This document shows positions 1 to 48,033 of a DNA stretch of 48,033 nucleotides, piece after piece (position 1 is the first letter of the stretch; each line of letters starts with the position of its first letter). Source of the stretch: Pirellulales bacterium (lineage in GTDB: Bacteria > Planctomycetota > Planctomycetia > Pirellulales > DATAWG01); assembly GCA_035939775.1 (NCBI GenBank), contig DASZFO010000251.1, positions 1 through 48,033 on the forward strand. Direction: 5' to 3'. Below the pieces are notes generated by a model. That model saw nothing but the letters and a program-made list of their open reading frames with translations, made no database searches and was not told the DNA's origin. Position numbers and translations under genes: made by a program.

Positions 1-2
1 CC

Positions 3-716
3 GGCCGCTGGTATAATCCCGGAATCCAGCGCTGGATGAGCCAGGATCCCAGCGGCCTCGGTCCCGACTCCAACCCCTACCGGCCCGTCGGCAACAGCCC
101 GACGAAGTTCATTGATCCGAGCGGGTTAGCGGACGACTGGCCGCCACTCGGATACGGGACAGGTACAATCAGTGTCGGGATCTACCCTGAGGACGACGCG
201 TGGACGCCGGAGGGACGCAAGCAGCACGCCAAGGCCCATCCGAAGGAGCCGCCGATCGCGACCCTGGAACAACTCAAAACGACCGCAGAAACATTCACTT
301 ATTCAATCCCGGTTCATCGTGACGCCAAATATCCTCCGCTTCAACAGGCGATCGACCAGATCAGGAAAATTAAAGCCGATAAGCATGTAAACATAACGAC
401 CGCGATCATCTGTGATCACAGCGCTCATGCAAATGGCGTCATCTTGCAGCGGCTTATCGATCCAATCGACCCGAAGGACCCGCTCTGGCAAATACTCGCT
501 AACGAGGTGTTGTACATAACGCTTGGCGGATGCAACATCGGAGAGCATCAGCGCGTCATTCACGCGTACGCGGACGGGGCGCAGCGGGAAGTGGGGGCTG
601 CGGAAACCGAAGTGATGTACGGCGATAAGATGTGGGCTCCCAGCGATTCTACCGAAAGTTATCCATGGATCTACGCAAACCCCGGCACGCCGCTGGATCG
701 GCGCTTCCCTCGGTAA
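3..716 (+). CDS. RHS repeat-core protein, C-terminal end (partial, runs off left edge)
   Basis: The reading frame is open from base 3, so the gene starts outside the window. Its first residues (RWYNPGIQRWMSQDP) and then NPYRPVGNSPTKFIDPSGLA match the conserved RHS-associated core that ends RHS/YD-repeat shells. About 190 residues follow, the place where RHS proteins carry a variable, often toxic, tip. Counting from the Met at base 36, the tip has H128 and H131 in CDHSAHANG and C166 in LGGCNIGE, preceded by a hydrophobic strand (NEVLYITLGG). That spacing recalls caspase-like cysteine peptidases, but this is inference only. No small immunity-type gene follows directly; the next gene encodes an LRR protein. 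The RHS assignment is firm and the tip activity is unknown. Confidence 0.85.
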   Translation, partial: GRWYNPGIQRWMSQDPSGLGPDSNPYRPVGNSPTKFIDPSGLADDWPPLGYGTGTISVGIYPEDDAWTPEGRKQHAKAHPKEPPIATLEQLKTTAETFTYSIPVHRDAKYPPLQQAIDQIRKIKADKHVNITTAIICDHSAHANGVILQRLIDPIDPKDPLWQILANEVLYITLGGCNIGEHQRVIHAYADGAQREVGAAETEVMYGDKMWAPSDSTESYPWIYANPGTPLDRRFPR

Positions 717-904
717 ACAAGGTCATAAAGCCATTAGCGAGAAGCCAAGTGCTCAACTGGCATTAGGCTTTGCGAATTCCCACGGTAAAGTGCTTTCGTT
801 CTTTGTGTTCCACTTGACGTAATTCCGCAGCGTGCTGAGCCGTTTGGTAATCTGTCTGCCACATACGCGGGCCTCAGTCCGCGCTCAACAATGGACCGGT
901 TCAT

Positions 905-1825
905 ATGCAAGCGACGAAAACAAAACTCAATGCGTCGTCGACGCGGAAGGCGGGCGTTGTCGCATTACTCGCACTGCTGTTCGCGATCGTCGGAGTCTCG
1001 ATTCTGATCTTGGGGTTGTGTGCATGCGGACGCAATGCCTCGCTCGATGCCACGAATGGGGGCGCGCGTAAATGCGGCCAGTGCGTTGATCAACTTATCG
1101 AACGGCGTGCGCTCGTCGAGTTTGCTGGCGAAGATGACGTGGTCAGCTTCGACGTATCGCAGTCGAAGTTGAAAGACGCCGACCTCGCATGCCTGCGCGA
1201 TTGCAAGAAGATTAAGCATTTGTTTTTGATCGCGCCGAACATCGACGGTTCTTGCCTCCAATACTTCGCTGACACGCCGACCATCGAAACGCTTCAGATG
1301 GGCGGCGCCCCATTGAGGCGCGCGGAAGATCTGCGCTATATCGGGGGGATGAAGAACTTGTGGCAACTGACGCTGAGTGGCAATGTAATCGACGACAAGT
1401 GCCTTAGGTTCCTTGACGACTTGCACAAGCTTGTCGCTCTCGAACTCAATGATACGCGCGTGTCCGATTCCGGTATGAAGCACATCGCCGCGCTCAAGCA
1501 GCTTGACCGGTTGAAATTAAACGAGACGCTCGTCGGGGATGAAGGTGTCAAAGAGCTAAGTGAACTTCCGAAGCTGACTTCGTTGAATATTCAGTACACG
1601 AAGATTTCGGATCGCGCAACGGAGTATTTGGCCCGCATGAAGACTTTGAAGATCCTGAGCCTCTACGGGACGGAGGTTAGCGGTCCGGGGCTTGACGCTG
1701 TCGCGCGGCTCCCGAATCTCGAACTCCTGGACCTTAGAAAGACGAAGATTTCCCAGAAGGTTCGATGTGAATTAATGCAGGCCAAGCCCGGTTTGACGGT
1801 GTACGGTCCGGAAATGTGGGACTGA
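905..1825 (+). CDS. Membrane-anchored leucine-rich-repeat protein
   Basis: This is a 306-residue protein. Residues 17-38 form one hydrophobic segment after a basic start (KTKLNASSTRK). It could be a membrane anchor, or a lipoprotein signal ending at L38-C39-A40-C41. From about residue 95 to 300 there are leucine-rich repeats of about 24 residues, with blocks such as LVALELNDTRVSDSGMKHI and LTSLNIQYTKISDRATEYL. This is the LRR type found in large planctomycete families and resembles the longer LRR protein at 14785-16278. LRR domains usually bind other proteins; the partner here cannot be told. No clear ribosome-binding site precedes the ATG, so the start is tentative. The gene stands alone, with gaps of 188 and 169 bases on either side that show nothing recognisable. 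Confidence 0.75.
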   Translation: MQATKTKLNASSTRKAGVVALLALLFAIVGVSILILGLCACGRNASLDATNGGARKCGQCVDQLIERRALVEFAGEDDVVSFDVSQSKLKDADLACLRDCKKIKHLFLIAPNIDGSCLQYFADTPTIETLQMGGAPLRRAEDLRYIGGMKNLWQLTLSGNVIDDKCLRFLDDLHKLVALELNDTRVSDSGMKHIAALKQLDRLKLNETLVGDEGVKELSELPKLTSLNIQYTKISDRATEYLARMKTLKILSLYGTEVSGPGLDAVARLPNLELLDLRKTKISQKVRCELMQAKPGLTVYGPEMWD

Positions 1826-1994
1826 GCCGCCGGACAGAGAAGTATGGACAGCTCCAGTAACTGACGCCTGAATCAGAAGGCGTCCGAAAAATGGTTCGCC
1901 AGAACGGCACAAAGGTGTCAGGAACCGAATCGCAGTCCCGTTCCGGAAGTCTTTCGCTTTCCGGGAAATCGGCGTCTGAATCGGCGGTGAATGC

Positions 1995-2879
1995 GTGATT
2001 CGGCTAAACCGTCTGGAAATCCAGGTGGCCAACGCTTGCAATCTTACTTGCGAGAGTTGCAGCCACTTCTCGAACAGCGGCCATCGGGGAGTGCTCAGCC
2101 TCGCCGAGGCCGAGGCGTGGATGGAGGCGTGGCACTGCCGGCTGCTTCCAGGGGACTTTTGCTTGTTGGGCGGCGAGCCAACGATCAATCCCAAGCTGAC
2201 CGAGATGGTCTATCTCGCGAAGGAGAAATGGCCGTACTCGCGGCTTCGATTGATCACCAACGGCTTTTTTCTGCACAAGCATCCGAACTTGCCTGCCGCC
2301 CTGTCCGAGACGGGCGCCATCCTCTGTCTGACGATCCATCATCGCTCGCCGGAGTATCTGCAGCACGTCGCTGGGATTTCCAAGTTGCTGAACGAGTGGC
2401 GAGTCAACTTTCCGTTTCGCATTTACATCGAGGATTCGTTCCGGCGATGGACGCGGCGGTACAAAGGATTTGGCCCGGATGTAACGCCCTTCCACGACAA
2501 CGCGCCGCGGGCAAGCTGGGAGCATTGCGCCTGCCGTTTCGCCCGGCAGCTCTTTCGCGGCAAGTTGTGGAAGTGCTCGACGATCGCGTATCTTCAATTG
2601 CAAAAAGAGGCGCATCCGGAAATCTCTTCGGCGTGGGATCCGTATTTAGCCTACGAGCCTCTCGACCCGTCGTGCAGCGACGCGGAACTGGTCGCGTTTC
2701 TGCGCCGCGAGGACGAGGCGATCTGTAATATGTGCCCTGCCAGTCCCGAACGCTTTGCCAAGCCGTCGCCGCTGGTTCCGGTTCAACGGCTGCTTAAGAA
2801 CTTACGAGAGGATCGCCTGACAAATCCAAGGCACGGCTCCCTCGTGCCCGCCGACTCCCAGGGGGAGATCGAAAGCTGA
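1995..2879 (+). CDS. Radical SAM protein with C-terminal extra cysteines
   Basis: The 294-residue protein starts at a GTG. It carries the CxxxCxxC iron-sulfur motif of radical SAM enzymes at C15, C19 and C22 (ACNLTCESCSHF), followed by LLGGEPTIN, the usual GGE loop that helps bind S-adenosylmethionine. The C-terminal part has further cysteines: WEHCACRFA, GKLWKCST and ICNMCPASP. They could hold a second cluster as in SPASM or twitch domains. The substrate cannot be named. The next gene, a GT-B glycosyltransferase, begins 20 bases downstream, so the two are probably one transcription unit acting on the same sugar, lipid or peptide. The start is supported because the cluster motif falls at the usual distance from it. 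Confidence 0.8.
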   Translation: MIRLNRLEIQVANACNLTCESCSHFSNSGHRGVLSLAEAEAWMEAWHCRLLPGDFCLLGGEPTINPKLTEMVYLAKEKWPYSRLRLITNGFFLHKHPNLPAALSETGAILCLTIHHRSPEYLQHVAGISKLLNEWRVNFPFRIYIEDSFRRWTRRYKGFGPDVTPFHDNAPRASWEHCACRFARQLFRGKLWKCSTIAYLQLQKEAHPEISSAWDPYLAYEPLDPSCSDAELVAFLRREDEAICNMCPASPERFAKPSPLVPVQRLLKNLREDRLTNPRHGSLVPADSQGEIES

Positions 2880-2899
2880 AAGTCCGCGCCGGGATATGT

Positions 2900-4096
2900 A
2901 TGGCCACAATCTTGCTCGTTTGGGAAATGGGGGGCGGGATGGGGCATCTCGTCAAGCTCCAGCCGTTGGCGTTGGAATTGGCACGCCGCGGGCATCGCGT
3001 ATTTCTCGCGCTCCGCGACTTATCGCGAGCCAAACACCTCTTCCCAGCGGATGACCTTACGTTCTTGCAGGCGCCATACAAGAACGACGCCCGCCACGCG
3101 ATCGAACCTGCTTTCACGTTCGCTCAGATTCTCCATAACTCCGGTTTCGGCGACCCGGATGAATTGGCTGCACTCGTCGGCGCTTGGCAGTTCATTTATC
3201 GCCACGTCGCCCCTGATCTGATCGTCTTCGATCACAGCCCGATGGCGATGCTCGCAGCCCAGACTTGTCGTGCTCGCAAGCTGCTCCTCTGCACCGGCTT
3301 CGCCTGCCCCGTAGATGAAGCTCCGCTCCGGAATTTGCGACCTTGGATGAACCCCGATGCCGGCCAACTCCGGACCGACGAGGCGCGTGTGCTTGCGAAC
3401 ATGAACCACGTCTTGGCGACGTTCTCGGGCCTGCTCCTTGACCGAGTTTCCCAGTTGTTCCACCGTGTGGACAGCACCTTTCTGGCAACGCTTCCGGAGT
3501 TGGATCATTATCCGGACCGAGTCAACGGCAATTACGTGGGGATTTGGCCCGCAGTGGAATGCACTGCAAAGCGCCCAGAATGGCCTTCGAGCAGCGGTAA
3601 GAGAATCTTCGCATATCTCAAGCCCTTCGTCGCGCTGCCCGACTTGCTGCGTTTGTTCGGCAACCTTCCGCATTCGATTCTCGTCCACGGCGACGGACTG
3701 AATCGTCAAGTCTGCGCCCGGTTTCAGGCGCCGAATATGCGTTTCGAAGAGCAGCCCTTGAATCTCGCGCAGGTCCGCGAGGATTGCGATCTCGCAATAC
3801 TGAACGGCGGGCACAGTTCGACTGTGGAAATGCTGCTGGCTCGCAAACCCGTATTCGTGATCCCGCTTTATCTCGAACAGACGTTGACGGGCCACGCCGT
3901 GGCCAAACTTGGCGCGGGAATCTGCGAGTCTCCCAAGAATGCGCAACAATTTGCGACCCAATTGCAATCAATGCTCGCCGACGACGGCTACCGCCAAGCC
4001 GCCGCAAGCTTCGCGGCCAAATACCGCGACGTCGATCGAACATGCAAACTCCACGCCTTAATCGACCACGCAGAGACTTTAGCGACCCGGCGATAG
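2900..4096 (+). CDS. GT-B fold glycosyltransferase (MurG/UGT-like)
   Basis: The 398-residue protein begins with a hydrophobic strand and a glycine-rich loop (LLVWEMGGGMGHLVKLQPLA), as in nucleotide-sugar-dependent GT-B transferases. The C-terminal half has the donor-site pattern LNGGHSSTVEMLLARKP followed by VFVIPLYLEQ, the equivalent of the H-G-G...P-x-x-x-x-Q region of UDP-glycosyltransferases and MurG. Length and layout fit the nucleotide-disphospho-sugar-binding family. Donor and acceptor are unknown. It follows the radical SAM gene by 20 bases and is likely co-expressed with it. The ATG start places the first strand at residues 3-7, as expected. After the stop come two hairpins and a long gap. 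Confidence 0.78.
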   Translation: MATILLVWEMGGGMGHLVKLQPLALELARRGHRVFLALRDLSRAKHLFPADDLTFLQAPYKNDARHAIEPAFTFAQILHNSGFGDPDELAALVGAWQFIYRHVAPDLIVFDHSPMAMLAAQTCRARKLLLCTGFACPVDEAPLRNLRPWMNPDAGQLRTDEARVLANMNHVLATFSGLLLDRVSQLFHRVDSTFLATLPELDHYPDRVNGNYVGIWPAVECTAKRPEWPSSSGKRIFAYLKPFVALPDLLRLFGNLPHSILVHGDGLNRQVCARFQAPNMRFEEQPLNLAQVREDCDLAILNGGHSSTVEMLLARKPVFVIPLYLEQTLTGHAVAKLGAGICESPKNAQQFATQLQSMLADDGYRQAAASFAAKYRDVDRTCKLHALIDHAETLATRR

Positions 4097-4114
4097 TGGC
4101 GGCGTGTGAGGCGT

Positions 4115-4136
4115 TCCTCACGGCGGAGCGTGAGGA
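4115..4136. repeat. Perfect hairpin TCCTCACG/CGTGAGGA
   Basis: The 8-base arms at 4115-4122 and 4129-4136 pair perfectly around the loop GCGGAG, 18 bases after the glycosyltransferase stop codon. There is no T-run behind it, so it is either a dispersed palindromic repeat or a terminator of unusual form. Confidence 0.6.
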
Positions 4137-4248
4137 GCACACTTTCGCTGCTCGCCAGCCACGAGCCGATTCGATCCCAAACCCGCCTCCGGAGAGGGGG
4201 ACAGTCCCCGGCGGTTTTAGGCCCGAATTTGCTGGGGCCAAATAAAAT

Positions 4249-4285
4249 CAGTCCGGGTGGCCCGCAATGGGCCAGCACCGGACTG
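4249..4285. repeat. Two-part stem-loop in the gap
   Basis: Outer arms CAGTCCGG (4249-4256) and CCGGACTG (4278-4285) pair, and inside them GGCCC and GGGCC pair around GCAAT. The structure is long and GC-rich. A T-run is absent, so it may be a structured leader, a repeat, or a terminator without the usual tail. Confidence 0.55.
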
Positions 4286-4563
4286 TAATCCCCCCTGGGA
4301 ATATGCGCTGAAGGATGCCCGCCGTGGCTGCTAGCGTGCGGCGCTATTGGTTTCGGTCCCCAGGGTTGATTTTCGCTCGCCTCATTATTCCCGTGCGAAA
4401 TGATATCGGCCAGCGTTGCCGGTTCTCTTTGGCAATATTTGCCGGTTGCAACGATTCCTGTCGCTGTGGTAAGAATTCCCGCCTTTGGGCTCATCAACCT
4501 TGACGATCAGGCCGATTTGGAGGGGAGTGAAAAGGGGGATTCTCTCGGCAAGGAAGCACGACC

Positions 4564-5883
4564 GTGAACAAGCTCAACGCTTGGCTATCTATCCTGTTTC
4601 GTTCGCCTATCTTCTGGGGCGGACTGCTCTCGGCGCTATACTACGGCGGCATTGAATCCGGAGTCGTCAGGAACCCGTTTCTGCTGCGGTTCACGGCGGG
4701 ACATTTCGTCGAGCACGTCGTGACGATGGTGTTCTTCGTCGGCAGCGCGGCGCTCGTGTTGAAAGGACTTGAAGTTCACGCGCAGCGCCGCGTTCCCGCG
4801 GGATCGCTGCTCGGACCGATCCCGTTCGGCGGCCAGACGGTGGACGACGCAGCCCGGCTGGCGGCCGAACTCGATCGCGCCCCGTCGAATCTGCAGCGTG
4901 GCTACTTGCTCCGCCGCTTGCGCGACGCGCTCGATCACATCATGCGGAGCGGCAATGCCGATTCGCTGGACACTGAGATCAAGTATCTCTCCGATCTCGA
5001 TGCGGTTCGCGCCCAGCATGGCTACGCGCTAGTGCGCGTGATCATCTGGTCGATCCCGATCATGGGTCTGTTGGGCACGGTGATCGGCATCACGGGGGCA
5101 TTTGCGAACTTGGTGTTTCGCGACGGCAAGCTCGACGACGCCTCGCTCCCCCAGGTGCTGGCCGGCTTGAAGGTGGCGTTCGACACGACCGGCATGGCCC
5201 TGTCGCTTTGCATGGCGCTGATGTTCGTGCAGTATTTCGTCGACCGGCTCGAATCGCAATTGCTTACGGAGGTCGACGCCCGAACGAACACCGAGTTGAA
5301 AGGCCGCTTTCAATCGAGCACGCTGGGGACCGATCCGCAGCTTGGGCCGATCCGGCGGATGGTCGAAGCGGTGCTGAAATCGAACGATCGCCTCGTCACG
5401 CGACAGGTCGAGATCTGGCGGCAATCGATGGACGCGGCCGAATCGAAGTTCGGCCAATTGGCCGCGTCGAGTGGCCAGCAATTGGAGTCGGCGCTCGCCG
5501 GGGCCTTGGACCAAACCCTCAAGGCGCATGCCGCGGCCGTTGCCGCCGCCGCGCAGAGTCACGCCGCGCAGAACGAGCGGCATTGGGGGCAAGTGCAGCA
5601 ATCGCTCGTGCAGGCCGCCGAAGCCGCTTCGCGACAGCAGGCCGAATTGGCCAAGCAAGCGGAGATCCTGCTGAAGGTGGTCGAGGCGACCGGCCAGGTC
5701 ACGCGATTGGAAGATGCGCTCAACCATAATCTCGCGGCACTGGGAGGTTCGCGGAACTTTGAAGAGACGCTCGTCGCCCTGGGGGCCGCGGTGCAGCTCT
5801 TGAGCGCTCGGCTCGCCCAAGGAACCGGCGACGTCCGGCCGATCGCGCTGGCCAAACCGAAACGGGTGGAAAAGGCGGCATGA
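4564..5883 (+). CDS. MotA/TolQ/ExbB-type proton channel protein
   Basis: The 439-residue protein starts at a GTG preceded by AAGGAAG. Membrane segments are at about 11-28, 50-68, 157-183 and 203-226. The last two form the MotA/TolQ/ExbB core, with IMGLLGTVIGITGAF and LKVAFDTTGMALSL typical of the family. In that family, five such subunits surround two ExbD-like rods and couple proton flow to work across the envelope. From about residue 280 to 420 a long alanine/glutamine-rich helical region (probable coiled coil) extends from the core, which ordinary ExbB lacks. The gene overlaps the next by four bases (ATGA), so the three genes to 9148 form one translationally coupled unit. What the motor drives is unknown. 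Confidence 0.82.
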   Translation: MNKLNAWLSILFRSPIFWGGLLSALYYGGIESGVVRNPFLLRFTAGHFVEHVVTMVFFVGSAALVLKGLEVHAQRRVPAGSLLGPIPFGGQTVDDAARLAAELDRAPSNLQRGYLLRRLRDALDHIMRSGNADSLDTEIKYLSDLDAVRAQHGYALVRVIIWSIPIMGLLGTVIGITGAFANLVFRDGKLDDASLPQVLAGLKVAFDTTGMALSLCMALMFVQYFVDRLESQLLTEVDARTNTELKGRFQSSTLGTDPQLGPIRRMVEAVLKSNDRLVTRQVEIWRQSMDAAESKFGQLAASSGQQLESALAGALDQTLKAHAAAVAAAAQSHAAQNERHWGQVQQSLVQAAEAASRQQAELAKQAEILLKVVEATGQVTRLEDALNHNLAALGGSRNFEETLVALGAAVQLLSARLAQGTGDVRPIALAKPKRVEKAA

Positions 5884-8135
5884 GACGTTCCGCGACGCCG
5901 CACAATCCGGGTGTCTCGCTCTTCCCCTTCCTTGCGGTGCTCATCTGCACGATGGGGGTGATGATGCTGCTATTGGTGGTCTGCAACCGGCCGGGCGCCG
6001 ACGACGACGGCGCGGCAGGCAACGGCTCTTCGCCTTCGGCCGCGACCGAAGCCCTGGTCGCCGCCGCCCGCGACGCACTTTCCGGAAAGATTGCCGACCT
6101 CGAAACGGCCCGCAAATCAACCGAAGCCGACCTGACTGACCGGCGCGTCCAATTGAGCGCCGAGGAACAGCGCATCCGCAAACTGTTGGACGATTGGAAT
6201 TCAATTCAGTCTGCCACGGCGAACCTCGAACAGGTCGAACATGCCAAGGGCGAGGCATTGCATCTGACGGAATCGCAAATCGCGCAGCTTGAGCAAGCTG
6301 TCAAGCGTGCTAGAGAACAGGCTGCGCTGGCGGCCGAGCGGGCCCGCAATGCACAGCCGTCGTTTGCGATCGTCCCATACGAAGGACCGAACGGCACTCG
6401 CCGCCGTCCGATTTATATCGAATGCGGTCCCGATCGCATTACGTTGCAGCCCGAAGGAGTCGTGCTCACGATCGAGGACTTCGCCGGCCCGGACGGACCT
6501 GGAAATCCGCTGGTGACGGTTTTGCGCGGCATTCGCGACTATCTGGCCGCCGGCAGTGCAGCGGGCCACCCGCAAGGCGAGCCGTATCCGCTGCTGATCG
6601 TCCGGCCGGATGGGATCGAACTGTTCTATCACGCGCGGCAGGCCATGGCCTCGTGGGCCACCGAGTTCGGCTACGAGTTGATCGAGCAAGATCGCAAGCT
6701 TGCCTATCCGCCACCGAATCCGCAATTGGCTCAGATCGAACAGACGGCGCTCGCCGACGCGCGGGCCCGCTACGCCTGGTTCGCCAATACGCGCACCGGA
6801 CGGAAAGAGGCAACCGGCGCGCGCCCCATGTATCGCGCATCCGTGACCGGCGGCGGAATCGTTCGCGAAGGAGGCGCGTCGCCTGACAGCGAAGGAGGCG
6901 TAGCCACGAACGACGCGCCGCCACCGGGCCAGGGATCGGGGGCCGCAGGTCCGAGGTCAGGATTAGGAGGCCCAACGTCAGCGTTCGGAGGTCCATCGTC
7001 GGGATTCGGGAACTCTGGCGGTGGTGGCTTCGGCGATCCACGTTTAGCCGCGAGCCAACAGCCGAGCGCGGCGGGCGCGCCGACCACAGCGTTTAGCGGA
7101 CTCAACGGCGCATATCATTCATCGGGAAGTTCATCTACCGCCGGATTTGGTGGTAGCCCGCCCGGAGCCGGCGACGTCTTCGGGGCCACCGGCACCGCGG
7201 GCGGAGCATTCAAGAGCGGACCCGAAGGCAGCACTTTTGCGGGAAGTGGCGATGCCAACGGCTTGCCCAGCGGCAGCCTCTCGCCTGGCGCAAATGGCGC
7301 GGCTGGCGCCAGCGCTGCGGGCGGAGCACTTAAGGGCGGACCTGAAGGCGGTATGTTTACAGGATCCAGTGCTGCCAGCGGAGCGCCTGCCGGCAACATT
7401 GCACCTCCTGGCTATGTCGCTGGCGGCAATCCCAGCGGAAGCGAGGTCGCCGGCGGCGCGGTGGGAAGCGAAGGCACCGGCGGCGACGGGCATGTTGCCG
7501 GGGGTATCGGCGGCAGCGCAAACGGCAGTATCGGTAGCAGCGGCGCTGGGAGCGGCTCGGCAGGAAATGGCGGCGGTTCGGCCGACGGAGGCGACGGCAT
7601 GTCGGGCGGTGGAGTCAGCATCACGATGAACGATGACCTTCACAACCGACGCGACTCCGATTCGCGGCCCCCCGACCCGCAACCCCGGACGCCGGATGGA
7701 CCGCACCCCGGTGAGTACGTCGACAGCCAACACTTCACACCGCCGAAACCGAAACCAGACGACGACGATCCGGCCAAGAAGCCGAAGAGCCTCGCGGAAA
7801 AGCGCGGCCGCAATTGGAGCTTGCCGGGATCGGCCAAACTCAGCGTGCCCGTATCGCGGCCAATTCACATCGAATGCCGCGGCGATCAATTGGTCATTCT
7901 TCCCGACCACGGCAACCCGGAGCCGCAAGCAATTTCGCTCGCGCCGCGCACGGAGGACTCGGTCGACAAGCTCGTCGCCGGCGTTTGGGCGCATACCAAG
8001 GGTTGGGGCATCGCGGGCCGGCAGATGTATTGGCGGCCGGTGCTGGTGCTCGAACTTGGCCCCAGCGGCGAAGGCCGGTTCAGCGAGTTGCAGGCCCTGA
8101 TGGCCAACAGCGGACTCGAAGTGACGCGCAAATGA
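5880..8135 (+). CDS. Long ExbD/TolR-like partner with glycine-rich centre
   Basis: The 751-residue protein has a single N-terminal membrane helix (about 13-35, SLFPFLAVLICTMGVMML) placed as in ExbD/TolR. Where ExbD has its proton-carrying aspartate the alignment by eye gives alanine (PFLAVLI). Residues 60-158 look like a coiled coil. Residues about 162-272 hold a domain opening with RRPIYIECGPDRITLQPEG. Residues about 312-565 are rich in glycine, serine and alanine and probably unstructured. The last 93 residues repeat the first domain's opening (SRPIHIECRGDQLVILP) and end (FSELQALMANSGLEV). The N-terminus MRRSATP matches the MRRSAP of the next protein, which suggests duplication. It overlaps both neighbours by four bases. 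Function is inferred from position and topology. Confidence 0.65.
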   Translation: MRRSATPHNPGVSLFPFLAVLICTMGVMMLLLVVCNRPGADDDGAAGNGSSPSAATEALVAAARDALSGKIADLETARKSTEADLTDRRVQLSAEEQRIRKLLDDWNSIQSATANLEQVEHAKGEALHLTESQIAQLEQAVKRAREQAALAAERARNAQPSFAIVPYEGPNGTRRRPIYIECGPDRITLQPEGVVLTIEDFAGPDGPGNPLVTVLRGIRDYLAAGSAAGHPQGEPYPLLIVRPDGIELFYHARQAMASWATEFGYELIEQDRKLAYPPPNPQLAQIEQTALADARARYAWFANTRTGRKEATGARPMYRASVTGGGIVREGGASPDSEGGVATNDAPPPGQGSGAAGPRSGLGGPTSAFGGPSSGFGNSGGGGFGDPRLAASQQPSAAGAPTTAFSGLNGAYHSSGSSSTAGFGGSPPGAGDVFGATGTAGGAFKSGPEGSTFAGSGDANGLPSGSLSPGANGAAGASAAGGALKGGPEGGMFTGSSAASGAPAGNIAPPGYVAGGNPSGSEVAGGAVGSEGTGGDGHVAGGIGGSANGSIGSSGAGSGSAGNGGGSADGGDGMSGGGVSITMNDDLHNRRDSDSRPPDPQPRTPDGPHPGEYVDSQHFTPPKPKPDDDDPAKKPKSLAEKRGRNWSLPGSAKLSVPVSRPIHIECRGDQLVILPDHGNPEPQAISLAPRTEDSVDKLVAGVWAHTKGWGIAGRQMYWRPVLVLELGPSGEGRFSELQALMANSGLEVTRK

Positions 8136-9148
8136 GAAGATCAGCTCCCGAAACGGTTGAAACCTCCGGCCAAGATTCCTTCGTCGACGTGGTGACGAAT
8201 CTGGTCGGGATCATGATCGTGCTGGTGATCATCGTCGGCGTGCGCGTGAAACACGTGTGGGTCGATCCGGGCGACGGAAAGCCACGGCCCGCCGGGGCCA
8301 CTCATGCCGATCCCGACGCTGCGCTCACCTCATTGCAATCCAAGGAGGTCGAAATCGAAGGCGACCTTCACCGTGAAGCTCAGCAAGTTGCATTGGTCGA
8401 ACAAGAATTGGCCGCCCGGTCGAATGAACGCGAGCAACTCGCCGCTCGGTTGGCCGTCGGCGAGCGCGAGTTGGCCGGCCGCCGTTCGCATCTTGAGTCT
8501 GGCTCGCGGACCGACTTCGATCTGCAGCAACAGCTCGCCGCTTTGCAGCGACAACTCGCGGAGAACCAGCAGGAAGTGGTCCGGGCGGAAAACGACCGAC
8601 CGCCGCCGGTCGAAATGAAGCACTACCTGACGCCGATCAGCCGAACCGTATTCGGCAAAGAGGTGCATTTCCGGCTGTCGCAGGGCCGGATTGCGTATGT
8701 GCCCTTGGAGGAGTTGCTCGACGAGGCGAAATCAAGCATTCAAAAGGAATTGGCCGAGACTAGGTCTCCCACCGCGCTGACCGAGCACGAGCAATCGATC
8801 GGCCCATACGCCGGCTTCGAGATGCTATACGCGGTGGCGATCAAATCGGCCGGGACGGGGCGGGTGGAATTGGGGTTCCGCGAGATACAGATCGTCCCCG
8901 TGGCGGGCGAGCCGGGCGAAACGCTGAGCGACGCCTTGCGGCCGACCTCCGAATTTCGCCGCCGGCTAGCCGAACACGATCCCTCGCAAAGCACCGCGAC
9001 GATCTGGGTCTATCCCGACGGCTTCGCGGATTTCCGCACGATTCGCGAAGAGCTGTACCGGCTTGGCTTCGCGACGGCCGCCCGGCCGCTCCCGCTGGGG
9101 ATGAACATAACCGGATCGGATCACGGATCCCACTCGGCCGCGCAATAG
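8132..9148 (+). CDS. ExbD/TolR-like protein with membrane aspartate and coiled coil
   Basis: The ATG at 8132 overlaps the previous stop (ATGA) and gives 338 residues; a longer in-frame start upstream lies inside the previous gene and is not used. The single membrane helix (about 17-38, FVDVVTNLVGIMIVLVIIVG) carries D19, placed as the essential aspartate of ExbD/TolR. Residues 65-155 form a coiled coil. The periplasmic part (about 162-330) opens with FGKEVHFRLSQGRIAYVPLE and ends with TIWVYPDGFADFRTIREEL, the same pattern as the two domains in the 751-residue partner. It likely forms the rod of the proton-driven complex together with that protein. It converges with the phosphatase gene 13 bases downstream. 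Confidence 0.72.
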   Translation: MRRSAPETVETSGQDSFVDVVTNLVGIMIVLVIIVGVRVKHVWVDPGDGKPRPAGATHADPDAALTSLQSKEVEIEGDLHREAQQVALVEQELAARSNEREQLAARLAVGERELAGRRSHLESGSRTDFDLQQQLAALQRQLAENQQEVVRAENDRPPPVEMKHYLTPISRTVFGKEVHFRLSQGRIAYVPLEELLDEAKSSIQKELAETRSPTALTEHEQSIGPYAGFEMLYAVAIKSAGTGRVELGFREIQIVPVAGEPGETLSDALRPTSEFRRRLAEHDPSQSTATIWVYPDGFADFRTIREELYRLGFATAARPLPLGMNITGSDHGSHSAAQ

Positions 9149-9161
9149 CGAAACGCGGACC

Positions 9162-10487
9162 CTATCCCAATACGTCATCTGGCGCCGCGTCGCTGCCGTG
9201 GCTGCGGCCTTGCGTGCGGAGTTGGTTCATCATGAACCGCAGAGCGTGAACGTATTCGCGGATCGCGCCGGAAAAGTCGCGGCGCTGAACGGCCGCTCGA
9301 CCCTGTTGCGCATAGCCATCGAACTTGGTCCAATCGACGTCCCATTGGCCGTCGCCGGCCGCCTCGCGAAGCTGATCGAGCAGTTGCGACAGGTTGCCCA
9401 CAATCGCTTCGTTCGGAGCGCAGTCAATAGTGGCGTGAGGCCCGCGGCCCAAGCGAGCGCCAGGAGTCAGGTATTTCGTTTCGTCGGGCGGTGTCATCCG
9501 CTGAAGAATGGCGAAGGTTATCAGCCCGACGCCGAGAACCAGGCAAACGATTGCCGGTATGACGCCCCAGCTAAACTGTGGCAAAAAAATCGACGCGAGA
9601 ATTGCCGCGATCGCGCCCATCCAATACTTCGAGTTGGGTGGCGGCGGACTGTTCGCGGCCGAATTAGTCCCCAGCGCCAGCGGCTCCTGCGGCGAACCGC
9701 CCGAGGCCGTGATCGCCGCTCCGGTGACGCGCACGATCAGCGCGGTGATGTTGTCTGGGCCGCCGCGGAGGTTCGCCAGATCGATCAGCACCTGCCCCGC
9801 CTCAGCGGGCGAAAGCGCGCTCAACACCGCGCCGATCTCTTCGTCCTTGACCTGGCCGGTCAGCCCGTCGCTGCAGAGTAGAAACGTATCGCCGACTTCG
9901 AGCGGGTACGGCCCTTCGAGATCGACTTTGACTTCCTTATGCGGTCCGAGCGAACGGGTGATGATGTTTTTGGGAACGAGATTCGGCGCGGCATCCCTCG
10001 GCACCTGCCCGCTGGCGGCCATTTCCCAGACCAGACTGTGGTCGAACGTAAGCTGCTCGATCCGTCCGCCGCGAACGCGATACACGCGGCTATCGCCGAC
10101 GTGTGCCACGAGTGCCCCCTGCGGCAAAATCAAGAGCACGCTCGCCGTAGTCCCCATGCCGTGGAACTCGGCGTTGGCTTGGCCGCGGCGGTGAATCTGG
10201 TCGTTGACTTCGTGGATGCTTTTGCTGATGGCGTCCGGCGGCGGATCATCGCGAAGCTTGTAATAGTTGTGGGGAATGCCGTCGGCGGCCATCTTGCTGG
10301 CCAATTCGCCCGCGGCGTGCGCGCCCATGCCATCGGCGACCACGAACACGTGCCCCTTTCGCCGCCAGCTATCGACGTCGCTCGCCATCAACACGGCGAA
10401 GGAGTCTTGGTTATTCGCCCTCCGCATCCCGACGTCGGTCATCTCGACGTGCGCGAGACAGTCGCTCCAGTTCAGCGTCTGTTCCAT
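9162..10487 (-). CDS. Membrane PP2C-family protein serine/threonine phosphatase
   Basis: Residues about 5-255 of 441 show the PP2C motifs in order: VGMRRANNQDSF, VVADGMGAHAAGE, GMGTTASVLLI, VAHVGDSRVYRVRGG, ITRSLGP, TFLLCSDGLTG and GGPDNITALIV. The metal-binding aspartates of these motifs are present. Bacterial PP2C enzymes reverse phosphorylation by Hanks-type kinases. About 295-340 holds two hydrophobic segments, so the catalytic domain is tethered to the membrane. About 100 further residues of unknown role follow. The gene faces the proton-channel cassette (convergent, 13 bases apart). A functional link to the cassette is possible but unproven. No kinase gene is in the window. Confidence 0.9.
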   Translation of the reverse strand: MEQTLNWSDCLAHVEMTDVGMRRANNQDSFAVLMASDVDSWRRKGHVFVVADGMGAHAAGELASKMAADGIPHNYYKLRDDPPPDAISKSIHEVNDQIHRRGQANAEFHGMGTTASVLLILPQGALVAHVGDSRVYRVRGGRIEQLTFDHSLVWEMAASGQVPRDAAPNLVPKNIITRSLGPHKEVKVDLEGPYPLEVGDTFLLCSDGLTGQVKDEEIGAVLSALSPAEAGQVLIDLANLRGGPDNITALIVRVTGAAITASGGSPQEPLALGTNSAANSPPPPNSKYWMGAIAAILASIFLPQFSWGVIPAIVCLVLGVGLITFAILQRMTPPDETKYLTPGARLGRGPHATIDCAPNEAIVGNLSQLLDQLREAAGDGQWDVDWTKFDGYAQQGRAAVQRRDFSGAIREYVHALRFMMNQLRTQGRSHGSDAAPDDVLG

Positions 10488-10843
10488 TCTCGACCTTTAC
10501 GGACATGGCCGGGGCGGGCGGTATTGCTCCGCTTCCGGAAAGGCGGCGGGCTCCCCAAACTTAGCATTTTAGCTCCGTGAAACGGCCGGGAATAGGTGCT
10601 AGCAGCGAGTGGATCGCGGCCGATTCGATCTGGCCCGGCATAATCGCTACGACTATACTTCCGCCGCAAATCCGCTCATCTTTGCCAGATCTGGACCGGT
10701 CTCCCCTTTTTCGCAGGCATTGGGTGCTCCGAGTGTTCAAGCGCCGTTTCCAGACTCGGTACGGGATCCAAGCTGAGTCGTGCGCCGGCACTGGCCGGGC
10801 CCAGAGGGCGCCCCGCTGGCCAGTGCCACACCGACCCTGGCCA
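10488..10843. other. 356-base gap with promoter space and palindromic repeat
   Basis: This lies between the divergent phosphatase and PEGA lipoprotein genes. The frame of the lipoprotein is open back to 10577, but the sequence before 10844 has no signal-peptide or domain character and is probably untranslated. The last 60 bases form the GGCCAGTGCC palindromic repeat. No clear promoter was found. Confidence 0.5.
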
Positions 10844-10848
10844 GTGCC
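10787..10848. repeat. GGCCAGTGCC palindromic repeat at a lipoprotein start
   Basis: GGCACTGGCC (10787-10796) is the reverse complement of GGCCAGTGCC, which occurs at 10818-10827 and again at 10839-10848. The unit can fold into alternative hairpins. The likely GTG start of the following lipoprotein (10844) falls inside the third arm. Confidence 0.65.
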
Positions 10849-11542
10849 ACTCGGCCGTGCAGCACATCGCTTCCTCCGCTGGGCGTTGGCAGTGGTGCTC
10901 ATGTCGCTGCTGGCGGTGCAAAGCGGCTGTGTCGAGCGACGATTGACGGTGCGCTCCAACCCACCCGGAGCGCAGCTTTACGTGGACGATTATGAGATCG
11001 GCACGACCCCCGTCGCCGTCGATTTCACTTACTATGGCACTCGCAAGATTCGCCTGGTGAAAGACGGCTATGAGACGGCCGTCATCAACCAGCCGATTCC
11101 CGCCCCTTGGTATCAATACTTCCCTGTCGATTTCGTCACGGAGAACCTGGTGCCCGGTCACATCCGCGATGAGCGCGTGGTGACGTATCAGATGCAGCCG
11201 GCAGTTCAAGTGCCCCCAGACCAGCTTGTCGCTCGGGCCGAAGCGCTGCGTCAAAACGGGCGGCTCGGCGCGGCGGCGAACGCCCAAATCCGCGTCACTC
11301 CGCCGCCGGCGACAACGATCCCACCGAATTACAGCGCGCCGCCAAACGCACTCCCCCCCGGCACGTTGCCCGCCCCGAGCGAGCCGGTCCCCTCGCCGGC
11401 GCCCGCTCCGCTCGCGCCGCAAAACCCATACGCTCCGCCGAACCAGTTTTCCCCCCAGGGGCAATATCCGCCTCCCGGGTATGCACCGAGTCCGGTTTAC
11501 GTTCCGGCGCCGTATCCATCCTCGCCGCAGCCGAGTCGGTAA
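10844..11542 (+). CDS. PEGA-domain lipoprotein with proline-rich tail
   Basis: The GTG at 10844 is chosen because it gives a normal lipoprotein signal: a basic start (PLGRAAHRFLR), a hydrophobic run (WALAVVLMSLLAV) and the cysteine in QSGC. The mature part opens with RRLTVRSNPPGAQLYVDDYE and GTTPVAVDF, the PEGA-type surface domain (pattern with S-x-P-x-G-A and G-x-T-P). After about 130 residues it becomes a proline- and alanine-rich tail, probably spanning the periplasm or contacting the wall. The open frame extends upstream to 10577, but that part looks non-coding. The start codon lies within a palindromic repeat. It converges with the flavin oxidase gene, and a structural envelope role is inferred. 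Confidence 0.75.
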   Translation: MPLGRAAHRFLRWALAVVLMSLLAVQSGCVERRLTVRSNPPGAQLYVDDYEIGTTPVAVDFTYYGTRKIRLVKDGYETAVINQPIPAPWYQYFPVDFVTENLVPGHIRDERVVTYQMQPAVQVPPDQLVARAEALRQNGRLGAAANAQIRVTPPPATTIPPNYSAPPNALPPGTLPAPSEPVPSPAPAPLAPQNPYAPPNQFSPQGQYPPPGYAPSPVYVPAPYPSSPQPSR

Positions 11543-11599
11543 TGGGTGCGCTAAGGCCGCCGCAGACGCACCAGTTGGACGAACGATGCACTGCCGCTA

Positions 11600-12724
11600 T
11601 TAGCGTAGGCCCGGACGGTCGAGCGAGAGGAAGCCGATGGGCAAATCGCTACGGCCATCGAGCGCCAAATCCGCCAGCGCTTGGCCAAGAACGCACGTGA
11701 ATTTGAAGCCGTGCCCCGACAAGCCCGCGGCAAAGGCGATCCGCGGGTCACTCGGATGGCGATCGACGATGAAATGCTCATCGGGCGTGAGCGTGTACAT
11801 GCAAACGGAATGGTGCAAACAGGGGCGTTGCACACCTGGCAAGTGAGCCGTGAGAAACCGCTCGACGCGCTCCTGATCAGCCCGATCCAAATCGCGGCTC
11901 ACTTCGAGCGGATTGGCGACGGTCTGGCCGCCGGTGTGCTCAGCCACTTTGAGGCCAAAATCGTCGATCTGCGGCACGCCGTAGAAGATTCCCTCGGGCA
12001 AGTCGAACAAAAAGGCCGGGCAGCCGCGATCGGCCTGATAGACGGCGTCCGCGGGATACCAATACTGCGGCTTCCGGCGGACGACTAATGGAATCGACAG
12101 TTCGCGGAGCAGTTGCGGTGCCCAGGGACCGGCCGAGACAACCAGCCGCGCGGTCATAAAACTTCCGGCACTTGTTGAGATTTCGATCGCGTCGCGACCA
12201 GCAGTCCAGCCATGAACCTCAACGCCGCCGCGCAGCTCCGCGCCGAGATTGATCGCCTCTAGGATATGTGCGACGACGCAGGCCTCGACTTCCAAATAGC
12301 CAGCACGCCGTTCACACAGACCGGCCCAATCGTCGTTTGTCCGAAAGCCTGGAAAACGTTCGGCAATCTCGCGCGCGGTCAATTCTTCGACTTCGAGTTC
12401 GTGCTTCCGCGCGCTTTGGCGAACGCCGGCCAGCACCACCCCGTCCGGCGGGCCGACCTGGAGCAAACCGGTCTCGTGATACAGTGGCCGGCCCCGCCGT
12501 TTGCCCAGTTCCTCCCAAAGCTGGTACGCGCGCAACAGCAGCGGCACATAATCGGGATGCTCGTAATACGCCTGGCGAATGATCCGCGTGCGGCCGTGCG
12601 AGCTGCCCCGATCGTGCCTCGGCGGGAATCGATCGAGGCCCAGCACGCGCGCCCCGCGCAGCGCCAGATGAAACATCGCGGCACTGCCGACCCCGCCCGC
12701 GCCGATGACGATAGCGTCGTACAT
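11600..12724 (-). CDS. FAD-dependent sarcosine/N-methyltryptophan oxidase-like protein
   Basis: The ATG at 12724 places the FAD-binding dinucleotide fold at the very N-terminus (MYDAIVIGAGGVGSAAMFHL), giving 374 residues, the usual length of monomeric sarcosine oxidase and SolA. RGSSHGRTRIIRQAY and GLSGHGFKF are typical of that family. The cysteine in SVCMYTLTPDEHF corresponds to the residue that binds FAD covalently in these enzymes. They oxidise secondary amines such as sarcosine or N-methyl-L-tryptophan, releasing aldehyde and hydrogen peroxide; the exact substrate is open. The 5' leader between 12725 and 12757 consists of an iterated GGGGCTCGGG-type repeat. No partner gene for amine metabolism is adjacent. 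Confidence 0.85.
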   Translation of the reverse strand: MYDAIVIGAGGVGSAAMFHLALRGARVLGLDRFPPRHDRGSSHGRTRIIRQAYYEHPDYVPLLLRAYQLWEELGKRRGRPLYHETGLLQVGPPDGVVLAGVRQSARKHELEVEELTAREIAERFPGFRTNDDWAGLCERRAGYLEVEACVVAHILEAINLGAELRGGVEVHGWTAGRDAIEISTSAGSFMTARLVVSAGPWAPQLLRELSIPLVVRRKPQYWYPADAVYQADRGCPAFLFDLPEGIFYGVPQIDDFGLKVAEHTGGQTVANPLEVSRDLDRADQERVERFLTAHLPGVQRPCLHHSVCMYTLTPDEHFIVDRHPSDPRIAFAAGLSGHGFKFTCVLGQALADLALDGRSDLPIGFLSLDRPGLR

Positions 12725-12886
12725 GGGGGCTCGGGGCTGGGGACTCGTGGCTCGGGAAGCGGTCCGCCTACGGCGAACGCATTTCGACAACGTCGAACGC
12801 CGTCATTATGCGCTACTTCCGCTTGCGCGTCCCCCGAGTCCCGAGTCCCTAGCCCCCAGCCCCTGTCGTCTAGCCCCCAGCCCCGA
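12725..12886. repeat. Iterated CCCGAGTCCC / GGGGCTGGGG repeats in inverted orientation
   Basis: The left part (12725-12757) is built from GGGGCTCGGGGCTGGGG-like units with GGGACTCG. The right part (12832-12886) has the reverse-complement units CCCGAGTCCCGAGTCCC and two CTAGCCCCCAGCCCC copies. The right part reaches into the neighbouring gene: the last residues GAGG and the stop TAG of the gene ending at 12870 are encoded by the repeat. A related unit occurs inside the gene at 42058-43560. Confidence 0.65.
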
Positions 12887-14426
12887 TCTTGAACTGTATC
12901 GACGACTGGCCGACCTTTTTGGTCTGCGTGTCTTCGACTGTCAGTTGGAGCGTGTAGGTCCCGTCGTTGATCCGCCTGGGGATCCAGATGAAATAGGGGA
13001 TGAAGAAATCGCGGCGTTGGCTCGCGCAGAGGTCCTCACTCTCCGGGAATTCTTGCTCGGCGATTCGCTCGCCGCGGCCGTCGAGTATCTGGTAGCTGCT
13101 CTTAACCGACGTGTGATACCCCTTGTCAGTCGATTCGGCCTTGAGGTTCTCAATTTCGCAGTAGAGCAGGGCCTCGTCGCCGGCCTTGAATTCGTATTTG
13201 GCGAATTTCTTGTAAACGCCGAAGCTGGTCACTTCCTTGCAGAAAGCCAGATTGCGGACGACCGGCGTGGCCAGCTCGCCAATCCGCGCGGCGGCGTCGC
13301 GCAAGTGAAGCGCTGCCTCAGTCGCCCGCCGCTCGGGATCGGTTACTTTCTCTTCATCGAGATAGGTGACGAGTCCGTAAATCTCTTTGGTCCAAAACTC
13401 CTGCTGTCCGGTGGACAAGCCGGCAACGGGCCGAAGGGCATCGTCGCGCCGCCCGGCAGTGAGATAGAGCAGCCGCAATTGCAACTGGCGCGCGACCTCC
13501 GCCGTAGCGGACGACGAACCGGCCGATTGCCCTTCCATGGCAAGGATCGCCTTGGTCAATTGAAGCTGCCAGCCCTCTGAGTGTGCTGGCGAATCCGCCG
13601 CTTGCTTTGCAGCCGATTTTTCCGCTGCCGTCGAATTCGATTTGCCGCCGGCCACTTGATCGCCGGAGTTGTGATCGCGGGCCTTGAGCGCCGGTCGCAA
13701 TGGCGGCTCGCCTGGCAAAGCCTCGCCCGACGCGGTGACAACCTTTTCGGGATTACTGTTCGCCGATTTGCGTGCAACCGCACGCGAAGCCGGCTCCGCG
13801 GCCGGCGCTGTTCGCACTATCGGGGCCACATCGGTTTCAGATACTTCCGAAACCGCCGCAGCCGCTAGCTCTGCTCCCTGGCCTCCGGCCTCCGGCCTCT
13901 GGCCCCTCTCTTTCCTGTACGCAATTGCCGCCCGAAACTGTCGGACAAGCTGCGGCCACATACTCGGATCGGCTTGCTTCAAGTCATCCAACAGCGCCTG
14001 TTGGTCGGCCGAACTAAGTGTGCCGAGCGATTGCATCTCGACGGCCAGTGCGGTCAAGTCGCGGTCGGTGGCGCCGCCGTGATCCGAACCGATCGGCGGG
14101 AATCCTGAACCCGCGTGTGCGGCGGGGTCCGATGATGTTAGTCCTGGCGCAAAATCGCCTGGAGTCGCGGGCATGAACCCGGCGGCGCCCGCCAAATCGC
14201 CCGATTTCGCGGCGACAGCTTGCCCAGCCTTCGAGTTCGCATCCTTCGCTTTGCTTGGCTTCGCCGGCTCCAGATCGACGAAGCCGGTAGTGGCCGACAC
14301 GAACGGGCTTGCGCAGCCGCCGCAAGGCGCGATAGTTGCCGAGAGCGCGGCGAAAAGCCAATAAGTCGCTAGTGGAGCTACAAATCTGATTTGACGGGTG
14401 CCATGGCCACTGCTCTGGGTGGCCAT
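12870..14426 (-). CDS. Secreted planctomycete protein of unknown function
   Basis: A basic N-terminus is followed by a hydrophobic run (PLATYWLFAALSATIAPCGG) and CGGCASPF, a probable signal peptide with a weak lipobox. About 300 low-complexity residues (Ala, Ser, Glu, Lys) follow. The C-terminal about 190 residues look folded and well conserved: FWTKEIYGLVTYLDEEKV, VRNLAFCKEVTSFGVYKKF, SYQILDGRGERIAEQEFP, RDFFIPYFIWIPRRI and LQLTVEDTQTKKVGQSS. By memory this C-terminal type recurs in planctomycetes without assigned function. The frame is open up to 14525, but the stretch above 14426 is the dispersed repeat at 14382-14494; no ATG, GTG or TTG in frame lies between the repeat and the signal peptide, so the repeat probably supplies the start. 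An iterated seven-base repeat is embedded near 13880. Confidence 0.65.
   Translation of the reverse strand: MATQSSGHGTRQIRFVAPLATYWLFAALSATIAPCGGCASPFVSATTGFVDLEPAKPSKAKDANSKAGQAVAAKSGDLAGAAGFMPATPGDFAPGLTSSDPAAHAGSGFPPIGSDHGGATDRDLTALAVEMQSLGTLSSADQQALLDDLKQADPSMWPQLVRQFRAAIAYRKERGQRPEAGGQGAELAAAAVSEVSETDVAPIVRTAPAAEPASRAVARKSANSNPEKVVTASGEALPGEPPLRPALKARDHNSGDQVAGGKSNSTAAEKSAAKQAADSPAHSEGWQLQLTKAILAMEGQSAGSSSATAEVARQLQLRLLYLTAGRRDDALRPVAGLSTGQQEFWTKEIYGLVTYLDEEKVTDPERRATEAALHLRDAAARIGELATPVVRNLAFCKEVTSFGVYKKFAKYEFKAGDEALLYCEIENLKAESTDKGYHTSVKSSYQILDGRGERIAEQEFPESEDLCASQRRDFFIPYFIWIPRRINDGTYTLQLTVEDTQTKKVGQSSIQFKIGAGG
13875..13910. repeat. Seven-base iterations GGCCTCC inside a coding region
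   Basis: Four consecutive seven-base units (GGCCTCC, GGCCTCC, GGCCTCT, GGCCCCT) lie inside the gene at 12870-14426 and are translated as RGQRPEAGGQ. Since seven is not a multiple of three, any change in unit number would shift the frame. Confidence 0.6.
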
Positions 14427-14494
14427 GCGCCGACACAGTCCATGCCCACGCCGAGCCGTGGGCATGGCACCCAAAGTATCAAAACAGCTTGGAA
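14382..14494 (-). repeat. Dispersed two-hairpin repeat, copy 1 (inverted relative to copy 2)
   Basis: This copy carries two perfect hairpins: CATGGCCAC/GTGGCCATG (14402-14410 with 14419-14427) and CCATGCCCACG/CGTGGGCATGG (14440-14450 with 14457-14467). The whole unit is the near-exact reverse complement of 37288-37407. It lies at the 5' end of the gene ending at 12870, and in both copies the same frame reads MPTARRGHG then RRMATQ then GHGTRQIRF. Confidence 0.85.
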
Positions 14495-14784
14495 ACTCCA
14501 CTAGGATTGATCGCCTCGTGCGCATGGCGATGAATACCGAGCCAAGAATTGGACTGCGAGAAGAGGGGGCGAATGGTACGAAAAACCACCCACCACCGCA
14601 ATACCATGCGTGCTAGCACTTGGAACCGACGGCCTCGGCGCTTGAAATCACGCGGACTTCGACGGCGCGAATGACGGCCGCCAAGACGGAACTCAATCGC
14701 CAATTCAATCGACGTTGTCGAATCCCAGACACGCCACGGACTCCCGGTGGACGGTGTCCGCTCTTTGTGGCCGCGTCCGCGCCG
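14495..14784. other. 290-base gap without a recognised gene
   Basis: This lies between the 3' end of the LRR gene (14785) and the repeat upstream of the gene at 12870-14426, both on the minus strand. It should contain the promoter of the latter. Short open frames are present but lack start signals or family patterns. No hairpin with a T-run is seen. Confidence 0.4.
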
Positions 14785-16278
14785 CTAGTGGAGAATTTGG
14801 CAGTTTACTAACTTATGTCGAAGTTCCTTCAGACCCGCTTCCGTAACCTTCGTGCTGGTCAAATCCAGTGTCTGGAGATCCTTTAATCCAACCAGTTCCT
14901 TCATTCCCTGGTCCGTCACTTGAGTAGCTCTGAGGTTCAGCGTTTGAAGGTTCGTCAATGCGGCGAGGTCTTTCAGACCCTCATCAGTAACCTGTGTGAG
15001 TCTCAGGTTCAAGGTCTGGAGGCTCTTTACCCGGGCGAGTTGCTCTAATCCTAGGTCGTTGACCTGCGTGCCCAAGAGGTCGAGCGACTGGAGGTCTTTC
15101 AAATCGGCCAATTCTTTGAGCCCCTCGCCCGATACCTGCGTCCAGCTAAGGTTCAGCGTCTGAAGGTTCGTCAACCCGGAGAGTTCCTTCAACCCCGCGT
15201 CGGTCACTTCCGTTTCACTGACGACCAATGTCCGGAGCCTCTTCAACCCAGCGAGTCCCTTCAGCCCCGCATCGGTAAGTTTGGTGTCAGCAAGATAGAT
15301 GGTACTAAGGCTCTTTAGCGATGCAAGCTTCTTCAATCCTCCATCGGTCACTTTCGTGCTGGCTAGAACCAGCGTCTGGAGACTCGTAATCTCGGCCAGA
15401 CCGTCCAGCCCAGCATCGGTCGCTTGCGAACCGTAGAGATCGAGCGATTGGAGGTTGTGCAGCCCGGCCAACTGCTTTAGCCCTGTGCCCGTCACCTTCG
15501 TATATAAGAGGCTCAGAACTCGGAGGCGCTTCAGTCCGGCCAGTTCCTTCAATCCCGCGTCCGTCACGTTCGTGTAGCTGAGATCCAGCGTCTGGAGGCT
15601 TTGCAGTCCAGCCAGTTCCTTCAGCCCTGCGTCCGAAGTTAGCGTGAAGCCGAGGTTCAGTGTTTGGAGGCCTTTGAGCGCAGCCAACTCACTCAGATCG
15701 GTATCTACCACTGTCGCGGCACCGAGGTTGAGCACCTTCAGGCTTTTCAATCTCGCAAGCTCCTTGAGCCCCGCGGTCGTCAAATGCGCGTCACTGACGA
15801 TCAGAATTTGGAGACTCCTCGACTGAGCCAATTCCTTCAGTCCCGAATCGGTCACGCCCGTGCTGCTCAGGATTAACGTGTTGAGACCCGTCATTCCGGC
15901 TAGTTCCTTCAATGCCTCGTCGTTCATCCGAGTGCCGTGGAGATTTAATCCAAATGCTCGCATTGGTTGCGGCAGGCGGCTCACGATGGCAGGTTTCCAC
16001 TCACGAAACTGAAACGCCGGAATTTCGCCATCAACTCCCGCTGGATCCTGGTAATAGTGCAATGTTCCATAGTCATCTAAGCTCATCCAACCGACCTCAG
16101 CTCCTGCCTGTTGCCATGCTTTGGCCATATCCTCAGGCAGCAGTTGTGATCGCTTTTCCGCACGTTTGTTGGCATCGAGCGATTTGCTCGTCGAACTAGC
16201 GACCGGTTCGACTGCATTACCCGTGCCCTCAGCAAATAGCAGTGCGCAAACGAACGCGGCGGTTAATTGAATGCGCAC
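14785..16278 (-). CDS. Secreted leucine-rich-repeat protein, about 15 repeats
   Basis: The 497-residue protein starts at a GTG with AAGGAG seven bases upstream, a good ribosome-binding site. The first 22 residues (MRIQLTAAFVCALLFAEGTG) are a signal peptide. Residues about 30-110 are not repeated. From about 113 to the end run about fifteen 24-residue LRRs of the pattern LxxLxxLQTLxLxxTxVTDAGLKELAG. The repeats are very alike, so the array has probably grown by internal duplication. LRR arrays bind proteins or glycans; no catalytic part is seen. It is divergent from pyrB with 175 bases between. It resembles the smaller LRR protein at 905-1825. Confidence 0.85.
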   Translation of the reverse strand: MRIQLTAAFVCALLFAEGTGNAVEPVASSTSKSLDANKRAEKRSQLLPEDMAKAWQQAGAEVGWMSLDDYGTLHYYQDPAGVDGEIPAFQFREWKPAIVSRLPQPMRAFGLNLHGTRMNDEALKELAGMTGLNTLILSSTGVTDSGLKELAQSRSLQILIVSDAHLTTAGLKELARLKSLKVLNLGAATVVDTDLSELAALKGLQTLNLGFTLTSDAGLKELAGLQSLQTLDLSYTNVTDAGLKELAGLKRLRVLSLLYTKVTGTGLKQLAGLHNLQSLDLYGSQATDAGLDGLAEITSLQTLVLASTKVTDGGLKKLASLKSLSTIYLADTKLTDAGLKGLAGLKRLRTLVVSETEVTDAGLKELSGLTNLQTLNLSWTQVSGEGLKELADLKDLQSLDLLGTQVNDLGLEQLARVKSLQTLNLRLTQVTDEGLKDLAALTNLQTLNLRATQVTDQGMKELVGLKDLQTLDLTSTKVTEAGLKELRHKLVNCQILH

Positions 16279-16389
16279 GAAATCGCTCCTTGAACGAGGA
16301 CAGAACTGCCAAGAAGATTGTAGCCGCGAGCAACTGAAAATGCAGTACAGCTCGGTGGATCAGTGTATTCTGTGCGCTCCATCGATGCT

Positions 16390-16417
16390 TTGCAGCAGCT
16401 AGCAGCAATGCTAGAAT
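16390..16417 (+). promoter_or_regulatory. Candidate sigma-70-type promoter of pyrB
   Basis: TTGCAG (16390-16395) and TAGAAT (16412-16417) are 16 bases apart, 36 bases before the pyrB ATG. A TAGAAT -10 box in the same context also precedes xylulokinase (43678) and the fucose-isomerase-like gene (29291). No attenuator structure was noticed. Confidence 0.4.
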
Positions 16418-16453
16418 CAATTTACGCACCAACGCCCCGCCAATGCCATCGTT

Positions 16454-17413
16454 ATGAGCATCGACACGTTTGAAATCGGCGCGATCCCGGAGGCTTGGAC
16501 TCGCCGGCATCTATTGGACGTCGAAAGCCTTTCGGCCGAGGAGATCAACGTCGTCCTCGATACGGCCGTGATGCTTAAGGAGGCCACGGCCGGCTGCCAG
16601 CAGAAATTGCCGCTGCTGGCCGGCAAGACGATCGCCAACCTGTTTTTCGAGAACTCGACCCGCACCCGCACCAGCTTCTCGCTCGCCGCCCGGCGGCTGG
16701 GCGGCGATACGGTCGATTTCTCCGCCTCCGGCTCCAGCTTGTCTAAGGGAGAAACGTTCATCGACACGGGACGGAACATCGAAGCAATGGGGGTCGATGT
16801 CGTCGTCGTCCGCCATCAAACGCCCGGCACGCCGCAACTGCTCGCCCAGAATCTCGGCTGCTCGGTGATCAACGCCGGCGACGGCCCGCACGAACATCCG
16901 ACGCAAGGACTGCTCGACATCCTTTCGATTCGTCAGCGCCGCGGACACATCGACGGGCTGACGGTCGCCTTGGTCGGCGACATCGCTCACAGCCGCACGG
17001 CGAGATCGAACATCTGGGGTTTGAAGAAGCTCGGCGCTCATGTGATCGTATGCGGCCCGGCGACGCTCGTCTCACGCCGCTGGGAAGAACTTGGCGTCGC
17101 GGTCTCGCATTCGCTCGACGAGATTCTCCCTCGCTGCGACGTGCTCAATTTGCTGCGGATACAATTCGAGCGGCAATACACTCGGCCATTCCCTTCAGTG
17201 CGCGAATATGCGTTGCTCTACGCCATGAACCGCGAGCGGCTCGCGCGGGCGAAGAGCGACTTGTTGGTCATGGCGCCGGGGCCGATCAATCGCGGCGTAG
17301 AGATCACCCCGGACGTGGCCGACGGCCCGCATTCGCTGATCCTCGAGCAAGTGGCCAACGGCCTAGCCGTCCGCATGGCCGTGCTCTGGCTTGTGACCGG
17401 GGCGACAGAGTGA
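16454..17413 (+). CDS. pyrB: Aspartate carbamoyltransferase catalytic subunit
   Basis: The 319-residue protein has the carbamoyl-phosphate site [11 protein letters not shown] (residues 65-75) and the HPTQGLLD motif near residue 141, both diagnostic of carbamoyltransferases; the C-terminal [12 protein letters not shown] identifies aspartate carbamoyltransferase. It joins carbamoyl phosphate and aspartate to N-carbamoyl-aspartate, the first committed step of pyrimidine synthesis, in the cytoplasm. Length is normal. It leads a run of co-oriented genes: a toxin-antitoxin pair, pyrC and a P450. No regulatory pyrI gene is present, as in the PyrB classes that pair with an active or inactive dihydroorotase. 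Confidence 0.97.
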
Positions 17414-17495
17414 CTTCGCGTCGCTGGCTAATCAATTGCCATTGCCGGAAAGGTATTTTGTTATATAATTAAATCGCCATTCGAGCCGAGCCTCA

Positions 17496-17762
17496 ATGGA
17501 ATTTCGCTGGAACGAATGGAACATCGAACACATCGCCGAGCACGGCGTTGATCCGATTGAAGCCGAGACCGTGGTTCGAAACGCAAAGCGCCCATATCCG
17601 TTGCGAAAAGATGAAGACAAGTGGCTGGTTCGAGGTCGCGGACGCGGCGGGCGCCCGGTCCAAGTCGTTTTTGTTATCGATGAGGACAAGGCGGTGTTCG
17701 TGATTCATGCCCGTTCGATGGATAAAAGAAAGGAGAAACGGCGATTTCGTCGTGGAAAATGA
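17496..17762 (+). CDS. BrnT/DUF4258-type toxin
   Basis: The 88-residue protein opens with FRWNEWNIEHIAEHGVDP and closes with VFVIHARSMDKRKEKRRFR. This is the pattern of BrnT-like small toxins (F-x-W-x-x-x-N-x-x-H...HGV near the start and I-x-A-R-x-x...ER near the end). Such proteins are usually RelE-fold RNases. The following ribbon-helix-helix gene overlaps it by four bases (ATGA), the BrnT-then-antitoxin order known for this family. Oddly, the pair sits between pyrB and pyrC: 82 bases after pyrB and overlapping pyrC on the other side. Toxic activity is inferred from the family and the pairing. Confidence 0.7.
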   Translation: MEFRWNEWNIEHIAEHGVDPIEAETVVRNAKRPYPLRKDEDKWLVRGRGRGGRPVQVVFVIDEDKAVFVIHARSMDKRKEKRRFRRGK

Positions 17763-18082
17763 TCAAAAAAGCGGCAATTCGCGCGAAACCCTACACCGAA
17801 ATGAACGCCAAGGAATTGGCCGAGGCCACGACGGAGTTTGACGAAGGCGGGGTTCCCGTAGGGTTCAAACCGCTCGACGCCGCCGGTCGCGCCATTTGGG
17901 AAAGTGTGAAGCGCAAACGCGGGCGTCCCGTGATTGGCAAAGGGGTTCAAGTGATTTCAGTGAGTTTGGAGAAGCAGTTGTTGGAAAAGGCCAACCGTCT
18001 CGCAAAAAAATTGAGAATATCGCGTGCCCGGCTCATCGCGCGCGGGTTGGAATCGGTGTTGGCTGAGGAACGAGGCAAGTGA
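17759..18082 (+). CDS. Ribbon-helix-helix antitoxin (BrnA-like)
   Basis: The 107-residue protein has an N-terminal toxin-contact region (MNAKELAEATTEFDEGG, PVGFKPLDAAGRA) and then KRKRGRPVIGKGVQVISVSL leading into helices LLEKANRLAKKLRISRARL, a ribbon-helix-helix DNA-binding fold. Such antitoxins bind the toxin and repress their own promoter. It overlaps the toxin by four bases and its stop overlaps the pyrC start. Continued expression of this antitoxin would therefore depend on the pyrimidine operon, unless it has an internal promoter. Confidence 0.72.
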   Translation: MIKKAAIRAKPYTEMNAKELAEATTEFDEGGVPVGFKPLDAAGRAIWESVKRKRGRPVIGKGVQVISVSLEKQLLEKANRLAKKLRISRARLIARGLESVLAEERGK

Positions 18083-19371
18083 TGCCATCAATCCTCATCA
18101 AAGACGGCCGAGTCATTGATCCGAGCCAGAAGATGAATCGGGTCACGAACCTGCTAATTCGCGACGGGCGGATCGCTGGCTACGACGTGCCGCCGAACGG
18201 GCAGGATGCGATCATCGACGCCGCGGGCAAGATCGTTTCGCCCGGCCTGATCGACATGCACGTCCATCTCCGCGAACCGGGGCGCGAGGAGGATGAGACG
18301 ATCGCCACGGGCACTGCCGCGGCGCTCGCCGGCGGGTTTACGAGCATCGCCTGCATCCCGAACACCGAGCCGCCGATCGACACACAGGGGACCGTCGAGT
18401 TCATCCTTCATCAGGCCGCCCGGGCCGATAATTGCAACGTGTTCGTCGTCGCTTGCGTCAGCAAGGGGCGCGAAGGGAAGGAATTGGCAGAGATCGGGCA
18501 GCTCGTGCGGGCCGGGGCGGTAGCCTTCAGCGACGACGGCGCGCCGGTTTACGATTCGGAATTGATGCGCCGGGCGTTCGAATACTGCCGGATGTTCGAC
18601 AAGCCCGTGCTGAACCATGCCGAGGTCCGCGAGCTGACCCAAGGGGGCGTGATGCACGAGGGGCTGGTGTCGCTCGTGCTCGGTTTGGCCGGCATGCCGG
18701 CGGCCGCCGAAGACGCGATGACGGCCCGCGACATCGCCTTGGCAGATTTCACCGGCGGCCGAATCCACATCATGCACGTCTCGAGCGCCGGCAGCGTCGA
18801 GCTGATTCGCCGGGCGAAGTCGCGCGGGATTCGCATCACGACCGAAGTCTGCCCTCACCATTTCTCGCTCACCGACGAATCGCTGCGCACGTTCGATTCG
18901 AATTTCAAGATGAGCCCGCCGCTCCGCGCCCGCCGCGACGTGGAAACCTGCATCGCCGGTCTGGCGGACGGCACGATCGACTGCATCGCCACCGACCACG
19001 CCCCGCACGCCCGCGAGAAAAAGATGCGCGAGCTGGATCAAGCCCCGTTCGGCATCGTCGGGCTGGAAACGGCGCTCGGGCTGGTTGTCACCAAGCTGAT
19101 CGAGCCGGGACATCTCGACTGGCCCGCGGCCCTGGCCAAGATGACGATCAACCCGGCTCGCATTCTCGGAATCAACAAGGGCACTCTCGCCATCGGCGCC
19201 GACGCCGACGTCACGATCATCGACCCCGACGCCCGCTGGCACGTTGATCCCGACAAATTCCGCTCGAAAAGCGTCAACACGCCGTTCGCCGGCTGGCAAT
19301 TGCGCGGACGGGCCGAGATCGTGATCGTCGGGGGAAAGGTTAAGTTCGAGGCGCGGGATGCAAATCGTTGA
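18082..19371 (+). CDS. pyrC: Dihydroorotase
   Basis: The 429-residue amidohydrolase has the metal-site motif DMHVHLREPG, the histidines in NHAEVREL and HIMHVSSAG, and ATDHAPHA with the catalytic aspartate. It cyclises N-carbamoyl-aspartate to dihydroorotate, the step after PyrB. Two starts are possible: the GTG at 18079, overlapping the antitoxin stop, and the ATG at 18082, chosen here, which begins on the last base of that stop. All expected metal ligands are present, so it should be active rather than the inactive PyrC-like partner known in some bacteria. Its 3' end overlaps the P450 gene by 14 bases. Confidence 0.96.
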   Translation: MPSILIKDGRVIDPSQKMNRVTNLLIRDGRIAGYDVPPNGQDAIIDAAGKIVSPGLIDMHVHLREPGREEDETIATGTAAALAGGFTSIACIPNTEPPIDTQGTVEFILHQAARADNCNVFVVACVSKGREGKELAEIGQLVRAGAVAFSDDGAPVYDSELMRRAFEYCRMFDKPVLNHAEVRELTQGGVMHEGLVSLVLGLAGMPAAAEDAMTARDIALADFTGGRIHIMHVSSAGSVELIRRAKSRGIRITTEVCPHHFSLTDESLRTFDSNFKMSPPLRARRDVETCIAGLADGTIDCIATDHAPHAREKKMRELDQAPFGIVGLETALGLVVTKLIEPGHLDWPAALAKMTINPARILGINKGTLAIGADADVTIIDPDARWHVDPDKFRSKSVNTPFAGWQLRGRAEIVIVGGKVKFEARDANR

Positions 19372-20782
19372 GGCGCGCCACGGATTGAAGCCTTTCAATC
19401 CGCCGGGGCCTAAGGGGCGGCCGGTGGTTGGCAATCTGATCGAGTTTCGCCGCGACAAGCTGGCGTTTTTTACGCGCTGCGCCCGCGATTATGGCGATCT
19501 GGCCCGATTTCATATCGGCTCGCGGCCGGTCGTGCTGCTCAGCGATCCGGCGATGATCGAGCAGGTGCTCGCCATGCAGCAACGGAATTTCGTCAAGCAT
19601 TTCGTGCTGAGCTTGCTTCGCCCGGTGCTCGGTGAGGGCTTGGTCACCAGCGACGGCGAGTTTTGGCTGCGGCAGCGGCGGCTGATTCAGCCCGCCTTTC
19701 AGAGATCGCTTATCGAGACCTACGCGGGCACGATGGTCTCGCTCACGGAACGGATGCTGGCCGAGTGGCAAGCCGGCGACGAGCGCGACCTGCACGCCGA
19801 GATGATGCACCTGACGCTCGGCATTACCGCCAAGGCACTTTTGGACGCCGACGTGAGCGGGAGCGAGTTCCATTGCGTCGCGCACGCGCTCGAATTGCTG
19901 ATGCGCGATTTCGTTTACCGTTTTGAGGGGATCGTCAAGATTCCGCTCTGGATGCCGACGCTCTGGAACTGGCGGGTCAAGCACCAGATTCGCAAATTGG
20001 ACCGTGTAATTTACGGGATCATCGACCGCCGCCGCCGCGGCCCGCTCGATGGCGACGACCTGCTGACCGGTCTGATGCAAGCCCGCGACGCCGGCGCGGA
20101 ACAGCCCGGCGGTCGAGGCGCGATGACCAACCGGCAGTTGCGCGACGAAGTGATGACGCTGTTCCTCGCCGGGCACGAGACGACCGCCAACGCCATGTCT
20201 TGGACGGGTTTGCTGTTGGCGCAGCATCCGGAAGTCGAGGCCCGCTTGCAGGCGGAATTGCAAACGGTGCTGAACGGCCGCTCGCCGACCGCCGCCGACG
20301 TGCCGCGGCTTGTGTACACCGAACAGGTCATCACCGAGTCGATGCGCGTCTATCCGCCGGTCTACGCGGTGGGCCGGCGGTCGATCCGGCCCTGCGAGAT
20401 CGGCGGCTTCGACGTGCCGGAAGGAACGACGTTTCTGATGAGCCAATGGGTGCTGCACCACGATCCGCGTTATTTCGATTCGCCACTCGAATTCCGGCCC
20501 GAGCGCTGGGCCGACGGGTTGGGCAAGCGGATTCCAAAATTCGCGTATTTTCCTTTCGGCGGCGGGCCGCGGCTGTGTGTCGGCAATTCGTTCGCGATGC
20601 TCGAAGCGGTGCTGATCCTGGCCACGATGGCGCAGAGATTTCGCTTCGAACTCGTGCCGGGACAGCGGATCGTCCCCTGGGCCACCGTGACGCTCCGGCC
20701 GAAACACGGCATCCGCGTCGTCTGCCGACCTGTCGAGAGCGCGAAGCCGGCGCTCTCGTCGGGCGAGCCCCAGCCAAAATAG
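19358..20782 (+). CDS. Cytochrome P450
   Basis: The 474-residue protein shows the P450 signatures: the I-helix AGHETT, the K-helix ESMR, FRPERW, and the heme loop FPFGGGPRLCVG with the iron ligand C407. The proline-rich start (LKPFNPPGPKGRPVVGN) also fits; there is no membrane anchor, so it is soluble. It resembles CYP102/CYP4-like fatty-acid hydroxylases in motif form, but the substrate is unknown. Its ATG lies 14 bases inside pyrC, so it is translated as part of the pyrimidine operon, an unexpected neighbour. No ferredoxin or reductase gene is near. The last about 15 residues have no family pattern. Confidence 0.93.
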   Translation: MQIVEARHGLKPFNPPGPKGRPVVGNLIEFRRDKLAFFTRCARDYGDLARFHIGSRPVVLLSDPAMIEQVLAMQQRNFVKHFVLSLLRPVLGEGLVTSDGEFWLRQRRLIQPAFQRSLIETYAGTMVSLTERMLAEWQAGDERDLHAEMMHLTLGITAKALLDADVSGSEFHCVAHALELLMRDFVYRFEGIVKIPLWMPTLWNWRVKHQIRKLDRVIYGIIDRRRRGPLDGDDLLTGLMQARDAGAEQPGGRGAMTNRQLRDEVMTLFLAGHETTANAMSWTGLLLAQHPEVEARLQAELQTVLNGRSPTAADVPRLVYTEQVITESMRVYPPVYAVGRRSIRPCEIGGFDVPEGTTFLMSQWVLHHDPRYFDSPLEFRPERWADGLGKRIPKFAYFPFGGGPRLCVGNSFAMLEAVLILATMAQRFRFELVPGQRIVPWATVTLRPKHGIRVVCRPVESAKPALSSGEPQPK

Positions 20783-20794
20783 CAGACATACTGC

Positions 20795-20871
20795 GTGTGC
20801 CGTCCGCTGTTTCTCGTTACCACGATACTTTCTGCGTCCGCCGTTTTCGGTTACGGCACACGGAGTGTGCC
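20795..20871. repeat. GGCACAC palindromes between converging genes
   Basis: GTGTGCCGT (20795-20803) pairs with ACGGCACAC (20853-20861), which itself forms a tight hairpin GGCACAC-gga-GTGTGCC (20855-20871). It lies just past the P450 stop and just before the stop of the convergent dioxygenase gene, so it may end both transcripts. Confidence 0.6.
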
Positions 20872-20878
20872 TACTACA

Positions 20879-21772
20879 TTATCCGAGCGGAATCGTCGCC
20901 GGATCGAAGAGTAGCGGGAAGAACTGCCCGCCGAGTGGTTGCCCCGCGGGGACGGCCGGAACGCCGGCGAGCAACGGCTCGTCGCTGGCCGACTTCACGC
21001 CGTCGCGGACGCAGTTGATGACGAAAGCTCGCCGCGGCCGGTCCGTGCGGTTTTCGTGGCTGCCGTGGACCATCAGCGGATGATGGAAAGAGCACTCGCC
21101 CGCTTTGAGTTCGATCGCCACGGGGTTCTGAAATTGCCGCCACTGCTCGTCGTCGAGCACGGCGCGGATCGCCTCCATGTCGCCGGCCAGGCCGGTGATC
21201 GGCAATAGCGGCCAGCGATGGCTCCCCGGCACGTAATGCACGCAGCCGTTGTCGCGCGTACTTTCGTCCAGGCCGACCCAGCAGGTGAGATGGGCCATCG
21301 GCTGCGTGCGCGTCCAGTACGAATAATCCTGATGCCAGGCCACGAGGCCGCCATGGTTGGGCGGCTTGCAGAACAATTGATCGTGCCAGAATCGCACCGC
21401 CCCGCCGAGCAATTGGCTGGCTGCCATCGTGAAGCCCGGCGCCCAGAGCACATCGTGAAAGCCGGGCGTGATCCGCCACGCGCCGAGGGCATGAAAGAGA
21501 ACTTTCGACGGGTCGATCGATTCGTTGGAGTGGAACTCGTAGAACAGCTCGTGCCCCGGATGCTTGGGATCGAGCAAGCCGCTCAATTCCTCGCGAAGAA
21601 TCTCGATCTGTCGATCGTCGAGGATGCGAATCCCCTTGAGATAGCCGTTCTCGTGGTAAAACGCGACCTGCTCGTCGCTCAGCCGATAGGGCGCCCATTC
21701 AGCGGTCGTGCGCGGGAGGCGGAAAAGCGCTCGCAGCGGCAGGCTGGCGTTCGAGAGATCGTTAGCGACCAT
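20879..21772 (-). CDS. Phytanoyl-CoA dioxygenase (PhyH) family protein
   Basis: With the ATG at 21772 the protein has 297 residues. It has the iron-binding HxD pair in AWHQDYSYW and the distal histidine in [18 protein letters not shown], where the arginine contacts 2-oxoglutarate. [15 protein letters not shown] is also typical. PhyH proteins are Fe(II)/2-oxoglutarate-dependent hydroxylases acting on small molecules; the substrate is unknown. A longer start at 21859 would overlap the small membrane protein gene upstream and adds no family sequence, so it is not used. It is convergent with the P450, and a shared pathway between these two oxygenases is speculative. Confidence 0.85.
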
Positions 21773-21824
21773 CGCGTTGCACCGGTCGTGGTTCGATTCG
21801 ACGGTGATATTCAGCAGAAACCAT

Positions 21825-22022
21825 TCACAATCGGTCGCTTTTCTTTGCACCGATCCCAAGAGCTATCACCAAGCCGATCAGTCCGAGAGCGCCGCAGACC
21901 ACGGCTGCGGCCAATTCTGTCGCGAACATTGTTCCATTGTGAGTATTCATATCGCGGCTCGCTCCCACTACCGCCGCCGCTATCCAAAGAAACAAGAGCC
22001 CGCAGCAAATCCTTCGCACCAT
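21825..22022 (-). CDS. Small two-helix membrane protein (65 residues)
   Basis: The ATG at 22022 is preceded on the minus strand by GGAGGA with a five-base spacer, one of the best ribosome-binding sites in the window. The protein starts [20 protein letters not shown], then has a short polar loop ([11 protein letters not shown]) and a second hydrophobic helix ([20 protein letters not shown]) ending in KKSDRL. This is a plausible small inner-membrane protein of unknown role. It lies upstream of the dioxygenase on the same strand and diverges from the SDR gene at 22174. Longer frames over the same bases are not supported. Confidence 0.65.
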
Positions 22023-22173
22023 GTTGTTCCTCCGCAATACGTTCAAATGCTTGCCGGTCTCGATCGTAGAAAATGGACATTGCAGGAAGTGTCCGTTATT
22101 ATTGCGACAACATTGCCCAACCGGCAACAGTTTCGCAGTAATTGTGAGGTTTAACGTAGGAAAGGCAATCGCA

Positions 22174-23091
22174 ATGCGAGCGCTTGTCACCGGAGCGACT
22201 GGTTTTGTTGGCCAGCGGCTGTTGGAGCGGCTGGAACGGCCGGTCGTACTTAGCCGCGATCCGGATCGGGCGATGAAGGCGCTCGGGCGGTTGCACGTCG
22301 CGGCAGCTCGCTGGGATCCGATGGTCGGGCCGCCGCCGGCGCAAGTCTTCGACGGCATCGATGTCATCTTTCATTTGGCCGGCGAGCCGATCGCTGGAGG
22401 GCGATGGACGAAGGCCCGCAAGCAGCGGATTTGCGATAGCCGCGTGGTCGGCACGAAGCATCTGGTCGACGGGCTGGCGAATCTCCAACGCCGCCCGCCG
22501 GTGTTGATTTCCTCCTCGGCCGTCGGCTACTACGGCTCGCGCGGCGATGAAACGCTCACGGAATCCTCCGCGCCGGGAGACGATTTTCTGGCGGACGTTT
22601 GCATTGCCTGGGAAAAGGCGGCGCGGGAGGCGGAGCGGCTCGGCATTCGCGTCGTGCTCAGCCGAACCGGCGTGGTGCTTGGCCGAGGTGCAGCGCTCGA
22701 GAAGATGCTCGTGCCATTCAAGCTCGGGCTGGGCGGCCGGCTGGGGAGCGGCAAGCAATGGATGCCCTGGATTCATCTCGACGATCTCGTCGGCCTGCTG
22801 CTATTCACCGCGGAGCGGGAAGCGATCCGCGGGCCGATGAACTCCGTCGCACCCACGCCGATCACGAATCGCGAATTCACTCGGTCCATGGCGCGGGCGG
22901 TGCATCGCCCGGCCTTCCTGCCGGCGCCGTATTTCGGCATGCGACTGCTGTTCGGCGAGTTCGCATCGATCCTGTTCGCGTCGCAGCGAGTGATCCCCGA
23001 GGTCGCTCAGCAGCAGGGCTACAAGTTTCAATATCCCGAACTCGACGCGGCGCTAGCTGAAATTCTCCATCCGCCTGCGGCCGTAGCGTAG
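22174..23091 (+). CDS. TIGR01777-family SDR/epimerase-like protein
   Basis: The ATG at 22174 sits nine bases after an AGGAAAG site and puts the nucleotide-binding loop VTGATGFVGQRL at residues 5-16, giving 305 residues. SSSAVGYYGSRGDETLTE, AWEKAARE and RTGVVLGRGAALEKML are hallmarks of the YfcH/TIGR01777 branch of extended short-chain dehydrogenases. These proteins bind NAD(P) but their reaction is not known; the eukaryotic relatives touch cell-division or chloroplast roles. The open frame extends further upstream to 22021, without family sequence. It converges with the DUF155-like gene over a hairpin at 23106-23124. Confidence 0.88.
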   Translation: MRALVTGATGFVGQRLLERLERPVVLSRDPDRAMKALGRLHVAAARWDPMVGPPPAQVFDGIDVIFHLAGEPIAGGRWTKARKQRICDSRVVGTKHLVDGLANLQRRPPVLISSSAVGYYGSRGDETLTESSAPGDDFLADVCIAWEKAAREAERLGIRVVLSRTGVVLGRGAALEKMLVPFKLGLGGRLGSGKQWMPWIHLDDLVGLLLFTAEREAIRGPMNSVAPTPITNREFTRSMARAVHRPAFLPAPYFGMRLLFGEFASILFASQRVIPEVAQQQGYKFQYPELDAALAEILHPPAAVA

Positions 23092-23105
23092 GTTGTACGT
23101 CAATG

Positions 23106-23124
23106 CCGACGCTGGCAGCGTCGG
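23106..23124. terminator. Hairpin between converging genes
   Basis: CCGACGC (23106-23112) and GCGTCGG (23118-23124) pair around TGGCA in the 57-base gap between two converging genes. No T-run follows on either strand, so termination is inferred from position only. Confidence 0.4.
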
Positions 23125-23148
23125 GCACTCGGAGGCGACCGAAGATTG

Positions 23149-24009
23149 CTAGTGCCCGCGGGCCGTTAGCCACAGGTCAATCGACATGATGACCACTTCG
23201 GCCACGAGCAGGACGATGATCCAGAATTCGAGGCGGAATTCGCGGTGAAAGTAGCTGAACTCGGAGAGCCGATCGTTGGCCAGCTCGTAGAGGTCTTCGC
23301 AGACTTCGATCCGGTCGTCGAGCCAGCCGAGGCGGTCGATCACTTCGGCCTGCATCGCCAGCTCGCTCGCCAGCCGCCGGGCCGGGCCGAGGAGTGAGAT
23401 TGAGGCCTTTTCCAGGCACGGCTCGAGCCGCGCGAATCGCATCCGCCGCCGCGTCACTTGGAGCGTCATTTCATCAACGTGCGCGCGGCGCTCGAGCGCC
23501 TTGCCGTCGACGCTATGCGTGAGGTAGGCGTCGACTTCGGCCGTGTCCCAGTCGGCCTCCATTTCGCGCTCGAGCTTGCGCAGCTCTCCTTCATAAAACG
23601 AAAACTCGATCAGGCCCGGAAGCACTTCCTGCAGCCGTTCGAGCGGGCCGATCAACAAGGCTTGCCCTGGCCGCCAAAGAATCCGCTCGCTGCGGAGCAT
23701 GATTTCGGCGGTGGGCTGGCCGGCGGAAAAGCCGCCGCGATGCATCCAATCCTCGGCCCGCTTCTGCAATTCCAGCGGCGAGGCCAAGCCGGCCGGGACC
23801 AGCGCCAGCCGCAATTGGTCTTCCGCGGGTTCAGGCGCGACGGGAAGCGCCAGCAATTCTTCGACCGAGAGCGATTCGGCGACGGCAAACCGCGGATACG
23901 GATGCGCGAAAGACGAGAGCGGCACCGCTCCGCCGGGAACTTGCTTCAGGAAGCGAATCCGCAGCGCGCTCGGCCCGTCCGCCGCGACATTCGAGCGAGT
24001 TTCTGTCAT
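23149..24009 (-). CDS. DUF155 (RMD1/YagE)-like membrane protein
   Basis: The 286-residue protein is soluble and helical through most of its length and ends in one membrane helix (LEFWIIVLLVAEVVIMSIDL). The final block, RLGWLDDRIEVCEDLYELA then RLSEFSYFHREFRLEFW, matches the C-terminal pattern of RMD1/YagE proteins, which is usually followed by a tail anchor. Function in bacteria is unknown; in yeast RMD1 relatives are linked to mitochondria. Its start overlaps the stop of speE by four bases, so it is the last gene of the speD-speE unit, which hints at a role connected with polyamines or membrane charge. Family assignment is from the C-terminus only. Confidence 0.55.
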   Translation of the reverse strand: MTETRSNVAADGPSALRIRFLKQVPGGAVPLSSFAHPYPRFAVAESLSVEELLALPVAPEPAEDQLRLALVPAGLASPLELQKRAEDWMHRGGFSAGQPTAEIMLRSERILWRPGQALLIGPLERLQEVLPGLIEFSFYEGELRKLEREMEADWDTAEVDAYLTHSVDGKALERRAHVDEMTLQVTRRRMRFARLEPCLEKASISLLGPARRLASELAMQAEVIDRLGWLDDRIEVCEDLYELANDRLSEFSYFHREFRLEFWIIVLLVAEVVIMSIDLWLTARGH

Positions 24010-25124
24010 CCCGCGACCGGCCTGATCGGGAATTCCATCGTCGCCGGCTCGATGTCTTCAATTTCGGGAGGTGCGACGAAGGGGATATTGTCTTCGAGGA
24101 TCGGGCCTGGGAGTGACAACAGGAACCGCGTCTCTTTGCATAGGCTGAAGCAACCGCGGAGGAAGTCGCCCGTGAGATGATCGGGCCATTGGCTGCCGAT
24201 CTTGGCCTCGATCGCGCGGTCGATCTCGTCGGCCGTCCAGTGTTGCGGTGAGAACCAATCGCTGGCCACGATAAAACCCCAGCAGGAGAGGAACGAAGGC
24301 ACGTGGACGCGATAACTGTGGACTTCGGGGAACACCGTGCGGAGCGTGCGAGCCAAGGCGGCGTGGGCCTTGTCGTCGAGAAACGAAAACTCGAGGGCCT
24401 GCACGACGACGATCCCGCCGGGCCGCAGCCGACGATGCAGCAATTCATAAAACTGCCGCGTATAGAGAGCCTGAGCAGGGCCGTTGTCGAGCATGTCGAC
24501 CACGTCGATGATCACGACGTCGTAGCGCGAATCGGCATCGGCGACGAACTTGCGGCCGTCGTCGAACACCAGCCGCACCCGCGGATCGTCGAAGGCCCCC
24601 ATGTGCCAACCCGTCAGGTGCTCGCGGCAAAGCTCGACGACCTCGCGATCGAGATCGACCATCGTCGCCGACTTGACCGAGGCGTGCACGAGCACCTCGC
24701 GGAGCGTGGCCCCTTCGCCGCCGCCGATGATCAGCACGTCGCGCGGATCGGGATGACGGAGCATCGCCGGTTGCACGAGCAGTTCGTGGTAAACAGCCTC
24801 GTCGTCTTCGCTGCTTTGGATCGCCCCATCGAGCATCAAGGCGCGGCCGTAGTTGAACGTATCGGCGATGAGCACATTCTGAAAGGCCGTCCTGCCATGG
24901 TAGATCACCCGCTGGAGACGATAGGTGAAGGTGTCGAAGTCGTCGGAATCTTCGATGAACTCAAGCGCACCGTCGCCGACCGTGGCCGGATCGATCGATT
25001 CGACGTAATACCGATCCGGCGGCAGGAGCGGCAGCGGATATGGTCGCTCGACGAGCGGCCGCGCGGCCGTCGCGGCAGCGCCGTTGGATTGCATGGGTGA
25101 GCTTGACGAAGACATTCCGTTCAT
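24006..25124 (-). CDS. speE: Spermidine synthase-like aminopropyltransferase
   Basis: The ATG at 25124 gives 372 residues. After a 35-residue low-complexity start come the spermidine synthase motifs: FIEDSDDFDTFTYRLQRV, LMLDGAIQSSEDDEAVYHE, LIIGGGEGATLREVL, MVDLDREVVELC, FDDGRKF and VIIDVVD. The enzyme moves the aminopropyl group of decarboxylated S-adenosylmethionine to putrescine or a related amine. The decarboxylase that makes this donor (speD) lies upstream on the same strand, about 295 bases away across a palindrome-rich gap, and the DUF155-like gene overlaps downstream. An ATG nine bases further in (25115) is equally possible. The longer frame up to 25325 runs into repeats and is rejected. 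Confidence 0.88.
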   Translation of the reverse strand: MNGMSSSSSPMQSNGAAATAARPLVERPYPLPLLPPDRYYVESIDPATVGDGALEFIEDSDDFDTFTYRLQRVIYHGRTAFQNVLIADTFNYGRALMLDGAIQSSEDDEAVYHELLVQPAMLRHPDPRDVLIIGGGEGATLREVLVHASVKSATMVDLDREVVELCREHLTGWHMGAFDDPRVRLVFDDGRKFVADADSRYDVVIIDVVDMLDNGPAQALYTRQFYELLHRRLRPGGIVVVQALEFSFLDDKAHAALARTLRTVFPEVHSYRVHVPSFLSCWGFIVASDWFSPQHWTADEIDRAIEAKIGSQWPDHLTGDFLRGCFSLCKETRFLLSLPGPILEDNIPFVAPPEIEDIEPATMEFPIRPVAG

Positions 25125-25419
25125 TCCAAACGTGTGGCCTTTGGCGACGAAAAGAGTCGAAGATTCCCCCGCTTTCGCCCACCGCAAAGTTGTAGCCGAA
25201 TAGAAAACATAACCCCCCCGATCCAAATGTGCCAGTCCCGGCGCCGCGCCGCGCAATCGCTCTCGTTCCGAGGCTCTGCCTCGAATCGCACTGCTCGGCA
25301 GGCTCTGCCTGCCACGCAGCGGCAATCGGCGCCGCGCACAGAGGATTGCGAGGCGGAGCCTCGGCTGGTAGCGTGTTCCCAGGCAGAGCCTGGGAACAAG
25401 AAATAAGCAGCGTGCCCGT
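25125..25419. other. 295-base gap between speD and speE filled with palindromes
   Basis: No gene is seen. The stretch from 25245 to 25397 is made mostly of palindromic repeats. The part next to the speE start may hold its own promoter, but none was recognised, so speE may be read from the speD transcript or independently. Confidence 0.45.
25269..25397. repeat. Cluster of four GGC-N3-GCC palindromes
   Basis: Four perfect hairpins with a three-base loop follow one another: CGAGGC-tct-GCCTCG (25269-25283), GGCAGGC-tct-GCCTGCC (25297-25313), CGAGGC-gga-GCCTCG (25349-25363) and GTTCCCAGGC-aga-GCCTGGGAAC (25375-25397). They share a core but have different arms, so they look like variants of one repeat family. 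Confidence 0.8.
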
Positions 25420-26079
25420 TTAAGCCGCGGCGTCGGCAGAGCCGTGAGATTCGTCGATCATCTCCTCGTGGCGGCGGATGATTCGGCGAGAGTGCTTCTT
25501 CGGCCGCAGAAACTTCCGCAGTGTCGCGTCGAACGCCTCGACGTTGCACGTGTTGCCGCAGGTGAAGATATCGACGAAGCAGGATTCGTGCTCGGGATAC
25601 GTATGGATGCTGGCGTGGCTTTCCGAAAGCACGGCCACGGCGGTCATCCCGTTCGGCGGAAAGGTGTGCTCGACCGCGTGCAGCAGCGTCGCGCCGGATG
25701 CCCGCACTGCGGCGTGAAAGGCGGCAGTCAAGCCCACGATGTCACGGATCGCGGTCGGATCGCAGGCGGAATAGCTCGCCAGCAGATGCCGGCCGTCGAA
25801 CTCAAACTCGCGGTCCGTTTCCGTATCGTCTGGATCGGATTCATCCTCGACGGCCGGGGAGGGGGACAGCGCCTTCGTCGGGCGGCCCAGTTGGTTGCGG
25901 CGGTTTTTGCCCGAGCCGCTGCTCCGCGCGGCAGAAACGTGCAACATACCCAGCGCGGCAACGGAGCCAGCCAGCGCGATCGACAAAGTTTGCAGCCAGA
26001 TTGAAACCACGATCCGTGCTACCTGAGTCCCTAGTGTGGCGGAGACGCCGAAAACCGGCGGTGGCGGTCGCTCGACCAC
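25420..26079 (-). CDS. speD: S-adenosylmethionine decarboxylase, with N-terminal membrane segment
   Basis: Residues about 92-200 of 219 are the small bacterial AdoMet decarboxylase. Self-cleavage should occur at E153-S154 in LSESHASIHTYPE, making S154 the pyruvoyl group; H159 and C174 (IFTCGN) lie +5 and +20 from it, as in the characterised Thermotoga enzyme. The product feeds spermidine synthase downstream. The frame also encodes about 90 extra N-terminal residues with a hydrophobic stretch (about 21-45) and an acidic linker (about 75-92), starting at a GTG. If translated, the enzyme would be membrane-tethered. A later start at the ATG 25947 would remove the anchor, and no ribosome-binding site decides between them. 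Confidence 0.85.
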   Translation of the reverse strand: MVERPPPPVFGVSATLGTQVARIVVSIWLQTLSIALAGSVAALGMLHVSAARSSGSGKNRRNQLGRPTKALSPSPAVEDESDPDDTETDREFEFDGRHLLASYSACDPTAIRDIVGLTAAFHAAVRASGATLLHAVEHTFPPNGMTAVAVLSESHASIHTYPEHESCFVDIFTCGNTCNVEAFDATLRKFLRPKKHSRRIIRRHEEMIDESHGSADAAA

Positions 26080-26369
26080 GCACTCCGCGGCCAGTCCTTT
26101 GGCCTGAGCCCTGCCGCTCGGCCGATCGAATTTAGGAAGGAGTCTGGGGCAAGGCCATTATTTCACACGTCCCACACGAAATGTTCAAGGGGAATTCCGC
26201 ATCCATTTGGGGTAATTCCCAAGAGTTCAACCCCGACGCAGTCCATTCGGCCCGATTTTGCGACCAAATATCGGCCATGTCGGCTAACATCTTTATCGGC
26301 GTTTCTGCCGTCGTGCCAATAGGTTAGGAATTCCACTCAGAGAGAATGCGAAGATTGGGAAAGATGCGT
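26080..26369. other. 290-base gap between the Rrf2 gene and speD
   Basis: No gene is recognised. It should hold the 3' end of the cysH-Rrf2 transcript and the promoter of speD, both on the minus strand. No strong hairpin or promoter box was found. Confidence 0.4.
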
Positions 26370-26795
26370 TCAGATGTAATACATCTGGTCGGCCGTTTCC
26401 TTCGCCTTCTCGGCCAGATCGGCGAATGTGATCGAACGCAGCATCTCTTGCTCGCGGGCGGTGACATCGCGCCAGGTTCGGGAGAGCACTACCGCGGTCG
26501 GAGAGCGCGCGGCGAGGGTGGAATCGCCGTTTTCCTTCCCTTCGATCACATTCATTACCTCGCCAAGCGTGATCTTGGCCGGCGGCTTGATAAGCTGATA
26601 GCCCCCCGAAGCGCCTCGCGTGCTCGCCACGTATCCAGCCCCCTTGAGCTGCAACAGAATCTGCACCAGGAATCGGGCTGGAATGCCATGCTCGTCGGCA
26701 ATGTCACGAATCCGCACGGGCTCCTTCGTCTCATAGCGACGGGCCAATTCAAGCACTGCGATACAGGCGTATTCAGTCTTGGCGGAGAGCTTCAT
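26370..26795 (-). CDS. Rrf2-family transcription regulator lacking cluster cysteines
   Basis: The ATG at 26795 gives 141 residues starting MKLSAKTEYACIAVLELA, the standard Rrf2 opening. The winged helix with IRDIADEHGIPARFLVQIL and the wing RGASGGYQLIKP follow. The loop where IscR or NsrR carry three cysteines (here KENGDSTLAARSPTAVV) has none, so an iron-sulfur cluster is unlikely; it is closer in this respect to CymR, the sulfur-metabolism repressor. Its start overlaps the stop of cysH, so it is likely the local regulator of sulfate reduction. That role is inferred from position. Several earlier in-frame starts exist, but they lie inside cysH. Confidence 0.85.
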   Translation of the reverse strand: MKLSAKTEYACIAVLELARRYETKEPVRIRDIADEHGIPARFLVQILLQLKGAGYVASTRGASGGYQLIKPPAKITLGEVMNVIEGKENGDSTLAARSPTAVVLSRTWRDVTAREQEMLRSITFADLAEKAKETADQMYYI

Positions 26796-27583
26796 TCGGA
26801 GGTATGCAGTCCGCATTCGGTCTTGGCGGTGCCACTCCAGCGGCCGGCGCGCTCGTCTTCGCCGAACATCACCGCCCGCGTGCAGGGCCAACAGCCGATG
26901 CTCGTGTAGCCTTGATCGTGCAGCGGGTTATACGGGATGTTTTTCTCGACGATCAACCCCCAAACGTCTTTCTTGGTCCAATTCGCAAGCGGGCTGATTT
27001 TGACGAGCCCGAATTTCTTGTCCCAGCCGACGATCGGCGCTCGGGCCCGGTCGGAACTTTGGTCCCGCCGAATGCCGCTCATCCAGGCGTCGAAACCGAC
27101 CGCCGCGCGGCGGAGCACTGTCACTTTGCGATCGAAGCAGCACTGGTCGGGGTTGGTCTTGTAGAGCGGCCCGCCGTGGCTTGCCTCATATTGCTCGATC
27201 GTCGTTGCGGCCCGCTTTAACTCGACCTCGATTCCGTAGCGCCTGGCGATTTCGTCGCGAAGGGCAAGCGTTTCCTTGAATTGGTAGCCTGTGTCTAGAT
27301 TGAACACGTGGGTTCGCGGCTCGACGAGCGACAGGAAATACAGGATCACGCACCCCTCGGGACCGAAGGCCGTGGCCATTGTCAGCTTGGGATAGTACGT
27401 CGCCACCGCCCAGCGGATGATTTCCTCGGGCGTAGCCGTCTCGAGCTTCGCGCTCGCCTCGCGCAATTGCTCAAGCACTTCCGGGGCCGGCATCGGGGGC
27501 GCGCTGGCCGCCGGCACTCCGTTGTTGGCCTCGAGCGAAGCGACCGGCGAGATGGGCGACGTCGGTCCAATGGACGTTGACAT
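26792..27583 (-). CDS. cysH: Adenylylsulfate/PAPS reductase
   Basis: The 263-residue protein has the CysH motifs TAFGPEGCVILYFLS and FNLDTGYQFKET, and the C-terminal ECGLH with the catalytic cysteine. It also has the two cysteine pairs in DQCCFDRK and IGCWPCTRAV that hold a 4Fe-4S cluster. That set marks the plant/bacterial assimilatory type, which usually reduces adenylylsulfate (APS) to sulfite with thioredoxin. About 45 low-complexity residues precede the domain. It is first in a two-gene unit with the Rrf2 regulator and is divergent from rhamnulokinase. No other sulfate-assimilation gene is in the window. Confidence 0.93.
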   Translation of the reverse strand: MSTSIGPTSPISPVASLEANNGVPAASAPPMPAPEVLEQLREASAKLETATPEEIIRWAVATYYPKLTMATAFGPEGCVILYFLSLVEPRTHVFNLDTGYQFKETLALRDEIARRYGIEVELKRAATTIEQYEASHGGPLYKTNPDQCCFDRKVTVLRRAAVGFDAWMSGIRRDQSSDRARAPIVGWDKKFGLVKISPLANWTKKDVWGLIVEKNIPYNPLHDQGYTSIGCWPCTRAVMFGEDERAGRWSGTAKTECGLHTSE

Positions 27584-27727
27584 TCCTTATCGCCTCACAC
27601 ATAGAAATCCCGGTTTCTCGGTCGAATCATACGAATGTTGCTTATCAAAGTCAACTATAATGAGTTCTTCAGTCTGTATCGGCTTGGAACTGGCCACGGG
27701 TTGAACGAGGATGGATATACTGGCGAC

Positions 27728-29221
27728 ATGACCACTGAAGTCTTTCTCGCCGTTGATATGGGCGCCTCTAGCGGGCGGCATGTCGCGGGGCTTTTCGATG
27801 GCGACCGACTCACGCTCGAAGAGGTGCATCGGTTTGAGAATGGACCGGTCGCCGTCGCAGGTCGACTGTATTGGGATTTGCTGCGGCAATGGGAGAACAT
27901 CCAGCAAGGCTTGCGCGCGGCGGCGACGAACTATGGTGATCGCATCCGCAGCGTGGGCGTCGATACGTGGGGAGTCGATTTCGGCTTGCTCGGCCGCGGC
28001 GATGAACTGCTCGGCAATCCGTATCATTATCGCGACTACCGCACTGAAGGGATGCTCGAACGGGCAATGGCGATCGTGCCGCGCGAGCAGATCTTCGCCC
28101 AATCCGGACTGCAATTCATGCGGTTCAACACGCTCTATCAATTGCTGGCAATGCGGCTGGTTAAATCGCCGTTGCTCGATGCGGCCGAATCGCTGTTGAT
28201 GATGCCCGATCTGTTCCATTGGCTGCTGACTGGGATGAAGGCGAACGAATTCACCGATGCCACGACGACGCAGTTCTTCGATCCGCGCCGCAAGGCTTGG
28301 GCGACCGATCTGCTGGAGCGCTTCGATTTGCCGACGCGGATCCTCGGCGAAGTGATACAGCCAGGCACGATGCTCGGCCCACTGCTGCCGGCCGTGGCCG
28401 AGGCGACCGGTTTGACGGGCGTGAACGTGGTGGTGCCGGGCACGCACGATACGGCCAGCGCCGTGATGGCGGTCCCGGCGGCGAGCCGGCCGGGCGCGCG
28501 CCCCGATTGGTGCTACATCAGCTCCGGGACGTTGTCGCTGATGGGAGTTGAAACTGCCGAGCCGATCGTGAGCGAAAAATGCCTCGCCTTGAATTTCACC
28601 AACGAAGGGGGCGTCGGCGGAACGACGCGCGTGCTGAAGAACATCTGCGGGCTGTGGATGGTGCAGGAATGCCGGCGGCGTTGGAACCAAGGGGGCGTAA
28701 GCTACTCGTGGGACCATCTGACGCGCGAGGCCGCCGAGGCCCCGCCGCTCGTGTCGTTGCTTGATGTCGATCACGATAGCTTCGCCGCGCCGCGCGACAT
28801 GCCGGAGGCGATCCGGTCGTATTGCTGCCGCACCCGTCAGCCGGTTCCGGAAGGGATCGGGGCGGTGATTCGCTGCGCCGTGGAAAGCCTTGCGCTTAAA
28901 TACCGGCAGGTCCTGGCGTCGCTCGAGGAGCTTGTCGGCGGCCGGATCGAGACAATCCACATCGTCGGCGGCGGAACGCGGAACCGGCAGCTCTGCCAGA
29001 TGGCGGCTGATGCTTGCCGACGCCGCGTCGTCGCGGGGCCGATCGAGGCCACCGCGATCGGCAATGTGATGATGCAAGCCATGACCGCCGGGGCGGTTCG
29101 GTCGATCGAGGAAGCCCGCGAAGTCGTTCGCCGCAGCTTTTCAGTCGAGGAATTTGTCTCCCAGAACCCCGATGCCTGGGACGCCGCGCATGAGCGGTAT
29201 TTTGCATTGGCCCGCGGTTGA
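27728..29221 (+). CDS. rhaB: Rhamnulokinase-like FGGY sugar kinase
   Basis: The ATG at 27728 gives 497 residues beginning with the FGGY phosphate loop FLAVDMGASSGRHVAGLF; the open frame upstream to 27635 has no family sequence. GVDTWGVDFGLL, PGTHDTASAVMAVP, YISSGTLSLMG and GGGTRNRQLCQMAADA are rhamnulokinase features. The enzyme phosphorylates L-rhamnulose, and possibly L-fuculose, with ATP. It is followed after 171 bases by a fucose-isomerase-like gene, which points to deoxy-sugar use, as planctomycetes do on algal polysaccharides. No aldolase or microcompartment shell gene is in the window. The symbol reflects family; substrate preference is unproven. Confidence 0.87.
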   Translation: MTTEVFLAVDMGASSGRHVAGLFDGDRLTLEEVHRFENGPVAVAGRLYWDLLRQWENIQQGLRAAATNYGDRIRSVGVDTWGVDFGLLGRGDELLGNPYHYRDYRTEGMLERAMAIVPREQIFAQSGLQFMRFNTLYQLLAMRLVKSPLLDAAESLLMMPDLFHWLLTGMKANEFTDATTTQFFDPRRKAWATDLLERFDLPTRILGEVIQPGTMLGPLLPAVAEATGLTGVNVVVPGTHDTASAVMAVPAASRPGARPDWCYISSGTLSLMGVETAEPIVSEKCLALNFTNEGGVGGTTRVLKNICGLWMVQECRRRWNQGGVSYSWDHLTREAAEAPPLVSLLDVDHDSFAAPRDMPEAIRSYCCRTRQPVPEGIGAVIRCAVESLALKYRQVLASLEELVGGRIETIHIVGGGTRNRQLCQMAADACRRRVVAGPIEATAIGNVMMQAMTAGAVRSIEEAREVVRRSFSVEEFVSQNPDAWDAAHERYFALARG

Positions 29222-29254
29222 GTGGCCGAACCGCGCGGACATGATTTCGGCCAC
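29222..29254 (+). terminator. Perfect nine-base hairpin right after rhaB stop
   Basis: GTGGCCGAA (29222-29230) pairs with TTCGGCCAC (29246-29254), starting at the base after the stop codon. No T-run follows. It may end or protect the rhaB transcript. A TAGAAT -10-like box for the next gene lies at 29291-29296. Confidence 0.45.
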
Positions 29255-29392
29255 GAGCAATCGTGCTTTATGCCGAATGGCGGAAATCGTTAGAATCAAT
29301 GGATTTTATCGGCATCCAATGTGAATTAGAATAGCGATGCTGCCGCAGACAGATTCGCCGACGGCCCGAACCGGCTTAGAGCCAGCAGATCG

Positions 29393-31063
29393 ATGTCCTC
29401 GACAACCTACGAGACGCCCGAACTGCGCGAGCCGCCGCGGGTCAAAGCGAATCAAGTGTTGCTAGTTGCAAACGGCGACCTGCGGCCGGCCGCCAACGAG
29501 CGCTGCTGGCTCGCTCAGGCGGAAATGGAGCATTCGCTGGGCCGCGTCGTTGACGAATTGGGATTCGAGTTGGTGCGGGCTCATCCTTACAAGCCCGACG
29601 AGAAGCACGGCTTCATCGGTTCGCAAAAGGAAGGAATGCGCGTTTTTGCCGAGATTGATCCACAGGCCCGGCTGATTGTGGCCGAGGCGGTCTGGCAATA
29701 CTCGCATCATCTGCTGCATGGACTGATTTCGCACAAGGGCCCGATCCTCACCGTGGCCAACTGGTCCGGCACCTGGCCGGGGTTGGTCGGAATGCTGAAT
29801 CTAAACGGCTCGCTGACCAAAGCCGGAGTGAATTACTCGACGCTGTGGAGCGAGGATTTTTCCGATCCGGCGTTCGTCAAGCAGCTTCAGAAGTGGCTCG
29901 AAAAAGGGAGCGTCCGCCACAAGTCGGAGCATGTGATTGCCCTGGGCGACGCAAAGCTGCCGAAGGCCGAGCGGCGGTTGGGCGAGGCGCTCGCCGAGCA
30001 ATTGCTCCGCGAGAAGGCCATCCTCGGCGTCTTCGACGAAGGCTGCATGGGGATGTTCAACGCGATCATTCCCGACCATCTGCTCAACGCGACCGGCGTT
30101 TACAAGGAGCGGCTCAGTCAATCGGCCTTGTACTACGAATCGACGCAGGTGAACGATGAAGACGCTCATGAAGTCCGCCGCTGGATGGAAGATCGCGGGA
30201 TGAAGTTCCTCACCGGTCCGAATCCGGCGGAAGACCTCGCCGACGATCAGGTTCACAAGCAGTGCCAGATGTACGTCGCCGCGGTGCGAATCGCTGACGA
30301 TTTCGGCTGCCACGCGATCGGCATTCAATATCAGCAGGGCTTGAAGGACCTCTTGCCGGCGAGCGACCTGGTCGAGGGAACGCTCAACAACAGCGACCGC
30401 CCGCCGGTCGCCAGCCGCGACGGCTCGCGGGTTTTGTACGCCGGCCAGCCGCTGCCGCATTTCAACGAAGCGGACGAATGCGCTGGGCTCGATGGGTTGA
30501 TGACCTACCGCATCCACAAGGCGATGGGGCAGCCGGTCGAAAACACACTGCACGATTTGCGGTGGGGCGATTGGGACCGCTCGGGCACGGTGAAGGAATA
30601 CGTCTGGGTGTTCGAGATCAGCGGCGCCGTGCCGCCGGCGCATCTCATCGGCGGCTGGGCCGGCGCGACGAGCGAGCGCCAGCCGCCGATGTATTTCCGC
30701 CTCGGCGGCGGCACGATCAAGGGAGTCTCCAAGCCCGGCGAAATCGTGTGGTCGCGGATTTTCATTGAAGACGGGCGGCTCAAGATGGATCTCGGCCGGG
30801 CCGGCGTTGTCGAGCTGCCGCGCGAAGAGACGGAGCGTCGCTGGCAAGCCACCACCTCGCAATGGCCCATCATGCACGCGATCACCTACGGCATCTCGCG
30901 CGATCAAATGATGGGCCGTCACAAAAGCAACCACATCCAAGTGGTTTACGCATCGAGTGCCGACGACGCCGACCGCGCGCTGGCGGCCAAAGCGGCGATG
31001 GCCCAGGCCCTGGGGCTGGATGTCGCGCTGTGCGGCACGCGAAAGCGCGGCGAGCCGTGGTAG
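29393..31063 (+). CDS. L-fucose isomerase-like protein
   Basis: The 556-residue protein has the overall layout of the fucose/arabinose isomerase superfamily: an N-terminal Rossmann-like part ([20 protein letters not shown]), a middle part with [19 protein letters not shown], which fits the metal-binding glutamate/aspartate region, and a C-terminal barrel with [19 protein letters not shown]. Such enzymes interconvert aldose and ketose forms (L-fucose/L-fuculose and relatives). The adjacent FGGY kinase would then phosphorylate the ketose. The sequence diverges from classical FucI, so the assignment is by pattern and context. The ATG start is not backed by a clear ribosome-binding site. Confidence 0.68.
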
Positions 31064-31153
31064 CGATTCAACAGCAGCTTCTGGGTGAGTGAATAAAAGA
31101 CGGTTGAAAAAGAATCAAACACCCTCACGACTTCGTCGCCTTCGATGTTTTCC

Positions 31154-31208
31154 GTCCAAACGTCGTGATAAAACCGTCGTTTGGACTTAAGCGACTGTCG
31201 TTTATGAT
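31154..31208 (+). promoter_or_regulatory. Candidate operator and promoter of the toxin-antitoxin unit
   Basis: A nine-base inverted repeat GTCCAAACG (31154-31162) and CGTTTGGAC (31178-31186) lies about 80 bases before the antitoxin start. Its right arm covers a possible -35 (TTGGAC, 31181-31186) with TATGAT (31203-31208) 16 bases further as a -10. This layout would let the antitoxin block its own promoter. Confidence 0.4.
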
Positions 31209-31265
31209 TAATGAGCTGCGTGTGCAAATCTGCCCTAGCCAGTTCGCGACTTGATGGGGTGTCAA

Positions 31266-31487
31266 ATGGTTGTCAGGGGTTATGTGCAAAACGGTGTCGT
31301 GGTGTTGGATAATGGCGTTCGACTTCCTGAGGGTGAGGAAGTGACTGTGTTGACCGCCACTCCGTCGCAGGACTCGCCGCAGCCACACAGTCTTCTGGAT
31401 GTCCCACCCGTAAGTCTTGGCTCTCTGCTCCGTCCGTTCCTCGCTGGCGAGGACCTGTTCGGTGAAATGTTGGAAGGGCGGACATGA
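31266..31487 (+). CDS. Small antitoxin (AF2212/DUF104-like)
   Basis: The protein opens VVRGYVQNGVVVLDNGVRLP followed by EGEEVTVLT, the short beta-rich fold of AF2212-type antitoxins that precede PIN toxins. The ATG at 31266 is chosen since family members begin right at this strand and GGGGTG lies five bases upstream; ATG 31254 is possible. The C-terminal half (VPPVSLGSLLRPFLAGEDLF) would wrap the toxin. The stop overlaps the toxin start by four bases (ATGA). Confidence 0.72.
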   Translation: MVVRGYVQNGVVVLDNGVRLPEGEEVTVLTATPSQDSPQPHSLLDVPPVSLGSLLRPFLAGEDLFGEMLEGRT

Positions 31488-31936
31488 TTCATGGGCTCGA
31501 CACTGGCTTTCTCGTGGCGGCCGAGGTGATCGAACACGCCGCGCACACCGATGCTCGCGCCAAATTGGCCAGCTTGCTTAACGCCAGCGACCTGATAGCA
31601 ATCGCTCCCCAGGTGCTGGCGGAGTTCATCCATATCGCAACGGACTCGCGCCGCTTTGCCCGCCCGCTTGACGTGGCCGCGGCTTGCGCGATCGCAGAGC
31701 AATGGTGGACGGCCCGCGACGTCGTCCATGTGCTTCCGGACGATGGCGCGACGCGGCAGTTTCTCGACTGGCTAAAGCAGTTCTCCTTGGGTCGCAAGCG
31801 ACTGCTGGACACGCTGCTGGCCGCGACTTACAGTCGGGCTGGCATTCAATCGCTCTTGACGACAAACCCTTCCGATTTCGGAGTGTTCGGAGTTTTTGCG
31901 TGCATTACTCCGGCGCCCGCTGGTGCAGGCCCGTAA
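31484..31936 (+). CDS. PIN-domain toxin (VapC-like)
   Basis: The 150-residue protein has the PIN layout: the first acidic residue in IHGLDTGFLVAAE, E in LAEFIHIATD, and D in KRLLDTLLAATYSRAGI followed by LLTTNPSDFGVFG. These acidic residues hold magnesium in PIN ribonucleases. VapC toxins cut tRNA or rRNA; the target here is unknown. The gene overlaps the antitoxin upstream (ATGA), and its TAA overlaps a possible ATG of a third gene (TAATG). A short C-terminal tail (TPAPAGAGP) is odd for the family and may reflect read-through into added sequence. Confidence 0.8.
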   Translation: MIHGLDTGFLVAAEVIEHAAHTDARAKLASLLNASDLIAIAPQVLAEFIHIATDSRRFARPLDVAAACAIAEQWWTARDVVHVLPDDGATRQFLDWLKQFSLGRKRLLDTLLAATYSRAGIQSLLTTNPSDFGVFGVFACITPAPAGAGP

Positions 31937-32367
31937 TGGGAGGCACGGTTCGGCGTAAGACAATGACCCCACACCAAGTTGCTCTGGTTCTAGAGGAGCA
32001 CAAGAAGGTTGTGCGAGGATCCTTGCGCATTTTCGGTGACTGGTTTGGGCGGCCGCACGACAACTGCCATGTTCTCGCGACCGTGGTGGCGGATGAGGAT
32101 CACCTTTCATTGCGGTTCGACAGAGGAGAGTCCTTGCAGATCTGGGCGCCTTCCGCTCCCGAGTTCAGTGCCCATCGCCTTGGTGTACGGCTCGCTAGCC
32201 GTGTGCGCTGGGAGTGGTTTTGCTACGGTCGCCCGCATCTCCCAGAGAACCAATATTTCCTGGATTATGTCGTAGTCGCGGACCGCATCAACGCGACGAC
32301 AAATGTGGATTGGTACAGCCCAGACTTAAAGCCGAACTCGAATGAGTATGCAGTTATTCTGGATTAG
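31936..32367 (+). CDS. Protein of unknown function coupled to the PIN toxin
   Basis: Starting at the ATG that overlaps the toxin stop (TAATG), the protein has 143 residues; a second ATG at 31963 (MTPHQVALVLEEHKKVV) is equally likely and would give 134. It contains VRGSLRIFGDWFGRPHDN, LSLRFDRGESLQIWAP and YFLDYVVVADRINATT, with many aromatic residues, and looks like a compact soluble beta-rich protein. No family is recognised. Its position suggests a third member of the toxin-antitoxin unit or simply a downstream passenger. Confidence 0.55.
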   Translation: MGGTVRRKTMTPHQVALVLEEHKKVVRGSLRIFGDWFGRPHDNCHVLATVVADEDHLSLRFDRGESLQIWAPSAPEFSAHRLGVRLASRVRWEWFCYGRPHLPENQYFLDYVVVADRINATTNVDWYSPDLKPNSNEYAVILD

Positions 32368-32581
32368 CAAACACCGAACAAATCGCTTTAGGCAACAACT
32401 GCTGCCCTTGCCAGTTGCGATTAATTTCATGAGATCCGTTTGTCATTTTTACTTTTCAACGTTCCGCTCGCCGGCTGTGCCTGAGCTTGGCTCGAACGGT
32501 GCAAAAGGGGGACGCGACTGATCCCTGAGCCGAGGCGCGTCCGCTGTAATTCGCTCGCGAAAGACTGGCGCGCCGTGGCAA

Positions 32582-32869
32582 TCAATGAAATGCCGCGAAG
32601 TCTTTGCCCAGAAGTGCGGCGGCGATTTTCAGTTTGAGGATTTCGTCGGTCCCTTCGTAGATGCGGCAGACGCGGACGTCTTGCAGATGCCGGCCGACGC
32701 GATAGAGGTTCGACCAGCCACGGCCGCCGAAGACTTGCACCGCCCGATCGGCCGCGTCCCAGGCGGCGTTTGAGGCGAAGAGCTTTGCCTCCGCGACCAG
32801 CAGATCGGCCGCGACAAACACTTGGGCGTCGTCGGTCACTTCCCCGCTTATCTTCGCTTCCGCCGCCCT
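32582..32869 (-). pseudogene. Truncated second copy of the acyl-CoA dehydrogenase 3' end
   Basis: This stretch aligns with 33237-33529, the 3' end of the complete acyl-CoA dehydrogenase gene, with about 90% base identity by eye and one three-base gap. It encodes RAAEAKISGEVTDDAQVF and then the family C-terminus up to the same stop. An in-frame TGA (32873-32875) and unrelated sequence precede it, so nothing longer can be made. The last 63 residues are identical to the full copy although about 20 bases differ, so nearly all changes are silent. It therefore comes from a gene that was functional until recently. It is separated from the full copy by an antitoxin gene. Confidence 0.8.
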
Positions 32870-32905
32870 TTTTCAAGGGCCAAGGCGAGCCGATTTGAAG
32901 ACAAT

Positions 32906-33220
32906 TCAAGACGGTCGGCGCCGGCTTCGCGCTGTCGCGCCTTTTGCTCGCTTCGCCCGATGTGCTCGCTCAACCTCTCGCCAAAACTGATCGTGGGGAA
33001 TTCCGCGACCCTGTCCGAGCTGCTCGTGGGCCTCCGCGAGAATCGACGTTAGCATGCGCGGTCCGCCGGAGACGAGCCGCTTCGCGTCCGCCTTACCTTG
33101 CACGGCCAGAAGCACGGCGATCGGCTCGCCGTCGCGCGTTATCAACACGGGTTGCTCTCGGCTGGCCTCAAGATAACGATTGAATTGAGCCGCGATCCTT
33201 GCAGCCGATGCAGACTTCAT
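32906..33220 (-). CDS. Orphan Phd/YefM-type antitoxin
   Basis: The 104-residue protein starts MKSASAARIAAQFNRYLEA followed by QPVLITRDGEPIAVLLAVQG, the Phd/YefM DNA-binding fold (S-A...R...F, then P-V-x-I-T-R-x-G-x-P-x-A-V-L). The start is well supported by GAGGAGG seven bases upstream. The C-terminus is basic and probably disordered (RAKRAKGATARSRRR). No RelE, Doc or PIN toxin gene is adjacent. It begins 19 bases after the acyl-CoA dehydrogenase stop and is enclosed by two copies of that gene's 3' end, so it was probably brought in by the same event. Confidence 0.75.
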   Translation of the reverse strand: MKSASAARIAAQFNRYLEASREQPVLITRDGEPIAVLLAVQGKADAKRLVSGGPRMLTSILAEAHEQLGQGRGIPHDQFWREVERAHRAKRAKGATARSRRRPS

Positions 33221-33239
33221 ACCGTAGCCTCCTCTCCAA

Positions 33240-34406
33240 TCAATGAAACGCGGCGAAGTCTTTTCCCAACAGCGCGGCGGCGATTTTTAGTTTGAGGATT
33301 TCATCGGTCCCTTCGTAGATGCGGCAGACGCGAACGTCTTGCAAGTGCCGGCCGACGCGATAGAGATTCGACCAGCCGCGGCCACCGAACACTTGCACCG
33401 CCCGGTCGGCCGCGTCCCAGGCGGCATTCGCGGCGAAGAGCTTCGCTTCGGCGACCAGCAGATCGGCTGCGGCAAACAATTCGGCGTCGTCGGTGGCTTG
33501 CTCACTGGCGCGCTTCGCTTCCGCCGCCCGCTCGATGAGCGGCGCCGCCGCCGCTCGGGCCAGCTCGATCGCCGCGACGTGCTCTTGCACCAATTGATGC
33601 CGGCCGATCGGCTTGCCATGCTGATGCCGACTGCGGCAATAGTCCAGAACTTCCGCCAGACAATCCTCGATCACCCCCAGGCAGCCGGCCGCGACACTCA
33701 TCCGCCCGGAAACGAGAGTGCCCATCGCGATCCGGAAGCCGTCGCCCTCCTTGCCGAGCAGGTTTTCGAGCGGCACCGGATGGTCGCTCATTTCGAACAT
33801 GCCGGTATTGGTCGTAAACATGCCGAGCTTGGCGGGAAGGTCTTCGCGCTGGAAAGTGTCGCCCGCCGTATCGACGATGAAGGCGCTGATCCGCCGCTCG
33901 GGGCCGGTCTTGTCGGCCGGATAGGCGAACACGATCACGGTGTGGGCAATGCCGCCGTTGGAAATCAGATATTTCACGCCGCTCAACAGAAAGCGATCGC
34001 CGTCGCGGCGGTAGGTGCTCGTCATCTCGAGCGGGTTGCTCCCCGCCTCCGGCTCGGTCAGCCCGAAGGCCATGATCCGCTTGCCCGCGACCGACGCGGG
34101 AAGATATGCTTGTTTCTGCGCGGCATTGCCGTAGCGAAAGATCGGGTACTGGCCGATCGACGTGTGTCCGCTGAAGAACGTGCGCACACCGGTCCCCTCG
34201 CGGCCGATTCGCGCGAGCGCTCGAGCGTAAGCGACCGCGTCCGCCCCTCGTCCGCCGAATTCCGCCGGCACGGGCATCCCGAGCAGATTGTGCTTCTTCG
34301 CCAGCGGAACGAGTTGATCGTTCTGCCGGTGCTCGAGGTAACACAGCTCCTCGATCGGCCGCAGTTCCTGACAAAAGGATTCGACGTCGTCGAACAGATC
34401 GTTCAT
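33240..34406 (-). CDS. Acyl-CoA dehydrogenase
   Basis: With the ATG at 34406 the protein has 388 residues, the usual size. It shows IMAFGLTEPEAGSNPLEM (the flavin/substrate loop), VKYLISNGGIAHT, RMSVAAGCLGVIEDCLAE, and the C-terminal AVQVFGGRGWSNLYRVGRH with VCRIYEGTDEILKLKI. These enzymes oxidise acyl-CoA to 2-enoyl-CoA with FAD and pass electrons to ETF. In the last motif the glutamate of YEGT is the usual catalytic base position in many members. No other beta-oxidation gene is near. A histone-deacetylase-like gene precedes it on the same strand; an antitoxin and a truncated copy of its own 3' end follow. The longer frame to 34487 enters a repeat and is rejected. Confidence 0.92.
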   Translation of the reverse strand: MNDLFDDVESFCQELRPIEELCYLEHRQNDQLVPLAKKHNLLGMPVPAEFGGRGADAVAYARALARIGREGTGVRTFFSGHTSIGQYPIFRYGNAAQKQAYLPASVAGKRIMAFGLTEPEAGSNPLEMTSTYRRDGDRFLLSGVKYLISNGGIAHTVIVFAYPADKTGPERRISAFIVDTAGDTFQREDLPAKLGMFTTNTGMFEMSDHPVPLENLLGKEGDGFRIAMGTLVSGRMSVAAGCLGVIEDCLAEVLDYCRSRHQHGKPIGRHQLVQEHVAAIELARAAAAPLIERAAEAKRASEQATDDAELFAAADLLVAEAKLFAANAAWDAADRAVQVFGGRGWSNLYRVGRHLQDVRVCRIYEGTDEILKLKIAAALLGKDFAAFH

Positions 34407-34416
34407 GGAGATAGTC

Positions 34417-34450
34417 GATTTTAGATTCTGGATTTTGGATTTTGGATTTC
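34417..34450. repeat. Seven-base iterations (GGATTTT) between two genes
   Basis: Repeated units of GGATTTT and close variants (AGATTCT) span the end of the histone-deacetylase-like gene and the leader of the acyl-CoA dehydrogenase gene. The last coding residues of the former (IQNPKSRI) and its stop TAA are encoded by this repeat. Confidence 0.65.
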
Positions 34451-35380
34451 CGGAGAAGTGAGGCCTTCGAGGTGCAGGCCCACGCATTCGGCCAGTACTG
34501 CGGGATTATAACCTCCTTCCAAGACGCTCACGATCCGGCCGCCGGCGTGCGCTTGCGCCACATCGCGGACCGCGGCCGTCAGCGTGGCGAAGTCTTCCGT
34601 CTCGAGCCCTAGCGAGCCGATCGGGTCGGCGCGATGGCTGTCGAAGCCCGCGCTCAGCAAGATAAGCTGCGGCCGGAGCCGATCGGCCATTCGTGTAACC
34701 TCGCCCGTGAAGCGCTCAATATAGTCGTCTCGCGGCGTGCCGAAGGCGAGCGGGAGATTCAAAGTCGTTCCCAGCCCCGGTCCGCTGCCGGTTTCATCGC
34801 TTGCACCGCTGCCCGGATAGAACGGCCAGCGATGGACGGAAAAGAAACCGACGGCCGCGTCGCGCCAAAAAATCTCCTGCGTGCCATTGCCGTGATGCAC
34901 GTCCCAATCGACGATCAGCACCCGATCGAGTTGCAGCTCGTCGATGGCCAGGCGCGCGCCAATTGCGACATTGTCGAACAGGCAAAAACCCATCGCGGCG
35001 TTCGGCCGGGCATGATGTCCGGGAGGGCGAACGAGGCAGAGCGCGGTCGTATCCTCGCCGCGCACGACGCGCTCGACGGCATCGGTCACGGCCCCGGCCG
35101 CCAAGAGGGCCGCGTCGTACGACTTTGGCCCCACCACGGTGTCCGCCTCGAGCAATCTGCCGCCGCGAGCGATGAACTCAGCGACGTCGGCGACGTAGCC
35201 CGAATCATGAACGCGCGTCAGCCGCTCTGGCGAGACGGGGCCGAACGCGGGGCGCTGGCATCGATCGGCCAGCCCGGTCGCGTCCAGATGGCGCAGGATG
35301 TGAGCGAGCCGCGTCGGATTCTCCGGGTGGTCGCCAGTCGCGTGTTCGAGAAATCGCGGATCGCTGTAGAGCAAGGTCAT
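34421..35380 (-). CDS. Histone deacetylase-family (AcuC/HdaH-like) hydrolase
   Basis: The 319-residue protein shows the zinc-dependent deacetylase motifs: HPENPTRL, LVRPPGHHARPNAAMGFCLF (active-site histidine pair), VDWDVHHGNGTQEIF (zinc D and H), LSAGFDSHRADP (zinc D) and LEGGYNPAVLAE. Bacterial members remove acetyl groups from polyamines, acetoin-pathway proteins or other amides; the substrate here is unknown. A link to the polyamine genes at 24006-26079 is only speculative. Its last eight residues derive from an iterated repeat. It is followed on the same strand by the acyl-CoA dehydrogenase. Confidence 0.93.
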   Translation of the reverse strand: MTLLYSDPRFLEHATGDHPENPTRLAHILRHLDATGLADRCQRPAFGPVSPERLTRVHDSGYVADVAEFIARGGRLLEADTVVGPKSYDAALLAAGAVTDAVERVVRGEDTTALCLVRPPGHHARPNAAMGFCLFDNVAIGARLAIDELQLDRVLIVDWDVHHGNGTQEIFWRDAAVGFFSVHRWPFYPGSGASDETGSGPGLGTTLNLPLAFGTPRDDYIERFTGEVTRMADRLRPQLILLSAGFDSHRADPIGSLGLETEDFATLTAAVRDVAQAHAGGRIVSVLEGGYNPAVLAECVGLHLEGLTSPEIQNPKSRI

Positions 35381-35460
35381 TGCCGGCAGTCCTCGTAGGT
35401 ATCGGCGACCGATTCAACGGAAGCCTGCTCTCCGCGGGATGTTTCGCTAGCGCAGTGTAG

Positions 35461-35480
35461 CGGAATTCGCCAGAATTCCG
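35461..35480. repeat. Palindrome CGGAATTC-gcca-GAATTCCG
   Basis: A perfect eight-base stem with a GCCA loop lies in the 271-base gap between the divergent deacetylase and secreted-protein genes. A degenerate second copy with TTCTGGATTCTGG follows. Likely another dispersed palindromic repeat. Confidence 0.55.
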
Positions 35481-35551
35481 ATGCCTCAGCCCGGCTTCTG
35501 GATTCTGGCAAATCCAGCGTCCGGACGACGCTAGCAGCAGCGGCTACGATC

Positions 35552-35581
35552 TTGACATTGCTGGCCTAAGCGATGTACTCT
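35552..35581 (+). promoter_or_regulatory. Candidate promoter with consensus -35
   Basis: TTGACA (35552-35557) is followed after 18 bases by TACTCT (35576-35581), about 70 bases before the secreted protein at 35652. The -35 is perfect but the -10 is weak. Confidence 0.35.
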
Positions 35582-35651
35582 AGACGATGCGGTCACGTCG
35601 CAACAGTCGATACGCACTTGTCTTGCGTCGAACAGTGAGGGGAGGCTTTCC

Positions 35652-37208
35652 ATGACACGATGGGATTTTGGTTGTAGGTGCGCGCCTGCGGGCGCGGTGA
35701 AGGTCGTCGCGCTCTCGGCAATGGCCGTTGGCTCGATGGCGCTTTGTTTCGTCAGCGCTGGAAAAGTTCATGCTCAGGCCGGAGCTGCTCCGCTGAAGGC
35801 GGATGCCGTTCAAATGGGTCCATACCTCGAAATGGCGCTCGACCCGCCGACGCTACGCGGTTGGGGAAAGGCGTTGGGAAGGGATTCTTTGGCGGCCACC
35901 GTCAAACCCATGGTAAGGGGCGACGTCCCGGCGGACTACGATCAGATCGACACGTTCTACAAGAAGCAGATGTTTCCGCAGTTTACGCTGTTCACGGAAC
36001 CGGGCGCGAACGTGGTAGTTCTGGATTCCAAGGATGCCGAGTTCTTCCAGAATACCCGGCTGGTGAAAATGCGCGAGATCTTTTTTTCGCAATTCCTAAA
36101 CCCCGCGATCGATCAACTGGTTTTCGAGCACGTGGAGGATTTAGCGATCGCATCGATGAGCGAAATCGCCAAGAACAACTATCATCCGTTGGCCAGATAC
36201 CACGCCGTGCTGCTCTTGGCGGGCCTGCATCAGTTCAAGCAAAGCGACAAGCCATACGCGAAAACCTGGCCGGTGTTCGTCGATTGCCTCGATTCGATCG
36301 ACCCGGTGAAGATCGCCGGGATGAACGCGATTCTCCATTACGTAAAGGCGGGCATTCCCGGCATTCAGCAAGCCCAAATCATCACGAAGCTGGAAAAGCT
36401 CCTCGCCGATAAGACCGTCGCCAAGGGAGAAACGCCCGAGGGGCACGATTGGGTCCGCTGCAAGGCGATGGACGTGATCCTCGCGATCGGCGAGCCGGCC
36501 GTGAGCGCCAATGTAGTCGCTGATCTGGTTGCGATTTTGAACGACCCGCAATCGTCCGTCGAATTGTCGCGCGCGGCGGCGAAGACCTTGGGCAGCCTTC
36601 CGCCTGCCGCGTTGGCGCAGCTTGATCTGTCGACTCTGGCGGCGAGCATCGGCCGAGTGGCCGTGAGCGCTGCGCGGGCTGAATTGGCTCGCGCGGAGGC
36701 GTTGGCATTCCAGGCGCCGCTGCCCGTCATTAGCAACGCCGCTAATGGCAATGGCGGCAACGCGAACTTCAACCCCCGTTATCGCGGTGCTGTCCCGGCT
36801 CCCGATGTAGCCGCCGCCGATGCCGCACCAGCCCCGCCGGTTCAACAATACGTTTCATTGCCGCTGTTGCGGTCTCAGTTGAAGGCGCTTGAGGCGAGTT
36901 TGATAGGCCCGGCCCCTGCGACCGGTGCTAAGGGTCCGACCGGGGGATTGGCGCTGGCGGCCAACGGCACGCCGCATGCGCAGAATGTCGCCCGAGTGCA
37001 GGAGGGTCTAACGGCACTGATCGCGGCTTGTGACGACAAAGTGACCGATTACGACACTCTCAAGCTACAGATCGCGAAGGGCGCCGACGCCCTCAACGCG
37101 AAGCTCGGCAACGCAGCGGCGGCGCCGGCGGCCGAGAAAGCCGCGGGTGGGGATGTGTTCGGTCAACCAGATAAGTCGGCGCCGGTAAAGGCGGCCACAG
37201 TGAAATAG
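35652..37208 (+). CDS. Secreted protein of unknown function
   Basis: A strong GGGGAGG site six bases before the ATG supports the start. The 518-residue protein has a signal peptide (about 1-42: basic start, VVALSAMAVGSMALCF, cleavage near VHAQA). Residues about 50-330 are mainly helical and contain repeats reminiscent of HEAT units (PLARYHAVLLLAGLHQF, RCKAMDVILAIGEPAVS, ELSRAAAKTLGSLPPAAL). Residues about 355-410 are low-complexity with Asn, Gly and Pro, and the C-terminus is rich in Ala and Lys. No enzyme motif is seen. It precedes a HEAT-repeat lipoprotein on the same strand, so both may act in an envelope scaffold. Confidence 0.7.
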   Translation: MTRWDFGCRCAPAGAVKVVALSAMAVGSMALCFVSAGKVHAQAGAAPLKADAVQMGPYLEMALDPPTLRGWGKALGRDSLAATVKPMVRGDVPADYDQIDTFYKKQMFPQFTLFTEPGANVVVLDSKDAEFFQNTRLVKMREIFFSQFLNPAIDQLVFEHVEDLAIASMSEIAKNNYHPLARYHAVLLLAGLHQFKQSDKPYAKTWPVFVDCLDSIDPVKIAGMNAILHYVKAGIPGIQQAQIITKLEKLLADKTVAKGETPEGHDWVRCKAMDVILAIGEPAVSANVVADLVAILNDPQSSVELSRAAAKTLGSLPPAALAQLDLSTLAASIGRVAVSAARAELARAEALAFQAPLPVISNAANGNGGNANFNPRYRGAVPAPDVAAADAAPAPPVQQYVSLPLLRSQLKALEASLIGPAPATGAKGPTGGLALAANGTPHAQNVARVQEGLTALIAACDDKVTDYDTLKLQIAKGADALNAKLGNAAAAPAAEKAAGGDVFGQPDKSAPVKAATVK

Positions 37209-37287
37209 CGGAATTGGGAAATAGCGAGAATATCGCCGCCGACGGGAAGTGGCGGCGCGAGTTGGCCGAGCAAAAGGATTTGCATTG

Positions 37288-37407
37288 GTGAAGCTTCAAG
37301 ACTGTTTTGATCCGTTGGGTGCCATGCCCACGGCTCGGCGTGGGCATGGACGCCATCGGCGCATGGCCACTCAGGGCAGTGGCCATGGCACCCGTCAAAT
37401 CAGATTT
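37288..37407 (+). repeat. Dispersed two-hairpin repeat, copy 2
   Basis: The reverse-complement partner of 14382-14494. Hairpins are CCATGCCCACG/CGTGGGCATGG (37322-37332 with 37339-37349) and CATGGCCAC/GTGGCCATG (37362-37370 with 37379-37387). It lies just before the signal peptide of the HEAT-repeat protein and is in the same frame relative to that gene as copy 1 is to its gene. Confidence 0.85.
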
Positions 37408-39783
37408 AGAGCTTCATTGGTGGCTTTGCTTCGCTCAATTAGCCGCGGTTTTTGGCGACCGTGCTGCATTGCCGCTGCGACGCTGGCGCTCCTCGCGGCG
37501 TCGGGCTGCCATCCGTGGTGGTCCGCCGCGGCGGATTCAGCGGTCTCCCCAATCGCCGATGACGCCCCTCTGCGGCACCAAACGCAACGTGATGTCGCCG
37601 GCGCGCGAAGCACCTCGGAAACCAAACCTAAACGCGCCGCAAGCGACAATCTCGATCCGCTATCCAATCCATTCTGGATATCAGACTCGGGAAGCGCTGA
37701 GCTTGCGGAAACGATCGCCGCCGCTCGCGGGCAAGCCGGCGCTCCGCTCGTTGCAGCAAGCATCTCAGCCTCCGGATCGCAACAAGGCTCGCAGACTGCC
37801 GCAACCGGCGGCCAACATCATTGGCGACATCCGGCCTTGGAAAAACTCATGGAGCAGTCGCCGGATCGCCGCTTCGATCTCCAACGGGCGCTGGCATCGT
37901 CCGATCCAATCGCCGCCGCCAACGCGGCCATCCTGCTTGCCCGAGCAGGCAGTTCGGCGGGCGATGCGGAACTCGTCCGCGCGATCCGATCTTCGACGAC
38001 GAACCTCCGGCAGCGCTGCGCTGCGGCGGAGGCGCTGGCCGACGTCCGCCAGCCAGCAACTGTGCTGCAACTGCAACATCTTGTGGATGAGTTCGGCGAC
38101 TTTTCTCCCACGGAACTGCACAATTACGGGCCGGAATTGCACGCCGATCTGCTGCGGTCGTTGACCCGCGCGGAATCGAGAGCCGACGTGATCCCGGCTG
38201 GCGGCGAGCCGCGGATCGTCGCGGCGCTGGCGAGTCCGGCGGGCATCGTGCGCCGCGAGGCGCTCTTGGCATTGGCCGATTCGAAACTCGGTCCGCTGCC
38301 GGCGAACATCACGCGGCTGGCGACCGATGAGGACCGTCAAGTGCGCGCGGCGGCCGTTGTCGCGATCGCCGCCCGGCGTCATTGCCAAGCGATGGAAGTA
38401 TTGCGGCGGGCGCTGGCCGATCAGGACCTCGACGTGCGGCTGGCGGCCGTCGCCGGATACGGCCTGCTCGGCGGCGCCGACGCGACGGCCGAATTGAAGC
38501 GATTGTCGACGAACTCCGCTGAATTGATCCGCGCCGCCGCCTACGACTCGCTTGTCGACGGAAACGATCCCGACGTGCGCGCGGCGGGTGCGGCGGATAA
38601 ATCGTGGCGCGTGCGCCGCGTCGTCGCCGCCGCTCTGGCCCGGGATTCGAATCGCAGGTCGGTTAGCCTCGCCGAGCAACTGGTCGCCGATGGCAATTTG
38701 GACGTGGCCCGGCAAACGATCGAATCCGTGGCGAATTGGCCGTTGGAGCAAGCCGGGCCGGTGCTAATGAAGGCCATGAGTGGGCTTTCGTATACGCCGC
38801 GCAAATTGGCCGCCGCCCAGCTCGCCGCGCGCTGGCCCCCGGCCGCGAGTTTTGAGGTCGACGCCCCGGCCGACCGGCGCGGCGTGCTGCTCGCCGAAAT
38901 CGAGCGGCAGTGGAAAACGCAGTTTGAGGCCGCCGCGTTTCAACGGCTGGGGCACAGTACGTCGGCATCGGACACGCCCGAGCAGGCGGCGGAGAACGCG
39001 CGCGAGCTGGCTGCGGTCGAGCGGCTCAAGTCGGACGACCTCCGCGAGCGCCGCGCGGTGGCCGAGGACCTGCGCGGTGAATTCGGCTCTCGCCCGCTTT
39101 CGGAACCGGCGCTCGCACGCCTGGCCGACTTAATGACTCCGGAATCGGACCCGTTGGTTTGGGCGAGCGTTTTCGAGTTGCTGGCTTGCGACGCGCGCGA
39201 GCCATCGATCCGGCTGGCCTACGGGGCGCTCGGGCATTCGTCGCCGGAGGTTCGCCGCCGGGCGTGCGAGCACTTGGCGGCCCACCCCGACGCGCGGCAC
39301 GCCCCGCTGCTGACGATATCGCTCGCCGATCCGGATCCAGCGGTGGTTGCGGCGGCGGTAAAGGCGCTGGGCCGGCTCAATTCGCTGGACGACACGAAGC
39401 CGCTCGCGCGATTGCTCGCGGATCCCGATCACGAATTGCGAGTGGAAGTGGCCAAAGCACTCGCGCACGCGGGAGCGGATTCGGGAATCGCCGCGCTCGA
39501 ACGTCTGGCGTACGACGCCGATCCCCATGTGCGCCGGGCGGTGGCCGCCGCGATGGGCGAAGTGCCGGATGCATCGTTCTTGCCCGACTTGATTCATCTG
39601 CTCGACGATCGCCCTGAGGTATGCCGCGCGGCGCTGGCCAGCTTGCCGCGCGTGGCGGGGAACGCCATCCCGGCATCCGACTCGACGGCCGCCGCCGGAT
39701 CATCGCCCGAAAGCGAGCCCCAGCGCTGGAAGGAGTGGTATCGCCGGCAAGCGACGATAGACTTAGACCAGCGAGCGCGGTAA
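37363..39783 (+). CDS. HEAT-repeat lipoprotein
   Basis: The hydrophobic run CIAAATLALLAASGC followed by HPWW marks a lipoprotein signal. About 90 low-complexity residues follow, then HEAT/PBS-lyase-type repeats to the end (for instance IVRREALLALADSKLGPL, QVRAAAVVAIAARRHCQAM, LRVEVAKALAHAGADSGI, HVRRAVAAAMGEVPDASF). HEAT arrays are protein-binding scaffolds. The start is uncertain: the frame is open from 37249; the ATGs at 37324 and 37363 lie inside the dispersed repeat, while the GTG at 37420 gives the most normal signal length (30 residues). The ATG at 37363 is given here by analogy with the other repeat-led gene. The downstream acylase gene follows after 47 bases. Confidence 0.75.
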   Translation: MATQGSGHGTRQIRFRASLVALLRSISRGFWRPCCIAAATLALLAASGCHPWWSAAADSAVSPIADDAPLRHQTQRDVAGARSTSETKPKRAASDNLDPLSNPFWISDSGSAELAETIAAARGQAGAPLVAASISASGSQQGSQTAATGGQHHWRHPALEKLMEQSPDRRFDLQRALASSDPIAAANAAILLARAGSSAGDAELVRAIRSSTTNLRQRCAAAEALADVRQPATVLQLQHLVDEFGDFSPTELHNYGPELHADLLRSLTRAESRADVIPAGGEPRIVAALASPAGIVRREALLALADSKLGPLPANITRLATDEDRQVRAAAVVAIAARRHCQAMEVLRRALADQDLDVRLAAVAGYGLLGGADATAELKRLSTNSAELIRAAAYDSLVDGNDPDVRAAGAADKSWRVRRVVAAALARDSNRRSVSLAEQLVADGNLDVARQTIESVANWPLEQAGPVLMKAMSGLSYTPRKLAAAQLAARWPPAASFEVDAPADRRGVLLAEIERQWKTQFEAAAFQRLGHSTSASDTPEQAAENARELAAVERLKSDDLRERRAVAEDLRGEFGSRPLSEPALARLADLMTPESDPLVWASVFELLACDAREPSIRLAYGALGHSSPEVRRRACEHLAAHPDARHAPLLTISLADPDPAVVAAAVKALGRLNSLDDTKPLARLLADPDHELRVEVAKALAHAGADSGIAALERLAYDADPHVRRAVAAAMGEVPDASFLPDLIHLLDDRPEVCRAALASLPRVAGNAIPASDSTAAAGSSPESEPQRWKEWYRRQATIDLDQRAR

Positions 39784-39830
39784 TCCTCCTCGCGCGCGCT
39801 CGTTGCAGTTTCGCTTTTTCGTGCTCAATC

Positions 39831-42047
39831 ATGCGACCTTTGCCTCTCCGCCACGCACGCCGAAATCTGTCCGCCGCGCGTGACGAGTATGGCGTGCCGC
39901 ATATCCGCGCCGCGTCGTGGTCCGACGCGCTCTACGGCTTGGGCTACCTGCACGGTCTCGATCGGCCGACACAGATGCTCTTCGCCCGAGCCATCGCCGA
40001 CGGTCGCTCGGCCGAGTTGATCCGCGATCGAGCGGAATTGGCCGAGACCGACCGTTTCTTCCGCCGGGCTGGGCTGTTCTCGCGCGTCGAGGAAGAAAGT
40101 CGAGCGCTCGATCCGACTGTGCTCGCCGACGTTGCCGCCTATTGCGAAGGGGTCAACGACGGCATGCGCGATTCGGGACGGTCGCTGCCGATGTGGGCGA
40201 CGGGGTTTCGTCCCAGTCCGTGGGTCGAGCAATCGGTCTTGCTGATCGGCAATTTGCTTAGCTTCGGCGGCTTGGCGGTCGGCCAGCAGCAGAACGAGCG
40301 GCTGATCCTCGAGTTGATCCAGGCGGGGGTCGATGACGCCCAGCTTCGCGAGCTGTTTTCGCCGCTCTTGGACGATGCCGATTTCGAGTTGTTGCGGCGG
40401 GTGAAGATTTCCAGCCAATTGTCCGACGAGGCCCTCGAGCTGATCACCGATCTGCCGCGGTTGGCCGGGAGCAACGCCTGGGCCGTCGCCCCGTCGCGCA
40501 GCGCGTCCGGCTCGGCCCTCTTGGCGTCTGATCCACATCTGGAGATCAACCGGCTGCCGGCGATTTGGTATGAAGCGGTGCTCCGCTGGGACGATCACTA
40601 CGTGCTGGGGGCGACCTTGCCCGGTTGCCCGCTGTTTGCCGTCGCGCGCACCGAGTGGCTTGCTTGGGGCGTGACATATATGAAGGGGGACACGAGCGAC
40701 TATTTCATTGAAGACTGCCGCCCCGGCGGAGCGACCGGCTGGCAATATCGCCGCGGCGAGCAATGGCTCGATTTCGCGCTCCGCGAGGAAACGATTCTGC
40801 ACAAAGGCGGGGTCGCGGAATCGCTCCGCATCCACTCCAATCCGCAGGGCACTCTCGATGTCGATCCCGAGCCGACCGGGCCAGGGCTGTATCTCTCCAC
40901 GGCTTGGACCGGAAACGAGCCCGGCGCGGGGCGCTCCATGGCCACTTGGGTGAAGATCATCGGTTGCCGAGACGCGGCCAGCGCCATGGACCTCGCACGC
41001 GAATGTGCCCAACCGACGCTGTGCTGGGTCTTCGCGGATCGCGACGGGCATATCGGTATGCAAGGTTGCGGCTGGTTCCCGAAGCGCGGCGAAGGCAACA
41101 GCGGGTTGCTCCCCGTGCCGGCGTGGGACGAGCGGAACCATTGGAAGGGCCGGTTGCCGGCGTCGCTACTGCCGCGGATTTACGACCCGCCCGAAGGCTT
41201 CGTCGCCACGGCCAATGAGAATGTGAATCCGCCCGGCGGCCCGGAGTTTATCACATTGCCTGTTCCCGCCCATCGCAAGCGGCGGATCGTCGAGCGGCTC
41301 TCCCAATTGCCCAAGGCGACCCTGACGGACATGCAGTCGTTGCAATACGACGTGATCAGCGTGCAAGCGCGGCGGCTGTTGGAAATCTTCCTGCCGCATT
41401 TGAACGGCACGGCGGTGACGTCGCGGCTGGCCAATTGGGATTGCAGCTATCACGCCGGCAGCCTCGAAGCGACATTGTTTGCTAGGCTCTATCGCAACGT
41501 GCTGTTGGAGATTTTCGGCGCCGCGCCGAATCGCAAAGGAGGCGGGATCGGCTGGCGGCGGATGCTTTATCTCTCGAGCCGCGCCGGCTTCTCCACGATG
41601 GTGATCACGCTGATCGACCGGCTGCTCGACCGCGAGACCTCGCTGTGGTGGAGTGATCGGGACAAAGGAGATCTGATTCGCCGAGCGGCGGAGCGGCTGA
41701 CCGGCGAGGCGGACCAGCCCTGGGGCGAAGTGAACGCATTTCGCTTCGCCAATCGATTTTTTCCGCCGGAGCGCGTGGGCCGCGTGCTGGGATTCCACAG
41801 CCGCCAAATGCCGATGCCCGGCTGCCACGCGACGCCGTTTCAAGGGCATCTCCTGACGACCGCGAAGCGCGAGACGTCGTTTGCCCCGTCGTACCATTTC
41901 GTCACCGACCTCGGCACGGACGAGGCTTGGACCAATCTCCCCGGCGGACCCAGCGAAAGCCGCTTCTCGCAGTTCTACAAAAACGACATCATCCGCTGGC
42001 AAAGCGGCGTGTACAAGCGGCTGGCGGGAACGACGAATGACGAGTGA
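39831..42047 (+). CDS. Penicillin acylase (S45)-family amidohydrolase without signal peptide
   Basis: The ATG at 39831 gives 738 residues. The N-terminal part (SAARDEYGVPHIRAASWSDA, LGYLHGLDRPTQML) is the alpha-chain pattern. GSNAWAV at 213-219 holds the nucleophile S214, which becomes the N-terminus of the beta chain after self-cleavage; SALLASDPHLEINRLPAIWY and NENVNPPGGPEF follow, with the asparagine of the oxyanion hole. Family members hydrolyse amides such as beta-lactam side chains or acyl-homoserine lactones; the substrate here is unknown. Classical members are exported, but this start shows no signal peptide. Upstream frame to 39621 lies in the previous gene. It converges with the binding-protein gene with ten bases between. 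Confidence 0.9.
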   Translation: MRPLPLRHARRNLSAARDEYGVPHIRAASWSDALYGLGYLHGLDRPTQMLFARAIADGRSAELIRDRAELAETDRFFRRAGLFSRVEEESRALDPTVLADVAAYCEGVNDGMRDSGRSLPMWATGFRPSPWVEQSVLLIGNLLSFGGLAVGQQQNERLILELIQAGVDDAQLRELFSPLLDDADFELLRRVKISSQLSDEALELITDLPRLAGSNAWAVAPSRSASGSALLASDPHLEINRLPAIWYEAVLRWDDHYVLGATLPGCPLFAVARTEWLAWGVTYMKGDTSDYFIEDCRPGGATGWQYRRGEQWLDFALREETILHKGGVAESLRIHSNPQGTLDVDPEPTGPGLYLSTAWTGNEPGAGRSMATWVKIIGCRDAASAMDLARECAQPTLCWVFADRDGHIGMQGCGWFPKRGEGNSGLLPVPAWDERNHWKGRLPASLLPRIYDPPEGFVATANENVNPPGGPEFITLPVPAHRKRRIVERLSQLPKATLTDMQSLQYDVISVQARRLLEIFLPHLNGTAVTSRLANWDCSYHAGSLEATLFARLYRNVLLEIFGAAPNRKGGGIGWRRMLYLSSRAGFSTMVITLIDRLLDRETSLWWSDRDKGDLIRRAAERLTGEADQPWGEVNAFRFANRFFPPERVGRVLGFHSRQMPMPGCHATPFQGHLLTTAKRETSFAPSYHFVTDLGTDEAWTNLPGGPSESRFSQFYKNDIIRWQSGVYKRLAGTTNDE

Positions 42048-42057
42048 TTCGTCGCGG

Positions 42058-43560
42058 TCATGGCTCCAAGCCCAGGCTGCGCGTGTATGCGGCGCGCTGC
42101 GAATCGAGGCCGATCCGGGTGGTGATCGCGCGCCAACGGTCGGCTGCTGAATTGAGCGCCTCGGCGGCGGATTGTTTCCCTTCGACGGCAGAGCGAACCG
42201 CGTCGTCCAACGCCGACATGTATTCGGCGTGGCCGGGAATCCGCGGCGACTCGAGCCACTGCGATTGCGAAAACGAATGAACGACCACTTCAGCATATTC
42301 TTTGGCGGCCGCGGGCGGAATCTGCGGCTCGACCCAGCGCCCCGGTTGGCCGAGATGAACGCGGCGAAAGAGCGTCGTTGCCGGGCTCGCCGGACAGATT
42401 TGCCCGCTCCATTCATCGCCCGACAGCCAGGCGAGCAATTGAAAGGCGAACTCGCCCGAGGCGCTTTCCTTCGCGACGGAACCGAGACGCCCGGAGATGG
42501 CGAGAAGCGGTACTCGGGAAACGGGACTCGGGACTCGTGTTTCCGAAATCGCGGATCGCGGATCGGAACTGTCGTCGGCTTGGAGGAGCTGCCACGACTT
42601 GGTCTTCGGACTGTAGACCTCGGTCGAGCCGGGGAGTTCGGCGAAGCCGGGGAGAACGGATTCGGGGTTGGGGCCTCGGGATTCGGCACTCAATCCAGAG
42701 GAAGAATCTGCGGCGGTCGGCCAGCTCATGGCCATGGTGCACTGGCCAGAGAGAAATGCACGGCGGGCTTCGGCGGGGGTGGCCGCGAGACAGGCGGCCG
42801 CGTTCGATTTTGCCGCGGCGACAAGTTCCTCGAGCGCGCGCACGAACGGTAGCGAAGCGATTTGCGGCGCCATCGTTTCGTTGTCGAAGAGAGTCGCGTA
42901 GTAGTCGCGATGCTTGGCGTATGCCGCCGCTCGGGCAAGTAGCACTCTTCCTGCCCAGCCGGAGGCGAGCGGCTCGAATGCCGCCGCCGACAATTCCGGC
43001 AGGTCTTTCTTGTGGTCGCCGAAGGACTCGATCAGCCGTTGGTAATCGGCCCAAGTCCTCGGCGGTGCGAGATGAAAACGGTCGAACAGATCGCGACGAT
43101 AGAAGACGACGAACACCGGCGAGCCGAAGGGAATCGCATATGTTTGCTCTCCCCACTGGGCCTCGGCCAATCCGCCCGGCTCGAAGACTTCCGACTTGCG
43201 AAACCCTCCGCGCTCGAGCCATGCCGCGCTCAGCGGGCGGATCGAACCACGCTCGGCCAACGAGCCAAGTTCGTCGGCCGGGTAAATCACCGCGTCGGTC
43301 GCAAGCGGTTTGGCCGCGGACAGTTCCTCCACAGACATCTCGCGGATCTCGATATCCGCGCCCGAACGGGCTTTCCATTCTCCCTTCACGCGAGCGATCT
43401 GCTTCGCCAGCGCGGGATCGCCGACGACCGCTAGCCGCACGACGGCCGGGTGCGGCGGGGCCGAATTCGCCGGCGGCTCCAGCGGTTTCGGGCATCCGGT
43501 GAACAGCAGCGCGGCGGCCGCCAAGGCGATTCGGCAAGCCAGGGGTAAGGATGGTCGCAT
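42058..43560 (-). CDS. Solute-binding lipoprotein (ABC transporter type), orphan
   Basis: The ATG at 43560 gives 500 residues. The signal (RIALAAAALLFTGC) ends in a lipobox with cysteine. The mature part follows the family 1 extracellular solute-binding pattern: VRLAVVGDPALAKQI, YAIPFGSPVFVVFYRRDLFD, TWADYQRLIESFG, RAFLSGQCTMAMSWPTA, FAFQLLAWLSGDEWSGQI. Such proteins capture sugars or other solutes for ABC importers. No permease or ATPase gene is nearby. An insertion of iterated repeat sequence (about 42512-42570, giving DPRSAISETRVPSPVSRVP) lies within the protein without breaking the frame, presumably in a surface loop. Confidence 0.8.
   Translation of the reverse strand: MRPSLPLACRIALAAAALLFTGCPKPLEPPANSAPPHPAVVRLAVVGDPALAKQIARVKGEWKARSGADIEIREMSVEELSAAKPLATDAVIYPADELGSLAERGSIRPLSAAWLERGGFRKSEVFEPGGLAEAQWGEQTYAIPFGSPVFVVFYRRDLFDRFHLAPPRTWADYQRLIESFGDHKKDLPELSAAAFEPLASGWAGRVLLARAAAYAKHRDYYATLFDNETMAPQIASLPFVRALEELVAAAKSNAAACLAATPAEARRAFLSGQCTMAMSWPTAADSSSGLSAESRGPNPESVLPGFAELPGSTEVYSPKTKSWQLLQADDSSDPRSAISETRVPSPVSRVPLLAISGRLGSVAKESASGEFAFQLLAWLSGDEWSGQICPASPATTLFRRVHLGQPGRWVEPQIPPAAAKEYAEVVVHSFSQSQWLESPRIPGHAEYMSALDDAVRSAVEGKQSAAEALNSAADRWRAITTRIGLDSQRAAYTRSLGLEP
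42512..42570. repeat. Iterated GGGACTCG / GCGGATCG units inside a coding region
   Basis: Units related to GGGACTCG (42512-42538) and GCGGATCG (about 42549-42567) lie within the solute-binding gene and are translated in frame. The same GGGACTCG theme forms the repeats at 12725-12886. Confidence 0.6.
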
Positions 43561-43653
43561 GATAATCGCATGGTAGGTTCTGTGTTTGCCCGCGGTCAAT
43601 CCAGTGACTGGCGTCGCCGAGTTGCCGCGAGGCAGCCTTCTAAATCGGTTTGC

Positions 43654-43683
43654 TTGCGTTGCCGTTCGTCATATAGTTAGAAT
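43654..43683 (+). promoter_or_regulatory. Candidate promoter of xylulokinase
   Basis: TTGCGT (43654-43659) and TAGAAT (43678-43683) are 18 bases apart and lie 57 bases before the ATG. The TAGAAT box matches that before pyrB. Confidence 0.4.
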
Positions 43684-43740
43684 CGCGCCACATTCGCAAC
43701 GATAACCGCGCTTCCCTTTCCCAACCCGATCGAGCAGGCG

Positions 43741-45273
43741 ATGAGCGTTTTTCTCGGCATCGACATCGGCACGTCCGGCACGAAAACGCTGGCCATCAAT
43801 CCCGAAGGAAAGATACTGGCCGAAGCGACCGAATCCTACCCGTCGTATCACCCCAAGCCCCTCTGGAGCGAGCAGGAGCCGGAAGATTGGTGGCAAGCGA
43901 CGGTCAAGACGATCCGCGCCGTCGTCGCCAAAGGAAAGCTGAGGCCGGCGGATGTAAAGTCGATCGGCCTCTCGGGCCAAATGCACGGCTCCGTGTTTCT
44001 TGACAAGCAAGATCGCGTGATCCGCCGAGCGCTGCTATGGAACGATCAACGGACGTTTGCCGAGTGCGCCGAGATGGAGAAGCGCGTCGGCGGGCGGCGG
44101 AATTTGATTAAGCTCGTGGCCAACCCCGCGCTCACCGGCTTCACCACCCCAAAGATCCTTTGGCTGCGCAACCACGAGCCGCGTCATTTCGCGAAAACCG
44201 TCAAGGTGCTGTTGCCGAAGGATGACGTGCGGCGACGGCTCACCGGCGAATATGCGACCGACGTGAGCGATGCCAGCGGCATGCTGCTCTTGGACGTCGC
44301 CAAACGCGATTGGTCGAAGCCACTGCTTTCCAAGCTCGAACTCGATGCCAGCCTGTTCGCCAAGTGCTACGAGTCGGAAGAAATCACTGGCAAGCTCACG
44401 CGCACGACGGCGGCCGAGCTGGGCCTGACCACCAATTGCGTAGTCGTCGGCGGGGCGGGGGATTGCGCGGCAGGGGCGGTCGGCAACGGCATCGTCCGCA
44501 AGGGAGCGCTTTCCACATCGATTGGCACCTCGGGCATCATGTTCGTGCATAGCGACACGATGGAATTCGACCCCGCCGGCCGGCTGCACACTTTCTGCCA
44601 CGCGGTGCGCGGCAAGTGGCACATGATGGGCGTGAGCCTTTCCGGCGGCGGCTGCCTGCAATGGTTCCGCAATCGGCTTTGCCAGGCCGAAGTCGCGGCG
44701 GCTGCGCTTGGCGGCGACGATTGCTACTCGATGCTCAGTCGCGAGGCGGCCGAAATCCCGCCCGGCAGCGAAGGGCTGTTCTTCCTGCCCTACCTTTCCG
44801 GCGAGCGCACGCCGCACGCCGATCCCAATGCCCGCGCCTGCTTCATCGGGCTAACGCTGGCCCACGGCCGCGGCCACATGGTGCGGGCCGTGATGGAAGG
44901 CGTGGCCTACGCCATGCGCGACAGTTTGACGATCATTCGCGACCTGGGTGTGCCCGTGCGTCAGATTCGAGCCTCTGGCGGCGGCTCGCGAAGCCCGCTC
45001 TGGCGGCAGATTCAGGCCGACGTGTTCGGCCAGAAGGTTGTGACCCTCAACGCCGAGGAGGGGCCGGCCTACGGCGTGGCTCTGCTGGCGGCGGTTGGGG
45101 CCGGCGCATTCAAAAATGTCGAAGAGGCCTGCGATGCCACGATCGAAGTGGTCAAGCAAACACCTGTCAATCGCCGCGCCGCCGCGTATTATGATCGTGG
45201 GTTCCCTCTCTATCAGAATCTCTACCGCTCGCTAAAGGACGATTTCAAACGCATCGCGGCGCTGGAAAGATAA
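43741..45273 (+). CDS. xylB: Xylulokinase
   Basis: The 510-residue FGGY kinase opens [20 protein letters not shown] and has [53 protein letters not shown] and [20 protein letters not shown], the xylulokinase pattern. It phosphorylates D-xylulose to xylulose 5-phosphate for the pentose phosphate pathway. No xylose isomerase is adjacent, so the substrate may also arrive from another pentitol route. The next gene (ornithine cyclodeaminase family) starts 12 bases later, suggesting co-transcription. Length is normal. Confidence 0.92.
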
Positions 45274-45284
45274 AGGAACGAGCA

Positions 45285-46241
45285 ATGCCGGCGCTTTATT
45301 TATCCGAAGCGGACGTGAACCAGTTGCTCGACATGCGGCTGGCGATCGAAGCGGTCGAGGAGGCGTTTCGACAGCTTGCCGACCGCAAAGCGTGCAACGT
45401 GCCGCGCGTGCGGGCGAAAGCCCCCGGTGTCGTGCTGCACACGATGAGCGCCGCCGCCGAATATCTCGGGCTGGCCGGTTGGAAATGCTATGCCACGACG
45501 CGCGCGGGCGCCCGGTTTCACGTTGGGCTTTACGACAGCCGTTCCGCCGACTTGTTGGCGATCATCGAGGCCGGGCGGCTCGGGCAGTTGCGCACGGGAG
45601 CGACGACCGCCGTGGCCGTCGAATGGATGGCCGTCATGGGCGCAAGCGAACTCGGCATGTTCGGCAGCGGTCATCAAGCCGAGACGCAGCTCGAAGCGGC
45701 CACGCTCGCCCGGCCGATCAAGCAGGCCTTCGTCTACAGCCGCAGCGAGACGAAGCGAAAGGCGTTTGCCGAACGGATGTCCGCGCAATTGAAGATCGAT
45801 GTCGTTCCCGTCGATCGTCCGCAGGAAGCGGCCGAGGAATTGCCGATCGTGATCACCGCCACGACCAGCGCCGAGCCGCTGTTCGACGGAAACGCGCTCT
45901 CCGAGGGGACGCTCGTCTGCGCGATGGGATCCAATTGGCTGAACAAAGCGGAGATCGACACGAACGTGGTTCGCCGAGCCGATAACATCGTCTGCGATAG
46001 CATCGCAGCCTGCCGCCACGAGGCGGGCGATTTCGTTGCCGCGATCGAGAAGGGGGTCTTCGATTGGTCGCGCGCCGTCGAGCTGGCGGACGTCGTGAGC
46101 GGCAATGCGGTCGGCCGCAGCAATCGCGACAGCGTCGCACTGTTTAAATCGGTCGGCCTGGCGATTGAAGACGTCGCGCTCGGGGGCAAGCTACTGGATC
46201 TGGCCCGAGCCAAAGGCCTCGGCCGCGAATTGCCGTTTTGA
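45285..46241 (+). CDS. Ornithine cyclodeaminase/mu-crystallin family protein
   Basis: A good AAGGA site seven bases before the ATG supports this start. The 318 residues show the family pattern: LYLSEADVNQLLDMRLAIEA, LGQLRTGATTAVAVEWM (substrate arginine/threonine region), LGMFGSGHQAETQLEA (NAD-binding glycine loop) and IVITATTSAEPLFDG. Members use NAD(P) to deaminate and cyclise ornithine, or reduce imines such as pyrroline- or piperideine-carboxylate, or act as alanine dehydrogenase. The true substrate is unknown. It sits between a xylulokinase and an aldehyde dehydrogenase, all on the same strand. Confidence 0.9.
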   Translation: MPALYLSEADVNQLLDMRLAIEAVEEAFRQLADRKACNVPRVRAKAPGVVLHTMSAAAEYLGLAGWKCYATTRAGARFHVGLYDSRSADLLAIIEAGRLGQLRTGATTAVAVEWMAVMGASELGMFGSGHQAETQLEAATLARPIKQAFVYSRSETKRKAFAERMSAQLKIDVVPVDRPQEAAEELPIVITATTSAEPLFDGNALSEGTLVCAMGSNWLNKAEIDTNVVRRADNIVCDSIAACRHEAGDFVAAIEKGVFDWSRAVELADVVSGNAVGRSNRDSVALFKSVGLAIEDVALGGKLLDLARAKGLGRELPF

Positions 46242-46284
46242 ACGCGTAAAAGGCATCGGATGAAACGCAATTTTCGCGGATTGG

Positions 46285-46353
46285 GTAGGGCACGTTGTGC
46301 CTGCTGACTCGAGTTGGGCTTGATTTCCTTCCGGCGCGCACAGCGTGCCCTAC
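46285..46353. repeat. GTAGGGCACG inverted repeat
   Basis: GTAGGGCACG (46285-46294) pairs perfectly with CGTGCCCTAC (46344-46353), and smaller palindromes (GGCACGTTGTGCC) lie inside. It separates the cyclodeaminase-family gene from the aldehyde dehydrogenase, beginning 24 bases before its start, and may act as a terminator or leader hairpin. Confidence 0.65.
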
Positions 46354-46377
46354 AATCGCTAAAAATTGAGGGTCGTC

Positions 46378-47796
46378 ATGAAAATGTTCATTGGCGGTGA
46401 ATGGGTTGATAGGCCGGAGAAGATCGAGGTCCGCAATCCGTTTGACGGGCAAGTGATCGACACGGTTCCGAGGGGAACGCCAGCGGATGTTGCAGCCGCG
46501 GTGACCGGCGCTGTCGAAGGGGCGCGGATCATGCGGCGCATGCCGGGATACGAGCGCTATCGCATCCTGTCGAAGGTAGCGCGGCTCATCGCCGAACGTG
46601 GCGACAAACTCGCCCGAATCGTGAGTCAGGAAGAGGGAAAGATTCTCGGCGAGAGCACGGTTGAGGTGGCCCGCGCGGTCGAGACATTCGAGCTTTCCGC
46701 CGAAGAAGCCAAGCGGCTCGGCGGCGAGGTGCTCCCACTAGACGGGGCGAGCCACGGGGCGGGCAAATTCGGCTTTACGCTTCGCGTCCCGTGCGGCGTG
46801 GTGGCCTGCATCACGCCGTTTAACTTTCCATTCAACTTGCCCGCCCACAAGATCGGCCCCGCGCTGGCCGCCGGCAATTCGGTGGTCTTCAAGCCGGCCA
46901 GTGACACGCCGCTCTCGGGGCTCGCGCTGGTCGAAATCCTGCTGGAAGCAGGCGTGCCGCCGTTGGCGATCGCTTGCGTCACCGGTCCCGGCGGCGCGCT
47001 CGGCGATGCGCTTGCATCCGATCCGCGCGTTCGCAAGATCAGCTTCACGGGCAGCCGCGACGTGGGCGAGGAAATCACCCGCCGCGCCGGCCTGAAGCGG
47101 ATCACGATGGAACTCGGCTCCAATAGCCCGGTGATCGTGATGGACGACGCCGACCTGACGAAGGCGGCCGATGCGATCGTGGCCACCGGCTATGCCAACG
47201 CCGGCCAGGTCTGCATCTCCACGCAGCGCGTCCTCGCGATGCCGCGCGTTTATCGCGAGTTGGTCGAACTGCTCAAGCCGAAGGTGGCCGGCCTGCGCAC
47301 GGGCAATCCGCTCGATGCGCAGACGAAGATGGGCCCGATGATCCGCACGTCCGATGCCGAGCGGGTCGAGAAATGGATCGGCGAGGCAGTCGCCAGCGGG
47401 GCCAAGCTCGTGGCCGGCGGCGGCCGCAAGGGCGCGCTGCACGAGGCGACGCTCGTGGCCGACGTCGATCCCGCGATGCGGATAAGCTGCGAAGAACTCT
47501 TCGGCCCGGCCGTCGCCGTGACCGCGGCCAACGACATCGACCAGGCAATCGCCCTGGCCAACGACACCCGCTACGGCTTGAGCGCCGCGATCTTCACGGA
47601 AAGCATCGACCGCGCCCTGCGCTTCGCGCGCGAAGTGGATAGCGGCAATCTGCACATCAACTGGGGCCCGCAATGGCGCGCCGACCTGATGCCCTACGGG
47701 GGCCTGAAAGAAAGCGGCTTCGGCAAAGAGGGCCCAAAATACGTCATCCACGAAATGACGGAGATGAAGACGGTGGTGATTCACGGGCTGAAGTGA
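46378..47796 (+). CDS. NAD(P)-dependent aldehyde dehydrogenase
   Basis: The ATG at 46378, five bases after GAGGG, gives 472 residues; the TTG at 46366 is a weaker choice. The protein has CITPFNFPFNLPAHKIGPAL, the NAD loop ISFTGSRDVGEEI, the general base in MELGSNSP, the nucleophile in AGQVCISTQRV, and EELFGPAVAV. It belongs to the lactaldehyde/glyceraldehyde-phosphate-like branch of the superfamily and oxidises an aldehyde to its acid. Given sugar kinases and a fucose-isomerase-like enzyme in the window, lactaldehyde is an attractive substrate, but this is inference. The gene is followed by about 220 bases of non-coding sequence. Confidence 0.9.
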   Translation: MKMFIGGEWVDRPEKIEVRNPFDGQVIDTVPRGTPADVAAAVTGAVEGARIMRRMPGYERYRILSKVARLIAERGDKLARIVSQEEGKILGESTVEVARAVETFELSAEEAKRLGGEVLPLDGASHGAGKFGFTLRVPCGVVACITPFNFPFNLPAHKIGPALAAGNSVVFKPASDTPLSGLALVEILLEAGVPPLAIACVTGPGGALGDALASDPRVRKISFTGSRDVGEEITRRAGLKRITMELGSNSPVIVMDDADLTKAADAIVATGYANAGQVCISTQRVLAMPRVYRELVELLKPKVAGLRTGNPLDAQTKMGPMIRTSDAERVEKWIGEAVASGAKLVAGGGRKGALHEATLVADVDPAMRISCEELFGPAVAVTAANDIDQAIALANDTRYGLSAAIFTESIDRALRFAREVDSGNLHINWGPQWRADLMPYGGLKESGFGKEGPKYVIHEMTEMKTVVIHGLK

Positions 47797-48015
47797 CAAG
47801 CGACGAGCGACCATTTGTCCGGGCCGCGCCGTGGGATTGGTTCTGCGCGTCCGACGAGCGCGACAATTTTTTTGGGCGGCCAATCGCTGGGTGAGCGCTT
47901 GGTTGCCCAAAGTCTAAGAACGTGTTTGAAAAGGTCTTGATCGTCGCGGAAATAAGCAGTATTTACACGCAGCGTTTGAAACTGGAGGAACTTTTCTCGC
48001 TTCGGAGCACCTGGC

Positions 48016-48033
48016 ATGGAAGCCGTCTATCCC
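48016..48033 (+). CDS. Possible start of an IS110-type transposase (cut by right edge)
   Basis: ATG with GGAG nine bases upstream encodes MEAVYP before the window ends. From memory, IS110-family transposases of planctomycetes often begin with MEAVYP- or MEAVH-like residues ahead of the GLDVHK motif. Only six residues are visible, so this is a pointer rather than a firm call. Confidence 0.3.

Follow-up and report, generated by a model that had tools for sequence, protein, structure and literature searches.

Three genes lie end to end on the + strand of the 48,033-nucleotide stretch of Pirellulales DNA that we analyzed (the window; coordinates without a contig name refer to it). The first, at 4564-5883, starts with GTG and encodes an ExbB/TolQ-type subunit of 439 aa, which we call the ring protein; the second and third encode its two partners, B1 (5880-8135, 751 aa) and B2 (8132-9148, 338 aa). 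A reading made from the sequence alone (the sequence-only reading) had described three open reading frames coupled by ATGA, and both the coordinates and the two overlaps (5880-5883 and 8132-8135) proved correct. An overlap of 4 bases is also found between the ring gene and B1 in 62 of 97 relatives and between B1 and B2 in 14 of 111. The flanking genes in the window encode a radical SAM protein, a glycosyltransferase-like protein, PP2C, PEGA, and an FAD oxidoreductase. The radical SAM protein (1995-2879), whose gene adjoins that for the glycosyltransferase-like protein, gave weak profile matches to prokaryotic viperins (31 bits), and leucine-rich-repeat proteins are encoded on both sides of the region (905-1825 and 14785-16278).

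The ring protein exceeded the 22.9-bit cut-off of Pfam MotA_ExbB (PF01618) with a score of 38 bits. A PDB search with the single sequence returned no match; a profile of its relatives matched solved TolQ, ExbB, MotA, and PomA chains (E 0.002-0.07). Based on these profile matches, we assign the gene product to the MotA/TolQ/ExbB family. A long helical C-terminal tail is predicted at about residues 250-439. In the profile alignment, Thr172 (5077-5079) occupies the place of TolQ T145/ExbB T148, and Thr209, which closes the triplet Asp207-Thr208-Thr209 (5182-5190), occupies that of TolQ T178/ExbB T181. Both threonines are invariant in the ring alignment (A3), and their TolQ counterparts lie near Asp23 of TolR in the Escherichia coli structure (PMC12215075). 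Residue 175 (5086-5088) is Gly here, as in 88 of 88 rings of the common type, and His in 12 of 12 rings of an alternative type.

The AlphaFold model of B1 (m8a5bd15ed8ae) runs from a membrane helix (residues 15-36) through a coiled-coil hairpin (52-157), an ExbD/TolR-like domain, and a glycine-rich linker to a second ExbD/TolR-like domain. With VIA-align, the N-terminal periplasmic domain (residues 162-276; 6363-6707) scored Z 6.2 against TolR 5by4, Z 5.6 against ExbD 8pek, and Z 5.5 against 8p9r, with unrelated folds scoring equally, and the C-terminal domain (residues 656-751; 7845-8132) reached Z 5.7 over 69 of 72 residues of ExbD 8vgd, again tied with unrelated folds. Because of these ties, the resemblance of both modeled domains to TolR/ExbD (Z 5.5-6.2, most of the target covered) is only tentative. 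The two domains aligned to each other in hhalign with a probability of 88% (E 2.9e-6), and the C-terminal one is an apparent duplicate of the N-terminal one. The disordered linker (6807-7799, placed by its composition and by pLDDT <50 over residues 337-630) comprises 360 aa with 24% Gly, exceeding the glycine-rich center of 250 residues originally reported. When the B1 profile was searched against PDB sequences, the only matches were to coiled coils.

In its own model (m635622a490e4, pLDDT 85.5), B2 has a membrane helix (15-41), a coiled-coil hairpin (61-154), and an alpha/beta periplasmic domain (176-319). This architecture, with a single membrane helix at the N terminus followed by a long coiled-coil hairpin and then an alpha/beta domain, is common to the two partners. 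Foldseek matches to the B2 periplasmic fold were no better than E 0.1, and TolR/ExbD was absent among those listed, which counts neither for nor against such a fold. Neither B1 nor B2 matched Pfam ExbD/TolR (PF02472) at E 1; that family was absent among the 25 families listed for the B1 alignment and for the B2 alignment, and no credible Pfam match of any kind was found for either protein. We file both as putatively ExbD-like in function and outside Pfam's ExbD family. A profile alignment of the two membrane segments (probability 89%, E 2.4e-6) sets B1 Ala19 (5934-5936) opposite B2 Asp19 (8186-8188), the predicted ion-carrying residue, which is invariant in alignments A1 and A4 and present in 113 of 113 rows with a recognizable motif. 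The sequence-only reading had named both residues correctly, and its claim that only the second partner carries the membrane aspartate is borne out by this alignment. The MRRSA that it saw at both N termini varies among relatives as an exact string; what is kept is a basic N terminus.

A survey of 97 genomes of the order turned up B2 in 91, mostly as a single copy. In the class Planctomycetia as a whole, 242 of the 289 good genomes have it, and few genomes outside the class do. The titles of the 80 named loci retained from the genome collection are almost entirely planctomycete. The ring gene, B1, and B2 adjoin in most loci, and we dismiss a chance origin of the operon because it is conserved across the class. 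An uncharacterized module of the MotA/TolQ/ExbB type in which the two ExbD-like partners are unequal, as the sequence-only reading had proposed, is kept class-wide. No conserved fourth gene or functional neighborhood was detected across the relatives' loci, where the genes on either side have housekeeping roles and vary from clade to clade. Canonical ExbB/ExbD genes occur elsewhere in the same genome, and no TonB_C was found in it (assembly 96% complete). At C309:57013-58362 (loci L326 and L327, same genome), a canonical ExbB gene stands beside two tandem ExbD genes, at least one of which keeps the membrane Asp (NLTPILDMVF). ExbB, TolQ, and MotA go unmentioned in the main text of the paper on essential genes of P. 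limnophila.

The identity of B1 residue 19 varies with the type of ring. Where the ring has Gly175, residue 19 is Ala, Ser, Thr, or Gly, and is Asp or Glu in none of the surveyed set. In 12 genomes, the ring carries His175 and Asn207 in place of Gly175 and the mostly present Asp207, and B1 residue 19 is Asp in 10 of these, Glu in 1, and Ser in 1 (G037) despite the alternative ring. Within ring residues 150-239, eight positions separate the two types, and only 175 and 207 change ionizable groups. Asp207 is not essential in the common type, given its replacement by Asn, Gly, or Ala in 7 of 88 rings, with Ala19 in B1. We dropped a strict charge swap from ring Asp207 to B1 residue 19 as the sole rule because these replacements coexist with Ala19. 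The alternative rings are mostly encoded elsewhere, at unlinked, inverted, or rearranged places. Their genes (L221-L235) lie mostly at unrelated sites with no evident conserved neighbor, and their patchy spread over four families of the order is as expected of transfer or differential loss.

In the trees, the alternative rings form one clade (support 100) outside the other rings of the order, whereas the B1 and B2 proteins of the same genomes fall in about five places, each with their hosts' relatives. Approximately unbiased (AU) tests rejected a grouping of the ring by host family f14 (p 3e-6) and a single clade of alternative-ring B2 (p 0.00015); a single clade of alternative-ring B1 was rejected marginally (p 0.044, membrane segment left out). 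B1 proteins of f14 with Asp group with those of f14 with Ala (support 100), and little differs among their membrane segments besides position 19 and its neighbors. Together, the trees and tests indicate that the ring has had a history different from that of B1/B2, through transfer or through old paralogy and differential loss, and that B1 residue 19 changed separately in several lineages. Five ring switches were counted on the B1 tree, three of them on well-supported branches, with groups named after the trait had been seen; because the switches are few, a sign test cannot reach 0.05.

Family f22 retains B1 and B2 with no adjacent ring gene and no full-scoring ring elsewhere. Both membrane motifs, Asp19 included, are lost there, and the periplasmic domains remain, a pattern of decay suggesting that the motifs are maintained only for work inside a ring. 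A separate unit in f22 (L237-L242, L334-L339) encodes a ring protein with Glu in its second pore helix (GTVEGI) and an axle-like partner of roughly 250 aa that reads DSFVAVV where the motif is DSFVDVV; in that unit, the ring rather than the axle appears to carry the acid.

From these observations we infer an ion-driven membrane motor of the 5:2 type, akin to ExbB/TolQ/MotA, whose axle consists of B1 and B2 and bears one ion-carrying Asp, a reading that we consider somewhat favored by the evidence. Two patterns lend indirect support to the idea that both helices lie in the channel and form a mixed axle: B1 residue 19 tracks the ring type, with an acid arising separately in several lineages, and the two membrane motifs have degenerated where no ring is found. 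In such a motor, five ring subunits would enclose one B1 helix and one B2 helix, and only B2 Asp19 would take up and release the ion, at ring threonines T172 and T209. B1 Ala19 would be a fixed, nonprotonatable position, making the axle permanently asymmetric, and with a single ion site a full turn is predicted to take five ions and to proceed in five 72-degree steps, not ten 36-degree steps. For this motor, we infer heterodimerization, a 5:1:1 stoichiometry, rotation, step size, load, and ion. The coiled-coil hairpins and ExbD/TolR-like domains would make up the periplasmic head, and B1, with its two such domains and glycine-rich linker, may transmit force too, through its arm and second domain, with the outer membrane or the cell wall as a possible recipient. 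Envelope force transmission as the load is a guess of low confidence, based on the B1 arm and the absence of TonB_C.

More tentatively, and as a possibility on which we would not insist, this can be read as a one-site 5:2 motor in which a fixed B1:B2 pair is the axle and its lone ion-binding Asp cuts the ten-step symmetry to five, ionizable groups are redistributed between axle and ring (an Asp207 ring with an Ala axle, a His175/Asn207 ring with an Asp axle), and B1 serves as axle and force arm in one chain. Several points count against our best reading: B1 and B2 could pair as separate homodimers, the ring switches are few, His175 and Asn207 are only two of eight clade-specific ring positions, Asp207 is dispensable in the common type, and G037 has Ser at B1 residue 19 beside the alternative ring. 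To these add the lack of a clear match for the B2 periplasmic fold and of a Pfam ExbD match for either partner.

Rather unlikely, in our judgment, is an arrangement in which two homodimeric axles share one ring, with a B2:B2 motor bearing two Asp and an Asp-less B1:B1 form that, in most species, would be either silent or regulatory. Such an arrangement would agree with the known ExbD, TolR, and MotB axles, which are homodimers, and in the AglRQS system the pairing of AglQ and AglS as homo- or heterodimers is undecided (PMC9389320). However, a class-wide, acid-less B1 homodimer as a separate form of the ring is hard to explain, and matched amounts of the proteins are suggested by the translational coupling of the genes. 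The gain of an acid in B1 upon ring change fits either view. We give still less credence to B1 as a TonB/TolA-like accessory outside the ring, with B2 alone as the axle. Its long flexible linker and C-terminal domain, the binding of TonB and TolA outside the ring (PMC12215075), and the lack of TonB_C in the genome speak for this role, but the B1 membrane segment is homologous to that of B2, with residue 19 matching the Asp place, and a change of that residue to Asp or Glu with the alternative ring would have no evident reason outside the ring.

It is improbable that the change from Ala to Asp or Glu reflects drift, or a hidden common ancestry of the alternative B1 proteins, with residue 19 having no role. 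The independent switches are few and the one-clade rejection for B1 is marginal, as such an explanation would have it; yet no common-ring B1 of the surveyed set has an acid, the Asp-bearing f14 proteins cluster with their Ala-bearing relatives, and Glu appears besides Asp. In favor of a Zorya-like antiphage motor are the long ring tail, a feature shared with ZorAB, itself a 5:2 motor (PMC11890865), and a weak ZorA2 profile match (35 bits). Such a motor is very improbable here, since the operon is core and mostly single-copy in the order rather than a patchy defense gene, no effector genes or ZorC, ZorD, or ZorE matches lie alongside, B1 and B2 lack an OmpA-type match, and the comparison with Zorya models suggested by the sequence-only reading gave ZorA2 (NCBIfam) 14 bits against a cut-off of 700.

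Among described systems, the nearest to the proposed B1:B2 motor is AglRQS of Myxococcus xanthus gliding motility, which also combines a single ring protein of the TolQ kind with two partners resembling TolR; an equivalent, or any motor with one Asp-less axle partner, was not found in the literature searched. AglQ and AglS both carry the membrane Asp (PMC9389320), whereas here B2 alone does. The partners here are further set apart by their coiled-coil hairpins and, in B1, by the domain duplication and the glycine-rich linker. Our system has the ring family, the Thr pair facing the Asp and, tentatively, the fold of the B1 domains in common with ExbB5-ExbD2 and TolQ5-TolR2, but the known axles of these are homodimers with two Asp; in addition, B1 and B2 have no Pfam ExbD match and the operon has no TonB/TolA partner gene. 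MotAB and PomAB resemble it in the logic of axle Asp and ring Thr, with Thr208-Thr209 recalling PomA T185-T186, which is needed in a Na+ motor (PMC6677748); given this pair, the ion may be Na+ and not H+. They differ in that we found no match to a peptidoglycan-binding OmpA domain and no flagellar context here.

Models of 5:2 motors are built on an axle of two equivalent helices, each with its Asp, that fire alternately. In a published scheme, each ion drives a 36-degree step between equivalent axle chains (PMC9389320), and the two Asp of the TolR homodimer already lie in different environments (PMC12215075). If a one-Asp motor is true of the class, one site suffices, the asymmetry is fixed where that of the TolR homodimer is positional only, and the 36-degree stepping model becomes testable by natural variants, among which the repeated change from Ala to Asp or Glu after ring replacement provides ready-made mutants. 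In addition, the three-gene module is an uncharacterized, conserved component of the planctomycete envelope. Several families, some of them outside the class, have a second, shorter paralogous module (L155-L159, L164, L165, L168, L170, L171, and L173), in which B1 is about 270-330 aa, has neither linker nor second domain, and carries Ser at the Asp place, and in which the B2 motif is LDSLLDTMTNVVGIL.

Follow-up and report, generated by a model that had tools for sequence, protein, structure and literature searches.

How two unrelated predicted exported proteins come to share an N-terminal sequence, and whether the repeat that encodes it also starts their translation, is the question raised by a 48,033-nt stretch of a Pirellulales bacterium genome (GCA_035939775.1, contig DASZFO010000251.1; the window hereafter, meaning the whole stretch of DNA that was analysed). 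An earlier note had described there two copies of a dispersed repeat of about 110 bases with two hairpins, each joining directly to a signal segment, and had proposed that the repeat supplies both the start codon and the basic n-region. The two copies and their hairpins are indeed present, but the unit is longer than described: a palindromic element of 128 bp that ends in terminal inverted repeats (consensus TGGAGCTTCAA) and sits between 4-bp direct repeats. The two genes and the parts of the element are as follows.

12870-14525, minus strand: gene 1, a predicted lipoprotein of 551 codons including the 44-codon insert, with no Pfam domain.
14373-14500, minus strand: element copy 1, 128 bp, 6 differences from the consensus.
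14501-14504, minus strand: upstream direct repeat of copy 1, CTAG, a probable 4-bp target duplication identical to 14369-14372.
14369-14372, minus strand: downstream direct repeat of copy 1, CTAG, identical in sequence to 14501-14504.
14440-14467, minus strand: hairpin A of copy 1, CCATGCCCACG with loop CGTGGGCATGG.
14403-14426, minus strand: hairpin B of copy 1, ATGGCCAC with loop GTGGCCAT, as read from the sequence.
37288-39783, plus strand: gene 2, a HEAT-repeat protein with a lipoprotein-type signal (LAASGC), read from GTG 37288.
37289-37416, plus strand: element copy 2, 128 bp, 13 differences from the consensus.
37285-37288, plus strand: upstream direct repeat of copy 2, TTGG; a possible native TTG start lies within it, and its last base opens GTG 37288-37290.
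37417-37420, plus strand: downstream direct repeat of copy 2, TTGG, which regenerates TTG GTG.
37322-37349, plus strand: hairpin A of copy 2.
37362-37387, plus strand: hairpin B of copy 2.

The copies are mutually inverted, with 139-nt arms that are 86% complementary, and copy 1 is the top match of the family model (127.1 bits). The consensus element begins with TGGAGCTTCAA and ends with TTGAAGCTCCA, the 128-bp unit holds no gene, and the window gave no Rfam match at gathering scores. Folded as DNA, the two copies reach -36.1 kcal/mol (z -5.8) and -40.0 kcal/mol (z -7.2), energies equalled by none of 200 shuffles for either copy. In both, the distance from 4-mer to 4-mer is 132 bp, or 44 codons, so that the net insertion keeps the reading frame. 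Elsewhere in the window, a lone copy of the element-end sequence CTAGTGGAG at 14785-14793, possibly an element remnant, provides the TAG stop of the minus-strand gene at 14785-16278.

Translation bears out that the two copies share one reading frame (MPTARRGHG ... GHGTRQIRF) and run on to a hydrophobic segment. This common frame is, however, trivial: from CTAG to CTAG only one of the six frames of the consensus is stop-free, namely the one used in both genes, and any full-length CTAG insertion that leaves its gene open must use it, because the other five carry stops. Selection on the repeat as a coding unit finds no support: 13 of the 17 gapless copies leave that frame open, where 9.5 would be expected if the consensus mutated at random (P 0.065), and changes fall at codon positions 1, 2 and 3 in numbers of 117, 89 and 98; without a third-position excess, the element peptide is not visibly selected. 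Read from upstream starts, the two proteins would share the same 44-residue N-terminal insert, including element residues encoded ahead of the element's own ATGs, such as VEFPSCFDTLGAMPTAR.

Such upstream starts are present in both genes. Gene 1, homologues of which were found in 50 of 57 genomes searched (own genome counted), has an in-frame ATG at 14525, upstream of copy 1, and its open frame thus begins outside the repeat. Comparison with the leaders of relatives marks this codon as probably the native start:

14505-14525, minus strand: probable native start of gene 1 (ATG 14525-14523) and its first seven codons, MRTRRSI.

The insertion point is accordingly codon 8, seven codons after the ATG, at which no clear ribosome-binding sequence was recognised. 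With the element left out, the joined flanks read MRTRRSILATYWLFAALSATIAPCGGC, similar to the short cysteine-ended leaders of the homologues. From copy 1 to the hydrophobic segment there is no in-frame ATG, GTG or TTG, just as the earlier note had observed.

At gene 2 the position of the start is marked by a conserved leader motif:

37270-37283, plus strand: leader motif GCAAAAGGATTTGC, an inverted repeat with an AAAGGA ribosome-binding sequence, just before the gene 2 start.

The motif lies 1 nt ahead of the TTG and 4 nt ahead of the GTG, and it stands directly before the start codon in six of eight related loci scanned. Because motif and TTG/GTG both precede copy 2, the element is placed downstream of what is probably the native start of gene 2, and read-through is open. 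Direct joining of the repeat to the signal segment, as first described, holds insofar as the element leads there in both genes; in gene 2 a native n-region, LLRSISRGFWRP, intervenes between copy 2 and the hydrophobic segment. An in-frame TTG and GTG also directly follow copy 2, and the flanks joined without the element give an ordinary lipoprotein leader like those of relatives.

The leader motif of the HEAT-protein gene is an inverted repeat with the ribosome-binding sequence in its loop that is kept across families and is rare elsewhere in each genome: across 20 genomes it occurs 10 times, in 7 of them, with no control matches. It is a possible gene-specific translational control element. 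Separately, the window contains a 270-nt direct repeat of 89% identity (32579-32848 and 33237-33506), the second copy of which lies at the end of the gene at 33240-34487.

To place the two insertions within their family, copies were gathered by sequence and pattern searches of the genome followed by a profile search of the fetched regions. The family profile identifies about 80 copies, of which 75 score above 52 bits and 5 are fragments; 100 of the 124 pattern-search matches entered the set, so that a few copies may be missing. Both ends are recognisable (at most 4 mismatches to the consensus ends) in 41 of the 80, and 17 of these 41 have the exact 128-bp length. Genes were called with a hexamer model for which 77 long open frames served as training set; the starts that it gives are approximate. 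On these calls the copies are mostly intergenic: convergent gaps contain 26 of them, unidirectional gaps 30 and divergent gaps 4, while 8 overlap a gene and 12 are found at region edges; by chance, 16,704 of 20,000 random 124-bp placements in control regions overlap a gene. Within 10 bp of an element edge we count 30 gene 3' ends and no gene 5' ends. Of 26 genes that end at an element edge, 19 do so with TAG, compared with 35 of 104 stops in control regions. The element is mostly parked at gene ends, with strongly non-random positions and a 3'-end bias, and the enrichment at signal-peptide genes expected from the earlier note does not materialise, since only two of 80 copies lie in frame ahead of a signal peptide, both in this window. 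Placement is non-random, but the bias is towards the other end of genes.

A third in-frame N-terminal copy (contig C373, locus L185) lies ahead of a gene whose product has an Anth_synt_I_N and a Chorismate_bind domain. Alignments of most relatives with this frame start at about residue 56-77, past the element, and a few start earlier; because the gene start is ambiguous, we left this copy out of the clear N-terminal cases. Several copies are broken in the loop of hairpin A by another repeat at contig ends (L131, L132, L140, L171 and L174, and L444-L446 with contig ends near 114-133), and the junctions have CGGCTTTGCG in common; the pattern looks as if insertion sequences target hairpin A.

The flanks of the copies speak to how the element may have inserted. 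The flanking 4-mer consensus is CTAG on both sides; identical 4-mers flank 7 of 41 copies against 5.0 expected on shuffling (P 0.17), and position-wise agreement is 89 of 164 against 80.0 expected (P 0.04). These statistics make a 4-bp target duplication likely, though they do not prove it alone, and CTAG could partly be element sequence; the TTGG/TTGG pair of copy 2 and the reading frames of the two genes favour the duplication. No empty site was found among the relatives' genomes compared, the nearest of which represents another genus of the same family.

A mobilising enzyme was sought as well. Y1 transposases gave four matches in the genome, none with an element inside 1.5 kb on either side, and a RAYT partner is not supported at these loci. 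Three loci hold RAYT-like Y1 transposase genes amid other short repeats, such as AAAAGGGGACA and GTCAGGCC...GGCCTGAC, unrelated to the element. Searching for the element ends as a pattern (at most 2 mismatches) returned 52 matches against 31 for the control, a number that outside the known copies is not above chance, and as the assembly consists of 384 contigs a transposase-bearing element may have been missed. In other genomes, no transposase-like candidate for an autonomous element between the hairpins appeared among the matches listed (120 loci scanned). Since the mobilising enzyme was not found, we do not claim membership of a RAYT-REP system.

Parts of the element recur more widely. The double hairpin GGGTGCC...GGCACCC forms a core found in at least 120 stretches, with all 80 of the 80 matches listed coming from planctomycete records, including Gemmataceae, Pirellulales and Phycisphaerae, and it is present in 18 of 396 genomes of the order (own genome counted). 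Outside the core the sequence differs between genomes, and none of the 19 outside loci listed showed the CTAGTGGAGCTTCAA ends. Hairpin clusters of other genomes fall in called genes in 9 of 104 cases, most of which look like upstream-extended open frames. In another planctomycete, a DNA polymerase III delta-type gene has a single hairpin in frame within it (L393, 4350-4380). At L293 a hairpin sits in frame upstream of the signal segment of a TolC-like outer membrane efflux protein, which has its own AAGGAGG and ATG further upstream; the gene start was called at the element ATG despite that upstream in-frame codon.

We propose, with a probability of roughly 0.72, that the two N-termini record MITE/REP-like insertions behind native starts, which are read through in frame as passive DNA and donate no start codon. 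The element would be a non-autonomous palindromic mobile element of 128 bp that prefers CTAG and inserts with a 4-bp duplication, and that may have landed just behind native start codons, which for gene 1 means codon 8 and for gene 2 the TTG/GTG start. With 132 bp added and one open frame out of six, surviving insertions would be in frame and would encode the same 44 residues. Ribosomes most likely still initiate at the native upstream starts and pass through the element, and the product would have a long basic n-region ahead of an unchanged signal peptide. Cleavage of the leader and an n-region without structure would explain why such insertions are tolerated.

The original proposal, that an ATG of the repeat (in MPTARR or MATQ) starts the exported proteins and the repeat provides their basic n-region, draws on the in-frame ATGs within the element, on the lack of any later start in gene 1 and on the Arg-rich character of the encoded segment, and it has a precedent in Yersinia, where part of RU-2 is described as the predicted signal peptide of YPO1552 (PMC2759123). 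We nevertheless consider it improbable: both genes have in-frame starts upstream of the element, that of gene 2 marked by the conserved leader motif, RNA folding puts the element ATGs in hairpin stems, and just two of the 80 copies are placed in this way. A different doubt concerns gene 2, whose element RNA has a minimum-energy fold that pairs both element ends (-85.4 kcal/mol, z -5.3), with the upstream start codon in the basal stem. This may hinder initiation, and it leaves room for a ribosome that binds at GCAAAAGGATTTGC and crosses the base of the hairpin to TTG GTG at 37417-37422, thereby making the protein in its original, insert-free form. In the fold, the leader motif does lie across the base from the second TTGGTG, and the probable target duplication regenerates the start codons; the second TTGGTG is itself partly paired, however, and such a bypass is inapplicable to gene 1, whose coding sequence itself contains the insert, so that we regard it as unlikely.

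It is similarly doubtful that the insertions damaged both genes, leaving little or no protein and frames that are intact merely because insertion was recent. Copy 1, with its few differences from the consensus, may be young, and the gene 2 start is in a strong stem, but downstream of the insertions both frames run uninterrupted for 500-800 codons and have conserved counterparts in relatives, and copy 2 has diverged enough that it is probably older. A bolder extension, to which we give only an outside chance, would have palindromic elements of Planctomycetes settle in frame, time and again, in signal-peptide n-regions as a safe harbour, with the gene 2 start regenerated by the duplication and reached across the hairpin, and the insertion silent in the protein. 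Read-through of passive insertions from native starts remains our preferred reading.

Among known systems, the element resembles the GTAG REP/BIME sequences, which are described as palindromic, high in copy number and mostly located downstream of genes or in convergent gaps, with ends that often give the neighbour's TAG stop and some copies in frame in genes or at predicted N-termini; the same account places GTAG REPs in Planctomycetes (PMC3733652). Consistent with this group are the CTAG consensus at both ends and the 30 versus 0 gene ends at element edges. The element differs in its 128-bp unit with terminal inverted repeats, two different hairpins and CTAG at both ends, and, unlike for GTAG REP/BIME, no element-flanked RAYT gene was found. 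Rickettsia palindromic elements, of about 150 bp, are reported in frame within unrelated genes (PMC10969869), and proteins with an N-terminal RPE-1 are stated to be expressed (PMC3733652, 2013). Nearly half of the RPE copies are said to lie in genes, whereas here the overlap with called genes is 8 of 80 copies, with two or three N-terminal in-frame cases: two before signal peptides and one before the chorismate-binding enzyme. The enterobacterial RU-1/RU-2 MITEs, as described in PMC2759123 and PMC2229807, appear to be an unrelated repeat, and RU-2 is depicted as forming part of a signal peptide (PMC2759123), while the planctomycete element precedes an existing one. In-frame palindromic inserts are on record in several REP families, although mis-annotated starts may account for N-terminal cases, as the same source warns (PMC3733652). 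A literature search of limited depth returned no recognised description of the planctomycete element, and the best reading is a new MITE/REP-like family of a known kind, comparable to Rickettsia RPEs, Yersinia RU-2 and GTAG REPs.

With this finding, the bacterial palindromic elements able to sit in frame in genes gain a planctomycete family. It also offers a functionless origin for a common N-terminus in unrelated proteins, through one stop-free frame and survivor bias, and it carries a warning that the start annotation of exported proteins in such genomes can shift into repeats.
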